From a virus: 44,209 nucleotides of DNA. The stretch is taken from IMG/VR virus record IMGVR_UViG_3300018059_000019, positions 1 to 44,209 of that record, one strand, 5' to 3'. The notes beneath the pieces are model-generated. The model was not told where the DNA came from, did no database searches, and worked only from the letters and a program-made list of their open reading frames with translations. The first letter of the stretch is position 1. Every line of letters starts with the position of its first letter. Below, one piece after another: positions 1-44,209 of this stretch. Made by a program: the position numbers and the translations under genes.

Positions 1-297
1 AATGACGGACGGCGAGCCACTCGATCCAGAGGCAATATTCAGCAGCGCAAAATACTGCGCCTGCGAATTCATCGCGGTGTGCAGGTCGTAGACCCCATCG
101 AGCAGGCCGACGGTGTGACCGGCATACCGTGCTTGTGCTGTAGCATTACTGATCATAGTAATGGGCCAGGGATCAGCTTGGGTACCACCACTCGCGGCTG
201 TACCTGTACCAGTTGGGCTGATGTAAAAATCAATAGGGAGTAACGGCAAACCGAATAGCCCAATCGCATCACGAGCACGTATAACCAGACTGACCAT
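1..297 (-). CDS. Beta-helix tailspike/tail protein, N-terminal part (cut by window start)
   Basis: The ATG at 297 overlaps the stop of the preceding gene (TAATG), and the frame stays open for 99 codons to base 1. The segment after about residue 20 (DFYISPTGTGTAASGG, then a DGVYDL motif) is the usual opening of right-handed parallel beta-helix (pectate-lyase-like) proteins, which in phages are tailspikes or other host-surface-binding proteins. The continuation is probably the open frame at the other window end (43359-44209), which has a beta-helix body but no start. Joined directly, the two halves are out of frame by one base, so 1 + 3n bases are missing. By my count G+C is about 55-63% in the first 120 bases, higher than in nearby genes. 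Confidence 0.7.
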   Translation of the reverse strand, partial: MVSLVIRARDAIGLFGLPLLPIDFYISPTGTGTAASGGTQADPWPITMISNATAQARYAGHTVGLLDGVYDLHTAMNSQAQYFALLNIASGSSGSPSVI

Positions 298-746
298 TAT
301 GCGATAGTACCTCGACCAAACCGGAACCAACCATTTGCCCCTACGTCGATAGTAAAGGTATTGCCGTCGGTAATCGTTATGGAGCTACCATAATCTAGCT
401 TACCGACAAGTGGGTCAGCTGGACTGGTCGGCGTATCGTTATACAGGAATATGTAACGGAATGGGCCGATGCTGCCGCCAGCCGCTGTGATGACTTCATC
501 CGCACTGGTGAATTGCCAAATGTCCGTGCCGGCACCCGTTTCCGCCCAGGCTTCACTATCTAGCGTGGGGCCACCAGCAGTATATCCATTACCAGCACTA
601 ATTTCTGTCAACTGACTGAATGTAGCGCCAGTTGCGAGTGCAAGATCCGTGTTAGTGAGTGATGCTTTGAAGGAACCAGTGCTAAGGTTGTGTACTCCCT
701 TACCGATGTCACCAAACAACTCACCGAAAATCTGTGTAGTTGCCAT
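297..746 (-). CDS. Small virion protein, MATTQIF-type (decoration or tail accessory)
   Basis: 149 residues. The opening MATTQIF and a following GNGYTAGG stretch resemble a short all-beta phage structural protein often found in virion clusters. From about residue 30 the protein is predicted to be mostly beta, rich in Gly, Thr and Ser, with a C-terminal ANGWFRFGRGTIA strand. A GGGGG/AAGTGAG stretch lies just upstream of the ATG at 746. It sits 1 bp after the preceding small gene and overlaps the next by one base, so it is part of the late operon. Its exact virion position is inferred from context only. Confidence 0.55.
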   Translation of the reverse strand: MATTQIFGELFGDIGKGVHNLSTGSFKASLTNTDLALATGATFSQLTEISAGNGYTAGGPTLDSEAWAETGAGTDIWQFTSADEVITAAGGSIGPFRYIFLYNDTPTSPADPLVGKLDYGSSITITDGNTFTIDVGANGWFRFGRGTIA

Positions 747-747
747 C

Positions 748-1017
748 TCACTTACCCCCTAGCAGTTTAGCCAGCATGCCTATTTCTTTCTTGATGGCAA
801 ACCACCCTATACCACCACGCGCCTCGCTTATCTCCTTTGCCACGTCCATTGCCAACACCCTGTGGCGTTCGCTCTCATTAGCGTGTTCAGCCATCTTCTT
901 TTTGAGTGGCTCGATACGCTTGTTTACCGCTGCTACGTAGGTGGTTAGTGCAGTGTAGCGTTCCCTGTGCTCTTTGAGCATAACCTCACTGGACTTTACT
1001 TCTATAACTTCAGTCAT
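748..1017 (-). CDS. Small helical protein of the late operon
   Basis: 89 residues, almost entirely predicted helix with many Lys/Glu and a likely coiled coil through the first 60 residues; the end (GGIGWFAIKKEIGMLAKLLGGK) is amphipathic. A good ribosome site (GAGGTG, 4 bases of spacing) precedes the ATG at 1017. It is packed between two small beta-rich virion-type genes. I do not recognise a family. An assembly or chaperone role for the neighbouring tail proteins is possible but only a guess. Confidence 0.6.
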   Translation of the reverse strand: MTEVIEVKSSEVMLKEHRERYTALTTYVAAVNKRIEPLKKKMAEHANESERHRVLAMDVAKEISEARGGIGWFAIKKEIGMLAKLLGGK

Positions 1018-1032
1018 CTCACACCTCGACAG

Positions 1033-1317
1033 TTAGTTAATAAGGGCATTGACACTAGTAGCGCCAGCACCGCCCGCCGTTACAGCGCGAACGTGGCTAG
1101 CACGAAATTCCACATTGATGGCGGTTTTGCTAGTTATACTGACGCCAGTCACGCTGAACCACTGAATACCGTCAGGACTGATTTCAAGGGTAGTGGTGGA
1201 GCCATCAAACGTGCCCCAGACGAACAGCGTATAGAGATGACTAAGTTCACGGTTACCCCACTGCCTGATGGGTATATCCGCACCAGTTGCATTACCGCTA
1301 TTCGTTAGTAAGCGCAC
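1033..1317 (-). CDS. Small beta-rich virion-type protein
   Basis: About 94 residues if translation starts at the GTG at 1317, which has GGAG six bases upstream. The open frame extends further upstream, inside the small terminase gene, but those codons are probably not used. The chosen start overlaps the terminase stop at 1298. The sequence is beta-rich with an ISPDGIQWFSV motif of the kind seen in phage tail or neck accessory proteins that bind sugars or stabilise fibres. It ends in a small-residue stretch. The family is not recognised with certainty. Confidence 0.55.
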   Translation of the reverse strand: MRLLTNSGNATGADIPIRQWGNRELSHLYTLFVWGTFDGSTTTLEISPDGIQWFSVTGVSITSKTAINVEFRASHVRAVTAGGAGATSVNALIN

Positions 1318-1888
1318 GTTTGTCTCCAAAGTTAATCTGTATATTTTCCCCGATAATGTTACCCCTCGCCAACATGCGAGCAATTACATCTTCGGCACTC
1401 TCATTCGCTTTGTCTTTCGGCAGCATGGTTTCACGCAACTTAGCGTAGCGATCAACAGCCCGGAGTTGCGTGCTCATCGGTTGGTCTTTATCCAGTGCAC
1501 GACGGACAACATCAACTGCCTTTCCACCCAGCGCTTGTATTTCATCCTCACGGTGGCCATATACCTTCCGGAGGAGGGCAACTGCCAAAGGGTCGTTCAG
1601 GACGCGGCTGACTGTCGCCACACTAACGCTTTGTTCCATCGCTATTTGTTCAAGCGATAGGCCGTGTAGGTGCGCTCCGATGATTTTCATATGCCGATTG
1701 GTGAGACGCGATAGCTTGAGGGCACCATTCTCTCGACGTTTACCAATAGCCTTTTCTACTAAATAACGCGGGAGCATGCGTCCATTAGCGTCAGTTAGCT
1801 TAGGCAAGTCGTTGGGGCGACGCCCTCGCACGTTGGGCATAAAGGATTCTATCATATCCAAAGCTGCATTCGCCTTATCACTATTCAT
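1298..1888 (-). CDS. terS: Terminase small subunit
   Basis: 196 residues. A helix-turn-helix lies at about residues 68-95 (GLSLEQIAMEQSVSVATVSRVLND), followed by a helical region with a regularly spaced basic pattern, the usual layout of DNA-recognition subunits of phage terminases. TerS binds the packaging site and feeds DNA to the large subunit. Here TerL lies at 40.6-42.2 kb, which is downstream in the same operon only if the window is circular. The ATG at 1888 overlaps the stop of the preceding 55-residue gene (ATGA), implying translational coupling. It could be another HTH DNA-binding protein, but position and length favour TerS. Confidence 0.7.
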   Translation of the reverse strand: MNSDKANAALDMIESFMPNVRGRRPNDLPKLTDANGRMLPRYLVEKAIGKRRENGALKLSRLTNRHMKIIGAHLHGLSLEQIAMEQSVSVATVSRVLNDPLAVALLRKVYGHREDEIQALGGKAVDVVRRALDKDQPMSTQLRAVDRYAKLRETMLPKDKANESAEDVIARMLARGNIIGENIQINFGDKRALTNE

Positions 1889-2052
1889 TTGACTGGACTC
1901 GTGAGGATGTCAATAAAGCTCGTGTTCAAATTTTGAACAACATCTTCGTTACCATCAAGCACCTTCAGTTCACTATTCAAGCGCTTTATATCCTCCCTCA
2001 TACGGTTCACACGTACTTGCTTTTCATACTCCGTCAGTTCGCGTGCACTCAC
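1885..2052 (-). CDS. 55-residue charged helical protein between the Ig/FN3 gene and terS
   Basis: A short gene starting at the GTG at 2052, which overlaps the stop of the Ig/FN3 gene (GTGA), and ending in a TGA that overlaps the terS start (ATGA). GGTGAT lies just upstream of the start. The protein begins SARELTEYEKQVRV and is a probable coiled coil, then contains VQNLN, encoded by one copy of the genome's 15-bp palindrome. The perfect start/stop coupling on both sides is the main evidence that it is real. Function unknown. Confidence 0.6.
   Translation of the reverse strand: MSARELTEYEKQVRVNRMREDIKRLNSELKVLDGNEDVVQNLNTSFIDILTSPVK
1924..1938. repeat. 15-bp palindrome GTTCAAATTTTGAAC, copy 1
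   Basis: One of seven dispersed copies. This one lies inside the small gene before terS and is read in frame as VQNLN on the minus strand. It is a candidate operator for an unidentified DNA-binding protein. Confidence 0.6.
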
Positions 2053-2645
2053 TTTATCACCTTACTAGCTATGTTACTCAACGCACTTTCAGCACCATTA
2101 GCGTTAATTGCACGCACAGCGAAGTAGTAACTACCGAGTTTGAGGTTATCCACGATGTAGGTTGACATGCCAGGGCTGTTAACACTAATCGTTTGAGTTA
2201 ACTCATCAGCACTGGTACCATACAGTATCTTGTAGCCTGCCAGGTTGGTGAGCACACTTCCGTCAGTGTTTGTTGTAGGGGGCGTCCACTTAAGTGTTGC
2301 ACTTCCATTAACCGGCGCTAACACAGCTATGCTGAATGGGCGGAGGGCCTTGGTGTTCACTCCATCCTTGACATATATCGTTATGTCCCTATACAGGCCA
2401 ACGTGCACACTACCTGGTGTGCCAGCGATAGTTCCAGTGGAGTAACTAAAGGTTGTCCATGTCGGTCGGTTCTTTATGACGAAGTATAACTTACGTCCTT
2501 CAGGGTCATGTGCAACTGGAGTGAATACGTAACGTTGACTGACAAGAGCCGTGGTGGGGGGTACACCAGCGATAGTTGGTGGTAGATTGGCGCTCCACAC
2601 ACTGGTGGAGGCAAACAACAAAGTGGTTAGTACAATGAACTTCAT
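2049..2645 (-). CDS. Secreted Ig-like plus fibronectin type III protein
   Basis: 198 residues. A Sec signal peptide is visible (MKFIVLTTLLFASTSVWSA, cleavage near residue 19). Residues about 22-105 look like a cadherin/Ig-type domain (PPTIAGVPPTTAL..., GTIAGTPG). Residues about 112-196 form a fibronectin type III domain (ATLKWTPPT..., GYKILYGTS..., YYFAVRAINANG). Such domains bind surfaces or carbohydrates in many phage proteins, but a free secreted form between the lysis genes and terS is unusual. I see no convincing ribosome site. It may be exported before lysis or be a virion protein with a cleaved leader. Confidence 0.75.
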   Translation of the reverse strand: MKFIVLTTLLFASTSVWSANLPPTIAGVPPTTALVSQRYVFTPVAHDPEGRKLYFVIKNRPTWTTFSYSTGTIAGTPGSVHVGLYRDITIYVKDGVNTKALRPFSIAVLAPVNGSATLKWTPPTTNTDGSVLTNLAGYKILYGTSADELTQTISVNSPGMSTYIVDNLKLGSYYFAVRAINANGAESALSNIASKVIK

Positions 2646-2762
2646 GTGCGGGAAAGGGCTTGACTTGCCATGACAGTGTTTACCTTTAAAATGAGAGACG
2701 TTAACATTCTATGAAGATCATGCAGTATATGAGTAGTATCCTCACATAGATGCACATAGTGA

Positions 2763-3062
2763 TCAATTCGCATTACTAGCTACCTCCGTCGACTGGCTAC
2801 TGCTAGTAGTCGTGCCAGCGGGTGGTGGGCTATCTACACGGGAACGTAGGTAAAGGAAGGCAAACAAGAGGCCAAGCGCCCCTGTGAGTGCAATGGCTAG
2901 GGTCTTACCTAGCTCTAGGAGGTTGTCCGCCACTCTTATGTTACCAAGGAAAAGGGTGAACATGAACGCAAAGTAACCCAACACAAAGAGGACACCAACC
3001 ACCAACTGGAAGTAGGCCGTCAAGTAGCTGAGTGGTATGCGATCAGTTGACATGGTATGCAT
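2763..3062 (-). CDS. Holin-like membrane protein with two helices
   Basis: 99 residues. Two hydrophobic segments are clear, at about residues 12-38 (LTAYFQLVVGVLFVLGYFAF region) and 52-72 (TLAIALTGALGLLFAFLYL), with a charged and Ser/Thr-rich C-terminal tail. This matches a class II holin or another small inner-membrane lysis protein. It lies next to the spanin-like gene at the head of the late operon. A second possible ATG is at 3053; neither start has a strong ribosome site. Function is inferred from topology and place. Confidence 0.55.
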   Translation of the reverse strand: MHTMSTDRIPLSYLTAYFQLVVGVLFVLGYFAFMFTLFLGNIRVADNLLELGKTLAIALTGALGLLFAFLYLRSRVDSPPPAGTTTSSSQSTEVASNAN

Positions 3063-3120
3063 CAGTGATGGGTGGATAGGGCACTAACGTTCGCGTTCCG
3101 CGATTGCCTGTTAGTGTATA

Positions 3121-3480
3121 TCACAGATCGTCACACCCTGGTTCTATATACGGTATGCCTGTTATGATACGCCACTGTTCTTTTAACTCTCGGAGGCGAC
3201 TGGCGAGGAAGCGCTTGTCAGTTGCTGTGCACTTTTGTCTAATGGTATCGATTATATCCTTATCCAGGAGTTTTGCCTCAATGCGGGTGACTGCTTGTTG
3301 TGCTTGTTTTACGTCCCCAGCCTGTGCAAAACCTTCAAGTCCCGGTAACAGTCCACAAGCCCAGATAGTATGTCCTATTAGCACAATCATTGTCAGGGCC
3401 ATAGTCAGTCTCCACTTACGCCGTCCTGCTGGGGTGTCCTCCACGAAGAGGATAGTGTCAACTAAGTCTAGCGGTCCCAT
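3121..3480 (-). CDS. Membrane-anchored coiled-coil protein, inner-spanin-like
   Basis: About 119 residues from the ATG at 3480, chosen over the upstream one at 3531 because AAGG precedes it. One transmembrane segment (about residues 25-47, LTMALTMIVLIGHTIWACG) is followed by a charged helical domain (about 55-105). This is the topology of Rz-type inner spanins, which span the periplasm in the last step of Gram-negative lysis. No outer-spanin lipoprotein lies beside it; the only lipoprotein in the window is in the early operon. It could equally be another membrane-anchored lysis accessory protein. Confidence 0.45.
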   Translation of the reverse strand: MGPLDLVDTILFVEDTPAGRRKWRLTMALTMIVLIGHTIWACGLLPGLEGFAQAGDVKQAQQAVTRIEAKLLDKDIIDTIRQKCTATDKRFLASRLRELKEQWRIITGIPYIEPGCDDL

Positions 3481-3691
3481 AAACCTTACACCCCACTGAT
3501 GAAGGGGCGCAACCCCCTTGATGTGCAGCAACCTCCCTGCAATGAACGTCTACCTATATGTGAGGTTGCACAACCTTGGTGGATATGTCAAGCAGTTGTT
3601 GCGTTATTTTACCCAATGTTTAACACAAAGCTTGGGCGAAGCCCAACAGTGGTTGAGTACAATACCTCATAGTGAAAATGAGTAGCATTTT

Positions 3692-3724
3692 GGTGGGGCC
3701 TCCAACTCTACACAGGCCCCCACC
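3692..3724. repeat. Strong GC-rich inverted repeat
   Basis: GGTGGGGCCT (3692-3701) pairs with AGGCCCCCACC (3714-3724), leaving one bulged C and a 12-base loop. It lies mid-way between the divergent operons. No T-run follows on either strand, so it is not a classical terminator. Confidence 0.65.
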
Positions 3725-3909
3725 TTGGGGGGTGACGGCCCCCTTCGTGTACACTATAGGCATTGGCTCACATAAGTATCATGTCATATACCTATGATAA
3801 GGCATAACAGTGATATGTTATAACTACTTGTTGGGATAACTAAGAGGTTTGTTCGCGCAAAGGAGCGTTGCCACATATAGTTGTTATGTGTCACAACTAT
3901 GCATTGGCC

Positions 3910-3949
3910 TTGACAGTCCTTGACATTTCTTAACAGTTCTTGACTGGAC
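3910..3949 (+). promoter_or_regulatory. Four 10-bp phased TTGACA-type direct repeats
   Basis: Four units start at 3910, 3920, 3930 and 3940: TTGACAGTCC, TTGACATTTC, TTAACAGTTC, TTGACTGGAC. The spacing is exactly one DNA turn. Each unit resembles a sigma-70 -35 box; the last could pair with a weak -10 (TATGGC, 3963-3968) 17 bp downstream. Iteron-like or regulator-binding repeats are an alternative reading. Confidence 0.55.
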
Positions 3950-3982
3950 ACTTGCATGCCCCTATGGCGTAATGAACTCACA

Positions 3983-4012
3983 CCGATGTGACACAGCTTA
4001 CATCGGCTTCTT
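3983..4012 (+). terminator. Terminator-like hairpin in the early leader
   Basis: CCGATGT (3983-3989) pairs with ACATCGG (4000-4006), followed by a T-rich CTTCTT. It lies after the phased repeats and before the first early gene, so it could act as an attenuator of the early operon. The stem is only 7 bp and the T-run is broken. Confidence 0.4.
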
Positions 4013-4035
4013 TAACAATCAGGGCGCGTTCATAA

Positions 4036-4051
4036 TGTTTCATGTGGAACA
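4036..4051. promoter_or_regulatory. parS-like palindrome in the early leader
   Basis: TGTTTCATGTGGAACA differs from the bacterial chromosomal parS consensus TGTTNCACGTGAAACA at two bases. It lies inside a larger inverted repeat (GGGCGC at 4022-4027, GCGCCC at 4063-4068), 35 bp upstream of the first early gene. A better match lies at 4223-4238. Confidence 0.5.
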
Positions 4052-4085
4052 TTCACTGTGTTGCGCCCACAATGCGAGGTGACGT

Positions 4086-4541
4086 ATGAAAGAAGTTAGC
4101 AAGAAGTTCGGTGGGGATAAGGCCACTATCGTTAAGGATAACGTTGTTGTAATGGATCACGTGACGTTGCATAAGGCGAGTGATAAGTTTTATCAACTAA
4201 GGACAACGTTTGATTACACGGATGTTCCACGTGAAACAATCCTGGCGTTGGCGAGTGAGACCCTGCTGATTCGCTGGCGGACGGCCTTTAAGTCAGCCGA
4301 TAAGGTTGATGAAACTAGCGACAATCAAACGGTGTTGGTTGCCAAGATGCTGAAAGGTGCCAAGCCGCGTATGTCTAAAGGTGAGAAGCTCACTCGCCTG
4401 CTTAGTGACATGACTAGGGAAGAGAAGGAAGCTATATTGCTTCAACTTATGGAAAGCAATAAGGGGATAGATATCGTCCTACAGGCAGTTAATGAACAGG
4501 AGGATGATGATAATCAGGGGAGAGGACTTGACAGCATTTGA
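4086..4541 (+). CDS. First early protein, unknown, own terminator
   Basis: 151 residues. A GAGGTG ribosome site precedes the ATG. The N-terminal half looks beta-rich (about residues 12-50); a Lys-rich linker (about 95-105) leads to a short helical module (LLSDMTREEKEAILLQLMES, about 108-127) and an acidic tail (EDDDNQGRG). No known family is recognised. The C-terminal module and parts of the centre resemble the protein at 12454-12813, suggesting a distant paralogue. Both genes lie behind structured leaders and end at strong terminators, which suggests abundant early products. The gene contains an exact consensus parS site at 4223-4238. Confidence 0.75.
   Translation: MKEVSKKFGGDKATIVKDNVVVMDHVTLHKASDKFYQLRTTFDYTDVPRETILALASETLLIRWRTAFKSADKVDETSDNQTVLVAKMLKGAKPRMSKGEKLTRLLSDMTREEKEAILLQLMESNKGIDIVLQAVNEQEDDDNQGRGLDSI
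4223..4238. promoter_or_regulatory. Exact consensus parS site within the first early gene
   Basis: TGTTCCACGTGAAACA matches TGTTNCACGTGAAACA, the bacterial chromosomal ParB-binding site, at all 15 fixed positions. A chance match in a 44-kb genome is very unlikely. Within the gene it encodes DVPRET. The phage's own ParB-like domain protein is at 17565-18932, and host ParB is the other candidate binder. Confidence 0.65.
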
Positions 4542-4561
4542 TACAACGACTTGACAATAAC

Positions 4562-4588
4562 GGGAGGGGTTAACAGCCCCTCCTTTTT
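4562..4588 (+). terminator. Intrinsic terminator after the first early gene
   Basis: GGAGGGG (4563-4569) pairs with CCCCTCC (4577-4583) across a 7-base loop, followed directly by TTTTT. It lies 20 bp after the stop of the first early gene and should reduce read-through into the rest of the early operon. Confidence 0.85.
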
Positions 4589-4605
4589 GTTTATGTAAGT
4601 GACAT

Positions 4606-4620
4606 GTTCAAATTTTGAAC
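4606..4620. repeat. 15-bp palindrome GTTCAAATTTTGAAC, copy 2
   Basis: Non-coding copy, 18 bp after the terminator T-run. Its place upstream of the next early gene block fits an operator. Confidence 0.65.
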
Positions 4621-5002
4621 ACATACTAGCTATCATAATCTAAGTATCTATGTAAGTACGGGGTGGAAACTATTTCCCAAGCTATCCCTATCCCACTAAT
4701 GGTATCTATCTCCTGGTTAGCACTCCCTAGTATCTTAGTACTATGGCTTACTTATCTACTTTCTTTTATATATTTTTTTTAGATATATAGAAGAGATAGA
4801 GAGTAGAGAGACGAACTAGTGACATGAGACAGCCTGGCGACGTGAGACAGGCCAAAATAATTTCCACCCCCTACGTGCATGGATACATACATAATGATAT
4901 GATGTATGTATATCCTTAGGTATAACACCCATACCAACTTCGTGCATCTCCGCCCAAGGTATGATATAATACATATAGTTACTTCCACACAGGTATCTTG
5001 AT
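4621..5002. other. AT-rich non-coding region with repeats, possible promoter or origin
   Basis: No credible gene: the short minus-strand frames here are low-complexity. The stretch around 4765-4810 is a run of T then A/G-rich DNA (TTTTATATATTTTTTTTAG, then GAGATAGAGAGTAGAGAG). A direct repeat GACATGAGACAG/GACGTGAGACAG lies at 4821-4832 and 4839-4850. A perfect 10-bp inverted repeat lies at 4883-4911. The region separates the isolated first early gene from the second block and probably holds that block's promoter. A replication origin is a further possibility. Confidence 0.5.
4883..4911. repeat. Perfect 10-bp inverted repeat
   Basis: ATACATACAT (4883-4892) and ATGTATGTAT (4902-4911) flank a 9-base loop. 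AT-rich cruciform or protein-binding site in the non-coding region. Confidence 0.6.
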
Positions 5003-5203
5003 ATGTTAGAGAAGGGTAGATTTTGCATAACTTGTGGTGTGTATAGGGTTACGAGTCACGGCCCATACTGTAATAGTTGTTTCAAGGATAAACAATATGC
5101 CAGGATGAATGCACCATCTGTTAAGTATGATATGCGCGGTTTTCCTATTGCGTCAGGTGAGGTAAAGAAAGCAGGTGAGGTAAAGAAAGATGGCAAAGAG
5201 TAA
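5003..5203 (+). CDS. Small zinc-finger protein (CxxC...CxxC), first of a pair
   Basis: 66 residues. Four cysteines in the pattern CITC (about residues 8-11) and CNSC (about 24-27) should bind one zinc ion. The tail holds a short duplicated GEVKKAGEVKKDGKE segment, visible in the DNA as a repeated ggtgaggtaaagaaag unit. It overlaps the next gene by 14 bp, and that gene encodes a related finger, so the two look like a tandem duplication. Likely a small nucleic-acid or protein-binding early regulator; the exact role is unknown. Confidence 0.65.
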   Translation: MLEKGRFCITCGVYRVTSHGPYCNSCFKDKQYARMNAPSVKYDMRGFPIASGEVKKAGEVKKDGKE

Positions 5204-5615
5204 AGCCTTTATTGACTTGTATAGGAACCCTAGCTACAAGTCTGGCATATGCAGTTGTTGTAGGAAGTTTTTAAGGAATAGCGGACATCCCGACTATCCC
5301 CATTTGTGCAATAAGTGCTTGAACACGAGGGCAGCTCTTAGGCCGGCAGTATCTTTTGGGCAACTCGAAGTAGATAGAGCTATCGAGTACGCGGCGAAAG
5401 TGCAGCAAGTTAATCAACTAACGTACGCTGTTAATGATCCACGCAGTGATCCGTTATTCCTTAGCAATGTGTATAACAAGCTGAGTGAGGAACAAAAGGA
5501 GTTGATGGATAAACAGATTGAAGTTGGCCGCTCTGATCGTTCAAACCTTGAACGCCCCACTACGCCAGCACAACCAGCGGACGTTAGCGCATTAGTTAAT
5601 AAATTGTTGAACTAG
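5190..5615 (+). CDS. Zinc-finger protein (CxCC...CxxC), second of a pair
   Basis: 141 residues. Cysteines around residues 20-24 (CSCC) and 40-43 (CNKC) form a finger like that of the preceding protein. The remaining 95 residues are helical and charged, ending in a Pro/Ala linker and a short helix (ADVSALVNKLLN). A degenerate version of the genome's 15-bp palindrome (GTTCAAACCTTGAAC, 5539-5553) lies in the coding sequence. Probably an early host-interaction or regulatory protein; the family is not recognised. Confidence 0.65.
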   Translation: MAKSKAFIDLYRNPSYKSGICSCCRKFLRNSGHPDYPHLCNKCLNTRAALRPAVSFGQLEVDRAIEYAAKVQQVNQLTYAVNDPRSDPLFLSNVYNKLSEEQKELMDKQIEVGRSDRSNLERPTTPAQPADVSALVNKLLN

Positions 5616-5742
5616 GGGTTGCATCACTCACATAGATTTGGTATGATGAATAATGCGAATAGTGCATGTCAAGGTTCCTTTAAACGTTCTGACGCGCGCT
5701 AATCGCCATTATGGTCGCCATACATCACATTGAGGACAAATC

Positions 5743-5928
5743 GTGGAAAATACATTATCTAGCTATTATCCAAGGTGGAGGCAAAACTGCTTGGATAGTG
5801 TTAAGTGGCTGAGTGGACATGATATAGAGCCCCCTCCATGCACCTACTCAAATGCAAAGATTGAATGGCTTGTAGACTATTATGAGCATAAAGCTATGTT
5901 ATATCATAGCATGATAGTGACCAGCTGA
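5743..5928 (+). CDS. Small acidic/aromatic early protein
   Basis: 61 residues from a GTG start with GAGG seven bases upstream. Rich in Tyr and Trp, with a soluble helical look. The flanking gaps each carry GTCAAGGTTCCTT (5666 area and 5938 area), a short repeat between the tiny genes. Family not recognised. Confidence 0.5.
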   Translation: MENTLSSYYPRWRQNCLDSVKWLSGHDIEPPPCTYSNAKIEWLVDYYEHKAMLYHSMIVTS

Positions 5929-5971
5929 GTCCGCGAAGTCAAGGTTCCTTCACACTACCGGGAGTATTCAC

Positions 5972-6151
5972 ATGAACAAGTTCTTTATTGCCACCGCCAT
6001 GATTGCCCTCGCCCAGTTGGGTGCATGCACCACTATGACGGCCACCCAACGTGTTGCTATGCAGCAGCGAGTTGATAACATGGGACAGGCCTATCCTGTG
6101 TTTAAGTGCAATGGGTCTCGCCTGATTAAGCGCTGCATCAAGGTTGACTAA
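5972..6151 (+). CDS. Small lipoprotein
   Basis: 59 residues. The N-terminus is a lipoprotein signal peptide with the lipobox LGAC (MNKFFIATAMIALAQLGAC), so the mature protein would be about 43 residues, lipidated on Cys17 and held in the cell envelope. Two further Cys residues near the end (KCNG and RCIK) could form a disulfide in the periplasm. GGGAG precedes the ATG. Small phage lipoproteins made early commonly block the receptor or DNA entry of competing phages (superinfection exclusion). An outer spanin is an alternative, though the location among early genes argues against it. Confidence 0.7.
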   Translation: MNKFFIATAMIALAQLGACTTMTATQRVAMQQRVDNMGQAYPVFKCNGSRLIKRCIKVD

Positions 6152-6205
6152 CCGCCAGTGAGTCAGCGAACAACGTGCCCTTTCCCGTCACACAAGGTAT
6201 ACCGC

Positions 6206-6319
6206 ATGAAAAAGCCTAGATATCGTTGGAGCTGTCTTGGTTATTGGATGTTGCAGGATATAGACTACAGTCCAGTCTATCCCTTTGCATTGTATGTCAC
6301 ACGCTTGCAGGCAGGCTAA
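6206..6319 (+). CDS. 37-residue aromatic peptide
   Basis: Short frame MKKPRYRWSCLGYWMLQ..., rich in Tyr and Trp, with AAGG ahead of the ATG. It fits the spacing of the tiny-gene run but has no recognisable motif and may not be translated. Confidence 0.35.
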   Translation: MKKPRYRWSCLGYWMLQDIDYSPVYPFALYVTRLQAG

Positions 6320-6325
6320 ACAAGC

Positions 6326-6371
6326 TGGTTGCACCTAGCGCCTTGTTATAACAGGACGCTAGCTGGAACCA
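6326..6371 (+). ncRNA. Structured RNA element, copy A
   Basis: Outer stem TGGTT/AACCA (6326-6330, 6367-6371), a 4+4 internal loop GCAC/CTGG, then an inner stem CTAGCG/CGCTAG (6335-6340, 6357-6362) continuing through CC/GG and TGTT/AACA. Copy B at 7031-7072 has the same internal loop but different paired bases in both stems, which supports RNA structure. Two more hairpins follow (6378-6396 and 6403-6425) before the next gene starts at 6441. It may be a leader element or an RNA processing site. Confidence 0.5.
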
Positions 6372-6440
6372 TCACTACCCTTGTTGTGAGCAAGGGAATA
6401 AAGTGTAACACACTGAGCGTTACACAATAAGAGTACTGTC

Positions 6441-6641
6441 ATGAAAGCGATCTTTGCCAACCACGCATTGCGTAATCGCAAGACACCTTCCCGTTATCGC
6501 ACACCTGGGCGCGCTGCTCGCTACGCAATGCGTCATCCAAGTGACGTTAATCACATCGTCAGTGCTGTCCTCAAGATGAGGGGCAACAACACAGCAGCGA
6601 GGTTTCTCTCACTAGTTGAACAAAGAAAGGTGCATGCATGA
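6441..6641 (+). CDS. Small basic early protein
   Basis: 66 residues, strongly basic (many Arg and His), helical in the second half. It follows the RNA element and two hairpins. The stop overlaps the start of the next membrane peptide (ATGA). A nucleic-acid-binding role would fit the charge, but there is no family match. Confidence 0.5.
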   Translation: MKAIFANHALRNRKTPSRYRTPGRAARYAMRHPSDVNHIVSAVLKMRGNNTAARFLSLVEQRKVHA

Positions 6642-6802
6642 AAGCCTTGCTTGAATACATAGCACTGGTTGCCATCGGCCTAGCAATAGGAACGCTCTTT
6701 GCCTTCACTCTCCTATTTACTGTAACCAAGGCTGTTACGAGCTGTCACACTGACGTACAGTGTGAAGCGCTGACGCACACCCCCTACACGCCTGCTAAAT
6801 GA
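6638..6802 (+). CDS. 54-residue single-helix membrane protein
   Basis: One transmembrane helix at about residues 4-30 (IALVAIGLAIGTLFAFTLLF), then a short tail with two Cys residues (SCHTDVQC). Start/stop overlap with the preceding gene supports expression. One of a series of tiny membrane proteins in this operon. Confidence 0.55.
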   Translation: MKALLEYIALVAIGLAIGTLFAFTLLFTVTKAVTSCHTDVQCEALTHTPYTPAK

Positions 6803-6812
6803 GGATTATGAC

Positions 6813-7019
6813 ATGACCAAGTTCACTGTAACAACAAGTGCTACCTTTACCCGTAAGGGTGTGAGGTGTGAAATAACTAGGCAGACACACGGCCAGGGGC
6901 GCGTTAACAAGATAGTTAATGGTGTCACCTACACTCATGTCCAGCTCTATCCATTGTGCCCCGCTCGTTTTGAGTGGATACGTGAGGATAACCTAATCAA
7001 CAAGACGATAGCAACATAA
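6813..7019 (+). CDS. Small beta-rich early protein
   Basis: 68 residues, predicted beta (KFTVTTSATFTRKG...), basic, ending near an FEWIREDNL segment. GAGGATT lies upstream of the ATG. Not recognised; soluble. Confidence 0.5.
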   Translation: MTKFTVTTSATFTRKGVRCEITRQTHGQGRVNKIVNGVTYTHVQLYPLCPARFEWIREDNLINKTIAT

Positions 7020-7030
7020 CGGTCGGGTAA

Positions 7031-7072
7031 TGTTGCACCTTGTAGGTTCATACGAGCCTACAAGCTGGAACA
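7031..7072 (+). ncRNA. Structured RNA element, copy B
   Basis: Outer stem TGTT/AACA (7031-7034, 7069-7072), internal loop GCAC/CTGG identical to copy A, inner stem CTTGTAGG/CCTACAAG (7039-7046, 7057-7064) with a TC/GA extension and an ATAC loop. Every stem differs in sequence from copy A yet still pairs. It lies between two tiny genes. Confidence 0.5.
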
Positions 7073-7102
7073 ACTCGTTCCTTGCACGCACAGGGGTGAT
7101 GT

Positions 7103-7180
7103 ATGGAAAGGAATAGGATGGCCGCTGGCTTCATTACACTCGGCTTCGTTTTGTTACTAATCGCCTTCATGACGCCATAG
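7103..7180 (+). CDS. 25-residue membrane peptide
   Basis: MERNRM followed by one hydrophobic helix (AAGFITLGFVLLLIAFM). AGGGGTGAT lies five bases before the ATG. Part of the tiny membrane-protein series. Confidence 0.45.
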   Translation: MERNRMAAGFITLGFVLLLIAFMTP

Positions 7181-7189
7181 GAGCACGTT

Positions 7190-7546
7190 ATGGAACACAA
7201 TAAGTTGTTATACGGTACAGCTATTGGTATGCACACTCACGTTTGCGGACAAACCAAGCGTAGTGAGCGAGAGATAGAAATTGGCGTCCCAGCTGTTGGC
7301 TGTGGTCACACTTGGCATCATGATGGCTGGCCTAATCAAGGTCTCCCAGATGATGAATACCACGCTGTGCATGCTTGCCCAAACTGTGGTGCTGGCCCCT
7401 GGCTGGCCATCCACAACAAGAGTGGACCTTACAAGTCTATTAGCAATGCTGAATTGGTAGCTGCAGTCTCCCTTGCCAGTGCTGGCGACGATGAGTTGCT
7501 AATTGACACTTTGCTCAAGATGGCTATGTATGAGCTAGCAAGATGA
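7190..7546 (+). CDS. Zinc-ribbon-type early protein
   Basis: 118 residues. The middle holds CGHTWHHDGW and, about 25 residues later, CPNCGAGPW, a likely zinc-binding ribbon; an additional CG lies near residue 19. The C-terminal 40 residues are helical (ELVAAVSLASAGDDELLIDTLLK). GGAG precedes the start, and the stop overlaps the next gene (ATGA). Function unknown; nucleic-acid or protein binding is possible. Confidence 0.6.
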   Translation: MEHNKLLYGTAIGMHTHVCGQTKRSEREIEIGVPAVGCGHTWHHDGWPNQGLPDDEYHAVHACPNCGAGPWLAIHNKSGPYKSISNAELVAAVSLASAGDDELLIDTLLKMAMYELAR

Positions 7547-7659
7547 AGTACCCACCCTTCATAATGCTGTGGATAGGCTGTATGTTCCTAACCATAGCTT
7601 GTGTTGTAGTCGCCGGAATTAGTTTGGTCTACCTAAGTGAATTACTCTACAGGAGATAG
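7543..7659 (+). CDS. 38-residue single-helix membrane protein
   Basis: Hydrophobic core at about residues 6-32 (MLWIGCMFLTIACVVVAG). ATGA overlap with the zinc-ribbon gene, and its own end (GGAGATAG) supplies the ribosome site of the next gene. Confidence 0.5.
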   Translation: MKYPPFIMLWIGCMFLTIACVVVAGISLVYLSELLYRR

Positions 7660-7661
7660 TC

Positions 7662-7778
7662 ATGCCCATGTTGCGAGTAGTAATAGGCCTTGTTTGGTAC
7701 ATCCTATCTGCCCCCTTCAATACAAGAGGGTGGGAACAGCTGGAGGAGATGAGACATGATCTGGAGGAAAGGGAATAG
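7662..7778 (+). CDS. 38-residue membrane-associated peptide
   Basis: A hydrophobic N-terminus (MLRVVIGLVWYILSAPF) is followed by an acidic helix (EQLEEMRHDLEERE). GGAG lies eight bases before the ATG. It overlaps the next gene by 23 bp. Confidence 0.45.
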   Translation: MPMLRVVIGLVWYILSAPFNTRGWEQLEEMRHDLEERE

Positions 7779-7920
7779 TGATACAGGCATCACCGCTATG
7801 CGCTTTATAATCCTATATTTGGCAGCAATGGCGGTTGTTGTAACGCTAGTATTGTTACACTACCCAGATGACCTCACTCGTCCGCCTTATAGGCAACCGG
7901 GTAGTAGTGGAGCAAGATAG
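7756..7920 (+). CDS. 54-residue single-helix membrane protein
   Basis: Short polar N-terminus, one transmembrane helix at about residues 16-36 (FIILYLAAMAVVVTLVLL), then a Pro/Arg-rich tail. A GGAGGAG ribosome site lies in the end of the preceding gene. It lies just upstream of the sigma factor. Confidence 0.5.
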   Translation: MIWRKGNSDTGITAMRFIILYLAAMAVVVTLVLLHYPDDLTRPPYRQPGSSGAR

Positions 7921-7950
7921 CACTTCTACCGGAAACAGAGGATAAACACC

Positions 7951-8454
7951 ATGAACAGGCATGTTCTCCAGCTCTACGTGTACAAGGACAAAGCACGTAA
8001 ATTCATCCGTGGTCGTTTGTGTAAGTATGGCATGCACAATGAGGATGTGGATAACGTCCTACAGGACGTATGGCTCCGAGTGTGCACACTACCTGACAGC
8101 GTAACCATCCAGTTCCCATTCACCTTCCTGTGTGCACATTGCAAGTGGGTGATTAGCGACAAGCGCATTCATTACGGTAACGTGTTGGATGCAATGAACC
8201 GTGTGGTTAGTATAGATAACATAACTGAACTACAACCCGCGTGTAGCGATGTAGAGAGTGAGATATATGTTCAACAAATACTGGAGCAAGCACAAACCGT
8301 GCTGCCAAGGACACACTACGATATATTAACTAGATATAGGTTACTAGGAGAAAGTCAAAGTGAAGTTGCTATGACCCTCCACCTAAGTGAGCACACGGTG
8401 AAGAAGTATGTCACCCAAACAAACCAGTTACTTCAACAGAGGTTAAGGATGTGA
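7951..8454 (+). CDS. ECF/FecI-like RNA polymerase sigma factor
   Basis: 167 residues, the size of extracytoplasmic-function sigma factors. A region 2-type segment (about residues 28-75: EDVDNVLQDVWLRVCTL, then FLCAHCKWVISDKR) should bind core RNA polymerase and the -10 element. A region 4-type helix-turn-helix (about 125-160: GESQSEVAMTLHLSEHTVKKY) should bind the -35. It would redirect host RNA polymerase to phage promoters, most simply those of the late operon, as no phage RNA polymerase gene is visible. The stop overlaps the GTG of a single-helix membrane protein, an arrangement reminiscent of sigma/anti-sigma pairs. Confidence 0.7.
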   Translation: MNRHVLQLYVYKDKARKFIRGRLCKYGMHNEDVDNVLQDVWLRVCTLPDSVTIQFPFTFLCAHCKWVISDKRIHYGNVLDAMNRVVSIDNITELQPACSDVESEIYVQQILEQAQTVLPRTHYDILTRYRLLGESQSEVAMTLHLSEHTVKKYVTQTNQLLQQRLRM

Positions 8455-8651
8455 ACAGATTTAAACAGGGGTACTTGAGTATGCAAGAGCACGCTAGGCG
8501 TTACCACAAAGCGTATCACCACGCGCACAATGGGTTGCACCTCAGTTATTTGGGCCTAGTTGCTAGTCATGGTCCATACAGCTGGGCGGCTGCAGCCCTC
8601 TTTTTCCTCATAGTCATAGGTTATGCACTCTCCTTGGAGGCGTCAAAATGA
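8451..8651 (+). CDS. Membrane protein coupled to the sigma factor
   Basis: 66 residues from a GTG overlapping the sigma factor stop (GTGA). A His-rich cytoplasmic-type N-terminal part (about residues 1-42) precedes one transmembrane helix (about 45-61, WAAAALFFLIVIGYAL). Its coupling to the sigma gene invites an anti-sigma role, but it lacks a recognisable anti-sigma domain. The His-rich segment may bind metal. Confidence 0.5.
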   Translation: MNRFKQGYLSMQEHARRYHKAYHHAHNGLHLSYLGLVASHGPYSWAAAALFFLIVIGYALSLEASK

Positions 8652-8812
8652 TCGTGCTGACGCATCACCGGCGACATCAAGTCCGGATGACTATCCTCAT
8701 CCTAGCGTGCGTCACCATAGATGCAGGTGCCAATGCGCTTGGCATCCACGTTCCTTTCCTTCCTGTTATAGTTGGCCTGCCAGTCAATCTGGTGTGGGTC
8801 TGGGGAGAATAG
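8648..8812 (+). CDS. 54-residue hydrophobic protein
   Basis: ATGA overlap with the preceding gene. A basic N-terminus (HHRRHQVR) is followed by two hydrophobic stretches (MTILILACVTIDAGANAL and FLPVIVGLPVNLVWVW), so it probably lies in the membrane. Confidence 0.45.
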   Translation: MIVLTHHRRHQVRMTILILACVTIDAGANALGIHVPFLPVIVGLPVNLVWVWGE

Positions 8813-8813
8813 C

Positions 8814-9002
8814 GTGGACAAATCAGAGCTATTAAAGTTTCTAGAGCCATTTACAGATGACATTGAGGTCGTACTATCAGGTCCAGTTCCAGATCATGTC
8901 ATACACTTCTCAGGCATTACTTACGGGGTGGATAGCAAGGGTTGGGGAATAGCGATCCTGCACACACAATTACCTAATGATGTGAAAAGGGGAGTAACAT
9001 GA
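8814..9002 (+). CDS. Small acidic early protein
   Basis: 62 residues from the GTG at 8814 (GGGGAG six bases upstream), preferred to an ATG at 8772 inside the previous gene. Soluble, alpha/beta look. The stop overlaps the next gene (ATGA). Not recognised. Confidence 0.5.
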   Translation: MDKSELLKFLEPFTDDIEVVLSGPVPDHVIHFSGITYGVDSKGWGIAILHTQLPNDVKRGVT

Positions 9003-9079
9003 CACCCGGGCAAATATTCCTAAGCGGCATGACGGCAGGCGTCTTGCTTTCTATCCTCATCATCTATCTACTCAAGTGA
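8999..9079 (+). CDS. 26-residue membrane peptide
   Basis: A single hydrophobic helix (FLSGMTAGVLLSILIIYLL) with almost no tails. ATGA overlap with the preceding gene. Confidence 0.45.
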   Translation: MTPGQIFLSGMTAGVLLSILIIYLLK

Positions 9080-9086
9080 TAACTAT

Positions 9087-9293
9087 ATGCAAGTAATGAA
9101 GTTGACAAAGCGCGAGATTGCACACACCATCAGGCATTGGGACACTACCTACGCGCCTGACAGCGCCCTTCACATGATAAAAAAGCTCTTAAGCGAGCAA
9201 GGCATAGAGGATAACACCCGCACTCGTTTTCACATCAACACCCTTATCGGTAAGATCATAGCTGAGGAGCAAAACTATGTCGATGCTAAATAG
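9087..9293 (+). CDS. Small helical early protein
   Basis: 68 residues, charged, helical (LTKREIAHTIRHWD..., MIKKLLSEQGIED). A second possible start is the ATG at 9096. It overlaps the next gene by 17 bp. Not recognised. Confidence 0.5.
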   Translation: MQVMKLTKREIAHTIRHWDTTYAPDSALHMIKKLLSEQGIEDNTRTRFHINTLIGKIIAEEQNYVDAK

Positions 9294-9495
9294 TGTTCGT
9301 GGCGCCAAGCGTCAAACCAAGCGGAAGATCATGGTCGGTCACGGCGTTGGCCGCTACCTCTTTGTTAGCAGCAAACAGGAGGAACGTGAAGTACGTGATA
9401 AACTGGACCCTACCAAGCTGATAAAGAAAGTGGTTACGCTAACAAAGACCTTTGTTCAACAGAACATCCGTCGTGTGCAAAACAAAGGAGCGTGA
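9277..9495 (+). CDS. Small basic early protein
   Basis: 72 residues, basic (KRQTKRKIMVGHGVGR...), with a helical C-terminal half. GAGGAG lies upstream of the ATG inside the preceding gene. Likely nucleic-acid or ribosome associated by charge only. Confidence 0.5.
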   Translation: MSMLNSVRGAKRQTKRKIMVGHGVGRYLFVSSKQEEREVRDKLDPTKLIKKVVTLTKTFVQQNIRRVQNKGA

Positions 9496-9496
9496 G

Positions 9497-9859
9497 ATGA
9501 AAGAACGCAAAGGAAGACCTTTACCAAAAGTCATAGTCGATACTATAAATGGTACGGTTGCTGATGTTATGAAGGATATTGAACAAAAGGATGAAATCCT
9601 AACGGTCATTAACAACCTCTACACGTTATATATGCGTGAAGAGTATAGTAACAATCCTGCTGAGATGTATATACAAGATATCGTCATTCGAACGGTGTTT
9701 GGTATCATCTTTGACGCACTACACAAAGACCTGCAAGACGCAACAAAGAGAGCGGCTTTCACCAACCTAATGGTTGCCAGTTATAAGGAGTTTATAGCCG
9801 CTCAGAGTGCAATTGCATCAAGCAACTTGATTATGCCTACAAGCGGGAGAACACAATGA
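9497..9859 (+). CDS. Helical early protein
   Basis: About 120 residues from the ATG at 9497, which has AAAGGAG six bases upstream; an upstream ATG at 9452 lies in the preceding gene. Mostly alpha-helical with conserved-looking hydrophobic spacing. The stop overlaps the next membrane peptide (ATGA). Not recognised. Confidence 0.55.
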   Translation: MKERKGRPLPKVIVDTINGTVADVMKDIEQKDEILTVINNLYTLYMREEYSNNPAEMYIQDIVIRTVFGIIFDALHKDLQDATKRAAFTNLMVASYKEFIAAQSAIASSNLIMPTSGRTQ

Positions 9860-9951
9860 GCAAGTTTGCACAAGGCCTCTTCCTTGGTATCGCTATAGGT
9901 ATACTCCTAGGTGGTATGCTTTCAACCTTCATATGGGTGACACTGACATGA
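9856..9951 (+). CDS. 31-residue membrane peptide
   Basis: One hydrophobic helix with small-residue packing motifs (GLFLGIAIGILLGGMLSTFIW). ATGA overlaps on both sides show tight coupling. Confidence 0.5.
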   Translation: MSKFAQGLFLGIAIGILLGGMLSTFIWVTLT

Positions 9952-10139
9952 CTGAACAAGAAATGAAAGACTGGATAGATAAAGCATCACTAGTGGAGTT
10001 ACTGCAAAAGTGGCGTTTTGCTCCAAGTGGTGATCCTTTCATGCAGGGCGAGGTGGGTACTCACTTTAGTAACACAATGTTCGCTTTACGCGACAAAGAT
10101 AATGACGCATGGGTAAGTGCCAGTAAACAGGTAGGGTGA
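9948..10139 (+). CDS. Small early protein
   Basis: 63 residues from the ATG at 9948, which overlaps the stop of the preceding peptide. It opens with an acidic helix (TEQEMKDWIDKASLVELLQKW). The composition (W, F, G spacing) suggests a compact soluble domain. Not recognised. Confidence 0.5.
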   Translation: MTEQEMKDWIDKASLVELLQKWRFAPSGDPFMQGEVGTHFSNTMFALRDKDNDAWVSASKQVG

Positions 10140-10143
10140 TGAT

Positions 10144-10323
10144 ATGGACAAGGCATATTTAGGTGATAGCGTATACGTACAGCAAATAGATACTAATGGT
10201 TTCAAGCAGCTTATTCTAACAACGGAGAATGGATACGGTCCCGATAATACTATAGTCCTAGATGATGAAGTCTTCCCGGCACTCATTAACTTCGCTAAAC
10301 AGCGGGGGTGGGCAAATGAGTAA
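10144..10323 (+). CDS. Small early protein, 59 residues
   Basis: Starts at the ATG at 10144 (GGGTGATG upstream) and runs MDKAYLGDSVYVQQID... to a stop overlapping the next gene. The sequence alternates short beta strands and ends in a helix. This compact pattern is common among small phage proteins of unknown function. Confidence 0.55.
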   Translation: MDKAYLGDSVYVQQIDTNGFKQLILTTENGYGPDNTIVLDDEVFPALINFAKQRGWANE

Positions 10324-10588
10324 CTTCCTCCTGTACCAAACACGCTGTGCTCACTATCACAACGCACTGACACACAAGGAGGTAGACCCTGGCGCGATTG
10401 AGCGACAAGCAACTCTTTATGAAAGCAATACGAGTGAACTCACAAAGGCTTACAAGGACGTCAAGCAGGGCTTCACCGCCCACTTGATAGGCGCCCCCTT
10501 ATCGGTGGTTGACATGAATCCTGGTGAGGTCATGACGCTATGTGAACAGGCAATAGCTGACGGTAAAGCGAAGAGGATAAAGGTATGA
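10316..10588 (+). CDS. Small helical early protein
   Basis: 90 residues from the ATG at 10316, which overlaps the previous stop (ATGAGTAA). Mainly helical; no motif recognised. The stop overlaps the next start (ATGA). Confidence 0.5.
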   Translation: MSNFLLYQTRCAHYHNALTHKEVDPGAIERQATLYESNTSELTKAYKDVKQGFTAHLIGAPLSVVDMNPGEVMTLCEQAIADGKAKRIKV

Positions 10589-10803
10589 ACGAGAACGTTC
10601 AAAATTTGAACACCACCGTATACACACAACTAGATACGGTGTTACGCTTCCTCGAGTTGGCACAATTCAAGATGAAAGGTATAACACCTGGCAGGTGGAC
10701 AGAGCATCCTTTGGTGAAGGACATAGAAGTGCATATAACGCTCGCTATTGCTAACACAAAGGTGAGTATGCGACAAATAAGCGATGAGCAGGAGAAAAAG
10801 TGA
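10585..10803 (+). CDS. Small helical early protein with operator-like site at its start
   Basis: 72 residues. Codons 5-9 (VQNLN) are one copy of the 15-bp palindrome, so a protein bound there could block translation-coupled transcription. The rest is helical (TQLDTVLRFLELAQFKMKG). ATGA coupling upstream. Function unknown. Confidence 0.5.
   Translation: MNENVQNLNTTVYTQLDTVLRFLELAQFKMKGITPGRWTEHPLVKDIEVHITLAIANTKVSMRQISDEQEKK
10597..10611. repeat. 15-bp palindrome GTTCAAAATTTGAAC, copy 3
   Basis: Perfect copy at codons 5-9 of the gene starting at 10585. Confidence 0.65.
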
Positions 10804-10991
10804 TGGATAGAGAATACGTAGATAGAACAGTAGCTGATACAATGCAAAAACTAGCAGCGGCATTACAAGCTGATACGCTTAGAGGTGCATTAGCTGGATT
10901 ACAAGAAGCTAGATTGTTCTTGCAAGCCGGCATCGACTGTATCGAACCAGAGGTTGCAAAGGACAAAGACAATGAAACTAATCAAGATTGA
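10803..10991 (+). CDS. Small helical early protein
   Basis: 62 residues, alanine-rich amphipathic helices (DTMQKLAAALQADTLRGAL). The ATG at 10803 shares a base with the preceding stop (TGATG); a GTG at 10800 is the alternative. It overlaps the next gene by 20 bp. Confidence 0.5.
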   Translation: MDREYVDRTVADTMQKLAAALQADTLRGALAGLQEARLFLQAGIDCIEPEVAKDKDNETNQD

Positions 10992-11619
10992 ACTAGACGA
11001 AACTGTTATAATGGGCTGCCTAGACTTTGTCGAGCAGTTTGACACTGTCCCCGATGCCATTGAACGCACCCTTCAGGCATTCACCAATGCTATGCGTGTA
11101 AAAGGAAAGATACCTGAACGCACACCGGAGGAGGCACATCACTTGGTTAATGCAACACTTCTTAGAGCCACTGAAGAGGATGATCCTCTCTCAGTTGTTG
11201 ACGACATGCTGAAGCAATTGCCTCCGAGGAGTAACGACATATCATCTATTAGTACTGAAGCTGAACGGCGAATAGAAGAGGATAGTGTCCCTAACTTGGG
11301 TCGCCCAGTCACGCTAATCGATAGAGGAGACGGTGATATAGCAATAGTTCAGCACAAAGTCAACCTGTTTGAACAGCACCGTAAAACATTCATCACGCTG
11401 AGGCGCGAAGCTCCCAAGGATCGCTTAATCGAACAGATGGCAACTATGATAGTTAAATGGGAGTTGCTTGGCGATGAGCCAATACCTTTGAGTGATAAAG
11501 TAACTGTTGCGGCCCTTGAGATAGTGTATACCTACCTGCCACGTGAGCTATGGAGCAGCTTAAAAGCAGAGGAGCAGATTAAACAATTCATAGGGCAACA
11601 TGACGGGAGCGAAACATGA
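10972..11619 (+). CDS. Unknown early protein with possible ribbon-helix-helix start
   Basis: 215 residues from the ATG at 10972 (AAGGAC upstream), within the end of the previous gene. The first 45 residues (a strand KLIKIELDE, then two helices, VIMGCLDFVEQFD and AIERTLQAFTNAM) could form a ribbon-helix-helix DNA-binding unit. A charged linker follows, then a helical C-terminal domain. The second-longest of the pre-replication early genes. No family recognised. Confidence 0.55.
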   Translation: MKLIKIELDETVIMGCLDFVEQFDTVPDAIERTLQAFTNAMRVKGKIPERTPEEAHHLVNATLLRATEEDDPLSVVDDMLKQLPPRSNDISSISTEAERRIEEDSVPNLGRPVTLIDRGDGDIAIVQHKVNLFEQHRKTFITLRREAPKDRLIEQMATMIVKWELLGDEPIPLSDKVTVAALEIVYTYLPRELWSSLKAEEQIKQFIGQHDGSET

Positions 11620-11888
11620 CCATAAGTGAGCAAATTCCAGAACGCCTTACATTCATACTTGGCTCGGGGGAGTCGGCAACTCAAACTAAAGCTGATGCAA
11701 TACATTGGCTAAAACATCTGTTCGAGTACTACAATGGCCAGGAAAAGGACTGGCACGATAAAACCTATAACGGTGAACGAACGACAGGCGGTTTTAGTCA
11801 AGCTAACGAAAATGAATGGATGAGATATAGACAAGAAGCATCTGCGTTAGCATTTGCTATTCAAATTATCTCTGGAGAAACACCATGA
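11616..11888 (+). CDS. Small helical early protein
   Basis: 90 residues, ATGA overlap upstream and downstream. The helical segments ATQTKADAIHWLKHLF and WMRYRQEASALAFAIQII suggest a compact helical bundle. Not recognised. Confidence 0.5.
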   Translation: MTISEQIPERLTFILGSGESATQTKADAIHWLKHLFEYYNGQEKDWHDKTYNGERTTGGFSQANENEWMRYRQEASALAFAIQIISGETP

Positions 11889-12229
11889 CCGACAAGACAT
11901 ACAACGTTGCTAAAACCATGCCACCTATGGACCTTACTGAAGCACTGCGCATAGCCGAAAGCGACTCCTTTTATGGCTCCCTTATACTCAGCCAAGCAGC
12001 ACTGACATTAGCGAAAGAGGTACGTTCACTGCAAAGTTCAGTGCCTAAAACTAATACCTTGGCTGAAATACTAGTAGATAATATTGAATACGCCGATAAT
12101 ATAAGGGCAGTAATATTAGAGGCCGTTAGGGGTATGGGCCCTAATAGTCTGATTACTACCAGCGATCTGGTTCATATCCTTGTAGGTGTGTTCACAAAGT
12201 TGGGTAAAACAAATGAACCAACTGTTTGA
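11885..12229 (+). CDS. Helical early protein, end of this tiny-gene block
   Basis: 114 residues, mainly helical. It is the last gene before the structured non-coding stretch at 12.23-12.45 kb. ATGA overlap upstream. Not recognised. Confidence 0.5.
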   Translation: MTDKTYNVAKTMPPMDLTEALRIAESDSFYGSLILSQAALTLAKEVRSLQSSVPKTNTLAEILVDNIEYADNIRAVILEAVRGMGPNSLITTSDLVHILVGVFTKLGKTNEPTV

Positions 12230-12239
12230 CACGAGGCGC

Positions 12240-12453
12240 AAGGATGGTCATACTGAGTCCTCAATGTTGGGGCACAAACGCCCTTACAGTGACAGAACAG
12301 GGGTTTCTTTCTATGCTAGCTGGCGGTGTAAACCCAGTGCTTCATTGTCACCTCAATGTGGCACGCCTAGGTTTCATCCCCCTGTACCTTGGCTCCCCAT
12401 CGCCAGCTAGCGCCTTTTTGACTGCTTTTAACTAACGAGATTGGAGACGTATA
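12240..12453 (+). ncRNA. Candidate structured RNA with terminator-like end (core 12297-12419)
   Basis: A gene-free gap. GCTAGCTGGCG (12315-12325) pairs perfectly with CGCCAGCTAGC (12401-12411), followed by GCC and TTTTT. Inside is a hairpin: GTGC/GCAC (12337-12340, 12361-12364) and CATTG/CAATG (12343-12347, 12354-12358). ACAGGGG (12297-12303) can pair with CCCCTGT (12379-12385), crossing the main stem as a pseudoknot. GGGC/GCCC (12270-12283) is a further small hairpin, and CCTCAATGT occurs twice (12259 area, 12351 area). It could be a small RNA or a leader controlling the next gene. It does not fold as a tRNA. Confidence 0.5.
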
Positions 12454-12813
12454 ATGACTGCTCAAGCAATTAGCGCAAAGAACGGCACTGAAGAAACAAG
12501 CCCGAGCGCAACTGTGCAATATGACTTCGGCGACAACCTGGCTGAAGCTGTCGCTCTATTCGGTGACGATATTGTATTCAGCCGGTTCAAGGCTGCATCG
12601 ATCGTTGACTTGCAGGCCCTCATCCGTCGCCACCTGGACGGTGAGACGCCTAAAACTGAGGCTGAAATTCAGGCCCTTGTCACGGAATGGCGTCCTGGCG
12701 TGACTACGCGTAAGCGCAAGAGTGTGAAGGAAAAGGCAGAGGAATTGTTCGCTGGTCTGTCGGACAGCGAGAAGAATGCCCTCCTGGAGAGCTTGCTGGC
12801 CCAAGCCAAGTAA
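12454..12813 (+). CDS. Unknown protein, GC-rich codons, own terminator
   Basis: 119 residues. GGAGACG lies upstream of the ATG. A helical centre (VFSRFKAASIVDLQALIRRHLDG) leads to a basic linker (TTRKRKSVKEK) and a final helical module (ELFAGLSDSEKNALLESLLAQ). The final module and parts of the centre resemble the first early protein (4086-4541). Codons are richer in G/C at third positions than in neighbouring tiny genes, as in the capsid gene, which suggests high expression. Preceded by a structured RNA and followed by a strong terminator. Possibly an abundant DNA-associated protein. Confidence 0.65.
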   Translation: MTAQAISAKNGTEETSPSATVQYDFGDNLAEAVALFGDDIVFSRFKAASIVDLQALIRRHLDGETPKTEAEIQALVTEWRPGVTTRKRKSVKEKAEELFAGLSDSEKNALLESLLAQAK

Positions 12814-12827
12814 TTTGGTGGAAAGGT

Positions 12828-12858
12828 GGGAGAAGGACCAACACTTCTCCCCTTTTTT
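12828..12858 (+). terminator. Intrinsic terminator
   Basis: GGGAGAAG (12828-12835) pairs with CTTCTCCC (12844-12851), followed after one C by TTTTTT. Closes the short unit at 12454-12813. Confidence 0.9.
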
Positions 12859-12897
12859 CACCAGGGTAAAGCGACTTCCCTCAAGGAGACACACCTG

Positions 12898-13053
12898 ATG
12901 ACAGTCCTCGAACTGATTAACATACTTGAAGGATTTGAAGACACACTTGAAGTATACATACCTGATGGACAACATCCTGATACTGGTTTCAACGTGACTA
13001 GAAAAGCTACAGATGTGGTGCAGGATAAGCAATATGGTGTAACAATCATATGA
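12898..13053 (+). CDS. Small protein, 51 residues
   Basis: The ATG at 12898 has AAGGAG nine bases upstream; an upstream frame start at 12826 would run through the terminator and is rejected. Sequence MTVLELINILEGFEDTLEVY... resembles short phage proteins with one helix and a three-strand sheet. The stop overlaps the next start (ATGA). Function unknown. Confidence 0.6.
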   Translation: MTVLELINILEGFEDTLEVYIPDGQHPDTGFNVTRKATDVVQDKQYGVTII

Positions 13054-13286
13054 CTACCAACAAGCAGACCCAATTGTATATAATAGATACTCATCCTGAT
13101 TTCTTATTGAAAGTCATGCAGTTTGGTGCTCAATCTCTCTTCCAACAAATGCGCCAGGCTGACATGATAAAGCCAGACAAGACGGGCCGTAAGCCTAACG
13201 CCATAATCCCGCCACATCCAGCCGTCCTACAGTTGTTCAAACGACAGGTGGAACTGGAACTAGACTTAACACAGGTGAACAACTGA
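13050..13286 (+). CDS. Small protein upstream of the nuclease
   Basis: 78 residues, mixed alpha/beta, basic middle (IKPDKTGRKPNAIIPPHPA). ATGA coupling upstream, and TGATG coupling to the nuclease gene. Not recognised. Confidence 0.55.
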   Translation: MTTNKQTQLYIIDTHPDFLLKVMQFGAQSLFQQMRQADMIKPDKTGRKPNAIIPPHPAVLQLFKRQVELELDLTQVNN

Positions 13287-14299
13287 TGCCATTACTCTAT
13301 TACGATAATACCCGAATAAGTACCTATCGAGAGTGTAACCGTAAGTTCTACCTTCGCCACATGCTCGACCTAACAAGGGAGGGTGAAAAGATAGATCTGG
13401 TATTTGGCAGCGCCTGGCATGAGGCAATGAACACTTTGTGGCCCGACACCGCCGCGGGTAAGCCAAAACAAGAAGTGATGAAAAACGCCTTTATTGCCTT
13501 CACGAAGAAGTGGATGGAAGCTGGCTTTCCTGAGCCAACCAGCGCTAACTATCAAACCATAACTGATAAGTACATGCCAAAGAATCCCTACACCGCCCTG
13601 GAGATGTTGCAAAACTACTATGACCAGCGCTTGCCGTTCATAAGGGACTGTACGGAAGTTGAAGTAGAACGGCCATTTGCTGTCCCCCTTGGTATGACTA
13701 TCCCCATAACTAACAAAGAAACTGGCGAGGTGACGAGTGAAGAAGTATTTTATATTGGTAGACTTGACAAGATTGTCAAGCACAGGCAACACGGACGTCT
13801 TATCATTGAACATAAGACTACCGGATGGTACGCAAAAGAAGGTGGCTTCCGCAGTGATTATCTTGAGAGCTTTAGTCCAAATAGTCAAGTTGACGGATAT
13901 CTCTTCGCAGGAAGTAGTCTCTATACTGAAGGTGTTAAAGGCATTTGGGTTGATGCGGCGCTTACGCACAAAACAGTACACGATAAGTTCAAGTTTATAC
14001 CTCTCGATCGGCAATTTAGCGCCCTAGATGCCTGGCTCACCGAAACACGTATTTGGGTAACGCGAATTGCTGGTGAGGTGAGTGATGTGGAACAGGGGGC
14101 TGAATACGCCGGGAGCTTTAGGAACTTCCCTAAGAATACTGGTAGCTGTCATGCTTTTAGTGGCTGTACCTATAGGGATCTCTGTAAGTATCTACCTGAT
14201 CCGCGTACTGTTGGCATTCCTAGCGGGTTTAAGGTAGAAGCTTGGGAGCCATTCGACCTGTTGAAAATTGGCCAGATTATGCAACGAAAAGGAGATTGA
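13286..14299 (+). CDS. Cas4/RecB-like PD-(D/E)XK exonuclease
   Basis: 337 residues. The fold-defining motifs are present: GRLDKIV at about residue 158 and IIEHKTT at about 175 (D...ExK), and a Q-containing helix SPNSQVDGYLFAG at about 205. An N-terminal Cys (YRECNRKF, residue 14) together with three C-terminal Cys (CHAFSGCTYRDLC, about 285-299) matches the iron-sulfur cluster of Cas4 and AddB-type nucleases. Such phage enzymes resect DNA ends for recombination-dependent replication. The neighbouring Sak4-type ATPase and ssDNA-binding protein complete a recombination module. Confidence 0.85.
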   Translation: MPLLYYDNTRISTYRECNRKFYLRHMLDLTREGEKIDLVFGSAWHEAMNTLWPDTAAGKPKQEVMKNAFIAFTKKWMEAGFPEPTSANYQTITDKYMPKNPYTALEMLQNYYDQRLPFIRDCTEVEVERPFAVPLGMTIPITNKETGEVTSEEVFYIGRLDKIVKHRQHGRLIIEHKTTGWYAKEGGFRSDYLESFSPNSQVDGYLFAGSSLYTEGVKGIWVDAALTHKTVHDKFKFIPLDRQFSALDAWLTETRIWVTRIAGEVSDVEQGAEYAGSFRNFPKNTGSCHAFSGCTYRDLCKYLPDPRTVGIPSGFKVEAWEPFDLLKIGQIMQRKGD

Positions 14300-14300
14300 T

Positions 14301-14474
14301 GTGAAAGTCACAATGGGTAATAGCGAAGCAAAAGATTTCCTGAAAAAGAATCTCAAGGCATTTCCTGGTTATCTTATCGATAGTGTAAGGTATACTAGTT
14401 ACGGAGAATTGGAGATAGAACTTAAAACTATCGAAGAGGTAGTTTTCCGTCCACCAACTGAGCAACCGCTGTGA
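14301..14474 (+). CDS. Small protein, 57 residues
   Basis: GTG start at 14301 with GGAG six bases upstream, immediately after the nuclease stop. Helix then beta strands (FPGYLIDSVRYTSYGELEIELKT). Not recognised. Overlaps the next start. Confidence 0.55.
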   Translation: MKVTMGNSEAKDFLKKNLKAFPGYLIDSVRYTSYGELEIELKTIEEVVFRPPTEQPL

Positions 14475-14698
14475 GCAAGGCTAAACGCACAACGGTGACA
14501 ATGGCCGTTACGATGGAAGTACCAACTGGCGCCAATATTAACGACCTGTTAACGTTCGTCAGGGAAGCTCTAGCTGACTATGGTGGGCTTCAACGAGTTC
14601 CACTTAATGAAGCTACCAAAAGCGATTCACCGATGCGAGAACTCAAGATGGATACCGTAAAGGTGTCCTTACAACGACGCGTAACTGAGTACAAATAG
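14471..14698 (+). CDS. Small protein, 75 residues
   Basis: GTG start overlapping the preceding stop. A basic N-terminus, then a beta strand (TVTMAVTMEV) and a helix, then another strand. A ferredoxin-like small domain is possible. Not recognised. Confidence 0.5.
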   Translation: MSKAKRTTVTMAVTMEVPTGANINDLLTFVREALADYGGLQRVPLNEATKSDSPMRELKMDTVKVSLQRRVTEYK

Positions 14699-14707
14699 GA
14701 GAACGAC

Positions 14708-15028
14708 ATGCCACGCGGATATCCAAACAAAAGAGCTAAGCGAGCAAATAAGGCTGAGAGTCGCATAGCTGATGTGAATGAAGATCACGGTAAGGTGCTA
14801 GATGAGGCTATTAATACAGCCAACGAGGTGATGGAACATAAGCCATATAAGACATTCCTTGTAGAACGATGTATAGACCCACCATTCGTAGGTTATGGCG
14901 AACTTAGTGTAGTCGCTCACTGGTCACAGATACAAGTGTTATCAGATGTCACCATTCAATATCCTAACATGTACGTCAAAGTGACTGAAATCACGCTAGG
15001 TCGGGTGGTGACAAGTGCCAAACGCTAA
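14708..15028 (+). CDS. Unknown protein upstream of the recombinase
   Basis: 106 residues. A strongly basic start (PRGYPNKRAKRANKAES), an acidic helix, then a beta-rich C-terminal half. AGGAG precedes the ATG. It overlaps the ATPase gene by 14 bp. The basic start suggests DNA binding. No family recognised. Confidence 0.55.
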   Translation: MPRGYPNKRAKRANKAESRIADVNEDHGKVLDEAINTANEVMEHKPYKTFLVERCIDPPFVGYGELSVVAHWSQIQVLSDVTIQYPNMYVKVTEITLGRVVTSAKR

Positions 15029-15896
15029 GAACGCTACCGCTGAACAAGTTGGTAAGCCGAAGATCATAGTGGTGGGACAAGGTGGTGCTGGCAAGACTGC
15101 GCAAATCCTCACGCTGCCTGGGCGCACCTTCGCCTATCTATTCGATCCAGCTGCATTGTCCACACTCCGTGGTCATGATATAGATTATGAACTATTCGTC
15201 CCGGGTAAGGTTCGCCTGAGCGCACAAGCCCTCGCTGAGAAGGCTAAAAAAGACCCTACACTTGGCACCGAAGATGCTAGCAACACCTATAGGGAGTGGG
15301 AGCAAGACTACGAGGACAAAACAAAGGCTGGCTATTGGGACAACTTTGATAACATAGCCTTCGACTCGTTCACAACCTTCAGTGACATAGTAATGGATAG
15401 GGTGTTGTTCCTCAACGGACGAGCTGGGCACTTCCCTCAGCAAGACGACTGGACTGCACAGATGCAAACCGTTATGAACGTCGTCCGGACGTTTAGCAGC
15501 ATGAATAAGCTGTTATTCTTCACCGCCCACGATGAATTCAAACAGGATGAAACGACAAGCAGGATGCAAAACATCATCATATTGACGGGCAAGTTGCGTA
15601 CTAAAGTACCCTTGATGTTCAGCGACATCTGGCACCTTGAACACCAAGCGGATGCTAAGGGAAGCAAGTACGTTGCACAAACCCGGCCTGATAGGATGAA
15701 TCCATCTATTCGCTGTAGTGTAAGGGGACTTGGCATGTATGAAGATATCACAATTACCAACTGGGACAAACCCCAGGAATCTGGAATCGGTAACATCTTA
15801 CGAACTAAACTCGGGTATGACCCAAGCAAGAATTCCACCAAAGGAGTTAGTAACGTACCTCCGGCAGGTGTGGCCAAAGCTATGGGTAAAACTTGA
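15015..15896 (+). CDS. RecA-like single-strand annealing ATPase (Sak4 type)
   Basis: 293 residues from a GTG. Walker A GQGGAGKT at about residues 21-28; Walker B-type strand NIAFDSFT at about 114-121; a sensor-type strand LLFFTAHDEF at about 165. This AAA_24/Sak4 family consists of phage RecA-core ATPases that promote strand annealing or exchange, often next to a ssDNA-binding protein with a DUF669-like fold, as found here at 16265. Acts in cytoplasmic recombination and replication with the Cas4-like nuclease. Confidence 0.75.
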   Translation: MPNAKNATAEQVGKPKIIVVGQGGAGKTAQILTLPGRTFAYLFDPAALSTLRGHDIDYELFVPGKVRLSAQALAEKAKKDPTLGTEDASNTYREWEQDYEDKTKAGYWDNFDNIAFDSFTTFSDIVMDRVLFLNGRAGHFPQQDDWTAQMQTVMNVVRTFSSMNKLLFFTAHDEFKQDETTSRMQNIIILTGKLRTKVPLMFSDIWHLEHQADAKGSKYVAQTRPDRMNPSIRCSVRGLGMYEDITITNWDKPQESGIGNILRTKLGYDPSKNSTKGVSNVPPAGVAKAMGKT

Positions 15897-16047
15897 ACGA
15901 TATGCTGACGTGCAAGAGGCGTTCACGCACCTTGATCTTGTTACTAAACTAAAGACACCATCTAGCATGGAACTAGATGTCGCTTGTGGTAGATGGCATG
16001 GAGAGCTAACACGTATGTTCAAAATCAACGGTACATTGGAGTTCTAA
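15868..16047 (+). CDS. Small protein overlapping the recombinase end
   Basis: The frame is open far into the recombinase gene, but the real protein probably starts near its end. The GTG at 15868 gives about 59 residues with a helical body (ADVQEAFTHLDLVTKLK) and an end GRWHGELTRMFKINGTLEF. AAAGGAG occurs upstream, six bases before an ACG codon, so the start is unsure. It shares ADVQEA with the ssDNA-binding protein at 16265, probably by chance. Confidence 0.45.
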   Translation: MWPKLWVKLERYADVQEAFTHLDLVTKLKTPSSMELDVACGRWHGELTRMFKINGTLEF

Positions 16048-16048
16048 T

Positions 16049-16240
16049 ATGTACACACCTGCTGAATTGTTCAATGGAGATATGCTTGGTATTAACGAGA
16101 AAGATCCCGATAAGGTTGATGGCCTCCCTCCTTTGACAGAGGAAGAAGAAGAGGAACTGGAAGACGATCTTGAGGAAGAGGAAAGTGACGATGATGACGA
16201 TGACGATGATGAAGAAGAGGAAGAAGACGAAGACGATTGA
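16049..16240 (+). CDS. Extremely acidic small protein
   Basis: 63 residues. The last 35 are nearly all Glu and Asp, with a run of eight Asp. The first 28 residues are ordinary (MYTPAELFNGDMLGINEKD). It lies between the recombinase and the ssDNA-binding protein. A DNA mimic or decoy, a chaperone for basic DNA-binding proteins, or a detached acidic tail like that of SSB are all possible. The GAA/GAT-type repeats in the DNA could change length by slippage. Confidence 0.65.
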   Translation: MYTPAELFNGDMLGINEKDPDKVDGLPPLTEEEEEELEDDLEEEESDDDDDDDDEEEEEDEDD

Positions 16241-16264
16241 CCCTTTAACAACTTGGAGTAACAA

Positions 16265-16666
16265 ATGAGCTTTATTCAACTTACTGGCTTGGCTGACGTT
16301 CAAGAGGCAAAAACAGCTCCTGAAGGTCGTTACGATCTGGTGATTACAAGCGCTAGTCTGAAGGATAGCAAAGGTGAGGATGGCGGTCAGAACGTACTCG
16401 TCCTCCTGGAGATTGAGAACCAGGATGTGAAGTACGCCAACATCTTTCACTACCTCGCCCTTCCGCGCGGCAAGGACAAGGATAAGGACGTAATGATGCT
16501 GCTTATGATTAAGCGGTTCTTCACACAGTTCGGCATTCCCTTTGACGAAGGGTTTGACATGGAAGCGCTGGTGGGCAGCCGTGCGGCTTGCAATGTGAAA
16601 GTGGGTGAATTCAACGATCAGCCGAAGAATGAGCTGGTTCTTGATCGCCTTCCTTCTGAGGATTAA
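16265..16666 (+). CDS. Single-stranded DNA-binding protein, DUF669-like
   Basis: 133 residues. The pattern APEGRYDLVITSASLKDSK, then NVLVLLEIE, then a VGSRAACNVKVGEFNDQPKNEL segment fits the OB-type ssDNA-binding proteins paired with Sak4 recombinases in phages (DUF669-like). It ends in a short acidic tail (LPSED). TTGGAGTAACAA precedes the ATG. Third positions are GC-rich compared with the tiny genes, and a strong hairpin follows, so high expression is likely. Confidence 0.65.
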   Translation: MSFIQLTGLADVQEAKTAPEGRYDLVITSASLKDSKGEDGGQNVLVLLEIENQDVKYANIFHYLALPRGKDKDKDVMMLLMIKRFFTQFGIPFDEGFDMEALVGSRAACNVKVGEFNDQPKNELVLDRLPSED

Positions 16667-16673
16667 CTGAGTT

Positions 16674-16710
16674 AGGGAAGGGGGTCACTAACACTGGCCC
16701 CCAACCCTTT
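16674..16710 (+). terminator. GC-rich hairpin after the ssDNA-binding gene
   Basis: AGGG-AA-GGGGG (16674-16684) pairs with CCCCC-AA-CCCT (16698-16708), a 9-bp stem with a symmetric AA/AA internal loop and a 13-base loop. Only TTT follows, so termination may be partial; mRNA 3'-end stabilisation is an alternative. Confidence 0.6.
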
Positions 16711-16720
16711 GGAGAGTAAT

Positions 16721-16906
16721 ATGAAGAGGACTGTATCAGTTAAACTGGGAATACCGCTAGATGATGTAATACGTCAAGTGGTATGGGCTAATTATGAGAG
16801 ATTTGACAAAAACATAACGATCACGGGGCAGAAGCTGTCTGTGGCAAAAGGTACTATCTATAAGTATATAGGTAATGCAAAGTTCCAACCTATGGTGAAA
16901 CAATGA
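16721..16906 (+). CDS. Small helix-turn-helix protein
   Basis: 61 residues from the ATG at 16721 (GGAGAG upstream). The C-terminal part (YERFDKNITITGQKLSVAKGTIYKYIGNAK) looks like a Fis-type or phage-repressor-type helix-turn-helix, in which KGTIYKYI is the recognition helix. A small DNA-binding regulator, and thus one candidate binder of the repeated 15-bp palindrome. The stop overlaps the next gene. Confidence 0.6.
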   Translation: MKRTVSVKLGIPLDDVIRQVVWANYERFDKNITITGQKLSVAKGTIYKYIGNAKFQPMVKQ

Positions 16907-17145
16907 GCGGCACTGATGGCGTGCGTATATCAGTTGACGTTACGCAGGAGACGCACAACAAGTTGACTGCCATGCTACCTTGGGGGAGTAAGGCAGAAGT
17001 TGTTCGTTCCCTCATCGAGTTGCTAGTCAAGACGCAGGAAGGGCACAACAGATATATTGTGGAAGACCTGTTGAAAGGGCGTTGTACGCTAATCGTGGGC
17101 GATAAGGATAATGTTCAAAATTTGAACGTCCCGGTGACACCATGA
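16903..17145 (+). CDS. Ribbon-helix-helix-like small protein
   Basis: 80 residues. A strand VRISVDVTQETHNKL followed by the helix pair KAEVVRSLIELLVKTQEGH fits ribbon-helix-helix DNA-binding proteins (Arc/MetJ type). Codons near the end encode VQNLN and are a perfect copy of the 15-bp palindrome, so this protein is a natural candidate for autoregulation at that site. ATGA overlaps on both sides. Confidence 0.6.
   Translation: MSGTDGVRISVDVTQETHNKLTAMLPWGSKAEVVRSLIELLVKTQEGHNRYIVEDLLKGRCTLIVGDKDNVQNLNVPVTP
17113..17127. repeat. 15-bp palindrome GTTCAAAATTTGAAC, copy 4
   Basis: Perfect copy in the 3' end of the ribbon-helix-helix-like gene, just before the next start. Confidence 0.65.
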
Positions 17146-17339
17146 GTAGGAAACCTGACTATGTCCTTAAGGCCGTAACAGTAGCTGAACCCCCCACCAG
17201 AACTCGTGTTGGTGCAGCTTATGTGAATCCAAACAAGTCCATATCCATTCATCTTGATCCATGCATAGTATTGCAAAAATCAAGCGAATATCGCTTCATG
17301 CTATATCCATACGGAGAAACTCGTGACCAAAAGGATTGA
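17142..17339 (+). CDS. DUF736-like small protein
   Basis: 65 residues. The segment RVGAAYVNPNKSISIHLD resembles the short DUF736-like family of mobile elements and phages (KxGxAWxNKDGxxxxIxLD). Function in the family is unknown, but it travels with replication and transfer genes. ATGA overlap upstream; 17-bp overlap with the next gene. Confidence 0.5.
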   Translation: MSRKPDYVLKAVTVAEPPTRTRVGAAYVNPNKSISIHLDPCIVLQKSSEYRFMLYPYGETRDQKD

Positions 17340-17568
17340 AGATCTTGTACAGTCCTTCACGGATATGTCCTTCGACGATCAGCTTGAACGCATCCGTAAA
17401 GTACGTAACGCCCGTACCATCGAACGACCAGTTGCCGCCGTCAAACGTGTGAAGAAGGAAGCTAAGGCGAGGGACAAAAATGTAGATAAGACCAGAACGG
17501 CTATACTCAAACTCACACCAGAGATGCGTGCACTCCTAATTGCTAAACTTCAAGGAAAAACAACATGA
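17323..17568 (+). CDS. Small basic helical protein
   Basis: 81 residues from a GTG inside the previous gene. Basic linker in the middle (AAVKRVKKEAKARDKNVDK) and a final helix (LTPEMRALLIAKLQGK) recalling the end modules of the proteins at 4086 and 12454. The stop overlaps the ParB/methyltransferase start. Possible DNA-associated protein. Confidence 0.5.
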   Translation: MTKRIEDLVQSFTDMSFDDQLERIRKVRNARTIERPVAAVKRVKKEAKARDKNVDKTRTAILKLTPEMRALLIAKLQGKTT

Positions 17569-18932
17569 CTGTTATTATAAACCAAGGCGTTATGCCACCG
17601 ACAAGTGTGGTAAAGGGAACACGTTTTCGTACTAACGAAGATCTTGATGATGAATTCCTCGATAGCATACGGGAAAAGGGTATTATTCAACCAATAACGA
17701 TTGACCAAAACAAAACGCTTGTTGCCGGCGGTAGACGATTAGCTGCCGCCCTTAAGTTGGAACTAACGGAGATACCCTACATCCAACGGCAGGTTGACAC
17801 CGAACTGGACTTGCGCGAATGCGAACTAATAGAAAACCTCTACCGTAAAGACCTCACGTGGATTGATAACAACAACCTGGTGAACAAAATCCATCAGCTA
17901 ATGGAGCAAAAGCATGGCAACAACTGGTCTCAGCGAAAGACTGCCGAAATGCTCAATAAGAGTGTGGGGGGAATCAACCGACACTTGGCTCTCAACAAAG
18001 CAATCAGTCATTTTCCTGCGCTGGCTCAGTGCAAAACAGAAGATGAAGCCGTCAAGCTGTTTCGTAAAGTGTCCGAGCGTGCTATTGTCAAAGATCTTGT
18101 CAAGCAACAAGCCGCACGCGTCGCTACACCGGAGACAGCTACAAGCGCTGAGACTGCACCCCTCCCAGTTGGCGTACGCCTCGCTAGTGGAGCTAGAGAT
18201 CACTATAGAATCGGTGATGCCATTAAGGGAATGCAAGAGCTTGCTGATAAAGGAATAGTTATACCCTGCCAGCTAGTTGAGATTGATCCGCCATATGGTA
18301 TAGACCTGACTAGTCAGAAGAAAGGGGAGGATAACGAAGGCTTGGGAGAGTACAACGAGATCGAGTCTAAAGACTACGACAAGTTTCTATTTAACACTAT
18401 TAGCCTAGTCGCAAAGGTTACTCCACCAAACTGTCGTTTTATCATCTGGTTCGGTATTGAGTGGTATCAGTATCTTCGTGACATCCTATTAACACTGGAC
18501 ATTAAGCATGACCTCATTCCCGGTATATGGAACAAAGGAACTGGACAAACTGCTGCACCAGACCTCTATCTTGGACGCGCATATGAGACATTTATTGTCG
18601 CCTGGAAAGGAGATCCCATCCCCATCGTTAAACGTGGGCGAAGTAACGTTTTTAACTATCCCCCTGAGCCTTATGGAAACAAGTATCATCCAACCCAACG
18701 TCCTGTTGCTCTCATGCAAGAACTTCTCCATACCTACGCCTGGCCAGGATCAGTCATCCTGGTTCCGTTCCTTGGTAGCGGAGCGACGCTGCGTACTGCT
18801 TATCAATGCGGTATGAGCGGTTTTGGTTGGGACTTGAGTGAGGTATACAAGGAGGGCTTTATTGCTCAAATAGAGAAGGACATACAAGACGGTTCCCTTA
18901 ACGAAGTGCTTGAAGCAAAGTGGGGCTTTTGA
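17565..18932 (+). CDS. ParB-like domain fused to a beta-class DNA methyltransferase
   Basis: 455 residues. The N-terminal ParB/Srx-type domain (about 1-95) has GGRRLAAA and ENLYRKDL, the places of the CTP-binding GERRxRA and ENxxRxxL motifs of ParB. A ParB-type helix-turn-helix follows (about 118-148: WSQRKTAEMLNKSVGGINRHL). After a linker comes an amino-methyltransferase: catalytic motif IV DPPYGI at about 243, HPTQRP at about 368, and the AdoMet-binding motif FLGSGAT at about 397. The order (DPPY before FxGxG) marks a beta-class N6-adenine or N4-cytosine enzyme. It could protect phage DNA from restriction or mark it. An exact parS site lies at 4223-4238. Confidence 0.85.
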   Translation: MTVIINQGVMPPTSVVKGTRFRTNEDLDDEFLDSIREKGIIQPITIDQNKTLVAGGRRLAAALKLELTEIPYIQRQVDTELDLRECELIENLYRKDLTWIDNNNLVNKIHQLMEQKHGNNWSQRKTAEMLNKSVGGINRHLALNKAISHFPALAQCKTEDEAVKLFRKVSERAIVKDLVKQQAARVATPETATSAETAPLPVGVRLASGARDHYRIGDAIKGMQELADKGIVIPCQLVEIDPPYGIDLTSQKKGEDNEGLGEYNEIESKDYDKFLFNTISLVAKVTPPNCRFIIWFGIEWYQYLRDILLTLDIKHDLIPGIWNKGTGQTAAPDLYLGRAYETFIVAWKGDPIPIVKRGRSNVFNYPPEPYGNKYHPTQRPVALMQELLHTYAWPGSVILVPFLGSGATLRTAYQCGMSGFGWDLSEVYKEGFIAQIEKDIQDGSLNEVLEAKWGF

Positions 18933-18933
18933 T

Positions 18934-19191
18934 ATGATATACAAGTACATTACACGCAAACCTGATAAGACTATCCCACACGGATATCCCGCTATGGTAG
19001 AGTGTGCTGAGGAAGATGAGTGGGCTACTGAATTCATCCTTGAATATAAATGGGGCGGTCATGCTCAATGGATAGTATTAAAGGATGAAGCTACGCGTAC
19101 CGCCGTCGCCAGTGCCATCGCTAACGCTAAGGAACTAGGTAGGCAGATGGCCCTTTCCCAGGTGCGTCTTGCTATAGGACTAACCACATGA
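18934..19191 (+). CDS. Small unknown protein
   Basis: 85 residues from the ATG at 18934, one base after the methyltransferase stop; an earlier ATG at 18910 lies inside that gene. A beta-rich first half (MVECAEEDEWATEFILEYKWGG area) and a C-terminal helix. Not recognised. Confidence 0.55.
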   Translation: MIYKYITRKPDKTIPHGYPAMVECAEEDEWATEFILEYKWGGHAQWIVLKDEATRTAVASAIANAKELGRQMALSQVRLAIGLTT

Positions 19192-19502
19192 ATGCTCGTT
19201 ATATCTACGTATCTGGTCCTTACACCAAGGGAGATGTTGCCATACTAGCCGCTGAAAGACTAAGAATCTTTGGCTTCATCCCTTACGTTCCCTACCTATC
19301 ACATTTTTGGCATCTAGTATTTCCACACGAACACGAATATTGGATGAGGCTAGACTTACAATGGGTAAAGATGTGTGAGGCATTGCTTAGATTACCGGGT
19401 GAGAGTACAGGTGCTGATCGTGAAGTGAAAGAGGCTAAATCTCTTGGATTAAAGGTATATCATTCCATAGATGTACTAATAGATGAAGAGCGTGGGTCAT
19501 GA
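19188..19502 (+). CDS. Nucleoside deoxyribosyltransferase-like (DUF4406/DUF1937-type) protein
   Basis: 104 residues. YIYVSGPYTKGD at the start, a GFIPYVPYLSHFWH centre, DLQWVKMCEALLRLPGESTGAD and EVKEAKSLGLKVY are the strand/loop signatures of small Rossmann-like proteins related to nucleoside 2-deoxyribosyltransferases. In phages these are thought to act on nucleotides or their derivatives. It directly precedes the polymerase gene (ATGA overlap), which fits nucleotide metabolism. The substrate cannot be told from sequence. Confidence 0.65.
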   Translation: MNARYIYVSGPYTKGDVAILAAERLRIFGFIPYVPYLSHFWHLVFPHEHEYWMRLDLQWVKMCEALLRLPGESTGADREVKEAKSLGLKVYHSIDVLIDEERGS

Positions 19503-20488
19503 CCTTCATCCCCATCAGCGCTAATGCCCTTGCCCAAAGTGAAGAGCATGCCGACATCGTGCTGGTCGGTGATCACGTTGACGTAGAGGCTCTGCGTGTA
19601 GGTAAACAAGTTAGTAGTGCCGAAGAGTCTATCATAGAACAAGCCCTTCATATGAGTGGCCTGACTAAGCATGACATAAAGCATATCATTCTATTTCCAG
19701 GTAGGCATAACACAACAGGCTTGTGGATCGACAATAGCAAGGCATACAAACGATACTTTACTCCTGAAGGTAAAGTTGCCATCCAGACGCTGAAGGATAA
19801 ACTAGCGTTGATAAAGCCCAAGGTCGTTGTGACTCTAGGCGCTATCACTACACAAGCTTTGCTTGAGCGTACAGACTATACGGACATACGAGGATACCCT
19901 TTCCAGCTAGACAATTACCTAGTTATACCATCACTCAAGCCAAGGGACATGATTTGGTCTAATTACATCTGGCGCTTTTACTTGAGTAACGACTTGCGAC
20001 GTGCGAAGGAATTTGCCATTGGTAACTTAACAGTCGACGAACCTACCCTATCCATTCCGGCTACTTTCGACGAAGCATGTGCTATGCTCCGCTCTGTTGC
20101 ACGCATGAACCGTGTGAGCATAGACATCGAGGTGAGTAACTACGAAGTGTCGTGCGTGGGCTTCTCAGCTGACCACAAAAGTGGCTTTAGCATACCGACG
20201 GATGAACGCTGGTCAGTTGAGGAAGAGGCCGTCCTGTGGGGAATGATGGCAGCGGTGTTGGGTAACCCCAAGATTGTTAAAATCGGTCAGAACTTCATAT
20301 TCGACACTTACTTTCTAGCCTACAAGATGGGCATCATCACTCGTGGATATATAGAAGATACAATGGTTGCGTCTAGTATTGCATACCCGGACTTCCTCAA
20401 AGGTCTTGGTTTTCTGGGTAGTGTTCACACAACAATGACATACTGGAAAGATCAAGTAGATTTCAAAAATATCAAGGAGGAGGCATGA
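19499..20488 (+). CDS. DNA polymerase N-terminal fragment: UDG-like domain plus part of the 3'-5' exonuclease
   Basis: 329 residues. About 20-170 resembles a uracil-DNA glycosylase fold (IVLVGDHVD, VTLGAITTQALL, VIPSLKPRDM), but the usual GEAPG and HPS catalytic motifs are altered, so it may be structural. About 195-329 is a DnaQ-like exonuclease: Exo I VSIDIEVSN, Exo II IGQNFIFDT, then EDTMVAS. Exo III is missing here and appears at the start of the gene at 20778. The break is filled by an HNH gene. A UDG-type domain at the front of a family A polymerase is known from SPO1-like phages. The two fragments must associate to make a complete exonuclease site. Confidence 0.8.
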   Translation: MTFIPISANALAQSEEHADIVLVGDHVDVEALRVGKQVSSAEESIIEQALHMSGLTKHDIKHIILFPGRHNTTGLWIDNSKAYKRYFTPEGKVAIQTLKDKLALIKPKVVVTLGAITTQALLERTDYTDIRGYPFQLDNYLVIPSLKPRDMIWSNYIWRFYLSNDLRRAKEFAIGNLTVDEPTLSIPATFDEACAMLRSVARMNRVSIDIEVSNYEVSCVGFSADHKSGFSIPTDERWSVEEEAVLWGMMAAVLGNPKIVKIGQNFIFDTYFLAYKMGIITRGYIEDTMVASSIAYPDFLKGLGFLGSVHTTMTYWKDQVDFKNIKEEA

Positions 20489-20781
20489 GTACATATGAGT
20501 TAACCAAGGATGCTTGGAGAAGATATCCTTGTATCATATTTCAAGGAGCTATTCGTGCCGATGGATATGGTATCTGTAGTTATAATGAGTATGCACATCG
20601 TAGAGCATTTTTCAAGTATTATGGCAAATATCCAGTTAATGAATGTTGCCATCATTGCGATGTGCGTTCATGTATTCATCCAATGCATCTATTCGACGGT
20701 ACGCAGGGTGAGAATATAAGAGATAGTGTACGAAAAGGTAGGCATTCAAGCCTATTCTTACATAAAAAGGAGGAAACGTGA
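20485..20781 (+). CDS. HNH homing-type endonuclease inserted in the polymerase
   Basis: 98 residues. CCHHCDVRSC, then HPMHLFDGTQGENIRD is the beta-beta-alpha metal finger of phage HNH_3-type endonucleases, followed by a basic KGRH tail. AGGAGG lies ahead of its ATG, which overlaps the stop of the polymerase N-terminal fragment; its stop overlaps the GTG of the C-terminal fragment. Such genes spread by cutting uninvaded alleles. The surrounding DNA is too short for a group I intron, so it is a free-standing insertion that split its host gene. Confidence 0.85.
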   Translation: MSTYELTKDAWRRYPCIIFQGAIRADGYGICSYNEYAHRRAFFKYYGKYPVNECCHHCDVRSCIHPMHLFDGTQGENIRDSVRKGRHSSLFLHKKEET

Positions 20782-22304
20782 CCTACCTAACCAATGATAA
20801 GATGTTACGGTACAACGCTAAAGATGCCGTTGCGACTTTGGTCATCGCTAACAAGGTTATGCCTGAACTCAGTCCTGACTATCGTGACACTTACGATCAT
20901 ACTATGAGTATGATACGTCCATTAACTTATATGATGTTAAGGGGCGTTCGTGTAGATCAAGCCGAACTAGCAAAAATGAAGGTGAAGGTCGACGGCCTGC
21001 TCACCCAATACCAGGTTAAACTCAATCAACTATGTGGACGCCCCCTCAATGCTAACAGCTCCAAGGATTGTCAAAAGTACTTCTATGACGAGAAAGGCGT
21101 TGCTCCTTACAAGAAATACAATAAGAAAACGCAAACTTCTGCTGTCACCCTTGACGATAAAGCTCTCCAACGCCTTTCTCGCACGACTGCTCAGCGCAAA
21201 GGTTTCGAGGAGGCAAAAATCATTCAGCGCATTCGTCAACTTAGGAAACTCAAGGGAACCTATTTGGACATTGTTTTCGATAAAGACGACAGAATCAGGT
21301 GTAGCTATAACCCTAGGGGGACGCGCTTCGGGCGCATATCAAGCAGCAAGACGATCTTCCAAACGGGAATGAACTTACAAAACCTTCCTCCTGCATTCAT
21401 GCACTTTCTAGTAGCCGACGAAGAACGGCTCATGATAAGCATGGACAAAAAACAAGCGGAATGGGTAGTCATGGCGTATGTGACTGGTGACGCGAATATG
21501 ATAAATGCTGTTGAGACAGGCGTCGATGTTCACGTCTACACAGCTAGTGAAATGTTCAAGGTTCCGCCTGACATAGTGCGTGCTGAGGCAAAGATACTTG
21601 GGCAAGAAAGTGCTCCTGATGAAATCGAGATGCAACGAAAGAAGATGGACTTCATTCAACCCTACATGGGCCAGTGGCTCCCTAGGTCCATGACAATGAG
21701 GCAGTGTGGCAAAAAGAGTAACCACGGACTAAACTATGATGAACAAGCAAGAATGTTTTCGCTCATTAACGAAATCACAGAAAAAGAAGCTCAAACGATT
21801 ATTGACTTCTATCATCGCATCTATCCCGGAATTCAACGATATTACGGAACTACTCGTGAAAAACTCTCACGAGACAGAACACTTGAAAATCTTTTCGGTA
21901 GGAAGTACAGGTTCCTTGGAAAGTGGGGAGACGATCTATTTAAGTCTGCTTATTCGTACAACCCGCAAAGTAGTGTTGGAGAGTTAGTTAATAGAGCGAT
22001 GGACCAGATTTATGACGACACCAGTCCTGAGACAAGCGATCTTGAGATACTAATGCAAGTGCATGACAGTATTGACTTTCAGGATCAATACGCTGACTTG
22101 GATAAGTTGATAGCTTGTTTGCGCAAAGTGCAGGGTTACATGGACATCCCGATGACGGCGGGTGGAAGAACTTTTACCATCGGCACAGATCTTAAGATCG
22201 GTTTCAACCTGGGTAAGATGCAAGAGATTAACTTACGCAGCTCTGATAGCGAACTAAAAGAAATGATCGGGAGCTACTTGAATGAGCAGAAGACGCCTAA
22301 GTGA
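20778..22304 (+). CDS. DNA polymerase family A, C-terminal fragment
   Basis: 508 residues from a GTG with AAGGAGG eight bases upstream. It begins with the missing Exo III motif (RYNAKDAV, about residues 11-18). Polymerase motifs follow: motif A MDKKQAEW with the catalytic Asp (about 222), motif B RQCGKKSNHGLNY (about 309-321), and motif C QVHDSIDF with the second catalytic Asp (about 431). Template/primer contacts such as GRISSS are also visible. It replicates phage DNA with the N-terminal fragment supplying the rest of the proofreading domain. Confidence 0.9.
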   Translation: MTYLTNDKMLRYNAKDAVATLVIANKVMPELSPDYRDTYDHTMSMIRPLTYMMLRGVRVDQAELAKMKVKVDGLLTQYQVKLNQLCGRPLNANSSKDCQKYFYDEKGVAPYKKYNKKTQTSAVTLDDKALQRLSRTTAQRKGFEEAKIIQRIRQLRKLKGTYLDIVFDKDDRIRCSYNPRGTRFGRISSSKTIFQTGMNLQNLPPAFMHFLVADEERLMISMDKKQAEWVVMAYVTGDANMINAVETGVDVHVYTASEMFKVPPDIVRAEAKILGQESAPDEIEMQRKKMDFIQPYMGQWLPRSMTMRQCGKKSNHGLNYDEQARMFSLINEITEKEAQTIIDFYHRIYPGIQRYYGTTREKLSRDRTLENLFGRKYRFLGKWGDDLFKSAYSYNPQSSVGELVNRAMDQIYDDTSPETSDLEILMQVHDSIDFQDQYADLDKLIACLRKVQGYMDIPMTAGGRTFTIGTDLKIGFNLGKMQEINLRSSDSELKEMIGSYLNEQKTPK

Positions 22305-23484
22305 TTGGTTAAGTGGATACTTGGAGTACACAGATGAGAGTGAACCACCTATTAGCTATAATACTTGGGTCGGCATATCATTAATATCTAGTGCCCTTCG
22401 CCGTAGGACTTTTTTCAAGTGGGGATTTGAGACGATCTATCCTAACATGTACATAGTGCTGATTGGTCCCAGTGGCAAGTGCCGTAAAGGTACTGCTATG
22501 CGTATGGGATATGAAGTAATTAAGGATATAGGAGTAAAGATTGTTAGTGAAAGCGTCACACGTGAGAAACTAATCAGAAATATGAAGGAGAGTGTAGATA
22601 ACTTTGCCGACCCTCAGACGAAAAAGATATACTTCCATTGCTCCATGACCTGTATGAGCGAAGAACTATCTGTCTTCCTCGGCCAGAGTGATGTGAAGTT
22701 CCTAGCTGACCTAACCGACTGGTACGATAGTAAGGATAAGTGGACTTATGATACAAAAGGTAGTGGTACTGACACGATTCAAGGTGTTTGCTTTAACTTG
22801 TTGGGCGCGACTGCTGCTGATTGGCTTGTTTCTATTCTACCCCAAGAAGCTATTGGGGGAGGATTTACTTCCCGTATTATATTCGTTGTCGAAGAGAACA
22901 AGCGAAAGACCCTCCCAAAGCCCGTGTTCACAAAAAAGACTGCGTTGCTTATTGAAGCTCTACGTGCTGATCTGGAACATATCAGTACGTTCACAGGTCA
23001 ATTCGTCATGTCCCCCGAAACAGAGGAAACATACATGGCTTGGTATCAGGAGCAAGATCGTCTCGCTAATGCGGGAAAACCGGCTATTAACGATCCTCGT
23101 TTCTCTGGATATTGCGAGCGCAGGGCTACTCATTTACGGAAGCTATGTATGGTGTTTAGTGCTAGCCGGGGCAGCGATATGCTTATCACTCCTGATGACT
23201 TTGCTCGAGCGCTAGAGGCGATGAAAAGTGCGGAGGTGAAAATGGTGAAGGTGTTTAGTGGTCTCGGTAGTGCGAAGTACAGCCAGGTAACGGAAAAAGT
23301 CCTAACGTACTTGTCCACAAGGAAGCGCGTTGCCCGTAGTGAGTTGTTACTTAACTTCTACCGCGACCTCGATATGGAGACACTTAAGATAATTGAGGAA
23401 ACCCTCAGCGCGATGAAAGTAATTAAAGTGTTTGTGGACCCCAAAAACGGCGGTGAAGCCTTTTACGAATATGTGAAGAAATAA
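22282..23484 (+). CDS. Replication ATPase, DUF3987-like helicase/primase-associated
   Basis: 400 residues. About 60-75 holds a modified Walker A (IGPSGKCRKGTAM), with following strands that fit a RecA-like P-loop ATPase (CMSEELSVFLG at about 127 may hold the acidic Walker B position; SRIIFVVEENKRK at about 200). The C-terminal 80 residues look like a winged-helix module (TEKVLTYLSTRKRVARSELL). DUF3987-like proteins in phages stand in the position of the replicative helicase. No other helicase or primase is seen, so this is the best candidate. It overlaps the polymerase end by 23 bp. Confidence 0.65.
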   Translation: MSRRRLSDWLSGYLEYTDESEPPISYNTWVGISLISSALRRRTFFKWGFETIYPNMYIVLIGPSGKCRKGTAMRMGYEVIKDIGVKIVSESVTREKLIRNMKESVDNFADPQTKKIYFHCSMTCMSEELSVFLGQSDVKFLADLTDWYDSKDKWTYDTKGSGTDTIQGVCFNLLGATAADWLVSILPQEAIGGGFTSRIIFVVEENKRKTLPKPVFTKKTALLIEALRADLEHISTFTGQFVMSPETEETYMAWYQEQDRLANAGKPAINDPRFSGYCERRATHLRKLCMVFSASRGSDMLITPDDFARALEAMKSAEVKMVKVFSGLGSAKYSQVTEKVLTYLSTRKRVARSELLLNFYRDLDMETLKIIEETLSAMKVIKVFVDPKNGGEAFYEYVKK

Positions 23485-23487
23485 CTT

Positions 23488-23541
23488 ATGAGCATACCAA
23501 AAGATGATGTTCAAAATTTGAACGATAACTTACAGCAATGA
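23488..23541 (+). CDS. 17-residue mini-gene containing the 15-bp palindrome
   Basis: MSIPKDDVQNLNDNLQQ. It starts 3 bp after the helicase stop and overlaps the next start (ATGA), like true coupled genes here, but it has no clear ribosome site. It may be a leader peptide or chance. Confidence 0.3.
   Translation: MSIPKDDVQNLNDNLQQ
23509..23523. repeat. 15-bp palindrome GTTCAAAATTTGAAC, copy 5
   Basis: Perfect copy between the helicase and the zinc-ribbon gene, read as VQNLN in the mini-gene. Confidence 0.65.
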
Positions 23542-23786
23542 TTCGCTGGCGTTGTTTTCGTCGTGCGTGTAATGGTAAGAATCATATACGTAAATCTACT
23601 AAAACAAGTACGATTCCTAAATGTCCTAAGTGTAAACATCCAATGCGTATTGACCATAATAGGACTTCACGGCGAGAGAAACGAATGGGTAATTGCTGGT
23701 GTGGGGTAGTTAAGTTTAAAGCTGGTGCTCCACATCAGCGTAATTACTGTCGTAATCTAGCAAAGAGACAATTCGAGGAAAGCTGA
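23538..23786 (+). CDS. Zinc-ribbon protein
   Basis: 82 residues, very basic. CPKCKHP (about residue 29), CWCG (about 53) and a late Cys (NYCRNL) with His residues nearby suggest zinc binding. Directly coupled to the HNH gene (stop and start share a base). Could assist the endonuclease or bind DNA on its own. Confidence 0.6.
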   Translation: MIRWRCFRRACNGKNHIRKSTKTSTIPKCPKCKHPMRIDHNRTSRREKRMGNCWCGVVKFKAGAPHQRNYCRNLAKRQFEES

Positions 23787-24169
23787 TGCCAGTACGTAAG
23801 GTATCGCAGGAGTTTCGTAAACGTCTACTCCTAGGGCAGGAACCAACTTGGCTTGTTAAACATCCACGAAGACGTTACTTAGTATCTTTATACCTAGCAA
23901 CTCCTCCGTGGGTCACAAGAAGTGATTTTAAGGAATTAGAGAAAGAAGTAAGAAGGTTAACTATATTCCACGGTATTGAACATGTTCAGGATCACATTAT
24001 CCCCCTTAACCACCCACTAGTCTGTGGTCTCAACGTCCCGTGGAATATACAAATACTTACACGCAAACAAAACGCAGCTAAAAGTAATGTGTGGTATCCT
24101 GACCAGCTTGATTTCTTTACTCATCACCATCATGCATACTCTTACTATTCCTTGAGTTCTTCAAGTTAG
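23786..24169 (+). CDS. HNH endonuclease at the convergent end
   Basis: 127 residues. The segment HVQDHIIPLNHPLVCGLNVPWNIQILTRKQNAAKSN is the HNH core (DHIIPL, GLNVPWNIQ, N.AK). The N-terminal 90 residues are basic and probably bind DNA. It lies at the far end of the early operon and overlaps the end of the opposing late gene by 53 bp (24117-24169). The last residues (HHHHAYSYYSLSSSS) come from that overlap and are low complexity. Homing or DNA-processing endonuclease. Confidence 0.75.
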   Translation: MPVRKVSQEFRKRLLLGQEPTWLVKHPRRRYLVSLYLATPPWVTRSDFKELEKEVRRLTIFHGIEHVQDHIIPLNHPLVCGLNVPWNIQILTRKQNAAKSNVWYPDQLDFFTHHHHAYSYYSLSSSS

Positions 24170-27100
24170 TCAAGTGGTACATATACTCATTATCTATGAA
24201 GTTCAAATCCCCGCTGCTTAGGGCAGCAGCGGTGCTGTCCATAAACCGTTTCCTGTCAGCGCTCTCTCCGGACCATTCCTCAAAGTATACTTCTGCTCGT
24301 GCCTTGCTAGGCAACGCCATCATACCAAGCCACCAACTCTTAGGTAAGTCCTCAAAATTCGCCTTCCTTTTATCGAATATCTGATCAAGACGTTGTGTCC
24401 CAATCACTCTGTTCATCATTTTCTTATAGACGAAAACATCAGTGTTGGCGAATGACTCGGCGTAGGCACGTGCTTCCTTGTAATCGCCAGTACGCGTTGA
24501 CTGATAAAGGATGTCCTTTAATTTTTGAGTGCGAAGGAACTCCTCCGTGTTGACTGGTTCCGCTATACGGTCCATGTTATCTAGGGCAGTAGCAGCTGGG
24601 TGCGTTAACTTGTAGATGCGATTAACAAAGGGCATACGGGCCATACGCTCTTCCGTCGTCCGTGCGAGTTCACGCGGGTCCGCATCTGCAAACATCATCT
24701 CATATGACTTGCCTGCCATCTGCATGTAGGTATTATTAGGGATGACTTGATTAACCGCTTGTTGCAACGCTTCCGGTTTGAGGTTAAATATCTCACCGAA
24801 GTCCTTAAACGCTTGGTCGGTTGGCTCGCCCGGTAGACCTTTAAACTTAGCGAAGTCAGCTATATTCAGATCACGACCAAAAATGTCCTTACCATACCAG
24901 AAGTTATAATCACTAAGGTACGTGTGGGCAGCGCTCAATATCGGTACATTGTTACTCAGGCCTGGAAGTGACTCCATAAGGTAGCTAAACGTACTATCTG
25001 TTGGCGGCTTACCCGTAACATAAAAGTCAACTAACTGTTCCAGCCACACGGTTGCTGCAATAGTACTTTGATCCTTCTTCACCGAATAGTACTCAAAACG
25101 CTTGTTGCCTTCTTCGTCTATAATAAAATTACCAGTGTGGAATATAAGGCTAGAACGACGCTGCTTCTCCGGTATTTGCTCGTGTGCTTCTTGGTTAAAC
25201 AGCATGTTGTATGTCTCAAGGCTGGCATATACACCTGCTATTTGCGTCGCCTTAGCTGCAAATTCACCAGGCTTCTCCTTTGCTGCTCTCGCTACGGTGC
25301 GATATGCCTGAGTGGTGGCGTTCAAATAAGGTATTATGTTATCAAACGCTTTGACTACTGATCCACCCTGAGCGAAGTCAAGATAACGGCGAGCTACCCA
25401 TGTCGCTTCGATAGGATCAATCGGCATACCTGACTCACGTTGATTGCGCAACACTCGTTCGCGTATCGCCAACCTGACCATTATCTCACTCTGTTCATTC
25501 AAGTAACTAAGCGAGTCACGTACCAGCTTCATTGCCGGCTTATGCTCAACTGCCATCTGCCCAGCGCTCTTTGCAATAACATCTCTGCCTTGGTGTGTGA
25601 GGAAGGATAGTCCCCCACCCTCATGTATATAGTCCTCGTAGCGACCACTTTTCGTGACTGAATCCTTCGCGACAGTGATCATGTCCTGACCAAGTTGCAT
25701 TAAATACTTGGGCAATGCTGCGCTGTATACATTGTTAGTCGCAAGCCATGCATGAACGATGTCTCGCGGGATGTTAGTAAGGATGAAACCAGGATTATAC
25801 CCCGTAGCGAGGGGCCGCACGATAGCGCTACCACTCATGATCCTCATAACATTAGCCGTAGTTGCACTAACGGCCGGATCGCTCATTTTCCATTCTTGAG
25901 CTAACCATTCCGGCATGTGGACGCCTTGCAGTTTGCCATTCACCATAACCTTTATTGTATCAAAGCCGGGTGGGGCATCTGCCAGTTCACCACCCTTTGT
26001 CACCTTTGCTAACTTAACGACGGTGTTTTTAGGATCAGCAGTTGCGATGTCATACAATCTCTTATTAGCACGGTTCCTACTAATACGGTTTTCCGTGCGA
26101 ACAATCATCTCATTCATTAGCCCTTCAGCATCGAGTAGCACACCACCCTTGGCCCCACGACCTATTGGCTGTATACCACTTTCCCCTACTTGAATAACTT
26201 TACCACCAATTTTCTGTTCAGTTAGCGGGTCCAGTTTATCAACAAATTCCGTACGGAGGTAATCAATATTCTTCATCTTCGCATGCTCAATTGGGCTAAC
26301 TAGTCCTTCATTAAGCATCTTGTCAAGCTGCCCACGAGATGTATCAAATAGCGCCTTTGTACGCACGCTGAGTTCAGCAAACTTCTCTGGCCCTACTTCC
26401 CCCTTGAGTGACTGTAACCACTGGGCCATGTCATGTCCACTTGTACCAGCCTCAAAGTTAACTTTCTTACTAGTACCTAGTTTACTTTTCTCAATAGCAA
26501 TAATACGATTGGCACGAACAAACCTATTAAACAACTCCCGCTCTGTCGCTACCTTCATCCCGTTGACGACAGCTCCAGTACCATCACTATTGCTTAGGTT
26601 CTTAAACACGCGATGCCAAGCATCATTCGACACTAGGATAGCGCGGGGGGTTGCGCCAGCCGTTAGTTCGAGATCGCGCACAGCCTTGCGTCCTAACTCC
26701 CCGCTACTTGCCAACAGCTCTCGTTTGACATTACCCGAGCTATCAACCGCCCCTCGAACTGTACGGTCCTTAAGGGACTTTTTGCTGGCTTGCTCTAGCG
26801 CCGCTGCTGCCGCATCGTCGGTAGCAAAAGCTTTGTTTGCTCGTCCAATAGCGGCTGCATCTATACTAGCCGGTTTAGCCATAGATCTAAGCATAGAACT
26901 AGGAACTTCAAAATGCACATACGGTGCCTTCATAGAAGTTCCAGTATCATCAAAGGATTTGTTAACCTTACTAAGAATAGGACCGTTAGGATCTAAGTCT
27001 ACATACTGGACTTCTGCCCCACTACCCTTATTGGCGTAGCCCTCAGCATAAGTCTTATCTTGACTAACCCATCTAGTCCCACCAGACGTCTTTGCTCCGC

Positions 27101-28175
27101 CATGATAGAATCTGATGAAACCTTCCGGTACTGGAGTTTCATTAGAAATTATATCTCGTTCTACAAAATTAACTTTCGCTTCACGGACTGGCGTTCCGGT
27201 GCGCTTCATCTCCTTCAGTGTGAGGATAGCGTCTTGTCCTCCAATCACTTTAACTGGCAATCCTTGTATCGTTTCAACAGTAATCTGCTGCCTAGCCTTA
27301 CCGCTTGCCAATTCCTGTATGCGCACATTAGCCTCTTCGATCGACGCAAAGCGTGGCTTGCTATTATCCAGGGCATTGAGTGCCTCCAGCGTCATTGTAC
27401 TTTCACTTAGGCCTTCAACAACGGTTGGTGCCTTAGCGCCCGTTACGCCTCGCCCAAGCCCCTTTGTCAATAACCCACCAGCTACCATTAGTGCAATGTC
27501 TATACTTGACTGTCCTGCAGCACCAGCTATTTTCCTTAGGACGCCAGTTGGACTATTGTCTAGTGTCCTAAGGGACTCTAACTCCGCCAGTGAGTCTACC
27601 TCAAACACTTCACTGCCCTTATCCACCGTTGGTATACCAGCAGCACGGTCCCCTACCCACCGTCGTGCACCCTCCAGCTTTTCATTCAAATTCACGACGA
27701 AACGTTCACCGTATGTCGTCTTTGGCTCGTACTGGACAATTTCTGCTATTCCATTATAGTCATCCATCATGTCCTGTGGGATAACGGTAGTATCGTGAAT
27801 GGACACACGAGAGGCTTCCTCATACGCGTCAGGGAACTGATCCTTAAGTGGAGCTGTCCCAAGCAGTGATAGTCCACTTCCTACATAGTCACTCAAGTTC
27901 TTTACAAGGCCCGCACCTGCATTGACTGCGCCCAACGTAAAGCCAGCCACACTACTTGCAACTGACAGTCCTACATCTGCTACCGCTAGAGCTATCTTAA
28001 CGGGTTCGGTGGAGCTTATCTCTATGTAGTCAAGTATATCGAGCTTATTCTCCACGCTTTGGGTGGTTGCAACTTCCGGTTCACTAGCCGGTTCACTGGT
28101 GTCGACAACGAAAGCATCGTCGTCATCATCCTCAGTTGGCGCACTAGTGCTTTTGCGCGAAAACAAGTCACTCAT
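24117..28175 (-). CDS. Giant ejection (internal virion) protein, polyvalent type
   Basis: 1352 residues, the largest protein here and the last gene of the late operon. An acidic N-terminus is followed by a hydrophobic, small-residue segment (about 60-105). About 350-430 resembles a polyvalent-protein ADP-ribosyltransferase domain (IRFYHGG, RWVSQDKTYAEGYA, YVDLDP, VHFEVPSSM). About 780-1100 fits the large polyvalent-protein-associated domain LPD38 (PGFILTNIPRDIVHAW; ARRYLDFAQGG...IIPYLNATTQAYRT). Such proteins are packed in the head and injected with DNA. The ART-like part could modify host targets at entry. Start overlaps the preceding stop (ATGA). Confidence 0.8.
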   Translation of the reverse strand: MSDLFSRKSTSAPTEDDDDDAFVVDTSEPASEPEVATTQSVENKLDILDYIEISSTEPVKIALAVADVGLSVASSVAGFTLGAVNAGAGLVKNLSDYVGSGLSLLGTAPLKDQFPDAYEEASRVSIHDTTVIPQDMMDDYNGIAEIVQYEPKTTYGERFVVNLNEKLEGARRWVGDRAAGIPTVDKGSEVFEVDSLAELESLRTLDNSPTGVLRKIAGAAGQSSIDIALMVAGGLLTKGLGRGVTGAKAPTVVEGLSESTMTLEALNALDNSKPRFASIEEANVRIQELASGKARQQITVETIQGLPVKVIGGQDAILTLKEMKRTGTPVREAKVNFVERDIISNETPVPEGFIRFYHGGAKTSGGTRWVSQDKTYAEGYANKGSGAEVQYVDLDPNGPILSKVNKSFDDTGTSMKAPYVHFEVPSSMLRSMAKPASIDAAAIGRANKAFATDDAAAAALEQASKKSLKDRTVRGAVDSSGNVKRELLASSGELGRKAVRDLELTAGATPRAILVSNDAWHRVFKNLSNSDGTGAVVNGMKVATERELFNRFVRANRIIAIEKSKLGTSKKVNFEAGTSGHDMAQWLQSLKGEVGPEKFAELSVRTKALFDTSRGQLDKMLNEGLVSPIEHAKMKNIDYLRTEFVDKLDPLTEQKIGGKVIQVGESGIQPIGRGAKGGVLLDAEGLMNEMIVRTENRISRNRANKRLYDIATADPKNTVVKLAKVTKGGELADAPPGFDTIKVMVNGKLQGVHMPEWLAQEWKMSDPAVSATTANVMRIMSGSAIVRPLATGYNPGFILTNIPRDIVHAWLATNNVYSAALPKYLMQLGQDMITVAKDSVTKSGRYEDYIHEGGGLSFLTHQGRDVIAKSAGQMAVEHKPAMKLVRDSLSYLNEQSEIMVRLAIRERVLRNQRESGMPIDPIEATWVARRYLDFAQGGSVVKAFDNIIPYLNATTQAYRTVARAAKEKPGEFAAKATQIAGVYASLETYNMLFNQEAHEQIPEKQRRSSLIFHTGNFIIDEEGNKRFEYYSVKKDQSTIAATVWLEQLVDFYVTGKPPTDSTFSYLMESLPGLSNNVPILSAAHTYLSDYNFWYGKDIFGRDLNIADFAKFKGLPGEPTDQAFKDFGEIFNLKPEALQQAVNQVIPNNTYMQMAGKSYEMMFADADPRELARTTEERMARMPFVNRIYKLTHPAATALDNMDRIAEPVNTEEFLRTQKLKDILYQSTRTGDYKEARAYAESFANTDVFVYKKMMNRVIGTQRLDQIFDKRKANFEDLPKSWWLGMMALPSKARAEVYFEEWSGESADRKRFMDSTAAALSSGDLNFIDNEYMYHLTNLKNSRNSKSMHDGDE

Positions 28176-29287
28176 TGGTCAACCCTTTGTAATGGAATAA
28201 CCCTACCACCAATTTTTGCCAGGCGTATTTTAAACAACACTTTACCACTAGCGTCCTTCACTGGGCGCTCCACCACTTGACCATCCTCCAGTGTGAGGCC
28301 GGCTTGATCTACTACTTGTTTAAGTATCTTGTCACCTGGGCTCATACCAGTCAACCTAAGAAAGTCATTACCCGCCCTGTTTTTCGCTTCCTCAATCTGG
28401 ACGTTGGGATCATTAGCTATATTATAACTAGCGTCAATGACCATCAACTTCTTTACGGTCTCAGGACTATCGAGGGTAGCCAACCCTGGTTCCATAATTT
28501 GCTCGCTATTAGTAATATGACCTCGAGCGATGTCATCCGTGAAGAATACCTCACCACCAGCGCTTTTTGTGTAGAACTCCCTGAATTCTTTGATAGTACT
28601 ATCCCTATTCTTAACGACATTGATGGCTTGATTCCGGTCTTGTAACCCTAGCCTCTGTTGTGTAGCATCTACAGTTTGTTCAAATTCCGTAGGCTTCTTC
28701 TCCCCAGCAACTTTGTTCTTTGCCGCTTTAGCTTTGACACTAGCACTGAATGCATTCTTCAACGCAACAGTTGGAGCCACCTCGTCCTTGGACATAACTA
28801 GACTACCGGGTGACCTAGCTTCCATTTCTCCTTTAGTCGCATTACTCTCAATAGCTACATCACCAGTCTCCTCATTAAAGGCAAACTGACTACCGATACC
28901 AGCACTCTCAGCCCTTGTAAGTCCTTTGGTTGCAAGCATCTGATCACTTGGCGGTGCGCCCTTTCTGTAGTTAATAACTTGCTTTTGTTTACTAACTGGA
29001 TCGATAACCTCCATCGTTTCTTGTTCAGGAAACTTCCTGTTAATCTGATCGTTGATGAGTTGCATAGCCTGTGGATTAGCCATCACCTCGCGGTCAATAC
29101 TAGACATTGACTTCACAGCAGTCTCATAATCACTCGCTTCATTTACTTGTCGGAAAGCATCAACAAACTTATCTTCTGTTTGCTTCTTTTTACGTGTAGC
29201 AAAGTAGTTAGAAATACCAGTACTAACACCCTGTTCCAGTGTTGAATGCCTAAGGTCTGGACCGCCCTGCACTATTGTAGCCATCAT
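28172..29287 (-). CDS. Ejection/internal virion protein
   Basis: 371 residues, hydrophilic and helical, Lys/Glu/Gln-rich with long coiled-coil segments. Placed between two other probable ejection proteins, with stop/start overlaps on both sides. The three-gene set matches the ejection-protein triplet of P22-like podophages (positions of gp7, gp20, gp16), though sequence identity is not visible by eye. Another possible start is the next Met at 29284. Confidence 0.6.
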   Translation of the reverse strand: MMATIVQGGPDLRHSTLEQGVSTGISNYFATRKKKQTEDKFVDAFRQVNEASDYETAVKSMSSIDREVMANPQAMQLINDQINRKFPEQETMEVIDPVSKQKQVINYRKGAPPSDQMLATKGLTRAESAGIGSQFAFNEETGDVAIESNATKGEMEARSPGSLVMSKDEVAPTVALKNAFSASVKAKAAKNKVAGEKKPTEFEQTVDATQQRLGLQDRNQAINVVKNRDSTIKEFREFYTKSAGGEVFFTDDIARGHITNSEQIMEPGLATLDSPETVKKLMVIDASYNIANDPNVQIEEAKNRAGNDFLRLTGMSPGDKILKQVVDQAGLTLEDGQVVERPVKDASGKVLFKIRLAKIGGRVIPLQRVDQ

Positions 29288-30654
29288 CCACCTCTTGCTG
29301 ACTGTAGTTCCTTCAGGTATGCTTGCTCAGCTTTACTAAAGTGCGTAGATTGAAAAGTTCCCATAGCTAGGTTCTGAAAATCACGAACCCACGCTTCTCT
29401 GTTTTCTGGCGATTCGTGGTTTTTCTTCGATCTCTGGTAGAGCCAATCAACGTCTTCTGGATCGACGAAATTACCTCCAGGCATCTCATATATGGTAAGC
29501 ATCATCTTGCCATATGGTTTCTGATGTACCTTAATGCCAGTTTGTTGCACAAATTGCTCTATGCGTTCACTCTTGCCGCTGTCGAGGTAGTGGTTGGCGA
29601 TGTCTGCTATAGCGAAGCCAGCAGCTGCCAGGGGAGCAACTTGACTAAAAGCAGCAGTTGCACCACTCAATCCAGCTCCTGTAGCACCAGCTCCAGCAGC
29701 ACCCCCAGCAATACCTGCACTAGCGCCACCTAGTTGACTAGCTAATGCCCCACCAGCTTCAGTTATCACAGTAGATCCATCAGCTGGACTCCCGCCATTA
29801 GGGTTTTGGCCACCACTATTCCCGAACAGTTGTCCTAATAGGTCAGTAAGCCAGCTACCACTACCACCACCTAGCATATCACCAAGCCCTCCAGCAGCAC
29901 CACCCAATATTACGTTAATAAGGCCAGCATTACCTGGATCGGTCATACCTATATTCTCGATGGTTGGCGTCAGCCCCAATTGAGCAAGAAAAGCGTCACG
30001 CTCTTTATCCTTCGTTCCAGCTTTATCTATACCTGCCTGCTCAATCTGTCTAGGCAATCCAAGCGCCTCCAAGATGGCAGCTTGTTCAGCCGTCCTAGTT
30101 GCACCAGCTTGTGCAAGCCCAGGTAACGTCCCAGCAGCAGTGAGCGCACGATCGCGTGATTTATTAAACTGATCGAGCTCAGTACTAGTCTTGCTAGCCG
30201 TTAACGCTTTCAGTAAGTCATTCCGTGCCATACCTTCACTAGCCTGGCGTTCACTCGAAAAGAAATCAGCTCCACCAAACTGTCGGCTTATCTGTGGCAG
30301 GATTTTTTCACTAAAATCCCTTAACATAGGATCTTCTACGTTAGACTTAAAGTAAGCACTGCTGTCCGCCGTTTGTCCCTCAAAATCCAAGAGTTTCTGC
30401 ACACTCGAACTGGCTGCATTACCAGCAGCGTCAGGCAACGCAAGCGCTTTGCTACGTTCCTCTAGTGCAGCTAGACTCATCCGTTCACTTGCGCCCAGCG
30501 GAGCTACTTGGTCACTAGGGTTGGCATTAGCCTGACCGGATAGACGCGCAATGAGAGCATTTAGTGAATCACGCTGCGTGGGATCAATAGTACTTAGGGA
30601 GCGTGTCTCTAGTGAGGGGCTACTCCCAGTTAGTAAATCATCAAGAAAACCCAT
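29284..30654 (-). CDS. Ejection/DNA-transfer protein with glycine-rich hydrophobic segment
   Basis: 456 residues. A helical N-terminal half with regularly spaced Ala and Gln (about 1-210). A Gly/Ala-rich stretch (about 245-350, with LGGGSGSWLTDLLGQLFG and GIAGGAAGAGATGAGLSG) could enter membranes. A charged C-terminal domain follows. This pattern fits DNA-transfer proteins injected to form a path through the envelope. GGAGG precedes the start at 30654. Ends in overlap with the next ejection gene. Confidence 0.6.
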   Translation of the reverse strand: MGFLDDLLTGSSPSLETRSLSTIDPTQRDSLNALIARLSGQANANPSDQVAPLGASERMSLAALEERSKALALPDAAGNAASSSVQKLLDFEGQTADSSAYFKSNVEDPMLRDFSEKILPQISRQFGGADFFSSERQASEGMARNDLLKALTASKTSTELDQFNKSRDRALTAAGTLPGLAQAGATRTAEQAAILEALGLPRQIEQAGIDKAGTKDKERDAFLAQLGLTPTIENIGMTDPGNAGLINVILGGAAGGLGDMLGGGSGSWLTDLLGQLFGNSGGQNPNGGSPADGSTVITEAGGALASQLGGASAGIAGGAAGAGATGAGLSGATAAFSQVAPLAAAGFAIADIANHYLDSGKSERIEQFVQQTGIKVHQKPYGKMMLTIYEMPGGNFVDPEDVDWLYQRSKKNHESPENREAWVRDFQNLAMGTFQSTHFSKAEQAYLKELQSARGG

Positions 30655-30663
30655 AACAACCTC

Positions 30664-32433
30664 CTACCATTCGAACTCATACTTGTATTTAAGGCTTAGG
30701 AATGTAACAACGACTGGATCGACTGTAGTCACTCGGTAACGGAAAGTGTCAGCAATAAATTGAGCGAATAGGCTAGAACTTTGTGGACTTGCTCCCGCAC
30801 TCGCCGTACCGAACGATGTCCAACTAGCTCCCTTATTTGTTGAGTACTCAAGCGTTACCAGCCCATTACCTACACCTACGTCAAGCCTATCGTGGCGCAG
30901 CAGATACATGGCGTCGCTGAAGTCCTTTGTCTCAAACACCGCCGTTATGGCGACTCCGTCATCAGTTGACGCCTGATAGTCATAAATGTGAGATTTTAGA
31001 TCATCCGCTGAGCACAACACAACGTCGAAGTTATTACCGCTAGCATCGAAACCAATCCAGCTATTAACTACATCCTGCCACGTACCCGTCAACTCATCCC
31101 AGGTAGTTGAATCGCTGGTGATGTGTTCACCGAAACCACAAAAAGAATCGGCGAATATACGCAAGTTCCACTTGTTATAGTCCAGGTAATATCGCAATAC
31201 CTCGTGTTGGTGACCTGCCGGCGGACTAACATGATGGAAGAACAGTACTTCATTCGACCTAGGCAACAATACGGCAAATGCCTCCCCCTTGGTAGGTATT
31301 TGCGTGAGGAGACCGGCTGATCCAAAGACGTAGTCTTTTACAGGATTACCAATCTCCTCAACGGAAAAGCCACCTCGGTACCAGAAGAAGTTATTATTGC
31401 CCCACACGATGTGCTTGTCAATCAAATCGATGACGCCCAAATTGCTGAATATACCAACACCCGCAACGGTTGTTATAGTGTCGAAACGACGTAAACCTGT
31501 GTTGGACAAACTAATCCTGGCTATGGACTTATCCCGATATGCAATCAAGTGCGGACCTAGATTGAGCAGTTGAATGATGTCATTCGTTGAGTCGAGTACA
31601 TCAGTGTAACCAGCCTCCAGCAGGGCCCATTCAGTCGCATCTCCTTTTGCACAATACCTATACCTAAAGGGAAAGCGTGTTCCACTTTCCGTCATGTTGC
31701 CTAACACGAGACTATTGTCAAACAGGGCGAGTGTCTGACACACAGTGTCTACCAGTCCTGGAACATCCTCTACTGTATCTGTGGCTGGGTCATACCGTTT
31801 GACACGATCAATTCCGTTGGTGAAGACCATCCACTGATTCCACGGCAACGTTATGGCGGTAACATGCCGGGTAGTTGCACCCGTCAGGTCAACGGCTTTA
31901 ACAACCACGTTGCCACTAGCTGCTGCGCTTGGTAACGCCACGTCTATTACTATAGCACCAGCTCCCGGTACCCCATTGATCTGTGTCATATGCATCGTAC
32001 CGTCGTCCAGTACGATACCAACAAAATCATCGTCAGCAAAGCCAGCGATGGAAGTCATACTAAGGGTTGTCTGCCCAGCCGCCTCGTTCCCGCTTAATGT
32101 AGTGTCAGTGCCATCACTGACATACTGCCATTCACCACTTGCTACTTTATAAACTGTCGCGTCAGTCACCAGCAGCTCAACTATAACACCTGTGTGTAGG
32201 ACATACGAGAAATGACGCCTAGGCCTACCGCGTACGGCACCTAGATATGCTGCATAGCCTGTGTCACGCTTCAGCTTCTTATCACGTATCACCCAGTTCT
32301 CTGACCTAGTGAACTCATTCTTCTCCAACAGCTCACTATCCGCATCCAGCACAAGACCACCCAGCAGGTTATCCACAGTCAGGATTTCCCAATCCTTCAT
32401 CTTCTCCTTAGGCTCTGGCGTTGTTTTGCTCAT
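30664..32433 (-). CDS. Beta-propeller tail protein (P22 gp10-like nozzle/stabilisation protein)
   Basis: About 589 residues from the ATG at 32433, which overlaps the preceding stop (ATGA); a TTG at 32454 gives seven more residues. Repeated segments of the form WNQWMVFTNGIDRVKRYDP, NSLVLGN, HLIAYRDKSIARI and IVWGNNNFFWYRGG indicate a beta-propeller. This kind of protein forms the tail hub or nozzle of podophages, placed between neck and ejection genes. The C-terminal 80 residues look like a beta-sandwich (VTLEYSTNKGASWTSFG). Confidence 0.7.
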   Translation of the reverse strand: MSKTTPEPKEKMKDWEILTVDNLLGGLVLDADSELLEKNEFTRSENWVIRDKKLKRDTGYAAYLGAVRGRPRRHFSYVLHTGVIVELLVTDATVYKVASGEWQYVSDGTDTTLSGNEAAGQTTLSMTSIAGFADDDFVGIVLDDGTMHMTQINGVPGAGAIVIDVALPSAAASGNVVVKAVDLTGATTRHVTAITLPWNQWMVFTNGIDRVKRYDPATDTVEDVPGLVDTVCQTLALFDNSLVLGNMTESGTRFPFRYRYCAKGDATEWALLEAGYTDVLDSTNDIIQLLNLGPHLIAYRDKSIARISLSNTGLRRFDTITTVAGVGIFSNLGVIDLIDKHIVWGNNNFFWYRGGFSVEEIGNPVKDYVFGSAGLLTQIPTKGEAFAVLLPRSNEVLFFHHVSPPAGHQHEVLRYYLDYNKWNLRIFADSFCGFGEHITSDSTTWDELTGTWQDVVNSWIGFDASGNNFDVVLCSADDLKSHIYDYQASTDDGVAITAVFETKDFSDAMYLLRHDRLDVGVGNGLVTLEYSTNKGASWTSFGTASAGASPQSSSLFAQFIADTFRYRVTTVDPVVVTFLSLKYKYEFEW

Positions 32434-32663
32434 ACTGAGGTTACCGTTCTCCAAGCTATACCATCATGAAAGCAGAGCTTACCCAAAGTACTATCGAATA
32501 TCAATCGCCTGCCAGGGTTAGGTATAGCTACCTTTTGCACACTAGTTAGTGTCTCAAGGATGATGACAGTTGTCTCTAGGCGCTCAATCGCATTAGCGAC
32601 CTGCTGCAGCTCGTCGAACTGACGATCGTTTTCCCAGCTGTCACGTCTAATTTGAATTGGCAT
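32430..32663 (-). CDS. Small helical tail-region protein
   Basis: 77 residues. A helical first half (ENDRQFDELQQVANAIERLET) and a short beta-type end (FDSTLGKLCFHDGIAWRTVTS) like the ends of fibre or peptidoglycan-side tail proteins. Coupled to the beta-propeller gene. The 15-bp palindrome lies 8 bp upstream of its start. Confidence 0.6.
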   Translation of the reverse strand: MPIQIRRDSWENDRQFDELQQVANAIERLETTVIILETLTSVQKVAIPNPGRRLIFDSTLGKLCFHDGIAWRTVTSV

Positions 32664-32670
32664 AGTTTGT

Positions 32671-32685
32671 GTTCAAAATTTGAAC
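32671..32685. repeat. 15-bp palindrome GTTCAAAATTTGAAC, copy 6
   Basis: Non-coding copy in the 25-bp gap between two late tail genes, directly ahead of the gene starting at 32663. Confidence 0.65.
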
Positions 32686-32688
32686 AAA

Positions 32689-33273
32689 TCAGGATTCAAG
32701 ATCAACCGACAGTGTGATAGTCGCACTATCCATCACAACCGAATCACTTGCCCTACGGATCTCCACTAATATTACACTAGTCAGAGTGCCAACAGTATTC
32801 CTTTGATTAAGCCAATTCCTTGAAGTGGCCAAAGATAACCAAGTATTCATCGCATCGCTACCAACGGTAGGATTGGTTCCACTACTAAGTGTTGCTCTCA
32901 CTTCGTAGTTCGCCATATTCACCTTAGGCGTGATCCAATCACCTACGTCAGTCGATACAGCACCTTCTTGTGTCTGTACGTCACCATCGCTCTGCAACTC
33001 CCAACCGGCAAATACACTACCGGGGGCTGTATCTAGGTCACTGACAGTCCTATCACTTATAGTGATACTCTCAGCACTATAGACCAAACGCCAAGTACCA
33101 CTATCATTAACTTCTATTGTCTGTATAGTGCGCCACGTTCCACTATCATTGACTTCAATACCTGTAGTAGTTCGCCACGTGCCACTGTCATTAACTTGAA
33201 CTGTAGCACCTGCCAGTGCTATGTATAGCGACAGTCCTAGCGCAAATAGCGCTCGCTTTAGTACTTGTACCAT
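32689..33273 (-). CDS. Tail protein with Sec-type leader and three VNDSGTWR repeats
   Basis: 194 residues. The N-terminus looks like a signal peptide (MVQVLKRALFALGLSLYIALAGA). Three tandem copies of a 14-residue unit built on VNDSGTWRT follow (about residues 25-68), then a beta-rich domain (about 70-190). The repeat is known in phage tail proteins as a short beta unit. Why a virion protein would carry an export signal is unclear. Overlaps the upstream fibre gene by 16 bp. Confidence 0.65.
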   Translation of the reverse strand: MVQVLKRALFALGLSLYIALAGATVQVNDSGTWRTTTGIEVNDSGTWRTIQTIEVNDSGTWRLVYSAESITISDRTVSDLDTAPGSVFAGWELQSDGDVQTQEGAVSTDVGDWITPKVNMANYEVRATLSSGTNPTVGSDAMNTWLSLATSRNWLNQRNTVGTLTSVILVEIRRASDSVVMDSATITLSVDLES

Positions 33274-34199
33274 ATATCACCGTCACTGCCACCGCTAGCG
33301 GCACTTGTGCTAAGAGTTTTTGCCGTTCCAGCTTTACCTGTTATATTACGAGCAGTACCATCAGTCGTGTTAGTACCACCTCTAGCTATCGCTAACGTAC
33401 CGCTAGTTATATCAGCTGCACTATGTGCGTGACTAGCAGCGGCGAAGGCAGCACTGCTACTACCATCCAATAGGTCGGCATCAAGTCCACTAGCAGCACC
33501 ATCATTAGCTGCTGTCCATACACCACTGCCGCCTTGTGTCAACGTAGTTGCTGCTACCGTCGCAGCAGTCACCGTACCTGTTAGTGTCGGACTAGCACTT
33601 AGTACCGTATTACCAGTACCAGTACTCGTACCTACGCCAGTACCGCCCCTAGCAACCGCTAGCGTACCAGCATTTATATTAGTAGCGCTTAGGTAGAAAG
33701 CACTACTCTGGCCGTCCAACAAATCAGCATCTAGTCCACTACCACTGCCATCAACGGTAATTAGCTTTGCCAATACATCCGCTGCGGTGTAACTAGCAGA
33801 TGAGAGAAAACTAGCTGAGGATACACCATCGATCGTATCGGCATCCAACAGACTACCGGGACCATCTACAGTCAGCAGTTTAGTTAGTACATCCGCTGCA
33901 GTGTATCCACTACTAGCCAGTTTAGCGTCTATCTGTGTTTGTAATGCACTCGTCACACCATCAACATAGTTGAGTTCAACCTGCGTCGGCGTTACGGCAC
34001 CCGTTAGGTTGGGGAACGTGCTCTTGATAGTACTTTTAAGCAAACGCAAATGATCGTCACCCTGGCTAGCTAGATCACTGCTAGTCGGATTGGTGACGAC
34101 CAAGCTGTTTATATAAGTACCACTCTCGAGGCCAGCCCACGCCGTTATGCCTATTAGTGTACCAAGAACAACGCTTGCAATTACATTACGTAGCTTCAT
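33258..34199 (-). CDS. Tail fibre protein with Sec-type leader
   Basis: About 313 residues from the ATG at 34199, placed two bases after the upstream stop with GGAGAG before it. The first 22 residues form a signal-peptide-like segment (MKLRNVIASVVLGTLIGITAWA). Then comes a fibre N-terminal domain (SGTYINSLVVTNPTSSDLAS, HLRLLKSTIKSTFPNLTGAV), a repeated GLDADLLDG-S-SSAFY unit (about 145-265), and ARGGT repeats typical of fibre shafts. The usual homologous fibres start at the SGTYI part. A collar or side fibre is likely. Confidence 0.75.
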   Translation of the reverse strand: MKLRNVIASVVLGTLIGITAWAGLESGTYINSLVVTNPTSSDLASQGDDHLRLLKSTIKSTFPNLTGAVTPTQVELNYVDGVTSALQTQIDAKLASSGYTAADVLTKLLTVDGPGSLLDADTIDGVSSASFLSSASYTAADVLAKLITVDGSGSGLDADLLDGQSSAFYLSATNINAGTLAVARGGTGVGTSTGTGNTVLSASPTLTGTVTAATVAATTLTQGGSGVWTAANDGAASGLDADLLDGSSSAAFAAASHAHSAADITSGTLAIARGGTNTTDGTARNITGKAGTAKTLSTSAASGGSDGDIWYKY

Positions 34200-34200
34200 T

Positions 34201-34923
34201 TCACTCTCCAAATTCACTTGTCGAACGGACAAAGGGATCGTTGTAGCCTAGTGATCGGGATAGACGACTCTGATCGTGTGCCATCATATCCATGTCGAAG
34301 GTATCCTCATCCTCATTCAGTGCTTCCTTCGCAAGGGCGGCATATATCTTGTAGTACTCAGCCGCCTTTTCCATATTACCAAGTGACATGTTAATGTAAC
34401 TCAGGGTTAAGTGAATGATGAGGTCGTCAACATTCTCCAGGTCAAGGAATTCAGCTGCAGCATTAGCAGCTAGGATGGTTGGCCATCTGCTGTAACGGAA
34501 ATATAGTGAATAGACAGCATCTGGTACTTTCCACAACTCTATCTGATCCTTCCCCCAAGTCATATAGTCAGTCGGCGTACCTCTACTATAGTATTCAGGC
34601 TCAGGTATAAGCTTGTCCCATCGTTTAGGAAGTACCTTCCTCAGCTTACGACTCTGCTGCGTAGTTGGTGCATACAACCTAATGGTATATATTTTACGGT
34701 AACGCCCAAGCGTACTGAGTGAGATAACCTTATCAGCTGCCGCACTAGCCGTTACGGCTGTATTAATCGGTATGATGGAACGCAACTCGTCGAAATCATG
34801 TAAGCGTGCGAGACGCATCTGACTTAAGTTAAGTGCACCGATTAGACGATCATCCGTGTCAGTACGCCCACCAAGTGCAGCCCGCACTTCACTCTTTATG
34901 CCAGTAATGTCTAGTATGCTCAC
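34201..34923 (-). CDS. Head-tail adaptor protein
   Basis: 240 residues from a GTG at 34923 (GGGG eight bases upstream). Helical and strand pattern (GALNLSQMRLARLHDFDEL, YRKIYTIRLYAPTT, DQIELWKVPDAVYSLYFRYSRWP, then a helical C-terminus with HLTLSYINMSLGNMEKAAEYY) matches phage adaptor/tubular-type proteins that dock on the portal. Located between capsid/decoration and fibre genes, as expected. Confidence 0.65.
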   Translation of the reverse strand: MSILDITGIKSEVRAALGGRTDTDDRLIGALNLSQMRLARLHDFDELRSIIPINTAVTASAAADKVISLSTLGRYRKIYTIRLYAPTTQQSRKLRKVLPKRWDKLIPEPEYYSRGTPTDYMTWGKDQIELWKVPDAVYSLYFRYSRWPTILAANAAAEFLDLENVDDLIIHLTLSYINMSLGNMEKAAEYYKIYAALAKEALNEDEDTFDMDMMAHDQSRLSRSLGYNDPFVRSTSEFGE

Positions 34924-34977
34924 ATTCGTATCCCCACATCAAGAGAATGGCGGTTAGTAACCTCCCGCCATGTTAAG

Positions 34978-35463
34978 CTACCAAGGGCAATCCAACAGGA
35001 CTATTTTCGCACTAGCATCGAGCGCTACCGCACAGATGTGATCCGTCACTAGCGCACTGACATCCAGTGTACCGTCCGTTGAACCGACAGCAGTCAACGC
35101 GTTACCATCGGCGCCAGCGGTAAGTGCAGTAGTCAGGGTGGCGACACCCTTAATCTGTACCCAACCATAGCTGCCAGTGGCAATAACTGCCATCAACATA
35201 CCAGCAGCGATGGGCGCCGCAGCTGCATCCGTCAAGTCGCTAGTTACCTCAGCTGCCGTTGCCGTATAAGCATCGTCACCGTGGTAATAAGCCATGTTAC
35301 CAGCAACAGCAGCTACGGGACCGCTACCACTGTTGTACTTAACATACTTGTAGATTTTCGCACCTTCAAAACGAATAGCACCGATACCTTCCTTGTCGGT
35401 AATGCTAGTATCAGTCAGGCGCGTGCTCCAGACCTTTTTCATCGAAGTGTTGTTAACACCCAT
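34978..35463 (-). CDS. Capsid decoration-type protein
   Basis: About 161 residues from the ATG at 35463 (AGGAG six bases upstream). Upstream codons belong to the capsid gap and are not used. The body is beta-rich, Ala/Gly/Thr-rich (GMLMAVIATGSYGWVQIKG, TAGADGNALTAVGSTDG) like head fibre or decoration proteins, which often follow the capsid gene. Location supports this. Confidence 0.6.
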   Translation of the reverse strand: MGVNNTSMKKVWSTRLTDTSITDKEGIGAIRFEGAKIYKYVKYNSGSGPVAAVAGNMAYYHGDDAYTATAAEVTSDLTDAAAAPIAAGMLMAVIATGSYGWVQIKGVATLTTALTAGADGNALTAVGSTDGTLDVSALVTDHICAVALDASAKIVLLDCPW

Positions 35464-35473
35464 AAGTTTCTCC

Positions 35474-36448
35474 TTAAACCGTGTCGATGCCGCGCAGTAC
35501 ACCCTGCACGCGTCGACGGTTAGTGGTCATGGAGCATGCCGTGATGATCTGTGCAGCCCGATCGTTGATCTGATCAGGGATGGCTTTCCACTCCGTCATA
35601 TCAAAGTAAACGGCTGGGTCATACACAAAGTTCAGGAAACGCGTATTAAGGAAATACATGTTCCCCGTAACGCATGACGGACTCCACACAAGGGGAGTGC
35701 TCTTGAATACCAAATTCTCGAAGCCCAGGTCCGTCAGCTTCTGATTGTGAATCTGATATTTGTCAAGCACGTTATCTTCATACTGTTCATGCGCGAACTG
35801 CGTAGTTACGATGATGTCCGGACGATCCTGCATGCGATTGTTCTGACAGTTGTTCATCATAGTTCGCATACGAGCAGTACCAGCGGTTGCGAAACTGACA
35901 CCAGTCATGGTGTCAGTCTTATTGCGCCACCATGTCTCAGCACCCTGATCAATCTGACCCACTTGAGTTGTCGTCGTTGGGTCATCTTTCACCAGGAGCT
36001 GCAAACCATCGAATGCGCCACCCTCACTGCCGGCAGCAGCAAATAGCGTTGTTTCCAACACCGTAATAAGGGACTCCTGCGCATTACCCATCTTCGCCTT
36101 GGCAAGGTCCAGGATTCGGGTTTTACCCCTATTCTTCTGGTCGTCCACGCCAAATCGTACGATAGGTGCCTGAAGGTAGCGCCAATCATAGATAGCGTTA
36201 GTCAGGAACTCACGGTCGTTAAGCGGTACAGTCCCACCACGACCAATGAACCCAACGCCATCATTCTCAGCGTATTCCAGTGTTTCAAGGATATGTCTTC
36301 CGCCAGATACCGGACGCAATTTACCTTTCTCTTTCAGCCAGTACCAGAATGGAGTGCTATTAAAGACGTTGTCAATAATAGCATCTCGCATGTGCTGCCA
36401 AGTGCTAGCGTAAATATTGTCCAGTACCTCAGTTAGTGAACCAGGCAT
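35474..36448 (-). CDS. Major capsid protein
   Basis: 324 residues, probably HK97-fold. N-terminal helix (SLTEVLDNIYASTWQHMRDAI); a central region with FIGRGGTVPLNDREFLTNAIYDW and PDIIVTTQFAHEQYEDNV (P-domain type); a C-terminal strand segment. It follows the scaffold and precedes the decoration gene in transcription order. GGAG precedes the ATG. Codons are GC-rich at third positions, as expected for the most abundant product. Confidence 0.85.
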   Translation of the reverse strand: MPGSLTEVLDNIYASTWQHMRDAIIDNVFNSTPFWYWLKEKGKLRPVSGGRHILETLEYAENDGVGFIGRGGTVPLNDREFLTNAIYDWRYLQAPIVRFGVDDQKNRGKTRILDLAKAKMGNAQESLITVLETTLFAAAGSEGGAFDGLQLLVKDDPTTTTQVGQIDQGAETWWRNKTDTMTGVSFATAGTARMRTMMNNCQNNRMQDRPDIIVTTQFAHEQYEDNVLDKYQIHNQKLTDLGFENLVFKSTPLVWSPSCVTGNMYFLNTRFLNFVYDPAVYFDMTEWKAIPDQINDRAAQIITACSMTTNRRRVQGVLRGIDTV

Positions 36449-36484
36449 AGCTGTTCTCCAATTAGGTACAGTTTGTGAGTGAAA

Positions 36485-37174
36485 TCAGTCAACTGCGTCA
36501 TCTCCCATACGAGCAAGCGCCGGGAAGCTAGCCGTTGCTTCTTCCCAACTTTTCTCTAGAGCCTCATCAACCGTCATCTTTTTAGCTTCCTTGCCATCAC
36601 CACTACCGCTAGCGTCTCCATTGGTAGTTGGTCGAAATCCTCCAAATAGCTGTAATCTAGCATCATCCTTTGTCGTCTTATCAGCATACTTCGTATCCAC
36701 TTCCTTGACTTTGTCTGGATTCTGCGCCTTCGCAAGTACGTACAGATCCTTGATGCTGAGGGTAGGATGTCCTTTCGCCAGGGCACCCATTTCACCTTCC
36801 CAGTCTTTAAAGTCCTTGGTGTCTCCAGCAAACTTCGTTACATCATCACTGATGAAACGGTTGTTCACCTTTTGTAGCGCACCATCCATCTTGGTGCCCA
36901 TCTCCGTCAGTTTGGTCTCAAGCAAGCTACCTACCTTACCGAGGATGAGGTCAGCAAGATCCTTTTTGCTCATCTCCTCCAGGTCTTCAGGTTCCTCTTT
37001 GACCTCTTTAACAACCTCCTTTGCTTTAGCTGCCGTCGTTTCCATCAACGTGCGGAGGCCACCGATAGTTTGGCTTTGCTGCTGCACTACGGTGGTGATA
37101 CCCTTAAGTAACTTACCGAGTTCGAGGAATGCTGGGTCTTTCGCAAGTTCATAGGTCAGTGGATCAATCGCCAT
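36485..37174 (-). CDS. Scaffold-type protein
   Basis: About 229 residues from the ATG at 37174 (GGAGAG seven bases upstream); a 9-residue longer frame starts at 37201. Highly charged and helical: QQQSQTIGGLRTLMETTAAK, then KEVVKEVKEEPEDLEEM. Such a protein directly upstream of the major capsid gene is the usual internal scaffold. The C-terminal third (GDGKEAKKMTVDEALEKSWEEA) may bind capsid. Confidence 0.7.
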   Translation of the reverse strand: MAIDPLTYELAKDPAFLELGKLLKGITTVVQQQSQTIGGLRTLMETTAAKAKEVVKEVKEEPEDLEEMSKKDLADLILGKVGSLLETKLTEMGTKMDGALQKVNNRFISDDVTKFAGDTKDFKDWEGEMGALAKGHPTLSIKDLYVLAKAQNPDKVKEVDTKYADKTTKDDARLQLFGGFRPTTNGDASGSGDGKEAKKMTVDEALEKSWEEATASFPALARMGDDAVD

Positions 37175-37427
37175 TTTGCTCTCCATCCGTCTTTGTTTCA
37201 ATCAGTTTGGTTTCTTCGCGTCTTTTGTGAAGTTCCATCGTACCTGCACATCTAACGATCGCTCGCTGTCTATCAACTTCCTTTTCTACCATAGCCGCCA
37301 TGACTTGTTGCTTCCTGGCGTTGATTCCATCCACTCCACTCAGCTTAACAGTGAGTGAACCGTCCGACATGAATTGTACAACTAACGTCTGTAGTACAGT
37401 AACTTTCGTCCCTTCGCTGGTGTTCAA
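37164..37427 (-). CDS. Small helical protein between zinc ribbon and scaffold
   Basis: 87 residues if it starts at the TTG at 37427, which lies in a 15-bp palindrome copy and has AGGAG nine bases upstream. Predicted beta then basic helix (GINARKQQVMAAMVEKEVDRQ). Overlaps the scaffold start by 11 bp. Not recognised. Confidence 0.45.
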   Translation of the reverse strand: MNTSEGTKVTVLQTLVVQFMSDGSLTVKLSGVDGINARKQQVMAAMVEKEVDRQRAIVRCAGTMELHKRREETKLIETKTDGEQNGD

Positions 37428-37436
37428 AATTTGAAT
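37422..37436. repeat. 15-bp palindrome, copy 7 (one mismatch)
   Basis: GTTCAAAATTTGAAT at the start of the gene downstream of the zinc ribbon. One base departs from the perfect form. Confidence 0.55.
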
Positions 37437-37442
37437 GCTCCT

Positions 37443-37733
37443 CTATCCTGCATCTTCCAAGTAACGGGACACGTTCCCGTGTTCTTGACACACATCCCTT
37501 AGGTGGACCTTATCCCTTATGTAAAGGGGATCCGGACTAGCGTGTTCCCACTGAGGGTCACCTTTAGGGAAACCTTCACGCGCAAACACACCCCTTACAG
37601 CTGTGAAGATTTGCCTAAACATACCGCCACAACTACATCTAATACCAGGCTTTACAAGCACTTCGTGTTGTGCAAGTGTCGCTTGGACATCATCAACCGC
37701 ACCACACTTATCACACTGCATTTCGTAAATCAC
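37443..37733 (-). CDS. FmdB-like zinc-ribbon protein
   Basis: 96 residues from a GTG overlapping the portal stop (GGAGG upstream). MIYEMQCDKCG (Cys 7, 10) and GIRCSCGGMF (Cys about 33-35) form a zinc ribbon like that of FmdB/putative regulatory family proteins. Its C-terminal part (FPKGDPQWEHASPDPLYIRDK) is polar. Present near portal genes in some phages; role unknown. Confidence 0.65.
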   Translation of the reverse strand: MIYEMQCDKCGAVDDVQATLAQHEVLVKPGIRCSCGGMFRQIFTAVRGVFAREGFPKGDPQWEHASPDPLYIRDKVHLRDVCQEHGNVSRYLEDAG

Positions 37734-39430
37734 GATTGTCCTCCACTAGGTGCTGGTAAACGTCTCTGCGCACCAGCCATTTTCTGATACATCTGCGGTA
37801 ACTGGTCCATACCAATAGGCTGATCAGGTGTCATTCCTGGTCCTTGCATTGGCACCATCATGTCATCAAACGAAACTCCATGCAATTCCCTCAACAAGTA
37901 CTTGGTAAGTTTGGTTGGATCAATAAGCGGATTGTCCTTAAGTATCTGATAGGCAGTCAACGCTTTGGTTTGTCTCACATCCTTTGTCTCAGGTACCGAG
38001 CTGTCAGGATCGACCTTTACTTGATATTGACCACGCTTTAACATGGTGGGACGGAAGGTGACCCACAACTGGATGCCCAACGGTCCAGCTATGTCTATAA
38101 CCTGCTCTTGATTCCAGTGATTGAAGATAATGGGATGAATGTCTGTCGTGGTCTTAACAAGCATATCTGCGATAAGGTCTCTACGCTCATCGACGCGAAT
38201 TTCACTTGCTGCCTTAACAGCGCTAGCTTCAGTTGCAGTTGGGCTATGAGAGCCAGGCTTATACTCACCGAACTCGTTTCGACTGAAACCGAGTGACTCT
38301 CGCACATCTTGCATTACCGCCATTTCGTTTTCAGTCAAATCACTCGGTATGTTATTCCCAGTCAGTATTTTAATAGCACTTTCCGGGTTGCTTTCAGTGA
38401 AAGCAACTGCAGCTACATCACTACTCAACAGCTTGTCTACTTCCTCTTGCTTTATTGCATTCCGTTGCGCAAGTATTTTTAGGACACTCAAGCGCCTATG
38501 GTACATCTTCATCGTCCTTGTTTCATTAATCTCAAGCTGATTCGGTTCTAGTATCTGTGCGTCAGGGACACCCCAAAAGTTCTCATCATCATCATTAAAG
38601 ACGAGTGGATTCGTCACATCTATGCCAAGACGAAAGAACTCATCGTCCTCAAACAACAGGGTTTTGTCATTCATGCTGGGGCTGATGATGAACACCTTTC
38701 CTGTTTTCCTGTCACGTATTTCATACAAATCCGTGCAGTCCACTGGATTACGGAGTTCGAGCTTCTCCCGGGTGTCTAACCTATAAGTGGCTGGCTTAAT
38801 ATCCTTATTATTCCTCAATCTTGGGTCACTTTTAATGTCTTCAACAGTACGCCGAATGATAAAACAATCCCAACGAGCTTCATCTTTGTCTGCCACTCCA
38901 CTTTCAATAACATAGTTACCTGGTGCGTTCCGAAGAAACCATGGCATATTCGGCTGTATGTTAATGTTGTACTCGATGGCTTCCTTACCACGCACCAAAG
39001 GAGCTTGTGTAGTACCAAGCGACTCGGGCGTACTCTGATATTGGGAGCCAAATCCCAGTTTGCCAATAGCCGTGCCGAACATAAAGTTGTCACGTACCAT
39101 CCCTTTGATTTGTTTCTTCAAGCCCATTTTCTGAATCAACTGATTGTCAATACGCTCGAGCATTTGCGCCATCAGCGCATATTCAAGCCCCGCCCTTGCG
39201 CTTTGCACACTCACGCTAGGGTCATGAAAATAGATACGTGGAACCATCGTCCGGAGCATTTTAAAGAACAAGTTGCTTGGCAGTACATCGGGTGACCACA
39301 GCCCCCTGTAGTAATTACGCCAGCGTGCCCACTTCTCCTCGTAGGCACAGCGCTTTCTGTACTCAAGCCCAAGCCTGATTTGCCGTAACCAGTAGGCTAC
39401 GTCAGGTCTTCCCTTATCGTAACCCTGCAT
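37730..39430 (-). CDS. Portal protein
   Basis: 566 residues. Starts with LRQIRLGLEYRKRCAYEEKWARWRNYYRG; then SNLFFKMLRTMVPRIYFHDPSVSV; a central wing; and a C-terminal Pro/Gln/Met-rich tail (MDQLPQMYQKMAGAQ). Location (downstream of terminase, upstream of scaffold and capsid) and the W..YYRG..NLFFKMLRTMVPRIYF pattern fit portal proteins of podo-/siphophages. The ATG shares a base with the stop of the ATP-grasp gene (TAATG). Forms the DNA channel of the head. Confidence 0.85.
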   Translation of the reverse strand: MQGYDKGRPDVAYWLRQIRLGLEYRKRCAYEEKWARWRNYYRGLWSPDVLPSNLFFKMLRTMVPRIYFHDPSVSVQSARAGLEYALMAQMLERIDNQLIQKMGLKKQIKGMVRDNFMFGTAIGKLGFGSQYQSTPESLGTTQAPLVRGKEAIEYNINIQPNMPWFLRNAPGNYVIESGVADKDEARWDCFIIRRTVEDIKSDPRLRNNKDIKPATYRLDTREKLELRNPVDCTDLYEIRDRKTGKVFIISPSMNDKTLLFEDDEFFRLGIDVTNPLVFNDDDENFWGVPDAQILEPNQLEINETRTMKMYHRRLSVLKILAQRNAIKQEEVDKLLSSDVAAVAFTESNPESAIKILTGNNIPSDLTENEMAVMQDVRESLGFSRNEFGEYKPGSHSPTATEASAVKAASEIRVDERRDLIADMLVKTTTDIHPIIFNHWNQEQVIDIAGPLGIQLWVTFRPTMLKRGQYQVKVDPDSSVPETKDVRQTKALTAYQILKDNPLIDPTKLTKYLLRELHGVSFDDMMVPMQGPGMTPDQPIGMDQLPQMYQKMAGAQRRLPAPSGGQS

Positions 39431-40596
39431 TAGATTAACTCCAGGTTCTTTAGTTTATTAAGCCACGGCTTATACACACTACTCATGTTAGTGGCATAGC
39501 TAGGTTCAGGTACCCTAACCACAGTGTTAGTATGGTATGCCCGACCAAAGGATTCATCAGGATCACGGCCGTGGGCGGTCACCGTGTAAATCCAAGGGCC
39601 GGGCATGACGACTATTTCTTCCTCATTCTTCCTAACACTGCCGAAAAACAGGTGTTTGGAGTTACCACTATCTATGCCTATGATAGGAATACCTTCAGGA
39701 TCCTTCAGGTTAGTCCTCACAACAATGGAGCTAATATAGTCACTAGTGTAATCCACCTTATCACATACACCAAAGGCTATCTTGTTGAGGAATTCACCGA
39801 TTGGCTCCTTAAGTCCCTCGAAGTAGGCATAGATAGAGGGAAATTCAATACCAGTGTGTGTGCTAATTATCTGCACCGCCTGCTTGCTTGCGAGAGCACG
39901 CACGGTGAAAGGGCCACGATAGTCCACCTTACGCAAAAACTCACCCCAAGGTTCAATCACTTTCTTCGTCCATTCCCTCTCATACAAGCCAAGCATGAGG
40001 CTGGCACCAAGATCACTCTCCTTATTCGTCTTAAGGATAAATGGCCTTACCCACTTAGTTCCATCGAACCAACCAGTCACAGTCAGTTCTTCACCAAAGC
40101 TAGGTGTTTGTAACAGGATCTTTTTGTTCAATGGAAGCTTGTACATGGCCCAACTAAGCCATTGCTGGTGGTCGCACGTTATGGTCTCTCTATCGTACCG
40201 TACCAACGTACGCGTTGGGTTCCAATCAACCACTTTACCAAACATCTCACTCATATCGTTAATCACCTCGGTGGGTGGCATCACCACACCTAGGCGTTGG
40301 CCAATCGTATATTCACGATAACAGTCCTTGTTCATCAAGTCCGTCATGGGGGAACAACCGATTATGGGCTTATTGAACGTTTTTGCCCATTCATACACTT
40401 TCTGATCATCCACCGCATCGGCCACAATGAACTTGCAATCCTTTATAGCATTGTATACATGACTAGCCTTAGTGAAAAAGCCGTAGGTCTCAGGTAACTT
40501 CACCGTACTGGATACAGCTACGTCGTGACCTTCACTCACTAGGCGACTAGCCAGCCCTATCGATCGTAGGTCTTTAGTGATAACGAGAATTTGCAT
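39430..40596 (-). CDS. PurD-like ATP-grasp protein in the packaging cluster
   Basis: 388 residues. It aligns by eye along its length with phosphoribosylamine-glycine ligase (PurD): Rossmann-like start (MQILVITKDLRSIGLASRL); NKPIIGCSPMTDLMNKD and TIGQRLGVVMPPTEV; FGEELTVTGWFDG; TGIEFPSIYAYFEGLKEPIGEFL; and the C-terminal VTAHGRDPDESFGRAYHT. The glycine-rich ATP loop and the NxRxGDPE metal-binding motif are not preserved (STHTGIEF instead), so purine synthesis is doubtful. It is tightly coupled to TerL and portal (23-bp and 1-bp overlaps), suggesting a role in head assembly, DNA packaging or amide-type modification. Confidence 0.7.
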   Translation of the reverse strand: MQILVITKDLRSIGLASRLVSEGHDVAVSSTVKLPETYGFFTKASHVYNAIKDCKFIVADAVDDQKVYEWAKTFNKPIIGCSPMTDLMNKDCYREYTIGQRLGVVMPPTEVINDMSEMFGKVVDWNPTRTLVRYDRETITCDHQQWLSWAMYKLPLNKKILLQTPSFGEELTVTGWFDGTKWVRPFILKTNKESDLGASLMLGLYEREWTKKVIEPWGEFLRKVDYRGPFTVRALASKQAVQIISTHTGIEFPSIYAYFEGLKEPIGEFLNKIAFGVCDKVDYTSDYISSIVVRTNLKDPEGIPIIGIDSGNSKHLFFGSVRKNEEEIVVMPGPWIYTVTAHGRDPDESFGRAYHTNTVVRVPEPSYATNMSSVYKPWLNKLKNLELI

Positions 40597-42214
40597 TATA
40601 GCTCTCTATGTCCTGATAAGGTATAGGGAAGGAGCCCTTCTCCACACTCGAACGATTGCGTAATTCAGCCAGCACAGTGTCAAGATCGAACAAGTCCTTT
40701 TGACTCTCCATTATTCGCTTCTCTCTATCCTCCCTCTCATAGATGTAGGGACTGGAGCGAGCGCCTTCGACACCTATCGCGAGAGATAATACGCGATCAT
40801 CGAAGCAGCCCTCTGCGGCGACAAGTTTGCCATTATCATCTTCGATAAAAGTATTGAGTTCATCTTTGCATGTGGTGCTGTGGATGACGAATCCTTCGAT
40901 GAACTCCTTTCTAAGGCCGCCAATAATAATAGGTCTTGTGCGTTGAGTAGTTTTATATCCATAACTCAGCAATGTGTCATTCTCCTTATCGTTCTTAAAC
41001 AGGAGGTGTTGCGGATACCCTTCCAACTTGTCATCAGCCTTGGGAAAGCCCTCGATCAGCTTTAGCAAAGTGACGGCACCGTGGTTGTTCGTCTCAACGG
41101 TAACAAAGGCATCGTTATAATGCCTCCCCAACTCTATCACCTTACGCGCCAATACATCAGGACTCGTTGTATCACTGACCCATTCCGCCACCTGTTTCCA
41201 CTTAAACAGATCTATTACTTGTATCACGCTTCTGTTTCGCCTAACGCCACCACCCACGTCCACGCCTATGGCATACCTAGACTGATGGTGTTTATACTCA
41301 TCAACCAGTGCCCACAGGCATTGATCCACTTCCTTCATATGCACCCACTCGTCTGTCTGCACATGCTTGATGATGCTGAAGAAGGAGTAACCAGTGCTCT
41401 GGAAACACTCATCAAAGGTCATTGGGTATTCCGCCTTGAACAGGCGCAAGTCATAGTCGAGTTCATCCAGCTTCTCACGCCTAAAGGCAAGTTGTTCTAG
41501 CGTAACGCCCTGTTCGTATAACTTAGGCTCTTCTAGTTCATCACTTAGTTCACTCAACAATTTAGCCTTTGCGTCTTCATCCAACGGGACAGCATACCCT
41601 GGCTCCTTCAACCAATCAAAGAAATGGATACGATAACGACTTTTACCCTCATACGCTCGAACGCACTGCCTGTGATACCAGTTACCGCTACCATTACCAG
41701 TACTTTCTATCGCTATCTCGCCATCCCTCGGCACAGCTTGGAACAAACCAGCAGTTAGTGCCTTCGGATCTTCCCAGTATGCCACCTCACTGCAGTGTAG
41801 CCGAGTGATCATATCACCACGACCAAACTTACGTGCGCCTGCAGTGCCTATGAAGAAGGTACTGTTAGTCTTGGGGAAGACTATCTCCCCCTTTGACGAG
41901 TTAGATATGACTGCCTTTGGTCCACGTATGTTTTCCAGCATATAGTGGACTCGTCCAAGGGCTCGTTCAGTAGATTCTCTATCATGGCTAATAACGACGG
42001 CCCTTGTATTTCTAATGGATAAACATCCGGCGAGGTATCGCGCAAGGAAGTATGCGCTAATTCCAAGCTGTCGCGCTTTCGGAACAATGTCTCGTCCAGT
42101 AAGTTCATTATCCAACTTGGCTTGGTGATAGTTAAGGGTGAATGGTACATCTTCGCTATCCTTACTAACGATTTTGAACATACTCTCGATGATTAGGCGT
42201 TCCTTGGTTGCCAT
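40574..42214 (-). CDS. terL: Terminase large subunit
   Basis: 546 residues from the ATG at 42214 (GTG at 42217 also possible). ATPase: adenine/arginine motif region YHQAKLDNELTGRDIVPKARQLGIS with a Walker A-like RQLGIS; Walker B-type MITRLHCSEVAYWED; coupling motif IESTGNG. Nuclease domain (RNase H fold): IGVDVGGGVRRNRSVIQV with the first catalytic Asp; VTVETNNHG; and CFDDRVLSLAIG with the last acidic residues. Drives DNA into the prohead and cuts it. TGATG overlap with the upstream gene. Confidence 0.9.
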   Translation of the reverse strand: MATKERLIIESMFKIVSKDSEDVPFTLNYHQAKLDNELTGRDIVPKARQLGISAYFLARYLAGCLSIRNTRAVVISHDRESTERALGRVHYMLENIRGPKAVISNSSKGEIVFPKTNSTFFIGTAGARKFGRGDMITRLHCSEVAYWEDPKALTAGLFQAVPRDGEIAIESTGNGSGNWYHRQCVRAYEGKSRYRIHFFDWLKEPGYAVPLDEDAKAKLLSELSDELEEPKLYEQGVTLEQLAFRREKLDELDYDLRLFKAEYPMTFDECFQSTGYSFFSIIKHVQTDEWVHMKEVDQCLWALVDEYKHHQSRYAIGVDVGGGVRRNRSVIQVIDLFKWKQVAEWVSDTTSPDVLARKVIELGRHYNDAFVTVETNNHGAVTLLKLIEGFPKADDKLEGYPQHLLFKNDKENDTLLSYGYKTTQRTRPIIIGGLRKEFIEGFVIHSTTCKDELNTFIEDDNGKLVAAEGCFDDRVLSLAIGVEGARSSPYIYEREDREKRIMESQKDLFDLDTVLAELRNRSSVEKGSFPIPYQDIESYNANSRYH

Positions 42215-43356
42215 CACACATGCCCTATGTTAACAGGGGTGAAGGCCATTAGCTTAACGAAAGAACGGACCATTGCCTTAATGAAGTTCTCGCTAGTTGC
42301 CACTATACCAGTTGGTGTCAGGTTGACACTACCCTCCGCAATCACTATATCAGCACTTTGTACTGTTATACTAGTATTGCCACCAAACACCAGGGTGATT
42401 GCTTGCCCCTCGGCTACCGCGTCACTAGATATGACAGTATCCAGAAACAGTAAGTTGATAGATTGACCTTCACCCACTATATCTGCATCTACACCAGGCT
42501 GTGTCAGTATGAAAGGAATATCTTGCCCTTCAGCTACTATATCCACACTCGACACGGGAAGTACATATGCTTGGTCGAATAGCAGGGATACGCCAAAACC
42601 CTCAGCAACAGCCTGTCCGCTGGTTATAGGCATGCTAATCGGCATTGTAACCGATTGTCCCTGTCCCACCGCGTCGGCACTATCAACAGCTAGGGACAAG
42701 ACACCGATGGGAAGAGAGATAACTATACCAAAAGCATCACCACTACCGCCACTAGCAGACGTAACACTAGGCGCTAGGGCACCAGTCGCTCCAGCACTAA
42801 CAGCATTTCTGGTAGCAAAACCAAGACTTATAACAGAAGCGCTGACAGAACTACGTTGAGTGTAGTTGGTTGGAGCTGTGAATGTGTATGTTTCGTTCGT
42901 GTAACCTTGGCAGATACCTTCAATTACCAAGATGTCATCCAAAGCAAGTGCGGTTATGCCACTAAGCGATATGGGGGTAGCTCCAGGAAAGGCACTACCT
43001 GAAGGGCCAGTCGTTGCCAAGTAGTTAGTTAATGCAGCAGCTGAGCGTCCCGTAAAGTATATAGCACCAATAGCTAGATCAGCACCACTACCATTTGATA
43101 TGTCATAGCTTCCTGGCTCACTGCCTCCAGCAATTTTATAAGCCCACTTTATAGTACCATTACTTCCATTATTACTAACGTTATCAGCGCCAGTAACACC
43201 AGTTGTAAAACCCTGTCCACTAGGGAAAGTTATCGTATCACTGCCACCACTACTCATACCAACAAGTATAAGTAATGCCCCCGAGGGTACAGCTAACGTA
43301 ACTGTTCCTGCACCATCAGCAGAGTCAAAACTATATGCTGCGCTACCGTATGCCAT
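42214..43356 (-). CDS. Beta-rich virion protein with six VAEGQ repeats
   Basis: 380 residues. About 1-215 is a Gly/Ser-rich beta domain (PSGALLILVGMSSGGSD; GAIYFTGRSAAALTN) as seen in tail or appendage proteins. About 215-345 holds six imperfect 20-24-residue repeats around (S)AD-VAEGQ-I-L-F. The final 30 residues are a basic amphipathic helix (ENFIKAMVRSFVKLMAF). It lies between the beta-helix protein and terL, so a fibre or tail accessory that varies between strains is plausible. Confidence 0.6.
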   Translation of the reverse strand: MAYGSAAYSFDSADGAGTVTLAVPSGALLILVGMSSGGSDTITFPSGQGFTTGVTGADNVSNNGSNGTIKWAYKIAGGSEPGSYDISNGSGADLAIGAIYFTGRSAAALTNYLATTGPSGSAFPGATPISLSGITALALDDILVIEGICQGYTNETYTFTAPTNYTQRSSVSASVISLGFATRNAVSAGATGALAPSVTSASGGSGDAFGIVISLPIGVLSLAVDSADAVGQGQSVTMPISMPITSGQAVAEGFGVSLLFDQAYVLPVSSVDIVAEGQDIPFILTQPGVDADIVGEGQSINLLFLDTVISSDAVAEGQAITLVFGGNTSITVQSADIVIAEGSVNLTPTGIVATSENFIKAMVRSFVKLMAFTPVNIGHV

Positions 43357-43358
43357 AG

Positions 43359-44209
43359 TTACTCAGTTGCGAAATCGCAGCCAACACGAGTGTTACCGTT
43401 ACCATAAGCACCAAGATCGGTAGCACCACCAGACACTATACCACCAACCTTACCAGCGTTCACTGCCGTGCTACCGCCATTTAATCTATAACGTTGCGCA
43501 TACGCCCCGGTATTTACCCAGCTAGGATCTGTTATCAACTGTGAGTGCTGTTCTCCACCAGTTGCCCCAGCATTAGCCGTACGCCATGCAGGCAATCCGG
43601 TGTAGAAGTTGCTAGGGTATGTAGATGCACCGTTGGCGAATGTTGTCCACTTGTTCTGCGTACCCGCATACGCATTGTAATCAATGATAGCCTGTGGACC
43701 AACACACAAGCTCATTGCACCATACTCTGATTCCATTATAGTCAGTGCCTTGACACTACCAGCAGCATTTCTATTACTACACAAGTTGTTATACACTTTG
43801 GAACCAGGAGAGTTAGCTGATGCCATCAAGTATGATCCCGGCCCGTTACTTCCACCGGCATGAATCAGCGTATTGTTGTACACCTCCAGCGTTTCAGACA
43901 TCATTCTCTGAGCAGTTCCGCCTCTGTGGAGCGCCAAGCACTCCATTGACACAATCACATTATTGGTTATGGATAGAATTGAACCACCAACAACAGATGT
44001 TGGCGCATTACCAGCCCAGTCTAGCAAACCAGCTGCCCAGTCAGTATTGTTACTGGTGTCAACATAGTTCCTGCGGATTGTACCACCATAACTGCCATCC
44101 ACCTTCGCATAGATGCCGATGCCGCTACGAACGATCGTGTTGTCCTCTATCGTCGAATTTCGGCAATTCCACTGGATGTAGCCCTGGAGGTGATTCGCCT
44201 CGTTTGCGA
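43359..44209 (-). CDS. Beta-helix tailspike/tail protein, C-terminal part (cut by window end)
   Basis: 282 residues up to the window edge with no start inside; a GTG at 44102 is only an internal codon. Repeated rungs such as NSTIEDNTIVRSG, GTIRRNYVDTSN, GSILSITNNVIVS and ETLEVYNNTLIHAGG show a right-handed parallel beta-helix, the fold of tailspikes that bind or cut surface polysaccharide. It probably continues into the N-terminal piece at 1-297 across the ends of a circular genome. No catalytic acid pattern can be assigned. The last 100 bases are slightly richer in G+C than the flanks. Confidence 0.75.
   Translation of the reverse strand, partial: ANEANHLQGYIQWNCRNSTIEDNTIVRSGIGIYAKVDGSYGGTIRRNYVDTSNNTDWAAGLLDWAGNAPTSVVGGSILSITNNVIVSMECLALHRGGTAQRMMSETLEVYNNTLIHAGGSNGPGSYLMASANSPGSKVYNNLCSNRNAAGSVKALTIMESEYGAMSLCVGPQAIIDYNAYAGTQNKWTTFANGASTYPSNFYTGLPAWRTANAGATGGEQHSQLITDPSWVNTGAYAQRYRLNGGSTAVNAGKVGGIVSGGATDLGAYGNGNTRVGCDFATE

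What the first reader, a model, noticed from the sequence alone, without database searches (positions are those of the whole stretch)
39430..40596. PurD-like ATP-grasp protein wired into the terminase-portal cassette
Seen: a 388-residue protein with the domain order of phosphoribosylamine-glycine ligase lies between terL and portal, overlapping both. Its ATP-loop and the NxRxGDPE metal-binding motif are replaced. Known: ATP-grasp enzymes join carboxylates to amines, and phage-encoded amide-ligase-like genes have been noted near head genes. Inference: it is not a metabolic gene but either ligates something to a virion or packaging protein, or binds a nucleotide as a structural/packaging factor.
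Basis: partly seen in the sequence, partly recalled or inferred. Interest (0 to 1): 0.72.

Follow-up and report, generated by a model that had tools for sequence, protein, structure and literature searches.

The report
PurD-derived pseudoenzyme in phage packaging cassette
Between its DNA-packaging motor gene and its portal gene, this uncultured phage carries a protein that looks like the purine-making enzyme PurD but has lost the enzyme's working parts; most related phages keep a complete, modified version in the same slot, so an old metabolic enzyme appears to have been recruited into virus assembly and then disabled several times.

Summary
The gene is on the minus strand (39430-40596). Single-sequence searches found nothing, but relatives reached through neighbouring genes settle the identity. 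A family profile matches PurD (GAR synthetase) crystal structures over their full length (E 3.9e-31), and a confident AlphaFold2 model of the window protein (pLDDT 93) has PurD structures as its 15 best PDB matches.

I found over 90 distinct relatives, all in uncultured phages. In 109 of 110 loci showing both flanks (some contigs counted twice), the gene lies between terL and portal. Most relatives (73 distinct loci) keep a near-invariant active-site signature that differs from true PurD, suggesting an ATP-dependent ligase with a new substrate. They score far below the curated PurD cut-off, and 20 tested records (window included) lack two purine-pathway marker families.

The window protein belongs to a well-supported clade that lost the A-loop, the substrate lysine/glycine motif and the metal ligands, yet stays full length under purifying selection. 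Loss happened about 7-11 times; another clade eroded or deleted the gene. I read the window protein as a pseudoenzyme kept for a non-catalytic role in head assembly or packaging. That role is inferred, not shown. Substrate of intact relatives unknown.

The parts
39430..40596 (-). PurD-like ATP-grasp pseudoenzyme, 388 aa (P0001)
   Evidence: profile to PurD 3.9e-31; AF2 pLDDT 93.4; PDB ranks 1-15 all PurD
40171..40209 (-). residues 130-142: site of the ATP-binding A-loop; PurD/family K replaced by Arg133, 5-6 residue loop deleted
39997..40044 (-). residues 185-200: site of PurD 'DHK...GPNTGGMG' / family 'HTxExK...TGCxGN' substrate loop, lost here
39838..39921 (-). residues 226-253: ATP-grasp core strands with the metal ligands; family D,N...E,T (PurD Y,G...E,N) replaced by T231,R233...S245,H247
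   Evidence: assignment of the metal positions by analogy with known ATP-grasp enzymes is inference
39433..39756 (-). residues 281-388: C-terminal domain corresponding to GARS_C; part of the first stretch to match PurD (2ip4, E 0.13) with only three sequences
40574..42217 (-). terminase large subunit (terL); overlaps the PurD-like ORF by 23 nt
   Evidence: phrog_2 E 1.6e-25
37730..39430 (-). portal protein; start codon overlaps the PurD-like stop (TAATG)
   Evidence: phrog_12082 E 5.9e-5; 77% and 69% identical to the portals of L003 and L004
35474..36448 (-). major capsid protein, used as anchor to find relatives
   Evidence: phrog_9953 E 3.2e-45
36485..37201 (-). conserved protein between portal and MCP, scaffold by position
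   Evidence: cluster 4, present in 93 loci; scaffold role inferred from position
37443..37733 (-). zinc-ribbon-like small protein following portal
   Evidence: cluster 6 in 75 loci; Pfam Zn_ribbon_8 only at E 0.099

Best explanation
The protein is a catalytically dead member of a phage family descended from PurD (the ATP-grasp ligase GAR synthetase) that sits in the terL-portal slot of a group of uncultured tailed phages. The ancestral phage protein was probably an active ATP-dependent carboxylate-amine ligase with a changed substrate, acting during late gene expression on a head or packaging component or making a small molecule used there. In the window's lineage the catalytic residues were lost while the fold and gene order were kept, and the protein now most likely acts without catalysis, binding a partner in the packaging/portal/procapsid assembly step. 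SHOWN: PurD homology and fold, place, active-site loss, repeated losses, purifying selection. INFERRED: activity of intact relatives, morphogenetic role, partner.
For: Homology and fold. Place: gene between terL and portal in 109 of 110 loci with both flanks, including loci from a scan blind to gene order. Intact relatives: 12 diagnostic sites K,E,E,K,T,G,C,N,D,N,E,T matched at 11-12 of 12 in 73 distinct loci, nearly invariant although overall identity falls to about 40%. Loss in the window: 1 of 12 sites kept. Ten diverse members of the window clade (28-56% identical to the window) all keep a full-length protein of about 390 aa. Constraint: pN 0.30-0.36 against pS 0.73-0.86, dN/dS 0.14 where computable; dN relative to portal 1.7 against 1.04 in intact pairs. 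Contrast: another lost clade eroded the gene to 114-196 aa or deleted it, so its upkeep in the window clade is not automatic. No purine-pathway partners; not PurD by curated score.
Against: No direct evidence of function, virion association or a binding partner. Position between terL and portal could partly reflect a conserved operon without functional contact: in a few phages the gene lies elsewhere in the late module (L135 after MCP; L076, L075, L143 near tail genes). Faster evolution (1.7x) is also what a slowly decaying gene would show. AF2 gives a fold, not a function.
Confidence: 0.6

Rival explanations
1. Active ligase in a new guise: the window protein still catalyses ATP-dependent ligation, with a relocated or unconventional active site, and modifies a virion or packaging protein.
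For: The fold is confidently kept; pseudoenzyme-looking proteins sometimes have novel chemistry (general knowledge); the gene is under purifying selection.
Against: The lysine, A-loop, substrate-loop K and GxNTGxMG, and all metal-site acidic residues are gone together, and no replacement set of invariant polar residues appears: invariant residues of the 10-member window clade are mostly G, P, W, F, L and A, with few polar ones (E22, H24, N75, N89, D114, H315, R352).
Confidence: 0.08
2. Ligand-binding but non-catalytic: the protein keeps a pocket that binds a nucleotide, polyphosphate or other small molecule and acts as a sensor or regulator of packaging.
For: Fold is kept in the model; terL next door is an ATPase, so a nucleotide sensor would make sense.
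Against: The residues that hold ATP and Mg in ATP-grasp proteins are the ones lost; no conserved polar cluster marks a new pocket.
Confidence: 0.12
3. Decaying relic: after loss of activity the gene has no function and is on the way out.
For: Faster evolution than in intact pairs (1.7 vs 1.04); erosion or absence of the gene in another lost clade.
Against: Window clade keeps full length and frame across members only 28-56% identical to the window, with silent sites near saturation and pN 0.30-0.36 in close pairs.
Confidence: 0.14
4. Auxiliary metabolic gene: phage PurD boosting host purine synthesis.
For: True homology to PurD.
Against: Active site gone here and altered in intact relatives; purD equivalog score 82-115 vs 288 cut-off; no AIRS_C or formyltransferase in 20 phage records; late packaging cassette location.
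Confidence: 0.02
5. Small-terminase substitute: the protein replaces TerS.
For: It lies beside terL.
Against: A candidate TerS exists: cluster 9 (window 1298-1888, -) has relatives directly upstream of terL in 9 loci, and one relative (L024) hits a PHROG called terminase small subunit at 2.2e-4. The PurD fold has no TerS precedent that I know of.
Confidence: 0.02

Closest known systems
PurD / GAR synthetase (phosphoribosylamine-glycine ligase; Pfam GARS_N/A/C, TIGR00877)
   Same: Same domain order and fold over the full length; family profile matches PDB PurD at 3.9e-31; intact relatives keep the K, E, K, GxNTGxMG-type, E and R positions.
   Different: Family changes N to T and G to N at the metal-site columns, DHK-type to E-x-K, GDP to GYD; scores far below the purD cut-off; phage late-operon location. 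The window member has lost the active site altogether.
Phage-encoded ATP-grasp / amidoligase clusters (LUZ24-like phages, PMC3890496; R2K peptide ligases of jumbo phages, PMC7824862)
   Same: ATP-grasp or amide-ligase genes carried by phages.
   Different: In UFV-P2/LUZ24-like phages these genes are in the early positive-strand module (PMC3890496), and jumbo-phage members are R2K or RNA-ligase types. In the passages read none is PurD-type or lies between terL and portal. BFVD holds ATP-grasp hits only with TM below 0.5 normalised to the query.
ATP-grasp pseudoenzymes (e.g. TTLL12, PMC3520985)
   Same: ATP-grasp-fold protein without the expected ligase activity.
   Different: Eukaryotic, TTL branch; unrelated context. 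Known here only from title and abstract.

Membership tests
ATP-grasp fold, PurD branch | Full-length structural similarity to PurD | tested here: met
   AF2 model: PDB ranks 1-15 all PurD, TMq up to 0.76
ATP-grasp fold, PurD branch | Sequence homology | tested here: met
   Profile A5 to 2yw2 3.9e-31; relatives over GARS_A and GARS_C gathering scores; P0001 itself hits neither alone
Active ATP-grasp ligase | A-loop with ATP-binding lysine | tested here: not met
   K replaced by R133, loop deleted
Active ATP-grasp ligase | Acidic/amide metal ligands in the core strands | tested here: not met
   T231/R233/S245/H247 in their place
GAR synthetase (PurD equivalog) | TIGR00877 curated cut-off (288 bits) | tested here: not met
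   Relatives 82-115 bits; P0001 no hit
GAR synthetase (PurD equivalog) | Purine-pathway context | tested here: not met
   No AIRS_C or formyltransferase domain in 20 records
GAR synthetase (PurD equivalog) | Ligation of glycine to phosphoribosylamine | not testable with these tools
   Needs an enzyme assay or purD complementation
New phage terL-portal PurD-like family | Gene between terL and portal, same strand | tested here: met
   Window and 109 of 110 flanked loci
New phage terL-portal PurD-like family | Signature KN(T/S)QEEHEKGTGCGNDNETRGYD of the intact majority | tested here: not met
   Window reads R-TQETLN--ESDGATRSHGEFP; placed in the family by homology and synteny as a pseudoenzyme branch
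Virion or packaging protein | Presence in virion/procapsid or binding to TerL/portal | not testable with these tools
   No cultured member found: the only family member seen in named phage records is the metagenomic record ct2os315

The most novel reading that the evidence does not exclude
An undescribed family of phage ATP-grasp ligases, evolved from PurD, performs an ATP-dependent amide or peptide-type ligation as a built-in step of head assembly or packaging in a large group of uncultured phages. In the window's lineage the catalytic step was dispensed with and the protein was kept as a structural or assembly subunit.
Probability: 0.4. Interest if true: 0.82.

Novelty: new variant of a known kind. 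Interest (0 to 1): 0.62.

Why it matters
A purine-biosynthesis enzyme fold fixed between the packaging motor and the portal is unexpected; none of the six paper searches I ran turned up a description. The family offers a natural experiment: near-invariant active sites in most phages, repeated losses, upkeep as a pseudoenzyme in one clade and erosion in another. If intact members ligate something to a head protein, it would be a new covalent step in tailed-phage assembly; if they make a small molecule, a new phage-made assembly cofactor. Either is directly testable by expressing an intact and a dead member side by side.

Tried and rejected
Single-sequence searches (Pfam, PHROGs, PDB phmmer, INPHARED tblastn, viral contigs) found nothing for P0001. 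The first AF2 run, with 3 sequences, failed (pLDDT 38.8) and was not used.

Metabolic-gene reading: tested with purD, AIRS_C and formyltransferase models, rejected.

Co-variation hunt for a substrate: I looked for terL, portal and MCP columns that change with loss of the active site. One MCP arginine (window MCP Q232) stood out at first: R in 38 of 38 intact main-group phages, not R in 6 of 8 lost lineages. It failed the stricter look. On the tree it shows 4 changes on lost and 0 on intact branches, while other MCP columns show 8/0 and 7/0; outgroups without the gene have R; four of five readable basal intact phages have V/I/Q; independent-pairs sign tests do not reach 0.05. I do not count it as evidence. 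It was picked from a scan of all alignable columns of several proteins.

C-terminal residues of virion proteins showed no pattern with active-site state.

TerS substitute: rejected.

Selection caveats: the A6 scan used motif peptides, so it favours intact members; the MCP-anchored scans are not biased that way, but I removed loci already held, so the absence of intact members among those 36 is at least partly an effect of that filter.

Full report
WHAT IS THERE. The window is a 44,209-base virus record. On the minus strand a late operon runs terL (40574-42217), the PurD-like ORF (39430-40596, 388 aa), portal (37730-39430), small zinc-ribbon-like protein, conserved scaffold-position protein, MCP (35474-36448). 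terL and the PurD-like ORF overlap by 23 nt; the PurD-like stop and portal start share a base (TAATG).

IDENTITY. Alone, the protein matches nothing significant in Pfam, PHROGs, PDB, INPHARED or by viral-contig scan. I therefore walked in from its neighbours. Portal- and MCP-anchored scans brought contigs in which an ORF between terL and portal is homologous to it: L003 57%, L010 56%, L004/L005 49% identity, then dozens more by profile. More conserved relatives pass Pfam gathering scores for GARS_A (best 1.7e-13) and GARS_C (best 6.5e-11). A 34-sequence profile headed by the window protein matches PurD of Aquifex (2yw2) over profile positions 2-404 at 3.9e-31; the next ten hits are also PurD. 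An AF2 model built with that alignment has pLDDT 93.4 and pTM 0.90; Foldseek ranks 1-15 in PDB are all PurD, best E 4.1e-22, TMq up to 0.76. In the viral structure library the best match is only 7e-9, with TM 0.47/0.50.

PLACE. A later scan used only the intact members' own motifs and so was blind to gene order. Taking all loci, 110 show both flanks (some are the same contig fetched twice) and in 109 the gene lies between terL and portal on the same strand; in 60 my gene caller sees it as the sole gene there. The exception with both flanks is L135 (after MCP). L075, L143 and the public record ct2os315 (MW202796, L076:42140-43471, unannotated) carry it near tail genes, and L141 next to adaptor genes. 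All are in late structural modules. MAG contigs L073 and L074 have the same terL-gene-portal order.

ACTIVE SITE. At 23 sites the intact majority reads KN(T/S)QEEHEKGTGCGNDNETRGYD with almost no variation, while overall identity falls to about 40%. Cellular PurD from Salmonella and Acinetobacter reads KLVEEITDKGTGGGAYGENRGDP at the same columns. So the family keeps the ATP lysine, a substrate-side lysine, TGxG and a metal-site Glu, but has N to T and G to N at metal-site columns and H/E/C/N residues that PurD lacks. That the G-to-N column corresponds to a metal-ligand position of other ATP-grasp enzymes is my inference from known families. NCBIfam purD gives 82-115 bits against a cut-off of 288. 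Two other purine-pathway families are absent from the window and 19 related records. I infer that intact members are active ligases with a substrate other than PurD's.

THE WINDOW PROTEIN. It reads R-TQETLN--ESDGATRSHGEFP at those sites: lysine to arginine, A-loop deleted, substrate loop gone, metal ligands replaced by T231, R233, S245, H247. A tree of terL+portal+MCP (94 rows) puts it in a well-supported clade with L195, L004, L010, L003, L016, L011, L172, L189, L200, L203, L204; every member whose active-site columns could be read has lost the site. Ten of them, the other nine 28-56% identical to the window, all keep about 390 aa. In close pairs pN is 0.30-0.36 and pS 0.73-0.86, with dN/dS 0.14 where computable (other pairs saturated); dN relative to portal is 1.7, against a median of 1.04 in intact pairs (range up to 2.1). 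So it is constrained, but less than intact copies.

REPEATED LOSS. Unrestricted parsimony needs 10 changes (7 losses, 3 regains). Since regaining a whole active site is implausible, about 11 losses is my count from the tree if loss is irreversible; horizontal transfer is not excluded. Another clade (L047, L064, L158, L167, L169, L170, L171, L174, L181, L187, L188, L190) has short remnants (114-196 aa) or no recognisable gene. The basal group (L132-L135, L139, L140, L142, L144) is intact, so the intact state is probably ancestral.

MECHANISM. For intact members: ATP-dependent carboxylate-amine ligation during late expression, target unknown. For the window: the fold kept for binding, most likely to a packaging or head-assembly partner. 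This rests on place, upkeep and loss of catalysis; no interaction or virion data exist here.

LITERATURE. Six full-text searches returned no paper that the abstracts or passages I read show to describe PurD-type proteins between terL and portal. LUZ24-like phages carry amidoligase and ATP-grasp genes in an early module (PMC3890496). The library omits most subscription papers, including Iyer et al. 2009 on amidoligases, so novelty is provisional.

Noticed in passing
window 1298-1888 (-): HTH-containing protein (cluster 9); relatives lie directly upstream of terL in 9 loci and one (L024) weakly hits a small-terminase PHROG (2.2e-4), so a likely TerS. Its place near the record's start suggests the late operon continues across the ends if the genome is circular.
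   Followed up: partly
window 19499-20488 and 20778-22304 (+): DNA polymerase A appears split into an exonuclease ORF and a polymerase ORF with a 98-aa ORF between them.
   Followed up: no
window 17565-18932 (+): Fusion of a ParB N-terminal domain with an N6/N4 DNA methylase.
   Followed up: no
L076:42140-43471 (MW202796.1, ct2os315): Unannotated member of the PurD-like family at the end of the tail module of a public phage genome whose terL and portal are directly adjacent elsewhere.
   Followed up: partly
L144:10407-11771, L135:2268-5249, L132-L142: In the basal group a second conserved protein of unknown function (cluster 20, about 190-993 aa) lies just upstream of portal, usually right after the PurD-like gene.
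   Followed up: partly
window MCP residue Q232 (35474-36448, -): MCP arginine conserved in all intact main-group phages is often replaced in phages with a dead or missing PurD-like gene; not significant once the tree is taken into account.
   Followed up: yes
L013:729-1917: The PurD-like gene is split into two overlapping frames (86 and 320 aa) while near-identical L012 reads through as one frame: sequencing error or recent frameshift.
   Followed up: no
AGRM01000005, CAKLQF020000002 in the 'phages' collection (also probably OR845008, OR846666): Records filed as phage that hold ordinary cellular purD; the first two have purH beside it, i.e. bacterial contigs. The others are unannotated and judged by similarity only.
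   Followed up: partly
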